A stretch of 32,348 bases of DNA, taken from Hyphomicrobiales bacterium. GTDB taxonomy: Bacteria > Pseudomonadota > Alphaproteobacteria > Rhizobiales > Xanthobacteraceae. The notes under the pieces are model-generated. The model saw only the letters and a list, made by a program, of their open reading frames with translations, did not search any database and was not told where the DNA came from. A program made the translations under genes and the position numbers. Of the stretch, positions 1 through 32,348 are shown one piece after another (within the stretch, counting starts at the first letter, position 1; each line of letters starts with the position of its first letter). Location: assembly GCA_016185205.1 (NCBI GenBank), contig JACPOA010000009.1, forward strand, positions 1-32,348. The letters are read 5' to 3'.

Positions 1-129
1 AGCGCAGAAGTCAGCAGAGGGCATAGTAGGCGGAGCGCGCTTCGCCGAAGGCCCGAACGTTGGCAGGACGCTCGAATGTGGAGACCTCGGACCGGCCATG
101 CGGCCGAATATCCAGGTGCCTGGCCTTTG
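1..129. repeat. Terminal direct repeat, copy A
   Basis: The first 129 bases are identical to the last 129 bases of the window (32220-32348). The repeat lies inside a group II intron, between its domain I-like 5' part at the right end of the window and its domain V/VI at the left end. The match runs to both physical ends, so it is either the overlap of a closed assembly path or a shared segment of two intron copies. Confidence 0.95.
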
Positions 130-250
130 GGGTGACGGGAACGGGTGACGCCCGGACGGCGTTGCTCGAAGGGACCGAAACCGGTGCGGCGGGCTCCATG
201 ATTAAAGCCTCCGGCGTTGACGCGAAAGATCGCCAACGCTTAATCCAGCG

Positions 251-284
251 AACCGCCGTATACGGACCCGTATGTACGGTGGTG
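251..284 (+). ncRNA. Group II intron domain V
   Basis: The hairpin folds with a lower stem at about 253-260/275-282, an upper stem at about 261-264/269-272, a GACC loop and a two-base bulge on the 3' side. The lower stem contains a C-G-C triad at 254-256 whose central G pairs with U280. This is the G-U wobble expected for the catalytic triad of domain V. The bases on either side of the bulge can shift by one pair. Confidence 0.8.
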
Positions 285-348
285 TGGGAGGGGAGGAGCC
301 GCGAGGCTCCCCCCTATCCCGATTCATAACGCGAACATATCATATTCT

Positions 349-443
349 CCGTCATGCCCGCGCTTGTCGCGGGCATCCACGGCTTGGCGACATTCGAAAA
401 AAGTAAGACGTGGATGGCCGGGACAAGCCCGGCCATGACGACG
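349..443. repeat. Alphaproteobacterial palindromic intergenic repeat pair
   Basis: Two hairpins face each other. ATGCCCGCG/CGCGGGCAT lies at 353-375 and ATGGCCGGG/CCCGGCCAT at 413-437, and they are joined by CATCCACGG...ACGTGGATG so that the whole unit is itself an inverted repeat (CCGTCATG...CATGACGACGG). Elements of this form are scattered between genes in Bradyrhizobium, Rhodopseudomonas and relatives. The family assignment is from memory; the structure is seen directly. Confidence 0.75.
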
Positions 444-828
444 GTGAGACACCGGCGTCAACTTATCCTCGCCCCATTCGAAAAACCCCTTTCATTTCAA
501 TGTGAAAAAATACTTATCCTCCCCCTCCCAAACGACCTTATATTCCTAGTCGCCCGATCCCATGAGGGGACGCGAACCGGTTGCACCGTTCGTGGGGTTC
601 GGGTCGGCGCCCGCGGGCGTGGCGAGCAGGCCACGCTCCCGGGCGGCGTCGGGCTCCGCCCGCCGGCACTAGGACCGGCCGCGAGGAGCTCGCTGACGGG
701 TGGGGCCCGGTTGCTCGCCCGAAAGCGCGGCCCGACGCTGGAAGACGCCGGACGGCGCGCCGAGAGGCGCCACGCGGTCGCAAATGACCGTGTGCCGGAA
801 TGACTGCGCGCTGATTGGCGCGCCGTCC

Positions 829-850
829 CCCTCCCTTTTCCGAGGGAGGG
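829..850. repeat. Short perfect hairpin
   Basis: CCCTCCC at 829-835 and GGGAGGG at 844-850 form a 7-bp stem around TTTTCCGA. It lies about 100 bases beyond the stop of aapP in the direction of aap transcription. It has no T-run after it on that strand, so a terminator role is only a possibility; it may equally be another intergenic repeat. Confidence 0.4.
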
Positions 851-951
851 TGAAATGAGGAAACCTCGGGCGCACGCCGCGCCGCGAGAACGAGGGAGTG
901 TGTCTGGATGAAACTTTCTTCAACACGCTGGCCGCTCACTCGGCACGAACC

Positions 952-1728
952 TCACCGCAAAATCTGGCTGAGGAACAGCTTGGTGCGCTCGTGCTGCGGG
1001 TGGTTGAAGAATTCCTCGGGCGCGTTGGCCTCGACGATCTGGCCCTCGTCCATCAGCACCACGCGGTTGGCCACCTGGCGGGCGAAACCCATCTCGTGGC
1101 TGACCACGATCATGGTGGTGCCGTCGAGCGCCAGCTCGACCATGGTGTCGAGCACCTCCTTGACCATTTCCGGATCGAGCGCCGAAGTCGGCTCGTCGAA
1201 CAACATGACTTTTGGATTCATGCACAGCGCGCGCGCGATCGCCACCCGCTGCTGCTGGCCGCCCGACAGCTGGCCGGGATACTTCTTGGCCTGCTCGGGG
1301 ATGTGCACGCGCTTGAGATATTGCATCGCCAGCTCCTCGGCCTGCGCCTTCGGCAGCTTGCGCACCCAGATCGGCGCCAGCGTGCAGTTCTCCAGCACGG
1401 TGAGGTGCGGAAACAAATTGAACTGCTGGAACACCATGCCGACCTCGCGCCGCACTTCGTCGATGCGCTTGAGGTCGGAGGTCAGCTCAACGCCGTTGAC
1501 GACGATGCGGCCCTGCTGGTGGCGCTCGATGGCGTTGATGCAGCGGATGAGCGTCGACTTGCCGCCGCCCGACGGGCCGGCGATCACGATGCGCTCGCCG
1601 CGCCGCACCGTCAGGTTGACGTCGCGCAGCACATGAAACGCGCCGAACCATTTGTGCACGCCGATCAGCTCGACCACCGGCTTGTCCGCCGGCGGCGGCA
1701 TGGCGGCTGCTGTCGTTTTCTCGCTCAT
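952..1728 (-). CDS. aapP: General L-amino acid ABC transporter ATPase
   Basis: This 258-residue cytoplasmic ATPase powers uptake of polar amino acids. It has a Walker A at residues 51-59 (GPSGGGKST), a Q-loop in [16 protein letters not shown], the ABC signature [15 protein letters not shown], a Walker B ending in DEPTSALD and the switch histidine in VVSHEMGFA. Length and motif order are those of the polar amino acid uptake family (HisP/GlnQ/AapP). The start is the ATG overlapping the stop of the upstream permease (ATGA), which argues for translational coupling and against the much longer open frame that continues upstream in the permease's antisense phase. It is the last gene of the minus-strand order J-Q-M-P. 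The symbol rests on gene order and family. Confidence 0.93.
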
Positions 1729-2894
1729 CGCCGCTCCTGCCCGGCCGACAGCCGCAGTTCCATATGCCTGGCATAACGCGCCATCGCATAGCAGAATACC
1801 CAATAGAACAGCGCCGCCACCGCATAGCCGGTCGGGCTGGTGACCGGCGTCGCCCATTTCGGATCGATGCGCGCCACCTCGATGGTGCGCAGCAGGTCGA
1901 AAATGCCGACGATGAACACCAGCGTGGTGTCCTTGAACAGGCCGATGGTGGTGTTGACGATGTTGGGGATGGTCACGCGCAGCGCCTGCGGCAAAATGAC
2001 CAGCCCCATTTGCGGCCAGAATTTCAGGCCGAGCGCGGTGGCCGCCTCGTATTGGCCGCGCGGGATCGCCTGCAAGCCGGCGCGCACCACTTCCGCCATG
2101 TATGCGGAGGCGAACAACGCGATGCCGATCAGCGCGCGCAGCAGCTTGTCCGGCGTCAAATCCTCCGGCACGAACAGCGGCAGCATCACGCTCGCCATGA
2201 ACAGCACGGTGATCAGCGGCACGCCGCGCACGAATTCGATGAAGATCACCGAGAACAGCCGCACCGCCGGCATGCGCGAGCGGCGGCCGAGCGCCAGTAC
2301 GATGCCGAGCGGCAGCGACACCACGATGCCGACCGTGGAGACCACGACGGTCACCAGCACGCCGCCCCACAGCGAGGTGTCGACGGTCTCAAGCCCGAGC
2401 GCCGGCGCGCCACTCAACAGGATGAACGAGCAAACCGGCAGCACGACGAAGAAATACAAGGCGCCGAGATCGCGCCGCGGCGCCTCCAGCCACAGCAGCC
2501 AGGCGACGCCGATCGCCAGCATGGCGAAGAACACATCGACCCGCCAGCGTTGCGGGATCGGATAGGAGCCGTAGGTGAAATAATTCAGCCGCTCCCACAC
2601 GAACGGCCAGCAGGCGCCGACATGCGGGCGTTGCTCGCTCGCCATGCAGGCGGTGCGGTCGTGGCCAACCCACACCGCATCGATGAACAGGAAGTCGATC
2701 GTGCTCTTGCCGATCCAGACGATCAGCGCCAGCATGACAACAGTCAGGACGATGTTGAATGCACTCGAAAACAGATTGGCGCGCAGCCAGCCCCACGGCC
2801 CCCGCATCGCCAGCGGCGGCGGCAGCGCGCCGATCGGCGCGCGTTGCACGAAGGCTAGGTCCGCATATGCGCGTTCACCCGCCACCCCGGTCAT
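1725..2894 (-). CDS. aapM: General L-amino acid ABC transporter permease AapM
   Basis: A 389-residue inner-membrane permease. The N-terminal third has two membrane segments around a hydrophilic loop with [15 protein letters not shown]-like cysteines. The C-terminal half carries the His/Glu/Gln/Arg-opine 3-TM domain, with [11 protein letters not shown] and the EAA loop [23 protein letters not shown] that contacts the ATPase. The extended N-terminal region before the permease domain is characteristic of AapM/BztC compared with the shorter HisM/GlnP proteins. It overlaps aapQ by 4 bases upstream and aapP by 4 bases downstream. It should form the heterodimeric channel with AapQ. Confidence 0.92.
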
Positions 2895-4084
2895 GCCCGC
2901 TCTCCCACCGGCGCGATCAGCCGGTTGTAGATGTTCATCACGAGCGACGCGGTGAGGCTGATCACCAGATAGACCGCCATGGTGAGCGCCACCACCTCCA
3001 CCGCCTGGCCGGTCTGGTTGAGCACGGTGCCGGTGAACACCTGCACCAAATCGGGATAGCCGATCGCCACCGCCAGCGAGGAGTTCTTCACCAGATTGAG
3101 ATATTGGCTGGTGAGCGGCGGGATGATGACGCGCATGGCCTGCGGCATCACGATGAAGCGCAGCGCGAGGTTCGGCCGCAATCCGAGCGCGTGCGCCGCC
3201 TCGACCTGCCCGCTCGGCACCGACTGGATGCCGGCGCGCACCGCCTCGGCGATGAAAGCCGCGGTGTAGATCACCAGGCCGAACAGCAGCGCGGCGAATT
3301 CCGGCAGCACCTCGACGCCGCCGGTGATGTTGAAGCGGCCGCGCTCGGGGAATTCAAACACGGCCGGAAATCCATGCAGCGCCACGAATATCAAAGGCGG
3401 CAAGATCACCAGCGCCGCGATGACCTTCAGCACCGGCGCCGGCTTTCCGGTCAGCGCCTGCCGGCGTTTCGCCCAGATGCGATACACCACCGCCGCCACC
3501 ATGCCGGCGAGGAGCGTCAGCGCCAAAGCGCCGCTGCCCGCTTGCAGGACCGCGCGCGGCAGCACCAAGCCCCGATTATTGAGAAACACGCTGCCGGCCA
3601 CGACGTAGCTGTCGCGCGTATCGGGCAGCGTCTTGAGCACGGCGTTGTACCAGAACAGCAGTTGCAACAGCAGCGGCAGATTGCGGATCAGTTCGACGTA
3701 GCCGGCCGCCACCTTCGCCACCAGCCAGTTGCTCGACAGCCGCGCGATGCCGATCACGAACCCGAGCACGGTCGCGAATATGATGCCGAGCCCTCCGACC
3801 AGCAGCGTGTTGAGCAGGCCGACCCAGAAGGCGCGGCCGTAGGTCGAGCCGCGCGAGGAATATTCGATCAGCGTCTGGCTGATGTCGAAGCCGGCCGTGG
3901 TGTTCCAGAATCCGAAGCCGGTCGCGATGCGCGCGCGTGCCAGATTGTCGGCGGCATTGCTGATGGCCGCATACACCAGCAGACCGACGGCCACGCACAG
4001 CAGCACCTGATAGACAATGCTGCGCAGCGTCGGATTGGTCAGGAGCGATCGCCTCGGCCGGACTGTCGTCTCGGCGGCGCTCAT
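2891..4084 (-). CDS. aapQ: General L-amino acid ABC transporter permease AapQ
   Basis: A 397-residue inner-membrane permease and partner of AapM. After a first membrane segment (VYQVLLCVAVGLLVYAAISNA) there is a periplasmic stretch typical of AapQ/BztB. The permease domain follows, with the EAA loop EAVRAGIQSVPSGQVEAAHALGL near residue 300 and the conserved MPQAMRVIIPPLTSQYLNLVKNSSLA region. The start codon lies only 6 bases after the aapJ stop with no clear ribosome site, so translation probably depends on aapJ. The aapJ-aapQ gap is often longer in other rhizobial operons, where a stem-loop can sit between binding protein and permease genes; none is visible here. Confidence 0.92.
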   Translation of the reverse strand: MSAAETTVRPRRSLLTNPTLRSIVYQVLLCVAVGLLVYAAISNAADNLARARIATGFGFWNTTAGFDISQTLIEYSSRGSTYGRAFWVGLLNTLLVGGLGIIFATVLGFVIGIARLSSNWLVAKVAAGYVELIRNLPLLLQLLFWYNAVLKTLPDTRDSYVVAGSVFLNNRGLVLPRAVLQAGSGALALTLLAGMVAAVVYRIWAKRRQALTGKPAPVLKVIAALVILPPLIFVALHGFPAVFEFPERGRFNITGGVEVLPEFAALLFGLVIYTAAFIAEAVRAGIQSVPSGQVEAAHALGLRPNLALRFIVMPQAMRVIIPPLTSQYLNLVKNSSLAVAIGYPDLVQVFTGTVLNQTGQAVEVVALTMAVYLVISLTASLVMNIYNRLIAPVGERA

Positions 4085-4090
4085 CGGAAC

Positions 4091-5113
4091 TCAGCGGACC
4101 GGCGGCGCGTATTGGATACCGCCCTTGTTCCACAGCGCGTTCAGCCCGCGGCTGATCTTGAGCGAGGAGCCCTGCCCAACATTGCGCTCGAACGCCTCGC
4201 CGTAATTGCCGACATGCTTGACGATGCGCACCACCCAATCCTTGGTCAGCCCGAGCTGCTCGCCGAAATTGCCGTCGGCGCCGACCAGCCGCTTGATTTC
4301 CGGATTGTCGGACTTGAGCGCGTCGGAAATCGTCTTCGACGTAATGTTGAGTTCCTCGGCGTTGATCATCGCGAAATGCACCCACTTCACGATGTCGAAC
4401 CACTGGTCGTCGCCGTGGCGCACGGCCGGGCCGAGCGGCTCCTTCGAGATGATATCGGGCAGAATGATGCTGTCACCGGCATTGGCCAGGCGCAGCCGCT
4501 CGGCATACAGCCCGGACGCGTCGGTGGTGTAGGCATCGCAGCGCCCGGCGTCATAGGCCTTAATCGCTTCGTCGGCGGTGGCGAAGGTGACGGTCTTGAG
4601 CTGCATCTTATGGGCGTTGAAATAGTCGGCGAGATTGAGCTCGGTGGTGGTGCCCTGCTGCACGCAGACCGAGGCGCCGGCGAGTTCGAGCGCAGAATTC
4701 ACTTTCAGCGCCTTGCGCACCATGAAGCCCTGGCCGTCGTAATAATTGACGCCGGTGAAATTGAGACCGAGCGAGGTGTCGCGCGACGAAGTCCACGTGG
4801 TGTTGCGGGCCAGCAGATCGACTTCGCCGGATTGCAGCGCGGTGAAGCGATCCTTGGCGGTGAGCGCCACGAATTTCACCTTGGCCGGATCGTTGAAGAT
4901 CGCGGCGGCGACCGCGCGGCAGAAATCGACGTCGAGGCCGGCCCACTTGCCCTGCGCGTCCGGCAGCCCGAAGCCGGCGAGCGTGCCGTTGGACCCGCAA
5001 TTCAACATGCCGCGGTCCTTCACGGTCTTCAGCGTCTGGGCGGATGCGCTCTGCGCCGCAAGCGCGACGGCAAGAACCACAGCAAGAGCGAGAATACTGG
5101 CAATGCGTTTCAT
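4091..5113 (-). CDS. aapJ: Periplasmic amino acid-binding protein AapJ
   Basis: A 340-residue solute-binding protein that captures L-amino acids in the periplasm for AapQMP. The start at 5113 gives a clean signal peptide (MKRIASILALAVVLAVALA, cut after about SASA-25) and has a GGAGG ribosome site at 5121-5125, 7 bases upstream. The longer open frame starting at 5167 would bury the signal peptide and is not preferred. The mature part opens with TLKTVKDRGMLNCGSNG and contains the family 3 binding-protein pattern GLDVDFCRAVAAAIF and ALQSGEVDLLARNTTWT. It is the first gene of the operon and divergent from metC. Confidence 0.93.
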   Translation of the reverse strand: MKRIASILALAVVLAVALAAQSASAQTLKTVKDRGMLNCGSNGTLAGFGLPDAQGKWAGLDVDFCRAVAAAIFNDPAKVKFVALTAKDRFTALQSGEVDLLARNTTWTSSRDTSLGLNFTGVNYYDGQGFMVRKALKVNSALELAGASVCVQQGTTTELNLADYFNAHKMQLKTVTFATADEAIKAYDAGRCDAYTTDASGLYAERLRLANAGDSIILPDIISKEPLGPAVRHGDDQWFDIVKWVHFAMINAEELNITSKTISDALKSDNPEIKRLVGADGNFGEQLGLTKDWVVRIVKHVGNYGEAFERNVGQGSSLKISRGLNALWNKGGIQYAPPVR

Positions 5114-5287
5114 CTGGTGGCCTCCACAGCGCATAATGGGATGCGGCGCCCTTTCAGGATCGGCCAAACATTTCCGCCGCCGCCGGGCCTTTCGCCCCGC
5201 GGTGGGAAAACGTCAATCCCTGGCTGAATTTCTCCAAGCCTGTCGACTATCGGCATCTCAGAACGATCGGAATGTCAGGTCAAGGGG

Positions 5288-5318
5288 TTGACGCTTGCGG
5301 CGGATGCGGACGTATATG
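5288..5318 (+). promoter_or_regulatory. Possible sigma-70 promoter of metC
   Basis: TTGACG at 5288-5293 is followed after 18-19 bases by GTATAT/TATATG (5312-5318), about 55 bases before the metC start. The spacing is slightly long. The whole divergent aapJ-metC intergenic region is 258 bases, and I see no riboswitch fold in it. A matching promoter for aapJ is not obvious. Confidence 0.3.
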
Positions 5319-5371
5319 CCGTTTGCACCGCGGTTCCATGAACCCTCATCAGACCGGACCCTCGAGCCATC

Positions 5372-6559
5372 ATGGCGAAGACGCCCAAAACCCCGCTTAA
5401 GCCGGAAACCCGCCTGGTCACATCCGGCCGCGATCCGCAGGCCTATCACGGCTACGTCAATCCGCCGGTGTATCACGCCTCGACCCTGCTCTATCCCACC
5501 GCCGAGGATCAGGTTGCCCACCGCGGCCGCTACAGCTACGGGCGGCGCGGCACGCCCACCTCCGAAGCATTGGAAAGCGCGCTCACCAACCTTGAAGGCG
5601 AAGGCTGCGCCGGGGTCGCGCTGCTGCCCTCGGGGCTGGCCGCGATCTCGACCGCGCTGTTGGCCACCGCCGGCGCCGGCGACCACATCCTGGTCAGCGA
5701 CAGCGTCTATCGGCCGACCCGCACTTTCTGCGACGGCGTATTCAAACGCATGGGCGTCGAGACCACCTACTATGATCCGCTGATCGGCGCCGACATTGGC
5801 AAGCTGTTTAAACCCAACACGCGGGCGGTGTTCGTCGAAGCGCCCGGCTCGCAAAGCTTCGAGATGCAGGACATCCCGGCCATCGCCACGGTCGCGCATG
5901 ACAAAGGCGCAGCTGTGCTGATGGACAATACCTGGGCGACGCCGCTCTATTTCCGCGCCTTCGCGAAAGGCGTCGACCTGTCGATCCAGGCCGGCACCAA
6001 ATATATCGGCGGTCATGCCGACGTCATGTTCGGATGCGTGTCGGCCAATACGGCGACGCTGTCGGCACTGAAGAACACGGTCTACACCATGGGCCTGTGT
6101 GTCGGTCCCGACGACATGTATCTGGCGCTGCGCGGGTTGCGCACGCTCAGCCTGCGGCTCGCGCGCCATTACCAGTCAGGCATGCGCGTCGCGCGCTGGC
6201 TCGCGCAGCGGCCGGAGGTTTTGCGGGTGCTGCATCCGGCAATCGAGAGCGACCCCGGCCACGCAATCTGGCAGCGGGATTTCTCCGGCGCATGCGGGTT
6301 GTTCAGCATCGTGCTCAAGCCCACGAGCCAGAAATCCGTTTATGCCTTCATGAACGAGCTGACGCTGTTCGGCATGGGCTATTCGTGGGGCGGTTTCGAG
6401 AGCCTGGTGATCTCGTTCGACTGCGCCGAGTATCGCACCGCCACCCAATGGGCGCCGGGCGGCCCGACGCTGCGCTTTCATATCGGCCTGGAGGACCCGG
6501 ACGACCTGATCGCCGATCTCGAACGCGGCTTTGCCGCCTATGCCGCGGTAGCAGAATAG
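5372..6559 (+). CDS. metC: Cystathionine beta-lyase
   Basis: A 395-residue cytoplasmic PLP enzyme of the Cys/Met metabolism family. It should cleave cystathionine (and often cystine) to homocysteine, pyruvate and ammonia. The PLP lysine is K210 in SIQAGTKYIGGHAD, with D185 in DNTWATPLYF and Y56/R58 in RYSYGRRGT. These are the positions known for the E. coli enzyme. Length is normal. The ATG has no strong ribosome site before it. It is divergent from the aap operon, an arrangement known from rhizobia, which links amino-acid or cystine uptake with sulfur amino-acid metabolism. A cystathionine gamma-synthase cannot be excluded by sequence alone, but the K210 register and length favour the lyase. 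Confidence 0.9.
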   Translation: MAKTPKTPLKPETRLVTSGRDPQAYHGYVNPPVYHASTLLYPTAEDQVAHRGRYSYGRRGTPTSEALESALTNLEGEGCAGVALLPSGLAAISTALLATAGAGDHILVSDSVYRPTRTFCDGVFKRMGVETTYYDPLIGADIGKLFKPNTRAVFVEAPGSQSFEMQDIPAIATVAHDKGAAVLMDNTWATPLYFRAFAKGVDLSIQAGTKYIGGHADVMFGCVSANTATLSALKNTVYTMGLCVGPDDMYLALRGLRTLSLRLARHYQSGMRVARWLAQRPEVLRVLHPAIESDPGHAIWQRDFSGACGLFSIVLKPTSQKSVYAFMNELTLFGMGYSWGGFESLVISFDCAEYRTATQWAPGGPTLRFHIGLEDPDDLIADLERGFAAYAAVAE

Positions 6560-6683
6560 AGTACGTTACAACCATAAGAGGCCGATATGAACTCGGCTTG
6601 CGCCGAGTCATTCGCCCGCTGGCGCATTCGAACATGGCGCCCACAAAAACAAATGTAACGTCCATCACAGGGAGACAATTCTC

Positions 6684-7205
6684 ATGAACATGAAACACGC
6701 CGTCATAGGTATCCTGGCTGCCGCTTGCTTCATCGCAACGTCGATATTGATGCCGAGCCTCGGGAATGCCCAAGCCGACCCGAAAGTCGAGAAATCAATG
6801 GCGGATTTGAAGGCCGCAACCGTGAAATTGGGGGCGCCCAAGCTCGACGGAAAGGAAGCCGTCAGCGGCAAAGATGCCTCCGCGCTCTATTTCGGCACGA
6901 CCAAAATCAACAACAATTTCGAAGTCGTTGACGCGGTCGTCAAAGCCAATGGCGGCACCGCCACGCTGTTCGCCAAGACCGGCGACGAATACATTCGCGT
7001 GTCCACCAATGTGCCGAAGGACAATGGCCGCGCGACCGGGACCATTCTGGACCCCAAGGGCAAGGCCATCGTCGAAATCAACGCGGGCAAGGCGTTCTAC
7101 GGCGAAGTCGACATTCTGGGTAAGCCCTACGTCACCGGCTATGAGCCGATCAAGGACAGCTCCGGCGGCGTCATCGGCATCTACTATGTCGGCTACGCGA
7201 AATAA
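6684..7205 (+). CDS. Exported single Cache-domain protein
   Basis: A 173-residue protein with a signal peptide (hydrophobic VIGILAAACFIATSILM, cut near NAQA-31) and a mature region resembling a periplasmic Cache sensor domain. The pattern FGTTKINNNFEVVDAVV, GGTATLFAKTGDEYIRVSTN, TGTILDPKGKAI and GKPYVTGYEPIKDSSGGVIG is typical of the Cache found in chemoreceptors. It stops right after the Cache fold, with no membrane anchor, HAMP or signalling domain. A GGGAGA ribosome site precedes the start. It stands alone between metC and the convergent envelope cluster. Role unknown; a free ligand-binding periplasmic protein acting on a separate receptor is one possibility. Confidence 0.8.
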   Translation: MNMKHAVIGILAAACFIATSILMPSLGNAQADPKVEKSMADLKAATVKLGAPKLDGKEAVSGKDASALYFGTTKINNNFEVVDAVVKANGGTATLFAKTGDEYIRVSTNVPKDNGRATGTILDPKGKAIVEINAGKAFYGEVDILGKPYVTGYEPIKDSSGGVIGIYYVGYAK

Positions 7206-7232
7206 TTCATCGCGCTAAAATTCTGACTGTGG

Positions 7233-7266
7233 ACTGCCAGGCTACGCAAGAAGCTCGGCAGTTTTT
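7233..7266 (+). terminator. Possible rho-independent terminator after the Cache gene
   Basis: ACTGCC at 7233-7238 pairs with GGCAGT at 7257-7262 and is followed by TTTT. The 18-base loop can form a further short GCT/AGC pair. It sits between convergent genes and overlaps the stop codon of the facing gene. Confidence 0.45.
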
Positions 7267-7598
7267 CATGCCGCGGCGGGTCCTGCCTGCCGTTCGCGTT
7301 TGATGAAATAGAGATTGCGCAGATAGACGAACACGCCGAATCCCTGACCCAAAATAAACACCGGATCCTTGATGTAAAGCGCGTAGCCGAATAACAGCAA
7401 GCCGCCGCCGATTGAAAAAAACCAGAACGCCAGCGGGATGACACTCTTGCCGGCGCGTTCGGAGGCGATCCACTGCACCACGAAGCGCATGGTGAAGAGC
7501 GCCTGCCCGCAATAGCCGAGCAGCACCACCCAGGTGAGCTTCACCAGGAACACGTCGTAGAAATAATTGCCAACCGTCTGCGATAAATCGACCAGCAT
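7266..7598 (-). CDS. LAB_N-domain small membrane protein
   Basis: A 110-residue inner-membrane protein with about three membrane segments (around residues 18-37, 55-72 and 78-95). It matches the lipid A disaccharide synthase N-terminal-like domain, with its conserved WVVLLGYCGQALFTMRFVVQWI, ERAGKSVIP and FWFFSIGGGLLL. Small proteins of this type usually accompany a dolichyl-phosphate-mannose-synthase-like glycosyltransferase, as here. The upstream gene's TAA abuts this ATG with no gap, and GGAGG lies just before the stop. A role as membrane partner of the GT2, in making or translocating a polyprenyl-phosphate sugar, is inferred from this pairing. It is not the LpxB enzyme. Confidence 0.85.
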   Translation of the reverse strand: MLVDLSQTVGNYFYDVFLVKLTWVVLLGYCGQALFTMRFVVQWIASERAGKSVIPLAFWFFSIGGGLLLFGYALYIKDPVFILGQGFGVFVYLRNLYFIKRERQAGPAAA

Positions 7599-8330
7599 TT
7601 AATCCTCCGAGATTTCTGCAACACGCTTCTTGCGGCGGATCAGCCACCACACGCCGGCGAGATCCATGATGCCGACCCATAGCCGGTCCCACAGTCCGTA
7701 GTTCGACACGCCCGTGCCGCGCGGCCGATCGACCACGTCGACATAGCCGATCGTGTAACCCTCGCGCCGCACCAGCGCCGGCAGGAACCGATGCAGGCCG
7801 TCGAAATACGGCAGGCTCAGGAACAGATCGCGGCGGAACGCTTTCAGCCCACAGCCGGTGTCGCGCGTGCCGTCGCGCAGCACGGCGCCACGCACCGCGT
7901 TGGCGATGCGCGACTGCAGTTTCTTGAAGCCGCTCGACTTGCGCCCGACCCGCTGGCCGGCGATCAGTCCGACGCGCGGCGCGCCCGCTTCGAGTGCCCG
8001 CACCATGGCCGGGATGAAGCCGGGATCGTTCTGCCCATCGCCGTCGAGCGTCGCCACCAGAGGTGCGCGCGCCGCCGCCACGCCGCTGCGCACCGCGCAG
8101 GACTGGCCGCAGGATTGCAGGTGACGCACCCGGCGCAGCCAGGGATGTGAAGCCATCAGCCGCTTGAGCTCGGCATCGGTGTCATCGCTGGAGCCGTCAT
8201 TGACGTAGACCACCTCGAACCGCCATAGGCCGTCGAGCGCGGCGGCGATCTCGGCCACCAGCGGGGCGATATTGCCGGCCTCGTTGCGGACCGGCACCAC
8301 GACGGACACCGCCGGATCGTTCGTATTCAT
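7599..8330 (-). CDS. Polyprenyl-phosphate glycosyltransferase, GT2 (DPM-like)
   Basis: A 243-residue GT-A fold glycosyltransferase. It opens with VSVVVPVRNEAGNIAPLV, has the nucleotide-binding VYVNDGSSDDT, the metal-binding D96-G-D98 in ATLDGDGQNDPG, and RDTGCGLKAFRRDLF further on. This is the dolichyl-phosphate-mannose synthase type, which loads a sugar from a nucleotide donor onto a polyprenyl phosphate. There is no clear C-terminal membrane pair, in agreement with a separate LAB_N membrane partner encoded immediately after it. Rhizobial relatives make dodecaprenyl-phosphate galacturonic acid for LPS. The sugar used here cannot be read from the sequence. The 36-base gap to the PAP2 gene allows co-transcription. 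Confidence 0.87.
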   Translation of the reverse strand: MNTNDPAVSVVVPVRNEAGNIAPLVAEIAAALDGLWRFEVVYVNDGSSDDTDAELKRLMASHPWLRRVRHLQSCGQSCAVRSGVAAARAPLVATLDGDGQNDPGFIPAMVRALEAGAPRVGLIAGQRVGRKSSGFKKLQSRIANAVRGAVLRDGTRDTGCGLKAFRRDLFLSLPYFDGLHRFLPALVRREGYTIGYVDVVDRPRGTGVSNYGLWDRLWVGIMDLAGVWWLIRRKKRVAEISED

Positions 8331-8366
8331 TTTGCTGGTCCTGTGGGCCGCCGCGCCCGCTTCTTA

Positions 8367-9233
8367 TTAAGTCAAAAGCTCGCGGGCAACCGATTTGATG
8401 CGTTTGAACGAGGGGCCCGGCAATTGACGCAACGCGCCGTCCGGTCCGATCGAGAAACCCAGGCCGCGCAGCGCAAAAAAGCGACGCACCATCATCGCGC
8501 CCAGCACCCCGACCAGGGCGCCGGCGGCCACATCGGTGGGATAATGCGCCGTCACCACGATGCGGCTGGCCGCGATCAGAAGCGCATAGATCAGCAGCAT
8601 GGTGCGCGCGCGCGGCCACAGCGAGCCGAATATCACCAGCACCGAGAACGCCGTGGTGGCATGGCCGGACGGCAGGCTGGCATAGGCGGCGGGCCAACTG
8701 AATGGGCTGAACAGGGACGGATCGATGCTACCGCCGACGCCCGGCCGCGCACGTCCGAAAATGTGTTTCACAATGTTTGTGAAAATGCCCGGTACGACAA
8801 TCGCGACGAACAGAAATCCGACGCGCACCATCACCGCCGCCAGCACGCGTTGCGACATGCGCGAAAGGCCCTGCGACAGCGCCGCCAGCGCCAGAAACAG
8901 GATGCCGAGCGGCCAGAGGAACCAGCCCGACTTGCCGAAATCGGTGATCACATCGAAGAACCACACCAGCCAGCGCGGCAGATGCGCGACCGCGTTGATG
9001 GCGGCGGCGTCGATAAACAGCATCCCGAGCAGAAATACGGCCAACGCCACCGCAGCAGCGATCGCAAGCTGTTGCGGCGGCAGCGGCCAAGGCTTCGACC
9101 AAGACCGCGGCGGATGGGTTTTCGCCGGCCGCGCCAAAATCTTCAGTGCCGTCACCACATTGGCAGCACAACGCCGCAGCAGCGCTGCCGTCGAGCCCCC
9201 CGCTTGCGAATTCAGGCCGTTGGTCGCGGTCAT
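8367..9233 (-). CDS. PAP2-family membrane phosphatase
   Basis: A 288-residue integral membrane lipid phosphatase. All three acid phosphatase signatures are present: K156-HIFGRA-R163-P164, P188-SGH-191 and S223-R224-IVVTA-H230-YPT-D234. About six membrane segments surround them. The start at 9233 overlaps the stop of the upstream glycosyltransferase (ATGA). A longer open frame from 9515 lies wholly inside that gene in another phase and is not the start. Being coupled to an ArnT-type transferase, it may remove a lipid A phosphate (LpxE/LpxF-like) or recycle undecaprenyl pyrophosphate. The sequence does not decide between them. Confidence 0.88.
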   Translation of the reverse strand: MTATNGLNSQAGGSTAALLRRCAANVVTALKILARPAKTHPPRSWSKPWPLPPQQLAIAAAVALAVFLLGMLFIDAAAINAVAHLPRWLVWFFDVITDFGKSGWFLWPLGILFLALAALSQGLSRMSQRVLAAVMVRVGFLFVAIVVPGIFTNIVKHIFGRARPGVGGSIDPSLFSPFSWPAAYASLPSGHATTAFSVLVIFGSLWPRARTMLLIYALLIAASRIVVTAHYPTDVAAGALVGVLGAMMVRRFFALRGLGFSIGPDGALRQLPGPSFKRIKSVARELLT

Positions 9234-10954
9234 GGCTGCTCCGCCGAACGGAACACCGTCATCACCACCGGCTTGCCGTTGCTGATATTGAAGCCCTCGA
9301 TGCGCTGCGTCAGTGCGTAGCGCAATCCGAGCGCATCGGCGCGCTGCACGAAGCTGCGCTCGCTGCGCGCATCGATCAACGCAAAATGGCACGGGCCCGA
9401 GCGGAGAAATTCGGCGGCACCGGCGCCGTCGGTGAAGCGGGTCTCGGTGCCGAGCAGGAAGACCAGGCTCGGCTCCTGATAGGCAAAGGTCGATGCCACA
9501 TGCGGCTGCTCGCAACCGGCCGCACGCACCTCCGCGGCGATCAGCGCGCTCGGAAACAGCGCCGGCAGCGCGGGAAACGTCACCGCATAGACGGCAATAC
9601 CGATAAACACCGACGACATCATGGCGCGCAGCAGCGCGCGTTCGGCGCCATCGGCTTCATAGAGCCACCAGGCGAACAGGCCGAAGATCGCCGCCGCCGC
9701 CGCGAACGGCCATGCGACGATGCCGAGATCGCGGCCGATGGCGATGAAGCCGAAGACCACCGCGATGGTTATGAGAGCAGGAAAAATGAACCAGCCGATG
9801 GTACCGCGCACCATCCAGCGTGCCTTGGAAAGTCCGCGCTTCTCGAGAATGCCGGCGATCAGGATGGCGATGGCCGGATAGAGCGGTAGCACGTAATGCG
9901 GCAGTTTGGTCATCACTGCTTCGAACACCAGCCATGATGGGATCAGCCAGGCCAGCAGGAATTGCGCGCCGGGCTCGCGCCTCGCCTTCCACACCATCGG
10001 AGCCGCCATGGCCGCCAGCACCGATCCCGGCCAGAACGTCACGAAGAACAGTGCCAGGTAAAGTCCCGGCGGCGCGCCATGCGCCTCCTGGCCGCTGCCG
10101 ATCTTGGCCAGCATGTCCTCACCGATCGCCTTCACAAAGAAGCTGTCGCCGGACTTGGCAACGATGGCGACGAACCATGGCAACACCAGCACGACCAGCC
10201 AGGCCAGCCCGGTCAACGGCCGCAGCCGCCGGATCCAGCGTCCCGAGCGATCGGCGATCGACACCGTCAATGCCGTGAGCACGACGAACATCAGGATGAG
10301 CGGTCCCTTGATCAGCACGCCACCGGCGAGCGCGCTCCACAGGATCGCCGGCATCGTCCAGCCCACCGGCGTGTCGGGCGCGCGCCGCGCCGCCAGATAG
10401 ATGCGCGCCATCGCGCCCATCGCCGCCATTGAGGTGAACAACAGCATGGCGTCGGTCTTGGCGAGCCGCGCCTCGACGCCGAGCAGGATCGAGCTTGCCA
10501 TCATCAGCGCCGCCACCAGTGCGGTACGGCGCGTCACAAAGGCGAGCGCGGTCCAATAGGTCAGCACGACGGCCGCCGTGGCGCCGGCGAGCGACGGCAG
10601 GCGATAGAGCCAGATGGCGGTGCGGGCGTGCGGAATGCCGAGCGTTTCGCCGGCTTTCACGGCCACCGCCTGCAGCCAATAGATGCCGACCGGCTTCTTG
10701 TAGCGGACCTCATCCTGGAACCGGATATCGACATATTCGCCGCGCTCCACCATCTGCTTGGTGGCTTGCGCGAAGCGCGCCTCGTCGCGGTCAACCGGCG
10801 GAATCTGGAAAAAGCCCGGCAGGAACGCGAGCAGCGCAAACACGACGAGCAGCGCCGCCGCGCGGCGGTGCGAGGCGGCGGCATAGTCAAGCATGGCCGC
10901 CAAGCCCCGCGCCGGAGCAATCGATGGACCTGCGTCGTCAGCAGCCGTGCTCAT
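9230..10954 (-). CDS. ArnT/PMT-family lipid-linked sugar transferase
   Basis: A 574-residue polytopic membrane glycosyltransferase that uses polyprenyl-phosphate sugars. The first periplasmic loop carries the conserved PPVDRDEARFAQATKQMVE and the later pattern YKKPVGIYWLQ. These are typical of ArnT/RgtABCD-type GT83/GT39 enzymes with the catalytic acidic pair. About a dozen membrane helices follow, then a soluble C-terminal tail of about 100 residues. An internal start at residue 21 is possible; neither has a strong ribosome site. It is first in a four-gene minus-strand cluster with the PAP2, GT2 and LAB_N genes. It probably transfers the sugar made by the GT2 onto lipid A or LPS core at the periplasmic face. 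Confidence 0.87.
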   Translation of the reverse strand: MSTAADDAGPSIAPARGLAAMLDYAAASHRRAAALLVVFALLAFLPGFFQIPPVDRDEARFAQATKQMVERGEYVDIRFQDEVRYKKPVGIYWLQAVAVKAGETLGIPHARTAIWLYRLPSLAGATAAVVLTYWTALAFVTRRTALVAALMMASSILLGVEARLAKTDAMLLFTSMAAMGAMARIYLAARRAPDTPVGWTMPAILWSALAGGVLIKGPLILMFVVLTALTVSIADRSGRWIRRLRPLTGLAWLVVLVLPWFVAIVAKSGDSFFVKAIGEDMLAKIGSGQEAHGAPPGLYLALFFVTFWPGSVLAAMAAPMVWKARREPGAQFLLAWLIPSWLVFEAVMTKLPHYVLPLYPAIAILIAGILEKRGLSKARWMVRGTIGWFIFPALITIAVVFGFIAIGRDLGIVAWPFAAAAAIFGLFAWWLYEADGAERALLRAMMSSVFIGIAVYAVTFPALPALFPSALIAAEVRAAGCEQPHVASTFAYQEPSLVFLLGTETRFTDGAGAAEFLRSGPCHFALIDARSERSFVQRADALGLRYALTQRIEGFNISNGKPVVMTVFRSAEQP

Positions 10955-11022
10955 GGGTCGTTACGGATTGTCTGATTCCAAGCCTTGCGCCGGACAATAA
11001 AGACACCGACAGCGTCTGTCAT

Positions 11023-13077
11023 TTATTGCACGCGCACCATGACGCTGTCGGCGGCGCCGCGGGCGTCCATTACCGTCAGCCGCACGAAGCCCGGCCCGTC
11101 GGGCTGGAAGAACAACGTGCGGCGCGTGCTGTCGGCGGAGAGCGGCACGCCGTTGACCATGACGGTGAGCGGCGCGAGGCCGCCGGCGATCTTGAGCGCG
11201 ACCGGCTCATTGGCCTGGCTACTCGTCCATTCGATGCGCGCGCCTGCGGGCGGGAACATAATGCGGGGCGGCTCGCTGGCGCCGCCCGACGCGGCCGCCG
11301 GTCCAAATCGTTGCAGCGGCGGCGGCAGCGTGCTGGTGGCGGCGAACACTGTGCCCTTGGGCGCTCGTGGCAGCGGCGCCGGCGCCAGCCCTGACCGCGC
11401 GAAAGCATCGAACAGGATCGGCGCCGCGGCGGCGCGGCCGACCAATCCAGGCACCGGCGCGCCATCCGGCCGCCCAACCCAGACGCCGATGGTCATGCGG
11501 CCGTCGAAGCCGACCGCCCATGCATCGCGATAGCCATAGGAGGTGCCGGTCTTGAACGCGATGCGGCCATGCGGCGCGTTGTCCGGCGGCGGCGCGCCGA
11601 TCAGGATATTGCCGACATACCAGGCGGCGACCGGATCGAGCAGCCGGCGCGGACCGGTGGACGGCACGCCGACGCGCTCGATCAGCGGCGCCGCCAGGCC
11701 TTGCCGCGCCAGCCCGCTATAGAGCATCACCAGATCGGTGAGCCTGATGCCGACGCCGCCAAGCCCCATGGCGAGACCCGGCGCCTCGCCTTTCGGCAGC
11801 ACCAGCGCGGCGCCGGTTTGGGTGAGCCGCGCGCTCAAACGGCTGACGCCGACCTTGCCCAGCACCGCGATGGCGGGAACGTTGAGCGACAATTGCAGCG
11901 CGCGCCGCACCGTCACCGTGCCCTGGAAGGTCAGGTCGAAATTTTCCGGCGTGTAGCTGCCGTAACGCGCCGGCCGGTCGTCGATCAGCGTTTCCGGATG
12001 CAGCAGGCCGTCCTCAAAACCGAGGCCGTAGATGAACGGCTTCAAGGTCGAGCCGGGCGAGCGCAAGGCTTGTGTCATGTCCACCTGGCCGGCGCGGCGG
12101 GCATCGAAATAATCGGCGGAGGCAATACGCGCGCGCACTTCGCCGCCGGCATTGTCGACGGCGAGGATCGCCACCGAAATATCGGGGCCGAGCGCGCGGG
12201 CTCGCTCGCGCGCCAGGTTCTGCAATGTCTTCTGCAAGCCAGCGTCGATGGTGAGCCGGTGAACGCGGCGGTCGGGCTCGGCGGCCACGACCTGATCGGC
12301 CGCATGCGCCGCCAGCATCGGCAATTGCTTGCGTTCGGTCGGCACCGGCTCGAACTTGGCGCGCGCGACGTCATCGCTTGGCAGCGCGCCAGCCGCCGCC
12401 GCCCGATCGAGCACGCGGTCGCGTGCTGCCCGCGCAGCCGCCGGATTGCGATCCGGCCGCCGCCATTCCGGCGATTGCGGCAAGGCCACCAGCAGCGCGG
12501 CTTCGCCAAGCGTCAGCCGGCGCGGCTCCTTGCCGAAATAGGACAGCGAGGCAGCGCGAATGCCTTCGAGGTTTCCACCATAGGGCGCCAGCGTCAGGTA
12601 GAGCGCCAGGATGTCGTCCTTGCCGAGCGCGATTTCGAGCTGGAGCGCGCGCGCAAGCTGGCGCAGCTTGGCGCCGAAGCTGCGATGCTGACGCGGTTCC
12701 AACAGCCGCGCGACCTGCATCGTGAGGGTCGAGCCGCCCGAGACGATATGACCGCTGGTTGAAAACTGCAGTGCTGCGCGACCGAGCGCGAGCGGGTCGA
12801 TGCCGTGGTGGGTTCGGAAACGCTTGTCTTCATAGGCGAAGAGCAGATTGAGGAAGCGCGGATCGACATCTTTCACCTTTGCCGGCAAGCGCCAGCGCCC
12901 GTCCGGCGTGGCATAGGCGCGCAGCAGCCGCCCGTCGCGGTCGAGCACGATATGCGAATAGTCCACCGCCCCGCCGTGCGGCGGCGGCCCCAAGGAATAG
13001 ACCCACGCGCAGCCGCCGAGCGCGATGCTTGCGACCGCACCGATCAAGCTCACGACGATGAGCCGCCCTCGTTTCAT
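11023..13077 (-). CDS. pbpC: Penicillin-binding protein 1C
   Basis: A 684-residue bifunctional peptidoglycan synthase. An N-terminal membrane anchor (residues about 6-24) precedes the GT51 transglycosylase domain, with catalytic E83 in AYEDKRF and the HIVSGGSTLTMQVARLL motif. The transpeptidase domain has S343-T-L-K346, S397-L-N and K509-T-G-T. The C-terminal 90 residues match the PBP1C-specific BiPBP_C domain. The start overlaps the stop of the alpha-2-macroglobulin gene (ATGA), the standard yfhM-pbpC pairing. The 68-base gap to the next gene leaves open whether transcription continues into the glycosyltransferase cluster. Confidence 0.95.
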   Translation of the reverse strand: MKRGRLIVVSLIGAVASIALGGCAWVYSLGPPPHGGAVDYSHIVLDRDGRLLRAYATPDGRWRLPAKVKDVDPRFLNLLFAYEDKRFRTHHGIDPLALGRAALQFSTSGHIVSGGSTLTMQVARLLEPRQHRSFGAKLRQLARALQLEIALGKDDILALYLTLAPYGGNLEGIRAASLSYFGKEPRRLTLGEAALLVALPQSPEWRRPDRNPAAARAARDRVLDRAAAAGALPSDDVARAKFEPVPTERKQLPMLAAHAADQVVAAEPDRRVHRLTIDAGLQKTLQNLARERARALGPDISVAILAVDNAGGEVRARIASADYFDARRAGQVDMTQALRSPGSTLKPFIYGLGFEDGLLHPETLIDDRPARYGSYTPENFDLTFQGTVTVRRALQLSLNVPAIAVLGKVGVSRLSARLTQTGAALVLPKGEAPGLAMGLGGVGIRLTDLVMLYSGLARQGLAAPLIERVGVPSTGPRRLLDPVAAWYVGNILIGAPPPDNAPHGRIAFKTGTSYGYRDAWAVGFDGRMTIGVWVGRPDGAPVPGLVGRAAAAPILFDAFARSGLAPAPLPRAPKGTVFAATSTLPPPLQRFGPAAASGGASEPPRIMFPPAGARIEWTSSQANEPVALKIAGGLAPLTVMVNGVPLSADSTRRTLFFQPDGPGFVRLTVMDARGAADSVMVRVQ

Positions 13078-16000
13078 TTTGCTGCCTGGATCTCGATGAC
13101 GCCGGTCGCTGTGCGCCCGAAGCGGTCGGGACGGTACATGTCCTCGACGATCGCCTGCGGCAGCACATAGCGCCCGGGCGACACCGCGCGCACCACATAG
13201 GCCACCGTGAACACCGGGCTTGCATCCTGCTTGCGTTCGAACGCCGCCGTGAAGCGGTCGTCGCGGAATTCGCTGTTCACCGGCTCGACACCGTCTGCGA
13301 TCCAGGCCAGCGCGCTGGTCTCGCCCGACGACACCAGCTTTGGATTGTCGATCTCGAAGCCGGCCGGCAGATAGTCGGCGACGATGACGCGGCCGAACTG
13401 CGGCTGCGGCTCGGTCATCTTCAGCACCACGACGAAGCGCTGGTTCTGCCGCGCCTTGGCCGGATCGGCTGGCTCGCCGGCCAGCGTGTGGTAGCTACGC
13501 TCGATCTTGAAGCCGCGTTCGGCAGCCGGCTCCGGTGTGAGCGGCGCGCCGCTCACCGACACCACCGCCTGCACATTGCCGTCGCCGCTGTTGGCGATCG
13601 CCAGCGGCGCCGCGAGATCGTCGGCACGCATGCTGCGGTACAACGCGCCCTGCCGCGTTTCGCCGGCGACGTTGAGTGAGATCGCGTTGAGCTGCTTGGC
13701 GAGCGAACGGGCGGCCAGCACCAGCCATGCGTTTTCCTGCGTCGAGGTCGAAGTCGACAGCGAGCGCGCGGCATCGATGCGCGCGACCGCGTCGTCGATC
13801 GTCTTCTGCGGCGCGCGCCCTTCCGAGGCGAGCGTCACCAGCGCGGCTGAATCGCGCAAGGCCGAGCCGAAATCGGCGCGGCCGAGTTCGAGCTTGGGCT
13901 GCGGTGCGATGGCGTCGAGCGCGGCAAGATAGACGCGATCGGCGCGCGCCTTGTCGCCGAGCATGGAGAGCGCGGCGGCGATCTGTGCCTTGCCGATCGG
14001 CGTCGCCACGTCGCCGAGCTTGACGTCGGCGATGTAGCGCAGGTCGCCGACCGGAGCGGCCGCGTTGCGCGCCAGCACGTAGAGCGCATAGGCGAGTTCG
14101 CGGACGCCATCCTTGGCCGGCTCTGGCGCGGAGCCAACGTAATTGCGCAACCGATCGAGCGCCAGCGTGAACGCCGCCGCCGGCACCTCGAAGCCGCGCT
14201 CCTTGGCGCGCGTGAGGAAGTCGGTGACGTAAGCATCGAGCCAGGCGTCCTCGCCGCCGACCGACCACAGGCCGAACGAGCCGTTGGAGCCTTGCCGGGC
14301 GAGCAGGCGCGCAATGGCATCCTTGATGCGTTGATCGATGTCGCCGTCAGGCGAAAGCCGCGCCTGCGCCGCCAGCTCATTGATATAGAGCATCGCCACC
14401 GCGCGGCTGGTGATCTGCTCGGAGCAGCCGAACGGATAGCGGTCGAGCGCATTGAGCAGCGTGGCGGCATCGAGCGAGGTCGAGACCGCGACCGACAGAC
14501 CGACGCGACCGGTGCCGGCCACGAAGTCGGCGAACATGTCCTTGGACAAAGTGAGCGTTTCGCCCTTGGCCAGCGTGCGCACGGTCCGCCGGGTGAGGAT
14601 TTGCGTGGCCGGCCGCACGTCGAGCGCGTATGCGCGTTCGAGCGCAAAGCCGTTCGGCCCGCTCACGCTTACTTTGAGCGTGCTGGCGCCGGAGCCTTCG
14701 GCGGAAACCGGCACCGAAACGCGATCGCGCTGCTTGGCGGCAAGCTTCAGAGTCTGCGGCTTGTCGCTGGCGAGCTTGACGCTGCCTTCGGCATTCACGG
14801 CAATACTGTAGTCGCCGGCGCCGCCTTCCACATTGTCGAATTCGAGCTGCACGACGCCATGATCGTCGGTGCGCAGGAAGCGCGGCAGTGTCGCGGTCAG
14901 CACGACCGGATCGCGCACCACCACGTCGCCTGCGGCCTTGCCGACTTTGTCGTTGCTCCAGGCCACCGCCATCACGCGCACGCTGCCGGCGAAGGCCGGA
15001 ATGTCGAAATGCACCAGCGCGTTGCCATCAGGCCCGACGCGCACGATGCCGGAGTAAAGCGCCAGCGGCGCCTGCGTCGGCGGCGAGCCGGACAATTCCC
15101 CGCCACCGATGTCGCCGCCCGAGCGGATCTGCCCACGCGCACCCTGCATGCCGTCGATCAACTGGCCGTAGAGATCGCGCACTTCGGCGGTCAGCCGGCG
15201 CTGGCCGAGATAATAGTCGTCGGGCGCCGGCGGCTTGTAATTGGTGAGATTGAGGATGCCGACGTCGACGGCGGCCACCACGATGCGGGCGTCCTCGCCG
15301 GCGTTAAGGCCAGCAAGTTTGATCGGCACATTGAGTGTCGAGTTGGGCCGCAACGTCGTCGGCAGAGTCATGTCGAGCGCCAGCGTGCGGCCGGTGCGGT
15401 CGATGGAGAACCACTGCACGCCGATGGCGCGCCCCGGCATGCGCTGCGCCGGGGCATCGAGCGGACGGCGCAAGGTGGCCACGAGATAGGCCCCGGTGCC
15501 CCAGTCCTTGCCGACCGCAAGCTTGATCTGCGCGGTGCCCGCCTTCACCTCCTGCGACTGGCTGGCGACCAGGCGGTCGGTGAACACATTGAGCGTGAGG
15601 CGGCCCGGCGTCGTCGCGGTCACCGCGACATTCATGCTGTCGCCCGACTTGTAGTCGGTCTTGTCGAGCGCGATCTCGAGCAGATCGGGCGTATCGGCGC
15701 TCGATTCCGCATAGAAGCCGGCGTCGAAGCTGAGCGAGGTGATCGCGCCATTCAGTTCCGGCGCGGATACTTCCAGGCGATAGCGGCCCCATTTCACCGG
15801 CAGCGACAGCCGCGCCGGCTTGTCGGCGCCGGCATCGAGCGTGCCGTTGGCGACGCGTTCGGTGCGTTTGACCGGCTCGAACTCCCACTGCCCGTTCTGG
15901 CGATACCATTGATAGCGGGTCTCGACCTTGAGCAGCTCGTAGCGCAGGCCGCTTTTCGCCGTCAGTCTGCCGTCGGGCGCAACCATGACCACGTCGAAAT

Positions 16001-18278
16001 CGGCATTGGCGCCGTCGGCGAGCGAGCGGCCGGAGAACGCCGGCTTCACGCCGATCATGGCTGCCTCGCTTGCGACCGGCAGCGTCAGCTTGCGTTCGAC
16101 CGCGCGGCCGCCGGACTCCACCATGCTCACGGCGATCTGCGCTTCCAGCGGACGGCTCGTCGCCGGCACCTTGTCGAGCTTGACCGGGAAACTCGCCTTG
16201 CCGGCCGCATCGGTGTTCGGCAGATCGTCGAGATCCTGGCGGACCGCCGTCACCGCATCGTCGAACAGCCCGAAGGCGTAGCCGGCAAAGCCCGGCCGCT
16301 CCTTGGCCACCGCGATGGTGACGGTGCCCTGCAATTCGAGATTGGATGCCGGCGCGCCATAAAGGAAATGGCCGTCGACGCTTAACTGCGTCGAGCCGTT
16401 GCGCGCGATCGATTTGGCCGGCGAGGCAAGATCGAACTCGACGCGGTCGGGCACATAGTCCTCGACCATGAAGGTGGTCTCGCCGACCGGCGGGCGCTTG
16501 GGATCGGTATAGGCGCGTACGCGCCAGGTGCCGGTCGAGGCGGTTGCGACGATCGGCACGCGCAGATTGCGGCCGCCGAGACCCTGATCGGGCGCCAGCG
16601 CGCGGCGGTATTCGACGCCGTCCGGACGCTCGACCACCAGCGTGAGCGGCACCGCGGGGGAAGCGTAGCCGCGCGCATCGCGCAGCAGCGCCGTGACTTC
16701 CACGGATTCGCCGGTGCGATAGACGCCGCGTTCGGTATAGACGAAGGCATCGAAACCATCCGGCACCGCCCGGCCGCCGACGCCGCGATCGGACAGATCG
16801 AAAGCCGGCGATTTCAGGCTGAGAAAGGCGTAGTCGGCCTTCTCACTGGCGACGATCGCCGCAGGCGCACCACCGCCCTCGCCGCGCGTGAGCCCGGCCT
16901 CAAAATGCGCAAAACCGTTCTTGTCGGTCGGCCGGACCGCCAGCACCTCGTTGTTGCGCGCGATCAGCCGCACTTCGACCGCGACACGCGGCGCCGCGCT
17001 CGCCAGCGAATGGATGAACACGTCGATGCCGTCATGCGCGCTGTAGGCCGTGAGCCCCAGGTCGGACACGATGAACCACTGAGTGGCGAGCTGGCCGTAG
17101 TCGTCGGAGAGGTCGCCTTTCGGCGCCGCGGTTATGGCATAGACGCCGGGGCTCAGATCTTGCAGCGCCTGCTCGACCGGAAACGCGGTGGCGACTTCGG
17201 TGTTGAGCTTCTGCTCGACGACAAGCTCGCCGCTCCACACCTTGGCGCCGCGCTCGCTCGCCAGCCGTTCGGCCTCGTAGCGGCTCAAATTACGCTGGAA
17301 GTCGTAGCCAAGCACGGTGTCGATCAGGTTGCGATCGCCGACGCGATAGACCGCGAGCGCGACCGCGGCCGTGTTCACGCTCAACACCGGAATGCCGCGC
17401 TGGCCGTTGCGCGGCAGCACGTAGGCCTTGCCGGAAAAGCGCGCGAACGGCTTGCGGTCGCGCACGAAGATGGTGAAGTCGGCCGTCTTCGCCAGCGTCT
17501 CGCGCACCACCGACGGCAGGCCGGCGCGCAGCGTGATGCTGTAGCGCTCGCCGTGCTTGAGGCCTTCGACGCAGAGCTGCTTGTCGTTGGCCGAAATCGC
17601 CGGCTTGTCGACGCCGGCGACTGCCACGAACGGCGAGAAATCGGTGCGCCGGCCCGGCAGTTCCTCGGAGAACTGGAAACACGCGCGCGGCGAAATAGCG
17701 TCGGAATCGACGGTATAATCCAGATAGCGGAAGCCGTGTTCGACACGAAGACGTTCGTATTGACCGCGCAGCTCGGCGGTCTCGCGCAGATCGAGCGACA
17801 GGCGCATGGTGTCGAGCGCGCCGCGCCATTGCTTGCGGTCGGTAAAGGTGCGGCCGAGTACCGCCAGGCTATCGGCTTCCAAATTGCGATCGCCGGCGCG
17901 CCGGTAGGCGATATAGGCGGCGGTGGTGGCGCGATCGAGCAGCAGCGCGCGCTCTTTGTCATCGCGCGGACGAATCTGCAGCACCGTGCGCGACAGCCGC
18001 AGCCAGCTCGCCGCGTCGTCGCGCGCGGTGGCGACCAGCTGTCCGAGCACCGTCATGCCGGTGCGAAAATCGTTCTTCTGGAAGGCGGCGTCGGCTTCCT
18101 TTCGCAGCGCCGCCGCCGGCTTCGTCACCGTCCCGGCATCGCTCTTGATCTGCGCCTCGAGCTTGATCGCGCCGTCGTCCAGGTCTTTGCGCTCGAAGGC
18201 CTTGTCGGCGGCGAGTGCCGGGATGACGGCAAGAGCGAGCAGCGCGGCAGCCAAGCCGGCGCGGATGGCAGTGAACAT
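13074..18278 (-). CDS. Bacterial alpha-2-macroglobulin
   Basis: A 1734-residue exported protease trap, thought to protect the periplasm from foreign proteases while PBP1C repairs the wall. It has a plain signal peptide (MFTAIRAGLAAALLALAVIPALA, no lipobox cysteine), a long series of macroglobulin-like beta domains, a central MG2/bait region, and the thioester motif C1285-S-E-Q in YPFGCSEQITSRAVAMLYI. An alpha/alpha toroid with DAWLDAYVTDFLTRA follows, then a C-terminal receptor-like domain. The retained Cys-x-Glu-Gln marks it as the thioester-bearing, PBP1C-linked type. E. coli YfhM is a lipoprotein, so the absence of a lipobox suggests that this copy is soluble in the periplasm. It overlaps pbpC by 4 bases. 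Confidence 0.95.
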   Translation of the reverse strand: MFTAIRAGLAAALLALAVIPALAADKAFERKDLDDGAIKLEAQIKSDAGTVTKPAAALRKEADAAFQKNDFRTGMTVLGQLVATARDDAASWLRLSRTVLQIRPRDDKERALLLDRATTAAYIAYRRAGDRNLEADSLAVLGRTFTDRKQWRGALDTMRLSLDLRETAELRGQYERLRVEHGFRYLDYTVDSDAISPRACFQFSEELPGRRTDFSPFVAVAGVDKPAISANDKQLCVEGLKHGERYSITLRAGLPSVVRETLAKTADFTIFVRDRKPFARFSGKAYVLPRNGQRGIPVLSVNTAAVALAVYRVGDRNLIDTVLGYDFQRNLSRYEAERLASERGAKVWSGELVVEQKLNTEVATAFPVEQALQDLSPGVYAITAAPKGDLSDDYGQLATQWFIVSDLGLTAYSAHDGIDVFIHSLASAAPRVAVEVRLIARNNEVLAVRPTDKNGFAHFEAGLTRGEGGGAPAAIVASEKADYAFLSLKSPAFDLSDRGVGGRAVPDGFDAFVYTERGVYRTGESVEVTALLRDARGYASPAVPLTLVVERPDGVEYRRALAPDQGLGGRNLRVPIVATASTGTWRVRAYTDPKRPPVGETTFMVEDYVPDRVEFDLASPAKSIARNGSTQLSVDGHFLYGAPASNLELQGTVTIAVAKERPGFAGYAFGLFDDAVTAVRQDLDDLPNTDAAGKASFPVKLDKVPATSRPLEAQIAVSMVESGGRAVERKLTLPVASEAAMIGVKPAFSGRSLADGANADFDVVMVAPDGRLTAKSGLRYELLKVETRYQWYRQNGQWEFEPVKRTERVANGTLDAGADKPARLSLPVKWGRYRLEVSAPELNGAITSLSFDAGFYAESSADTPDLLEIALDKTDYKSGDSMNVAVTATTPGRLTLNVFTDRLVASQSQEVKAGTAQIKLAVGKDWGTGAYLVATLRRPLDAPAQRMPGRAIGVQWFSIDRTGRTLALDMTLPTTLRPNSTLNVPIKLAGLNAGEDARIVVAAVDVGILNLTNYKPPAPDDYYLGQRRLTAEVRDLYGQLIDGMQGARGQIRSGGDIGGGELSGSPPTQAPLALYSGIVRVGPDGNALVHFDIPAFAGSVRVMAVAWSNDKVGKAAGDVVVRDPVVLTATLPRFLRTDDHGVVQLEFDNVEGGAGDYSIAVNAEGSVKLASDKPQTLKLAAKQRDRVSVPVSAEGSGASTLKVSVSGPNGFALERAYALDVRPATQILTRRTVRTLAKGETLTLSKDMFADFVAGTGRVGLSVAVSTSLDAATLLNALDRYPFGCSEQITSRAVAMLYINELAAQARLSPDGDIDQRIKDAIARLLARQGSNGSFGLWSVGGEDAWLDAYVTDFLTRAKERGFEVPAAAFTLALDRLRNYVGSAPEPAKDGVRELAYALYVLARNAAAPVGDLRYIADVKLGDVATPIGKAQIAAALSMLGDKARADRVYLAALDAIAPQPKLELGRADFGSALRDSAALVTLASEGRAPQKTIDDAVARIDAARSLSTSTSTQENAWLVLAARSLAKQLNAISLNVAGETRQGALYRSMRADDLAAPLAIANSGDGNVQAVVSVSGAPLTPEPAAERGFKIERSYHTLAGEPADPAKARQNQRFVVVLKMTEPQPQFGRVIVADYLPAGFEIDNPKLVSSGETSALAWIADGVEPVNSEFRDDRFTAAFERKQDASPVFTVAYVVRAVSPGRYVLPQAIVEDMYRPDRFGRTATGVIEIQAAK

Positions 18279-18519
18279 GGGGGAACGACCTCCGAAGGGG
18301 GCGGCAGCGCATCATTGGGTCGCGTCGCCCTCACTATCAGTTCAGGGCGCAATGGTGTCGAGGGCATGGCCAAGTTCCGGCCAAAACGCCGAGACCTGCC
18401 GACGGGCGATGATATCGAACCTTCGTTGATCCGCCTCAGATCGCTAATCCGATATCCTCACAAATTAGATGAGCTACGCAAACAATCCACTCTAAGCTAT
18501 TTATTTACCTCACAAATAC
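18279..18519. other. Intergenic region with tRNA-like remnant
   Basis: This 241-base gap lies upstream of the alpha-2-macroglobulin gene and downstream of the amidase. No reading frame stands out. On the minus strand, 18483 to 18401 has the order of tRNA parts: a TAGCTC D-arm start, a 5-bp stem with a TTAGCGA loop, and GGTTCGA followed by partial T-stem pairing. The acceptor ends do not pair and the variable region is long, so it is at best a decayed tRNA. The A/T-rich stretch at about 18480-18525 contrasts with its surroundings. Confidence 0.35.
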
Positions 18520-19914
18520 TCAAATATCCGGCACCCGCGGCATGGGCAGCGCCTGCTCGATCGCGCGGGCCGCCCGCAACACCGTTTGGTCGGCGCCGAG
18601 CGGGCCGACGATCTGCACCCCCATCGGCAGGCCGTTGCGCGCGAGACCGCACGGCACCGAGGCAGCCGGCTGGCCGGTCAGGTTGAACGGATAGGTATAG
18701 GGTGACCAGTTGAGCCAGTCGTCGCCGAAATCGCCGGTCTCCGGCATCTCGCGCTCCACTTTGAGCGCGGTCACCGGCATGGTCGGCGTCAGCAGCAGAT
18801 CGTAGCGCGCGTGAAAATGCAGCATGGCACTGTGCAGCTCGGCGCGCGCGCTATAGGCGGCGAGATAGTCACCGACGGTGGTGCGCCGCCCGCGTTCGGC
18901 GATAGCCAGGAACCCGGTATCCATGTCGGCGCGGCGATCCGGCGGCACGGCATCGACGATCGCCGCCACCACCGGCCACCACATGGCGCGGATCAGCTCG
19001 AGCGCGCGGGACAGCGGGGGATCGGCCTCCTCGACCACGGCGCCCTGCTCCTGCAAGGCGCCCGCCGCCTTGAGGGCCGCCACTTCGATCTCCGGATCGA
19101 GCGTTGCGACGTGACCGAGCCGGGCCGAAAACGCCACGCGCAGGCCGCGCACGCCCGCCTCCAGGCCCGCGCTGAAATCCAGCGCCGGCGTGTTCCAGGC
19201 CGCCATGTCGCGCGCATCGGGGCCGGAAATCACGGACAGCATCAGCGCGGCATCGGCGACACTGCGCGTGACCGGCCCCTGGTGCGAGAGCACGTTGAGC
19301 ATGACCGCCGGATAGACCGGCACCCGCCCGAAACTCGGCTTCATGCCGAACACGCCGGTGAAGGCCGCCGGAATCCGCAAGCTACCGGCTCCATCGGTGC
19401 CGAGATGCAGCAGGCCCAAGCAGAGCAAGGCAGCCACCGCCCCGCCGCCGGTCGAGCCGCCGGGTGTGTGCTCGCGGTTCCACGGATTGCGGGTGATGCC
19501 TGTATGCGGGCTGTGGCAGACGCCGATCCAGCCATGCTCGGGCATACAGGTCTTGCCGAGGATGAGGGCGCCCTGCTCACGCAACCGCGCCACCGCCGGC
19601 GAGTCATCGGTGGCAGCTTTGGCATCGCTGGTCCGGGAGCCGCGCCGCGTCGGCAGACCTTTTGCCCAGATATTGTCCTTGATCGAAGCCGGAACGCCGT
19701 CGATCGGGCCGAGCGGCGCACCCGCCCGCCAGCGCGCTTCCGATTGCTTTGCGGCGGCCAGCGCGCCCTCCACATCGACCGCCAGGAAGGCGTTGAGCGC
19801 GGCGTGCCGTTCGATACGGGAGAGCACGTCGCGCGCCACCTCCATCGGCGAAAGCTCGCCGCGACGGTAGGCATCCGTCATCTCGGCGCAGGTCAGATCG
19901 GCAATCGCATTCAT
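18520..19914 (-). CDS. Amidase signature family hydrolase
   Basis: A 464-residue cytoplasmic amidase of the amidase signature family, which hydrolyses C-N amide bonds (aryl or aliphatic amides, or GatA-like substrates). The Ser-cisSer-Lys triad is K79 (ASIKDN), S154 (PGGSTGGG) and S178 (TDGAGSLRIPA). The 75- and 24-residue spacings equal those of fatty acid amide hydrolase. The second serine of the usual GGSSGG motif is threonine and GGS is AGS, both mild variations. The start at 19914 (MNAIADLTCAEM) fits the family N-terminus; the frame is open to 19962 but those residues look non-coding. GatA is unlikely because no gatB/gatC lies nearby. Substrate unknown. Confidence 0.88.
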   Translation of the reverse strand: MNAIADLTCAEMTDAYRRGELSPMEVARDVLSRIERHAALNAFLAVDVEGALAAAKQSEARWRAGAPLGPIDGVPASIKDNIWAKGLPTRRGSRTSDAKAATDDSPAVARLREQGALILGKTCMPEHGWIGVCHSPHTGITRNPWNREHTPGGSTGGGAVAALLCLGLLHLGTDGAGSLRIPAAFTGVFGMKPSFGRVPVYPAVMLNVLSHQGPVTRSVADAALMLSVISGPDARDMAAWNTPALDFSAGLEAGVRGLRVAFSARLGHVATLDPEIEVAALKAAGALQEQGAVVEEADPPLSRALELIRAMWWPVVAAIVDAVPPDRRADMDTGFLAIAERGRRTTVGDYLAAYSARAELHSAMLHFHARYDLLLTPTMPVTALKVEREMPETGDFGDDWLNWSPYTYPFNLTGQPAASVPCGLARNGLPMGVQIVGPLGADQTVLRAARAIEQALPMPRVPDI

Positions 19915-20008
19915 CCGCGGCCCTCGGGCCGGCAAGTTAGCGGCAGCAAAGTCCACGCGCACCTTTCCAGCGCGGCGCGGCGCAGGTAAACCACTGACTG
20001 GTCGAGAC

Positions 20009-20085
<77 letters not shown>

Positions 20086-20216
20086 CTATTCCGACAAACG
20101 GCGTTTTCATTCCGACAAAACTGGAACGAAACGCCACCGGCAGCGCCCCCGGAAACGGGCGCACGACCGGCGAAGGGCGGTCCCAAGAGGCGCCGCCTTC
20201 CTCGGCCGCGGCCTAG
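20086..20216. other. tRNA-proximal spacer with short direct repeats
   Basis: Directly after the tRNA, ATTCCGACAAA occurs at 20088-20098 and again at 20109-20119, a 21-base period. In reverse orientation (TTTGTCGGAAT) these resemble the multiple terminal repeats of IS21-type elements. No transposase gene accompanies them. The rest of the segment up to the IS701 end is GC-rich and has no gene I can support. Confidence 0.35.
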
Positions 20217-21634
20217 CATTACAGTTGCGCTTTCTTTTTGAGGTATGCGCGGCGCGCTTCGGCTTGGTGGGCGCGCCGCCAGAACGACCATGCGATGACG
20301 TGAGCGTGTGGGATGCGCCGTTGAGCGAGCTTGATGGCGATGCGGCGGATTTCCTGGATCGACCAGCGGATCAGGAACGTTTGGTCCGGAGGCGCGGCAG
20401 CGTTTTTTTGGGCGCCACGACATTTGCCTGATGGCGGATGACGGTCATCATGGCGAAGGCGAGCATGACGAGCGAGACATGGCGGTGCCAGCCATGCCAG
20501 GAGCGCGTTTCGTTGTGATCGAGGCCGAGTTCGTTCTTGGCGGCTTCAAAACTGTCCTCGATGGCCCAGCGGCAGCCTTCGACCGATACGAGCTTTTCCA
20601 TGGGCGTGCCTTTGGGACACCACGTGGAGAAGAAGGCGAGTTCGCCGTCGGCGATGTTGCGGCGGATCAACAGACCTCGCGTCCATTCCCCCGTGAGGGC
20701 GCTGTTGTATTGGACGGCATCGAGATCGGCCAGTTCGAGATAGGCCCAGTCATGCAGGCGCGGACCCTTGGTTCCTTCGCCCGCCGACAGGCGCCGCCAG
20801 GCGTTTTTGGGAAGAGTTTGCGCGATCTTGGCGGCGGTGCCGCCCACCATCTGCTTCTTGCCCCAGGAGTGGAACACGTGGTTGCAGGCGACGCCCAGGA
20901 CATAGCCCTTGCCGGCCTTGCGCAGGGTGGTCTCGATGTCCCCGGTACCATACACGCTGTCTGCCGCGACGAACGAGAACGGCACCTTGGCCGCGATCGC
21001 GCGCGCAATTATCCGGCGCGCGATTTGGGGTTTCGTCGCAAAGCCCACAGTCTTCGGTACATGCGCCGCCTTCAGGCGTGCGCGATCGTCCGTCCATTCC
21101 TTCGGCAGATAAAGCGCGCGATCGATGAAGGCGTGACCGTGATGCGACACATAGGAGGCGAAGACGCCGATCTGACAATTGGTGATCTTGCCCGCCGAGC
21201 CTGTGTACTGACGTGCAACTCCGCACGACGCCTTGCCCTGCTTCAAAAAACCGGTCTCGTCGACGACCAGAACCGCATCCTCATCAGCCAGCGTTTCCAG
21301 CGCGTAATCGCGCACGATGTCGCGCAAGGCATCCGCGTCCCACCGCCCGCGGCCCAGGATCGCCTGTTGACGCCACGGCCCGGGATCGCCCGCCGCTTCC
21401 GCGCGCATCCAGCCCGTCTTGCGCGGTTCGTTCCCCAGAAGCCCGTCGAGAAACTGTCCCGCCGAGGCCGCCACCCGCTTCTGACCGAACAACGTATGTA
21501 TCCGCCCCTTAACATCCCGCAGCGACGATGCCCAAAGCTCCAGCGTCGTCTCGATCGATGCTCCCGCCATCCATGATCCTCCGAATCATGGGGGCTCATG
21601 GATTCAGAAGTCGATATAAAATGCAACTGTAATG
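20217..21634 (-). mobile_element. IS701-type insertion sequence, intact
   Basis: This 1418-bp element has identical ends CATTACAGTTGC (20217-20228) and its complement at 21623-21634. It is flanked on both sides by CTAG (20213-20216 and 21635-21638), the YTAR-type 4-bp target duplication expected of the IS701 family. The target was palindromic (GCCTAGGC), so two extra bases on each side also match. One full-length transposase fills the element. Confidence 0.9.
20371..21570 (-). CDS. IS701 family transposase
   Basis: A 399-residue DDE transposase of the DDE_5 superfamily. The first catalytic aspartate is in AVLVVDETGFLKQG, followed by GVARQYTGSAGKITNCQIG. The second is in FVAADSVYGTG, and the glutamate is in WAIEDSFEAAKNELGLDHNETRSWHGWHRH. 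The start has a GGAGG ribosome site about 8 bases upstream. No frame break is visible, so the element may be active. Confidence 0.92.
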   Translation of the reverse strand: MAGASIETTLELWASSLRDVKGRIHTLFGQKRVAASAGQFLDGLLGNEPRKTGWMRAEAAGDPGPWRQQAILGRGRWDADALRDIVRDYALETLADEDAVLVVDETGFLKQGKASCGVARQYTGSAGKITNCQIGVFASYVSHHGHAFIDRALYLPKEWTDDRARLKAAHVPKTVGFATKPQIARRIIARAIAAKVPFSFVAADSVYGTGDIETTLRKAGKGYVLGVACNHVFHSWGKKQMVGGTAAKIAQTLPKNAWRRLSAGEGTKGPRLHDWAYLELADLDAVQYNSALTGEWTRGLLIRRNIADGELAFFSTWCPKGTPMEKLVSVEGCRWAIEDSFEAAKNELGLDHNETRSWHGWHRHVSLVMLAFAMMTVIRHQANVVAPKKTLPRLRTKRS

Positions 21635-21727
21635 CTAGGCGGCGGCCGGGCCGGTCTGCCTCGGCTCGATCGCGCGGATGACCAGGTTGGCATCGGGCGA
21701 GCGCGGGATGCTGTCGAGTTTCATGTT

Positions 21728-21813
21728 GAATCTTGAGGGTTCTGTGAGGTCGCGCTCACTCCTGCGCTCCGGGTCACGCTGTGCTACGCGACCTCACAGA
21801 ACCCTCAAGATTC
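21728..21813. repeat. 27-bp perfect inverted repeat
   Basis: The left arm (21728-21754, starting GAATCTTGAGGGTTC) and the right arm (21787-21813) are perfect complements over 27 bases, separated by 32 bases. This could be a minimal MITE or the two fused ends of an insertion sequence whose interior is lost. No target duplication is visible outside the arms. The arms lie at the 5' sides of two divergent short reading frames. Confidence 0.75.
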
Positions 21814-21843
21814 CCCTGCGGCAAGACCCTTGTGCTCGACAGC

Positions 21844-22389
21844 ATGGACGAGCTCACGCTGGCCTTCGATCTGGCGATCCACACCGCTCCCGTCGGCCGT
21901 TCCCGGGCAATCGACCGCTACGCGAGATCGGTACAGTTTGCACAGGGTTCCGACGAGGCGCTCGTGCTCGGGGCCATGTGCAATGCACGCTTCACAGTGA
22001 TGTTGGTGCTACGCCGCCACCAAGCCGCGGGACTGATTGTCACCGACCTTTTCCGCAATGTCGAGTTCTGGTTGGTCGACGAGGGTCTTGAGATATCGCT
22101 ACCCGAGGGGACGATGTTTGCGACCCGGTACTACACGCCCGAAGGCTTTGCCATGACGGCGGGCGTAGGCATGCCGGTTGATCTCACCCTGCTCAAGAGC
22201 GCGCTCAAATCGGCGCCGCAACTGCAGCGCAGATCGCACAGCGAGGCGATCGACGATCGCCGCTTTGCGGAAGCGGTCTATCGGGCCGCGATTACCGACG
22301 GGATCATGCAAGGGGTTATACCAAACTTCGTAGACATTGACTCATCTGGCGTCATTACCCGGCCCGACCCCTGCAATTCATCCCATTGA
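21844..22389 (+). CDS. Hypothetical protein, possibly 5'-truncated
   Basis: I do not recognise this 181-residue frame. Its composition is protein-like: it is balanced, with alternating hydrophobic pattern in AMCNARFTVMLVLRRHQAAGLIVTDLF, NVEFWLVDEGLEISLPEGTMFATRYYTPEGFAM and a helical C-terminal part DDRRFAEAVYRAAITDGIMQGVI. No signal peptide or membrane segment is evident. The ATG used lacks a ribosome site, and the frame is open further upstream into the right arm of a 27-bp inverted repeat. The true N-terminus may therefore have been cut off by that element. The last 20 residues or so look less protein-like. Confidence 0.5.
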   Translation: MDELTLAFDLAIHTAPVGRSRAIDRYARSVQFAQGSDEALVLGAMCNARFTVMLVLRRHQAAGLIVTDLFRNVEFWLVDEGLEISLPEGTMFATRYYTPEGFAMTAGVGMPVDLTLLKSALKSAPQLQRRSHSEAIDDRRFAEAVYRAAITDGIMQGVIPNFVDIDSSGVITRPDPCNSSH

Positions 22390-22756
22390 AGCAAAGAAGG
22401 TTTTCGTGATGGATGTTCGAGACAAGCGCTCGCGTGACGAGTTAGGATTTGTGCAGGTTGGTTCTTTACATGAAGCTGCTGCGTCAAGTGTTTTTTTCGT
22501 CGTCGCCCGGAGCCGTGTACCCGCAAAGATCGTGGTTCTTTCCGACGTCCGGTCCAAACCGGCGTCATCATCCTGGCCTGCTGCGGTCTGCACGAGCGGG
22601 CGGTGCATTGTATTAAACGCAATCCGACGGATCGGTTGCAACCAATATGTCCCGCGCTCGCCCGTCCGGCCCGACCTCGTCAATCGCTGGCGAAGTCGGT
22701 ATCGACGATCTCTCCTGATGCGTTTTCTTTCTTTCTCGATAGCCTCTTTCTTCCTC
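22390..22756. other. Gene-free region downstream of the IS110 transposase
   Basis: No convincing gene is seen. The stretch has mixed base composition, with a pyrimidine-rich part (about 22720-22755) right behind the transposase stop. It may contain one end of the IS110-type element. In IS1111-group members the long non-coding segment downstream of the transposase encodes the bridge RNA. The non-coding segment upstream of this transposase is at most about 70 bases, so the downstream side is the better place to look. Confidence 0.4.
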
Positions 22757-23773
22757 TTACGCCGCCGCGAAATGCGTGCCGTCCTTCCAGATTCGGCCGA
22801 GCACCGCGGCGAGTTTACGCGCCACCGCAACGCGCGCCCGCTTGGGTCCACGCCGCTTGACGAGCTTGAGACCCCAGCTCTTGAGCGCCGACGGACTCCT
22901 GACTGTGGTCAAGAGCACGTTCGCCGCCTCGTAAAGATAGTGCCGTGCCATCGAGTCCCCTTGGTGCGAGATGCCGAGCCCAACGTCGGTCTCGCCTGAC
23001 TGGTAGCGCTTGGGCGTGAGCCCCAGATAGACCCCGATATCCCGCATCCGGGCGAAACGCCCCACGTCCTCGATCGCCGCTATGAAGGCCAAGGCCACGA
23101 TCGGCCCGACCCCTGGTACGCTCATCAGCCGCCAGCATACCGGGGAGCGCCGCGCCAGGTCCTTGAGCCGTTCATCCAAGCGGGCGAGTTGCCCCTCGAT
23201 CGCTGCCAGCGCCTCCATGAGTGCCGTCACGCTCGCAGAGAGCATCGTATCGTGCGCCACCGCCTGATGCGCCGCCTCGGCGAACTTCTTCGTGCCCTGG
23301 CGTGACGGCAACCTGATCCCGAACGGTCGCAGCAGCCCACGAACCTGGTTGCCGAGCGCGCGCTTGGCACGGACCAATTGATCGCGCTCTCCCAAAAGAG
23401 CCTTAAGCCGATGGCTCTCTTCGCTCTTCACGTGCACCGCGCTGTACCAACCGGTTCGCAGCATCTCCGCCAGGGCAAACGCGTCCGCCTTGTCCGACTT
23501 CACCCGCCGGCTCTTGACCGCATCCGCTGCCCGACGCGCATCCATGCAAACCACTGGAAAGCCCAGGACGCTAAGCCCGCGTGCCAGCCAGGGAGACATC
23601 GATCCGGTCTCCAGCCCGACCTTCTCAAGCTTATTGCGCCAGCGCTTCAATGCTGCCGCGATCGCCTCCGGATGAGTGTCCACAACTCCTCGCCAAACGG
23701 TTCTGCCAGAGCCATCCACCACGCACACCGCCGTCCGCTTGAAACCAACGTCCAGTCCTGCAAACATCGTCAT
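22757..23773 (-). CDS. IS110 family transposase (intact)
   Basis: A 338-residue RNA-guided DEDD recombinase. The RuvC-like N-terminal domain begins MTMFAGLDVG, with D8. It continues with GLETGSMSPWLARGL and the acidic pair in KSDKADAFALAEMLRTGW. The C-terminal Transposase_20 domain has LMSVPGVGPIVALAFIAAIEDVGRF, YLGLTPKRYQSGE and the KRRGPKRARVAVARKLAAVL tail. The start at 23773 has a GGAAGGAG ribosome site; the longer frame to 23827 lacks support. It sits beside the 3' end of the broken recombinase gene. No terminal inverted repeats are expected for this family, so the element ends are undefined. Confidence 0.92.
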   Translation of the reverse strand: MTMFAGLDVGFKRTAVCVVDGSGRTVWRGVVDTHPEAIAAALKRWRNKLEKVGLETGSMSPWLARGLSVLGFPVVCMDARRAADAVKSRRVKSDKADAFALAEMLRTGWYSAVHVKSEESHRLKALLGERDQLVRAKRALGNQVRGLLRPFGIRLPSRQGTKKFAEAAHQAVAHDTMLSASVTALMEALAAIEGQLARLDERLKDLARRSPVCWRLMSVPGVGPIVALAFIAAIEDVGRFARMRDIGVYLGLTPKRYQSGETDVGLGISHQGDSMARHYLYEAANVLLTTVRSPSALKSWGLKLVKRRGPKRARVAVARKLAAVLGRIWKDGTHFAAA

Positions 23774-23842
23774 CGCTGCTCTCCTTCCTTCGCAGGGAAT
23801 CACCAGCGGAAAGGCTCGCCTTCCCACCGGAGAGCAGCAACC

Positions 23843-25560
23843 TCATGTATGGGATGTATTACCTATCGAGACCCGGCCGGCACCGCCAGTGCAGACTGAT
23901 TGCGTGTCGCGAAAGCGGCGGCATTCGGCGCCGATAGCGTATTCCGAAATGGCGCGCCACTTCGGTACCAAACTGGGAACGCCAAAACCCGCCGTTTTTG
24001 CGCTTGAAGCGGCGACGAGCGTGCGCAGCAGTTCGCTTTTCGAACCCACGATGCGAACTTCTTTCACGTCCACTTCAACGCGTTGAGCGAGTGCGCGGAG
24101 GTGATCGCGACGATAACCCCCGGCTTCGGTGCGGATGCGTTTGCGGGCGGCTCGGGCGAACGTCTTGAGCGCCTGCGGCTAATGCTCGGCCCCAGTCGTT
24201 CGATCGCATCCTGGGCGCGCTCAGCGTCAGCACGGGCCTGATCGCGGATGGCCTTGAGCTCGGCAATCCGATCCTTGAGCATCGGGTCGGCGAGATCGGC
24301 GATGCCGTTCTCGATCGCGTCGTAGAGCCGCTTTAGCTTGGCGTCGGCTTCGGCTGCACGCTTGCGCAGTTTGCCGATATGCGTCGCTCGGCGCTCGGCG
24401 CGTTCTTCACGGCGGTCGAGCACCGATGCCAGAATCTTTTCGAGACGATCGGCTTCAAGTAGTCACCGTTCTAAATGATCCGCCACGAGGCTGTCGAGCT
24501 TCTCCATCGGCACGGTGCGGCCCTTGCAACCGGTCTCGCCCTGCCGCGCCTTGGTCGAGCAGGTGTAGTAGCGATAGCGTCCGCTCTTGCCGGTCCTCAG
24601 CGTCATCGCCTTGCCGCAGGCCGCACAGAAGCAGATGCCAGTGAGCAGCGTCGGGCCACTCACGATGCGCGGCGCGGTGAAGGCCGGATTGCGAGCCTTG
24701 AGCAGTGCTTGTACGGCCTCGAACTCGGCAGTGTCGATGATCGGCGGCACAGCCATCTCGACGATCTCGGCCTCGGATTTGCGCTCGTGCGTTTTCCAGG
24801 ATTGGGTGTTGAAGCGGTGGCGGCCGATATAGGACGTGCGGGTCAAAACCTTGTGCACGGCGCCGACGCCCCAGCGTCCGCCGTCCCTGGTGCGGATGCC
24901 GGCCGCGTTGAGATGCTTGGCGATCGACTTGACACCCATCGTTCCCGAACTGCCATCGCCTTGCAGCGCCAGGCGGAAGATCAGCCGCACGGTCTCGGCT
25001 TGGATCGGATCGATCTCCAAGGCCTTCTTGGTCTTGTGGCCGCGCTGCTCGGCGGCGACGATGCGGTAGCCGATCGGTGGCAGCGCCCCGTTCCAGAATC
25101 CCTGCCGCGCGTTCTCCTTCATGGCCCGCAGTGTGTGCTTGGCGTTTTCCTTGGACTGGTACTCGTCGAACAGCGCCATGATCTGGCGGATCATGTTGCT
25201 CATGGCATCGTCGCCGAGCTCCTGGGTGATGGAGATCAGCCGCACGCCGCTCTTGGCGAGGCGCCGGACATAGAACTCCAACTGGAACTGGTCGCGGAAG
25301 AAGCGGCTGAAGCTGTGCACGATAATCACGTCGAAGGCCGACGGCTTGGTCGTAGCGGCGTCGATCATGCGCTGGAACTCGGGCCGCCGGTCATCGGTGG
25401 CGGAGACACCGGGCTCGACATAGTCGGCGACAATCTCCCAGCCGCGGCCCTTGCAATAGCTCTCGGCCTGCCGCCGCTGGTCGGGGATGGAGAGGTCGTT
25501 GTCGGCCTGCCGTCCGGTCGAGACCCGCAGGTAGAGGGCAGCACGAACGGGCGCGGTCAT
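23843..25560 (-). pseudogene. Large serine recombinase, disrupted
   Basis: This was a site-specific recombinase of about 570 residues. The resolvase domain is complete: ALYLRVSTGRQADND with nucleophile S14, then IVHSFSRFFRDQFQLEFYVRRLAKSGVRLISITQ. The recombinase domain and zinc ribbon (CFCAACGKAMTLRTGKSGRYRYYTCSTKAR) follow. After VADHLER, codon 24465-24463 is TGA where CGA (Arg) is expected, and the frame continues with the coiled-coil region LLEADRLEKILASVLDRREERAE. At about 24179-24180 one base is missing (after RLGPSI), and the family C-terminus resumes in another frame as PQALKTFARAARKR...VKEVRIVGSKSELLRTLVAAS. The GGAGG-preceded start at 25560 is sound. Truncated 365-residue protein could still be made but lacks the coiled coil. 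Confidence 0.88.
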
Positions 25561-25576
25561 GGTGAGGTCCTCCCCC

Positions 25577-25819
25577 TCAGTGGCGGGTCGCAAATAATTC
25601 ATCGAACAGGTCGCCGAACCAGGCCTCGAACGTCTTCACCTCGGCCTCGGTGACCGGCACGTCCTCGGGCCAGTCGTCGGTCACGGTCCAGGCGGTCGGA
25701 TCGTTCTTTGCCGCGCGCCCGGGACGACGGGCCGGCGGGCGAGCATAGTCGTAGAGATCGTCCGGTGCCGCTGCAAATGACGCGGTACGTTGTCGACGCA
25801 ATTTGTGAGAGTGAGCCAT
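25577..25819 (-). CDS. Small conserved-type protein upstream of the recombinase
   Basis: An 80-residue soluble protein with a basic N-terminus (MAHSHKLRRQR), a proline/arginine-rich linker (YDYARPPARRPGRAAK) and an acidic C-terminal part (DDWPEDVPVTEAEVKTFEAWFGDLFDELF). It ends 16 bases before the recombinase start and is probably in its operon. I recall similar short genes ahead of large serine recombinases in Rhizobiales, but the function is unknown. An accessory role in recombination or its control is only a guess. The frame is also open to an ATG at 25846; neither start has a good ribosome site. Confidence 0.6.
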   Translation of the reverse strand: MAHSHKLRRQRTASFAAAPDDLYDYARPPARRPGRAAKNDPTAWTVTDDWPEDVPVTEAEVKTFEAWFGDLFDELFATRH

Positions 25820-26612
25820 GGCGTCAGTGTGGCATGCGTTGTCCATCCACAGAACGACCCAAGTCTACGCCGCGCTACGCTTCCGCTCCGACCTCGGTCA
25901 CTACGGGAGCGATCTCGCTCACGGGAAGCCGTGACCGCTTGGAGGCCAAAGAGCCGGGCCGCCGGTGGACGGTCAAGGGCGCAAGCCGGCAAGCGCCGGG
26001 CGCGCGGAGCGCAACCCTCGACCGGACGCCGCCGGTCCGGCAGCGCTTCTCCAAGCGGTCATGGCTTGTGTTGCCGTGCTCCTCCATGAGCCCATCGTCT
26101 TGGTCACGTAGGATGCCTGCAAGCGAGGTGCATCGCGCGTTGATTATGCTCACCTTTGTAAAATATCCAGGCTGTGGTGCAGCAGTGCACCTCGTGCGCT
26201 GATGCTGATATGTAAGCGCTTCTGCCGCCGACCGACTGGCCGCACCTCGCGGCTTTTATCTTGCCTTTCTAATCGGGCGGTTGTTGTCAATCGCTTCCTT
26301 GCACCCATTCGCACTTCTCCTCTGTGTCCAAACACGCGCAACGATTTGCTTTCACGCGCTGTGGCTTCTGTGCTCAGTGGTGGTCCATGCATTTCTACGG
26401 GCTCGGCGTGAAGCCGGCACCATGTTGGCCAGAGAGGAGTCGGGGTGTGCCAAGCAATCACTCGGTTTCCGGCAAGCCGGCCCGGCAAGATAGCGGCCTT
26501 CCACCCCGGCCTGCGGCCCCACCACGGGGCACTCATCCGCCGCAGCGGATCCGGTCAGAAGCTGTCTTCGATTGGTTGCTGATGCGTTCGATCTCCTGCA
26601 GTTGTCATGCCG
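25820..26612. other. Gene-free region between recombinase operon and broken IS110
   Basis: About 790 bases without a gene I can support. It contains an imperfect 27-bp inverted repeat at 25953-26041. The right part (about 26150-26612) is probably the downstream non-coding end of the IS110-type element whose broken transposase follows. Long frames here have tryptophan-, proline- and arginine-rich translations typical of non-coding DNA. Confidence 0.5.
25953..26041. repeat. Imperfect inverted repeat (structured intergenic element)
   Basis: The left arm 25953-25979 (GCCGGGCCGCCGGTGGACGG then TCAAGGG) is complementary to the right arm 26015-26041 at about 20 of 27 positions, with a 35-base GC-rich loop. 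The pattern of a GGTCAAGGGCGC...GCGCAACCC...GACC palindrome is one I associate with intergenic regions of rhizobial plasmids and integrative elements. That association is from memory. Confidence 0.6.
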
Positions 26613-27601
26613 CTATTGCGATCGCCGGCGCGTTGCCGCCAGCTTCCGGGCGACCGCCACGATCGCGCGCTTGTGCCCACGGCGCTTGGCAACGCCGATG
26701 CCCCAGGCGCGCAGGGCCGACCATTTCTTGCAGCGAACCATGAGGCCGTTGGCCGCCTCGTAGAGCGCGGTGCGCACTTCGGAATCGCCACAGCGTGTGA
26801 TGCGTCCGTCGTAATCGACGGTCCCGGATTGGAAGCGTTTCGGCGTCAGTCCAAAGTGCGCGCCGACGGGTGCGCGATCGGGTGAACCGACGTGGGTCAT
26901 CAACTGCTGTCTTGAACGCAAGGGCAGTGACCGGACCGACGCCGGGCACGGCCATCAACCGGCGGCAGACGACATCGCGGCGGACGACCCGGATGAGCAT
27001 GTTGTGCAGACGACAGTACTCGGTCCACAGCATTCGGCGCACCACAAGCATCCCACGCACCAGGTCCTGGAGCAGCGGTTGAGCCGCCGTGACGACCTCC
27101 ACCGTGCGCGCCTCAAACTTGCCGCGGCTGATCGCCGATCTTGAGGCCAAACGCCTTCAGCGTGTCCCGCACTTCGTTCTCGACATCGATGAACTTGCGC
27201 TTGAGCAGCCGCCGGTTGGACAAGAGCACACGCAGGTGCTGGCTCTCCGAGCTCTTCACATGGACCTGGCGGAACCAGCCGACGCGCATCATGTGCGCAA
27301 TGCTGCGTGCGTCGTTTCGATCGGTCTTGTTGCGCTGGGCCGACAACGCCTTCTGCATGTGAACGGCCTCGACCACGATGGCCGGCAAACCCATCCTGCG
27401 TAGCTCGGTGAACAGCCATGGCGAGAACGCCTGCGCCTCGAGACCGACGCGGTGGAGGCGATCCGTGTAGCCATCAAGAGTGGAGCGGATCGCCGTCGGC
27501 TCCGTCTCTGCGTTGCATTCCCTGACGATCTTGCCATCGCGGTCGACGATACAAATGCTCGTCTCATCCATCGACACGTCCAGACCGGCAAAGAGCTGCA
27601 T
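26613..27601 (-). pseudogene. IS110 family transposase, two frameshifts
   Basis: A second, different IS110-type transposase. It begins MQLFAGLDVSMDETSICIVD with GGAGG before the ATG. It runs through LSAQRNKTDRNDARSIAHMMRVGW and QVHVKSSESQHLRVLLSNRRLL to about codon 155. Near 27120 the frame shifts, and SRGKFEARTVEVVTAAQPLL onward is in another phase through LMAVPGVGPVTALAFKTAVDDPRRFTRSR. Near 26875 it shifts again, and GAHFGLTPKRFQSGTVDYDG up to the KRRGHKRAIVAVARKLAAT tail finishes in a third phase. All family segments are present in order, so decay is recent. The 157 bases between it and the MgtC gene are non-coding. Confidence 0.9.
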
Positions 27602-27758
27602 GATGACCTCCTGAGGTGCGTTCCCGGCGAATCGCGCCGGTGTTGCGCACTGTGCAGGCCCCCCAGCGAGGCTCCCATGCCCTCGACGCTTGCTCGCCCG
27701 ATTACCGGCCGGCCATCGCTCGCCATCCCGCCATCGCTCGCCCGATGATCTCGGGCTT

Positions 27759-28214
27759 TCAATCCTCCGCCTTGCCCGCTCTGTTAACCCATTTTTTTAG
27801 AGGATGCAGCAGCCGGAGGGTTGCGAAATTGACCAAGCTAAGAACTACAGCAATATCGTATAGCCCGAAACCCGCGGCGGCTCCGATTACGCCGACATTC
27901 CACACACTGGCGGCAGTTGCTGTGCCGTGGACGCTCTGCTCGCTCCGCAGGATCGCGCCTCCTCCGATAAACCCGATGCCGGTGATGAGGCCTTGCAGAA
28001 TGCGCGCCTGAGCCTCCACGTTGTCCCCGAGGATCTCTTTGCCGAGGAGAATGAGCCCGCAGCTTGCGATCGCTACGAGCGGGAAGGTGCGAAGACCAGC
28101 ACTGCTGCCTTCGCGCTCCTGGCTCCAGCCGATCGGTAACGCGAGCACGTAAGCAACGAAGAGATCCAAAAGATGGGGCAATACCATCGACCAATTTAGA
28201 ACCTGGAATCTCAT
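27759..28214 (-). CDS. MgtC/SapB family membrane protein
   Basis: A 151-residue inner-membrane protein of the MgtC family. It has the conserved N-terminal ALPIGWSQEREGSSAGLRTFPLVAIASCGLILLG and then GLITGIGFIGGGAILR, HGTATAASVWNVGVIGAAAGFG and three or four membrane segments. The length corresponds to the transmembrane domain alone, without the C-terminal soluble domain of Salmonella MgtC. Members help cells survive low magnesium or acid stress, and some modulate F-type ATP synthase. The start at 28214 has a GGGAGA ribosome site; a GTG one codon upstream is also possible. No Mg2+ riboswitch is evident in the 234 bases upstream. Confidence 0.9.
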   Translation of the reverse strand: MRFQVLNWSMVLPHLLDLFVAYVLALPIGWSQEREGSSAGLRTFPLVAIASCGLILLGKEILGDNVEAQARILQGLITGIGFIGGGAILRSEQSVHGTATAASVWNVGVIGAAAGFGLYDIAVVLSLVNFATLRLLHPLKKWVNRAGKAED

Positions 28215-28448
28215 CACCTGTCTCCCGCATCCATGAATACGACAGAAACGCTAGCCCAAGCCGGCAATGGAATGGCCGAGGGCTTCGTCTGCTCGATGAA
28301 GCCCGACCACGACGACGAGGCGCCTTGCACCCCATCGAGGCTCAGGATCTATCCGGGTTCGTGTCTCACGAGCGAACGGAATTCGCTCCCCAACATGCAC
28401 GACCCGGTCCGGGACAAGTAGAACACGTCCTCCGGCGGGACAAGGCCG

Positions 28449-28925
28449 TCAGCGCCGAGGCAGGCCACGGCGCGCCTCGGAGAGCGCCGTCAGGCAGGCC
28501 GCGCGGTCACCTCGTGCCTTGGCCGCGTAAGCCCGCTCCAGCGCGGCGCGGTCATGTTGCCGGTCGGCAGCAGCTCTCTCTCTCGCTCGTGCGATCGAAC
28601 GGGGGGTGGGCTGCCGGTGCAGCTGGGCGTCGATCGACTGATGCGTCGTTGCGTCGAAGTTTGAAGTCAAGGCGTCGAGTGAGGCTTCGATCCGCGCTAT
28701 CTCTGTTGCACACGGGTCCTGTTGTTCCAAAGCCTGAGCCAGAGTGATCGCAGCGATTATCAGAGCGACGGCGGCACCGGAGATGGGTAATGCGATCGTT
28801 CTGAATCGCCCGGGATTGCGGCGTCGATTACCCCCTGCCGGCGTCGCATGGCCGCACGCGAAGGTCACAGCAGCATCTTTTCGAAGGCGGGGCTCTGACG
28901 CCAACAATGCTTTTACAGGGCACAT
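28449..28925 (-). CDS. One-TM hypothetical protein with periplasmic helical tail
   Basis: About 158 residues. A basic cytoplasmic N-terminus (GGNRRRNPGRFR) precedes a membrane segment (IALPISGAAVALIIAAITLAQAL). The tail has CATEIARIEASLDAL, SIDAQLHRQPTPRSIARARER, and an alanine/arginine-rich helical end with ALERAYAAKARGDRAACLTALSEARR. The QLHRQPTPxSxAxA pattern is one I recall from rhizobial hypothetical proteins with the same architecture; no function is known to me. The start is uncertain: the ATG at 28925 lacks a clear ribosome site and the frame is open to 28958. It follows the DUF2189 gene and may belong to the same transcript. Confidence 0.65.
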   Translation of the reverse strand: MCPVKALLASEPRLRKDAAVTFACGHATPAGGNRRRNPGRFRTIALPISGAAVALIIAAITLAQALEQQDPCATEIARIEASLDALTSNFDATTHQSIDAQLHRQPTPRSIARARERAAADRQHDRAALERAYAAKARGDRAACLTALSEARRGLPRR

Positions 28926-28988
28926 CTCCAGCCACTTCGCTTCACATGCCTTCCACAAGAAAGGATGAACTCTTCGACGCAGCGATGA

Positions 28989-29780
28989 TCATGGTTCCAC
29001 CGCCCTGCGGTAGAGATGCCAAGTTGCGTGGCCGAGCACCGGCATCACGACGGCAAGCCCCACAAAAAACGGCAGTGAGCCGATGACGAGCGCAGCGGCG
29101 ACAATCAGGCCCCAAAGCGCCATTGTGACCGGATTGGCGACAACCGTGCGGATCGACGTTGCGACTGCCACCGCCGCACCGACATCTCGATCAAGAAGCA
29201 TCGGGAAAGATATGACAGAGATGGTCAGCACGACAACGCCGAACAGCAAGCCGGTGGCGCTGCCCGTGACGATAAGCTTGTGGCCAGGCGAGGTCGTGAG
29301 CACGTCACCGATGAAATGCGTGGGTGATTTCGGCGCGCCGATGCCGACGAAGTGGTAGAGCCAGTGCGCCAGCGCGAGCCAGCAGAGGAAAATAACGATC
29401 AGAAGAAGGGCGAGAGCGGCGATAGCTCGGATCGACGGAGAGCGCAGCACATCGAAGGCGTGCTTCCAGGAGGTGTCGAGCCCCAATTCGCGCCGCCGAC
29501 TTATTTCGTAGAGCCCGGTCGCGGCGATAGGCCCGATGAATGCAAAGCCGGCCGTGAGCGGGAAGAGGAGGTATATCAGGTCGCTACCAAATGTCATGCG
29601 GGCCAGAAAGAGGCCGATGATCGGATAAATGAGGCTCAGAAACACAACGTGGCTCGGCATCGCCATGAAATCATCGATGCCGCTGGCGAGCGCGCTTTTG
29701 AGATCGGCTGGTCCGATCCTGCGGATCGTCGGACGGGCCGGCCGGTCACCCGCACCGACTAGGACGTGGAAGTTCACCAT
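28989..29780 (-). CDS. DUF2189 integral membrane protein
   Basis: A 263-residue polytopic inner-membrane protein matching DUF2189. It opens with RPTIRRIGPADLKSALASGIDDFMAMPSHVVFL, then about six membrane segments, with FAFIGPIAATGLYEISRRRELGLDTSW between the first pairs. The family is common in alphaproteobacteria and uncharacterised. The start at 29780 (MVNFHVLVGAG) has GGAGG 7-8 bases upstream, which is better than the 25-codon longer frame. The start overlaps the end of a 64-codon frame (CATGGTGA region), suggesting coupling. The membrane-only structure suggests transport or envelope stress work, but nothing more can be said. Confidence 0.85.
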   Translation of the reverse strand: MVNFHVLVGAGDRPARPTIRRIGPADLKSALASGIDDFMAMPSHVVFLSLIYPIIGLFLARMTFGSDLIYLLFPLTAGFAFIGPIAATGLYEISRRRELGLDTSWKHAFDVLRSPSIRAIAALALLLIVIFLCWLALAHWLYHFVGIGAPKSPTHFIGDVLTTSPGHKLIVTGSATGLLFGVVVLTISVISFPMLLDRDVGAAVAVATSIRTVVANPVTMALWGLIVAAALVIGSLPFFVGLAVVMPVLGHATWHLYRRAVEP

Positions 29781-29968
29781 GGTCGTTCCTCCAAGGCCAC
29801 GGCGTTCGACAGCACGCATCGTGCCGATCCGTGCGCGTCGTATCGAGTGGCACACACATAATGGCTACCTTCGGCATCGCGATCCAGTGGCCGATGAAGG
29901 GCTCCTCCAAAATCACCGGCGTCGTCGGATTCAGGGTGTACCACCTCAACGAGGGCGGATAGCATCAT
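29774..29968 (-). CDS. Possible small gene between the His-rich and DUF2189 genes
   Basis: A 64-codon frame beginning MMLSALVEVVHPESDDAG, with the protein-like middle ALHRPLDRDAEGSHYVCATRYD and ending ALEERPW. Its ATGATGA start overlaps the stop of the His-rich gene. Its stop overlaps the ATG of the DUF2189 gene, whose ribosome site lies inside this frame. This chain of overlaps, and the sensible composition, favour a real gene. The absence of a strong ribosome site and of a recognised homologue leaves it open. Confidence 0.45.
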   Translation of the reverse strand: MMLSALVEVVHPESDDAGDFGGALHRPLDRDAEGSHYVCATRYDAHGSARCVLSNAVALEERPW

Positions 29969-30330
29969 CCGTGATGGCCGCCGCCATGGCCGCCGCCGCC
30001 ATGTCCGAAGCCGCCATGCCCGAAGCCGCCATGCCCGAAGCCGCCATGCCCGAAGCCGAAACCACCGAAGTGGCCATGATGGAACCCATGGTGGTGGTGA
30101 AAGCCCCAAAATGGCACGTAAGCATAGCGCGGGTAACAATATGGCCGGTAAGCATAACCCGTGTAACAGGCGTACCGGCGATAATGGACGAGTTGATTGG
30201 CCGAGCCTGCCTCTTCGATTTCCGCTCGGATACCTTTTGCTAGCGGCATGGCGTGAGCAGGATCAGGCATGAGCGATCCAAGAAGCGGGACTGTCAGCGC
30301 TGCGACTATCGCGAGGGGAAGCTTGGGCAT
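29965..30330 (-). CDS. Exported His/Gly-rich repeat protein
   Basis: A 121-residue protein with an AAAAGGAGG ribosome site and a clear signal peptide (MPKLPLAIVAALTVPLLGSL, cut after AHA-27). The mature part starts MPLAKGIRAEIEEA, has a Tyr/Cys stretch (YRRYACYTGYAYRPYCYPRY) and ends in a His/Gly tail with HHHHGFHHGHFGGFGFGHGG and four GHGGF-type units. The N-terminal plan is that of small secreted rhizobial proteins with Tyr- or His-rich ends, of unknown function. The histidine tail could bind Ni, Zn or Cu, which is inference. The C-terminal tail is encoded by a 15-bp tandem repeat that can change length. Confidence 0.75.
   Translation of the reverse strand: MPKLPLAIVAALTVPLLGSLMPDPAHAMPLAKGIRAEIEEAGSANQLVHYRRYACYTGYAYRPYCYPRYAYVPFWGFHHHHGFHHGHFGGFGFGHGGFGHGGFGHGGFGHGGGGHGGGHHG
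30001..30060 (-). repeat. Four 15-bp tandem repeats in the His-rich gene
   Basis: Four units (30001-30015, 30016-30030, 30031-30045, 30046-30060) follow the plus-strand form ATGCCCGAAGCCGCC. Units 2 and 3 are identical; the outer two differ at one or two bases. They encode the repeated Gly-Phe-Gly-His-Gly motif. The period is a multiple of three, so slippage would add or remove residues without breaking the frame. Confidence 0.9.
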
Positions 30331-30566
30331 GTGAACCTCCTTTTAGACCCGTTATAGTTGGTTGCCTTGGTCAGTTTGCCCCGCAAAACGGCACTACAAA
30401 AACTTCCTGCATGTTGGAAATCCATTTCCCCCCCATCAAGTTCCAATCTCCGGTCTACCGGCGGAAGACGAAGACAGAGAACTAGTGCCGTCCATCCACT
30501 AAATCGAGAAGAGAAAGGCGCCGGTTACGCGCGTTCACGAGAACGTGATCATGGAAAATATTTTGC
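30331..30566. other. Intergenic region upstream of the His-rich gene
   Basis: No gene is visible up to the IS630 end. It should contain the promoter of the minus-strand His-rich cluster. A small palindrome (TTCACG-AGAA-CGTGA, near 30534-30548) could be an operator or chance. Base composition is less GC-rich than the core region. Confidence 0.45.
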
Positions 30567-30568
30567 TA

Positions 30569-31600
30569 TACCCTGACTCCCCGAGAATCCGAAGAATCCC
30601 CTTGCCAAACGGAGCGATCCGGATTCTACCGAACGGATGATACGGGCCGGGTTTTTGGACAGAGAATCGCGGCAAGACCTGATCGAGTTGGCTCGGAACG
30701 GATCGGCTGGCATCGCCTGTATGAAGAGGATGGAATCGAGGGCCTGACAAATTTCGGCTACGAGGGCAGCGCTTGCCAGTTGAGCGGCGAGCAACAGGAA
30801 ACCCTGAAGGCCTGGGTCGCCGCGGCCTTACCGCGCACAACGCGCCAGGTCGGCGCCTGGATCGAGAAGGAATTCGGGCTCGTTTATGAAAGCCGCTCGG
30901 GATTGATCGCGCTCTTGCATCGTCTGGGGCTGGAGTATCACAAGCCGAGTGTCATTCCGCGCAAGCTCGACAAAGAGAAGCAGAGGGCGTTCATCGAGAG
31001 CTACGATAATCTCTTGAATTCCCTGGCGGACAACGAAGCCGTGTTGTTTGCGGACGCGGTACATCCGACCCATGCCGCGCGGCCCGCCGGCTGCTGGGCG
31101 CCGAGCCAAGAGAAGCTCGCGATCGAGCAAACGAGCGGGCGTCAGCGCATCAACATTCACGGCGCGATCGATCTGGAGACCGGCCAAACCCGGATGATCG
31201 AGGCTCTGACCATCGACGCCGCCTCGACGATCAGGCTGCTGGAATCGATCGAGGCGTTCTATCCGATGCTGGCGCTCATCCATGTTTTTCTGGACAATGC
31301 GCGTTATCATCACGCCAAGCTCGTGCAGGAATGGCTAGCTCTGCCGGGACGACGGATCAAGCTGCACTTCATCCCAACCTATTGCCCGCACTTGAACCCG
31401 ATCGAACGGTTATGGGGTGTGATGCACAGAAATGTCACGCACAACAAGTGCTACGCAACTTGCGCCCAATTCGCCGATGCGACGCTCGGGTTCCTGCGTG
31501 AAATGGTTCCTCGGAATTGGGCTGACCTCTGTGATTCGGTCACCGACAATTTCCGCATCATCAACCCCAAGGATTTTCGGGTTATGACGTGAACGGGGTA
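30569..31600 (+). mobile_element. IS630-type insertion sequence, defective
   Basis: The element is bounded by TATACCC at 30567-30573 and its complement GGGTATA at 31596-31602. This is consistent with IS630 ends flanked by a duplicated TA. Similarity of the ends beyond these bases is weak. At about 1030 bp it is shorter than expected because part of the transposase gene is deleted. Confidence 0.65.
30637..31592 (+). pseudogene. IS630 transposase with deletion in the N-terminal HTH
   Basis: The family N-terminus MIRAGFLDRESRQDLIELAR begins at 30637. Near 30705 it jumps to WHRLYEEDGIEGL in a different frame. About 35 residues of the helix-turn-helix region normally found between these segments are missing. 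From there to 31592 the frame is intact: FADAVHPTHAARPAGCWAP (first Asp), HVFLDNARYHHAK (second Asp) and CPHLNPIERLWG (Glu). The longest continuous frame starts only at a TTG at 30780, so no DNA-binding domain would be made. The comparison with the full-length family is from memory. Confidence 0.82.
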
Positions 31601-31607
31601 TATCGCG

Positions 31608-31699
31608 CATCATAACGAGATAATGTCGCCCGCCGCAACAGAATGATATCGCCCATCATTACGAGATGATGCCGCTCACTGGAACGGAATAATCCCGCC
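31608..31699. repeat. Four degenerate 23-bp tandem repeats
   Basis: Units at 31608-31630, 31631-31653, 31654-31676 and 31677-31699 share the pattern C-x-x-C-x-x-(A)ACGRRATRAT-x-x-CGCC. Examples are CATCATAACGAGATAATGTC and CACTGGAACGGAATAATCCC, each followed by GCC. This is the style of terminal transposase-binding repeats of IS21-family elements, but no istA/istB gene is in the window. It is most likely the stranded end of such an element. Confidence 0.75.
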
Positions 31700-31712
31700 C
31701 GGAGTATAGAAT

Positions 31713-31744
31713 GGGAGGAGCCGCGAGGCTCCCCTTATCCCGTT
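31713..31744 (+). repeat. Domain VI-like hairpin, remnant of another intron copy
   Basis: The segment GGGAGGAGCCGCGAGGCTCC followed by CCTTATCCCGTT is nearly the same as the domain VI end of the intron at 286-323. It keeps the GAGCC-GCGA-GGCTC stem and the TATCCCG tail. It directly precedes the GTGTG start of the intron at 31745. No domain V accompanies it. Confidence 0.7.
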
Positions 31745-31840
31745 GTGTGCCGAGCATGATCGACAGCTTGGAGATGAAAGTCCTTTATCCAGCCTGATGG
31801 TGGCGAAGGATTAGCGAAGCGCAAGGGCGTCATCGCGAGG

Positions 31841-31983
31841 CAGGGCAATCGCATATGAGTATAGGAGGAATCAAAAGATTCTCCCGAGGCAGTATTCGCA
31901 AAGTAGTTTGGAGGATTTTGATCCACGACCGCTTCGATCCGGAGAACCAGATTCTCCGCCGAATTCCATATGCGATTGCCCTG
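31841..31983. mobile_element. 143-bp MITE-like element inside the intron
   Basis: The ends are perfect 17-bp inverted repeats, CAGGGCAATCGCATATG (31841-31857) and its complement (31967-31983), with imperfect pairing further in. The flanks are identical 10-bp sequences, CATCGCGAGG, at 31831-31840 and 31984-31993. Removing the element and one flank restores the conserved domain I sequence. It encodes nothing and must have been moved by a transposase supplied elsewhere. Confidence 0.9.
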
Positions 31984-32219
31984 CATCGCGAGGTGGGGTC
32001 TGAAAGAAGCGTGGAGCAAAACCGCGGCCCGATGGACAAGAACCGGATACGAGGCCTACCCGGCCGGACGAGCGAGCAACTGATCGCGAAGTCCACGGCC
32101 ATCAAGGACCGGGGTGGTAAATCCGGCGGGCGTGCGGCGAAGGCGGTCGATCTTACCTCGGGAGATCTGCGCTGTGTCTTGGATTCGAGACTGAGGTCGT
32201 CGCAAGGCGATCTGACCGC

Positions 32220-32348
32220 AGCGCAGAAGTCAGCAGAGGGCATAGTAGGCGGAGCGCGCTTCGCCGAAGGCCCGAACGTTGGCAGGACGCTCGAATGTGG
32301 AGACCTCGGACCGGCCATGCGGCCGAATATCCAGGTGCCTGGCCTTTG
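32220..32348. repeat. Terminal direct repeat, copy B
   Basis: Identical to positions 1-129 and ends at the last base of the window. See the copy at the left end for interpretation. Confidence 0.95.

What the first reader, a model, noticed from the sequence alone, without database searches (positions are those of the whole stretch)
31841..31983. MITE inserted into group II intron domain I with a 10-bp target duplication
A 143-bp non-coding element with 17-bp perfect terminal repeats sits in conserved intron RNA, flanked by CATCGCGAGG on both sides. It inserts a long self-complementary stretch into domain I. This could abolish splicing, or be tolerated as an added hairpin. Mobile DNA nested in a ribozyme is uncommon, and no transposase with these ends is in the window.
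Basis: seen in the sequence. Interest (0 to 1): 0.7.

Follow-up and report, generated by a model that had tools for sequence, protein, structure and literature searches.

The report
Small transposon inside a group II intron
A 143-base piece of mobile DNA that cannot move by itself has jumped into one copy of a self-splicing intron in a bacterial genome, landing in a short RNA hairpin, while an almost identical intron elsewhere in the same genome still shows the untouched site.

Summary
Window 31841-31983 is a 143-bp non-coding element with perfect 17-bp terminal inverted repeats and a perfect 10-bp target duplication (CATCGCGAGG) in domain I of a group II intron. Four copies exist in the genome (the other three have 1-3 mismatches); only the window copy was found in an intron, and an almost identical intron on contig C91 has the exact empty site. 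Ends and duplication length match ISAs1-family insertion sequences of a relative, and the host shows such IS ends at contig breaks (8 right, 2 left). So this is an ISAs1-type MITE. Over 43 related insertions the duplicated site tends to be a palindrome tip (mean 5.1 of 8 symmetric pairs; random 2.1), but the intron site is a weak example (3 of 8). In RNA the target is the apical GCGA-loop hairpin of subdomain D1c. Folding predicts that target copies and terminal repeats pair into one long arm extending D1c, with the empty intron's other predicted pairs kept. That is not special: 47 of 96 other positions tested also keep them. The right-hand duplicate holds a complete copy of the original hairpin. 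The effect on splicing is untested. Ordinary mobile DNA at an instructive site.

The parts
31745..32348 (+). 5' part of a group II intron (GTGTGCC start) without a reverse-transcriptase gene, running off the contig end; interrupted by the MITE
   Evidence: Rfam hits; 99-99.5% identical to C91 and 90-93% to the C9 intron, which is 641-642 nt long; the only RVT_1 match in the genome is on C10
31831..31840 (+). left copy of the 10-bp target duplication CATCGCGAGG
31841..31983 (.). 143-bp MITE with ISAs1-type ends
31841..31857 (+). left terminal inverted repeat CAGGGCAATCGCATATG
31967..31983 (-). right terminal inverted repeat, perfect complement of the left
31984..31993 (+). right copy of the target duplication
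31984..31995 (+). complete copy of the D1c hairpin (CAUC-GCGA-GGUG) formed by the right duplication plus the next two bases
   Evidence: Rfam D1D4-3 alignment starts at 31982 with 127.5 bits, against 126.5 bits for the empty C91 intron
31982..32152 (+). group-II-D1D4-3 match
32191..32272 (+). group-II-D1D4-1 match
1..323 (+). 3' part of a copy of the same intron (RF00029 at 251-323); its first 129 bases equal the last 129 of the window; not proven to belong to the MITE-bearing copy

Best explanation
The 143-bp element is a non-autonomous miniature transposon (MITE) whose ends are of the kind read by an ISAs1-family DDE transposase. It transposed, making a 10-bp duplication, into the apical hairpin of subdomain D1c of a group II intron that has no reverse transcriptase of its own, so one non-autonomous element sits inside another. 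Shown: the element, its ends and duplication, four copies, the empty site, full-length ISAs1 elements with matching ends and duplication length in a relative, ISAs1 ends in the host, and a general bias of elements with these ends for palindrome tips. Inferred: that the host's own ISAs1 copies supplied the transposase, that the intron hairpin was chosen because it is partly palindromic, that the GCGA loop is the theta contact, and that in RNA the target copies and terminal repeats pair into one long D1c extension that displaces this loop, or else the loop survives in the right-hand target copy. I expect reduced but not necessarily abolished splicing.
For: Four copies at 98-100% identity (the others differ from the window copy by 1, 2 and 3 bases). 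Duplications perfect in 3 of 4 and 7 of 10 in the C29 copy. No Rfam family at gathering level in the 4-kb stretches round the other three copies. Exact empty site on C91: flanks match at 99% and 99.5% and overlap by exactly the 10 target bases. Relative G169 (L051) carries two adjacent full-length elements with these ends and 10-bp duplications; their proteins score 329.2 and 331.9 bits on NF033564 ISAs1, cut-off 70. Host: 8 contig ends (on 7 contigs) stop 109-137 bases inside a CAGGGGAATCGCATGTG end, and 2 contigs begin with the C-terminus of an ISAs1 transposase followed by a CAGGGCTAT end. Target bias: 43 insertions with duplication identity of at least 9 of 10 average 5.07 of 8 symmetric Watson-Crick pairs about the duplication centre, against 2.14 at random positions and at most 3.35 in 1000 arm shuffles; 33 of 43 score 5 or more. 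Hairpin: Rfam structure; D1c and theta: PMC12660903, passages.
Against: The intron target scores only 3 of 8 symmetric pairs and 1 in the stem test, where 91% of random positions did as well, so the bias does not by itself explain this insertion. No complete ISAs1 element is in the host assembly, only ends, and the MITE shares little beyond its terminal 14-19 bases with the ISs compared, so the exact parent is unidentified. The MITE-bearing intron runs off the contig. Folds are secondary-structure predictions of a 5' segment; in the 183-nt piece the restored right-hand hairpin has probability 0.0.
Confidence: 0.9

Rival explanations
1. The element is mobilised by a DDE transposase outside ISAs1 (for example of the IS4 or IS1380 group) that happens to share CAGGG ends.
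For: ISAs1 transposases also hit IS4, IS1380 and IS701 models weakly, and the host has 11 matches to PF01609, 10 of them over its cut-off, most of which I did not examine for ends.
Against: Those weak hits are far below the models' cut-offs. Such ends with 10-bp duplications bound proven ISAs1 genes in G169 and lie next to ISAs1 pieces in the host.
Confidence: 0.05
2. The insert is an original domain I helix of this intron lineage and the empty introns lost it.
For: It folds into a stable hairpin that continues the D1c stem.
Against: The same element sits at three other loci without an intron match. Precise loss of the element and one target copy would be needed on C91, and the more diverged C9 and C106 introns also lack it.
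Confidence: 0.02
3. The insertion is as described, but lies in a dead or dying intron copy, so the site is neutral and no structural tolerance is involved. (Compatible with the best explanation except for the splicing part.)
For: The C19 copy cannot be followed past the contig end; the only reverse transcriptase found belongs to an intron about 69% identical; an intron 3'-end fragment lies next door at 31713-31742.
Against: The flanking intron sequence is 99-99.5% identical to C91 and scores as well as the empty copy on Rfam, so no decay is visible, though a young insertion would not show it yet.
Confidence: 0.45

Closest known systems
ISAs1-family insertion sequences (NF033564)
   Same: CAGGG... 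terminal repeats and 10-bp target duplications, as in the two elements of G169 (L051). IS-sized pairs with the same ends and perfect duplications are also in L053, L054, L058, L117 and L146, but their genes were not tested against a family
   Different: 143 bp, no transposase; interior unrelated to the full-length elements compared
Other MITE-sized elements with the same ends
   Same: Same ends, duplications of 9-10 of 10, lengths 163-356 bp, e.g. in Bradyrhizobium, Mesorhizobium, Rhizobium, Reyranella and Phenylobacterium records
   Different: Other lengths; interiors not compared in detail. A one-sequence nhmmer search with the C9 intron found no intron round any of the kept loci among the 133 searched
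IS elements that target REP palindromes, such as ISRm22 and ISPsy8 (PMC1525189: abstract and Results section read)
   Same: Insertion at or near the symmetry axis of a palindrome
   Different: Duplications of 2, 3 or 6 bp, or none, where the Results give them; ISAs1 is not named in the paper (0 occurrences)
Group IIC intron of Oceanobacillus iheyensis (structural reference)
   Different: No insert; the class of the window intron was not formally assigned

Membership tests
MITE of the ISAs1 family | terminal inverted repeats shared with an ISAs1 element | tested here: met
   18 of 19 end bases with a G169 ISAs1 element; 13 of 14 with the host's own IS ends
MITE of the ISAs1 family | target duplication of the same length (10 bp) | tested here: met
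MITE of the ISAs1 family | short, without transposase, several copies | tested here: met
   143 bp, 4 copies; ISAs1 transposase matches only on C90 and C7
MITE of the ISAs1 family | mobilised in trans by an ISAs1 transposase | not testable with these tools
   needs a transposition assay
MITE of the ISAs1 family | complete ISAs1 partner in the same genome | tested here: inconclusive
   8 right ends and 2 left ends with C-terminal transposase pieces at contig breaks, no whole copy assembled
Group II intron | conserved domain structure including D5/D6 | tested here: inconclusive
   RF02001 and RF01998 are met on the MITE-bearing copy; RF00029 (D5/D6) is found on the contig start, C9 and C106 but cannot be joined to the MITE-bearing copy
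Group II intron | 5' GUGYG start (recalled consensus) | tested here: met
   GTGTGCC at 31745, aligned with the starts of the C91 and C9 introns
Group II intron | splicing | not testable with these tools
   needs RT-PCR

The most novel reading that the evidence does not exclude
Elements with ISAs1-type ends seek DNA palindromes, and genes for structured RNA are incidental targets. Because element ends and target copies are both self-complementary, insertion into an RNA hairpin merely lengthens that hairpin, so a ribozyme can absorb a transposon and stay active. The D1c arm of group II introns would then be a natural port for expansion.
Probability: 0.2. Interest if true: 0.6.

Novelty: new member of a known kind. 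Interest (0 to 1): 0.36.

Why it matters
It is a clean natural experiment: the same genome holds an intron with and without a hairpin transposon in the arm that docks domain II, so the tolerance of a ribozyme to an arm extension can be measured directly. It also shows, over 43 insertions, that elements with ISAs1-type ends prefer palindrome tips, with a 10-bp duplication centred on the axis. I did not see this stated for the family in the listings of four searches (open-access library only, listing capped at 15 of 330).

Tried and rejected
Plasmid searches with the MITE and with the host IS end gave no match. C101 and C61, among the DDE_Tnp_1 loci, were looked at as possible parents; the stretches fetched (first 5000 bases of C101, all 3429 of C61) have no exact CAGGGGAATCGCATGTG end and were dropped. 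The same-family search of 296 genomes found matches in 7, the host included; the other 6 match over 24-44 bases only, and at most two candidates per genome were scored. I expected the site to be unusually harmless to the fold. The control said otherwise: of 97 grid positions, the observed one included, 48 keep every predicted pair outside the duplicated bases, the median is 98.8%, and only the energy is rather low (4 of 97 as low or lower, the observed one included). I expected the intron site to be a good palindrome; it is not. A stricter stem test over the 43 sites was significant for 26 of 43 only. A nhmmer search of 133 fetched loci (L045-L058 and L070-L188) with one intron gave 2 hits: in L079 an ISAs1-type end at 1655 lies just downstream of a truncated intron remnant (Rfam 1414-1616, 38.1 bits), and in L143 intron hit and end are about 4 kb apart; neither repeats the window arrangement. 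Rows dropped: end pairs without 10 bases of flank on each side were skipped uncounted; of 82 pairs, 38 had duplications below 9 of 10, including the host's C29 copy, and 1 was the compound pair of L051, leaving 43. Passages of PMC5082802 and PMC3281130 gave nothing on this element or its target. Paper searches 50, 51 and 53 served for REP targets and theta; one found nothing.

Full report
Observation. The element is at 31841-31983 (143 bp), with perfect 17-bp terminal inverted repeats CAGGGCAATCGCATATG and flanking CATCGCGAGG at 31831-31840 and 31984-31993. Rfam places group II intron domains directly to its right (31982-32152 and 32191-32272), and the intron's GTGTGCC start is 96 bases to its left, at 31745.

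It is mobile DNA. The same 143 bp occurs four times in the genome at 98-100% identity (the others differ by 1, 2 and 3 bases). Duplications are CATCGCGAGG, CCCCGAAGGG and CACCACATGG (perfect) and CCCTGAAAGG/CCCTGCGGGG (7 of 10). The 4-kb stretches round the other three copies have no Rfam match at gathering level.

Empty site. Contig C91 holds the same intron: 31741-31840 matches C91 455-356 at 99%, and 31984-32348 matches 365-1 at 99.5%; the two overlap by exactly the ten target bases. The C9 intron (90% over the 5' part, 93% over the 3' part) and the more diverged C106 intron also lack the insert. C9 gives the intron length, 641-642 nt. The only reverse transcriptase that PF00078 finds in the genome (assembly 96% complete) is a group II maturase (TIGR04416, 409.9 bits) in a diverged intron on C10, so the short introns would need help in trans (inference).

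Parent family. In relatives such ends bound full-length elements. G169 (L051) has two different ones side by side, 1199 and 1184 bp, with the 10-bp sequence CCCTCCAGGG before, between and after them: it looks as if one reused the duplication made by the other. Their proteins score 329.2 and 331.9 bits on NF033564, ISAs1 transposase, cut-off 70. In the host, 8 contig ends on 7 contigs stop 109-137 bases inside an end CAGGGGAATCGCATGTG, and 2 contigs begin with the C-terminus of an ISAs1 transposase (52.2 and 44.3 bits, truncated and below the cut-off of 70) followed by the other end. A repeated IS collapsed in the assembly is the natural reading; no whole copy is assembled. The MITE matches the host IS at 13 of 14 terminal bases and a G169 element at 18 of 19, with nothing convincing inside.

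Target choice. Pairing ends 60-2600 bp apart in these and earlier loci, plus three host copies, gave 82 pairs. After dropping 38 with duplications below 9 of 10 and one compound pair, 43 remained. About the duplication centre they average 5.07 of 8 symmetric Watson-Crick pairs; random positions of the same loci give 2.14, and 1000 arm shuffles reach at most 3.35; 33 of 43 have 5 or more, against 4.3% of random positions. The 34 short elements average 4.94 and the 9 IS-sized ones 5.56. Symmetry peaks at the duplication centre. A stricter stem test was significant for 26 of 43. Against my reading: the window site has 3 of 8 and fails the stem test (91% of random positions do as well). It does share C at position 1 and GG at positions 9-10, the commonest bases there.

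Place in the ribozyme. In Rfam RF02001 the first 16 positions form a hairpin with a four-base loop; in the empty intron this is CAUC-GCGA-GGUG. The target duplication covers the inner 5' strand, the loop and two bases of the 3' strand. In the O. iheyensis intron the homologous hairpin is at 84-99 by a sequence I recalled, inside 'peripheral D1c' (80-102); D1c bears theta, which contacts domain II (PMC12660903, passages). That the GCGA loop itself is theta is my inference.

Predicted consequence. The MITE-bearing 5' segment folds with all predicted pairs of the empty intron outside the duplicated bases retained, and 97.8% of all its pairs. The target copies and terminal repeats pair with each other, turning the short hairpin into a long branched arm. 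Enforcing the restored right-hand hairpin costs about 15 kcal/mol in a 183-nt piece (-66.7 against -81.6), and its ensemble probability there is 0.0. Retention is not special to the site: 47 of the 96 other grid positions do as well, as expected for a self-complementary insert. Two states are thus conceivable: a fused arm without the GCGA loop, strongly favoured by the energy model, and an intact hairpin in the right-hand copy, which as sequence still scores 127.5 bits on Rfam against 126.5 for the empty copy. Splicing could be weakened, lost or tolerated; no data here decide.

Verdict. It is an ISAs1-type MITE, a new member of a known kind. Searches for earlier reports of MITEs or ISs in group II introns (one search listed 12 of 23) and of palindrome targeting by ISAs1 showed none that I recognised from titles and abstract openings; most listed papers were not opened. 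Targeting of REP palindromes by other ISs is known (PMC1525189, abstract and Results).

Noticed in passing
window 1-129 and 32220-32348: The two contig ends are identical over 129 bases of intron: an assembly break in a repeated intron (or, less likely, a circular molecule). C91 ends in the same 129 bases.
   Followed up: partly
window 31713-31742: A piece 93.5% identical over 31 columns to the 3' end (D6 region) of the same intron type lies immediately upstream of the intron start, as if an intron inserted next to the remnant of another.
   Followed up: no
window 30780-31592: Open frame with an IS630-family transposase match (NF033545, 158.6 bits) that lacks the first 56 profile positions, upstream of the intron.
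   Followed up: partly
window 20458-20988: A weak DDE_Tnp_1 (PF01609) match on the minus strand, 31.6 bits, not ISAs1.
   Followed up: no
L051 292-2684: Two different ISAs1 elements in tandem share one 10-bp target three times (before, between, after), as if a target duplication had been used again.
   Followed up: partly
L079 1337-1671: A truncated group II intron remnant in the Bradyrhizobium sp. 139 record is followed by a C-rich stretch carrying an ISAs1-type end.
   Followed up: partly
window 29980-30070: Tandem repeats of about 15 bases (GCCGCCATG...CCGAA) inside a reverse-strand open frame (29965-30330, 121 aa).
   Followed up: no
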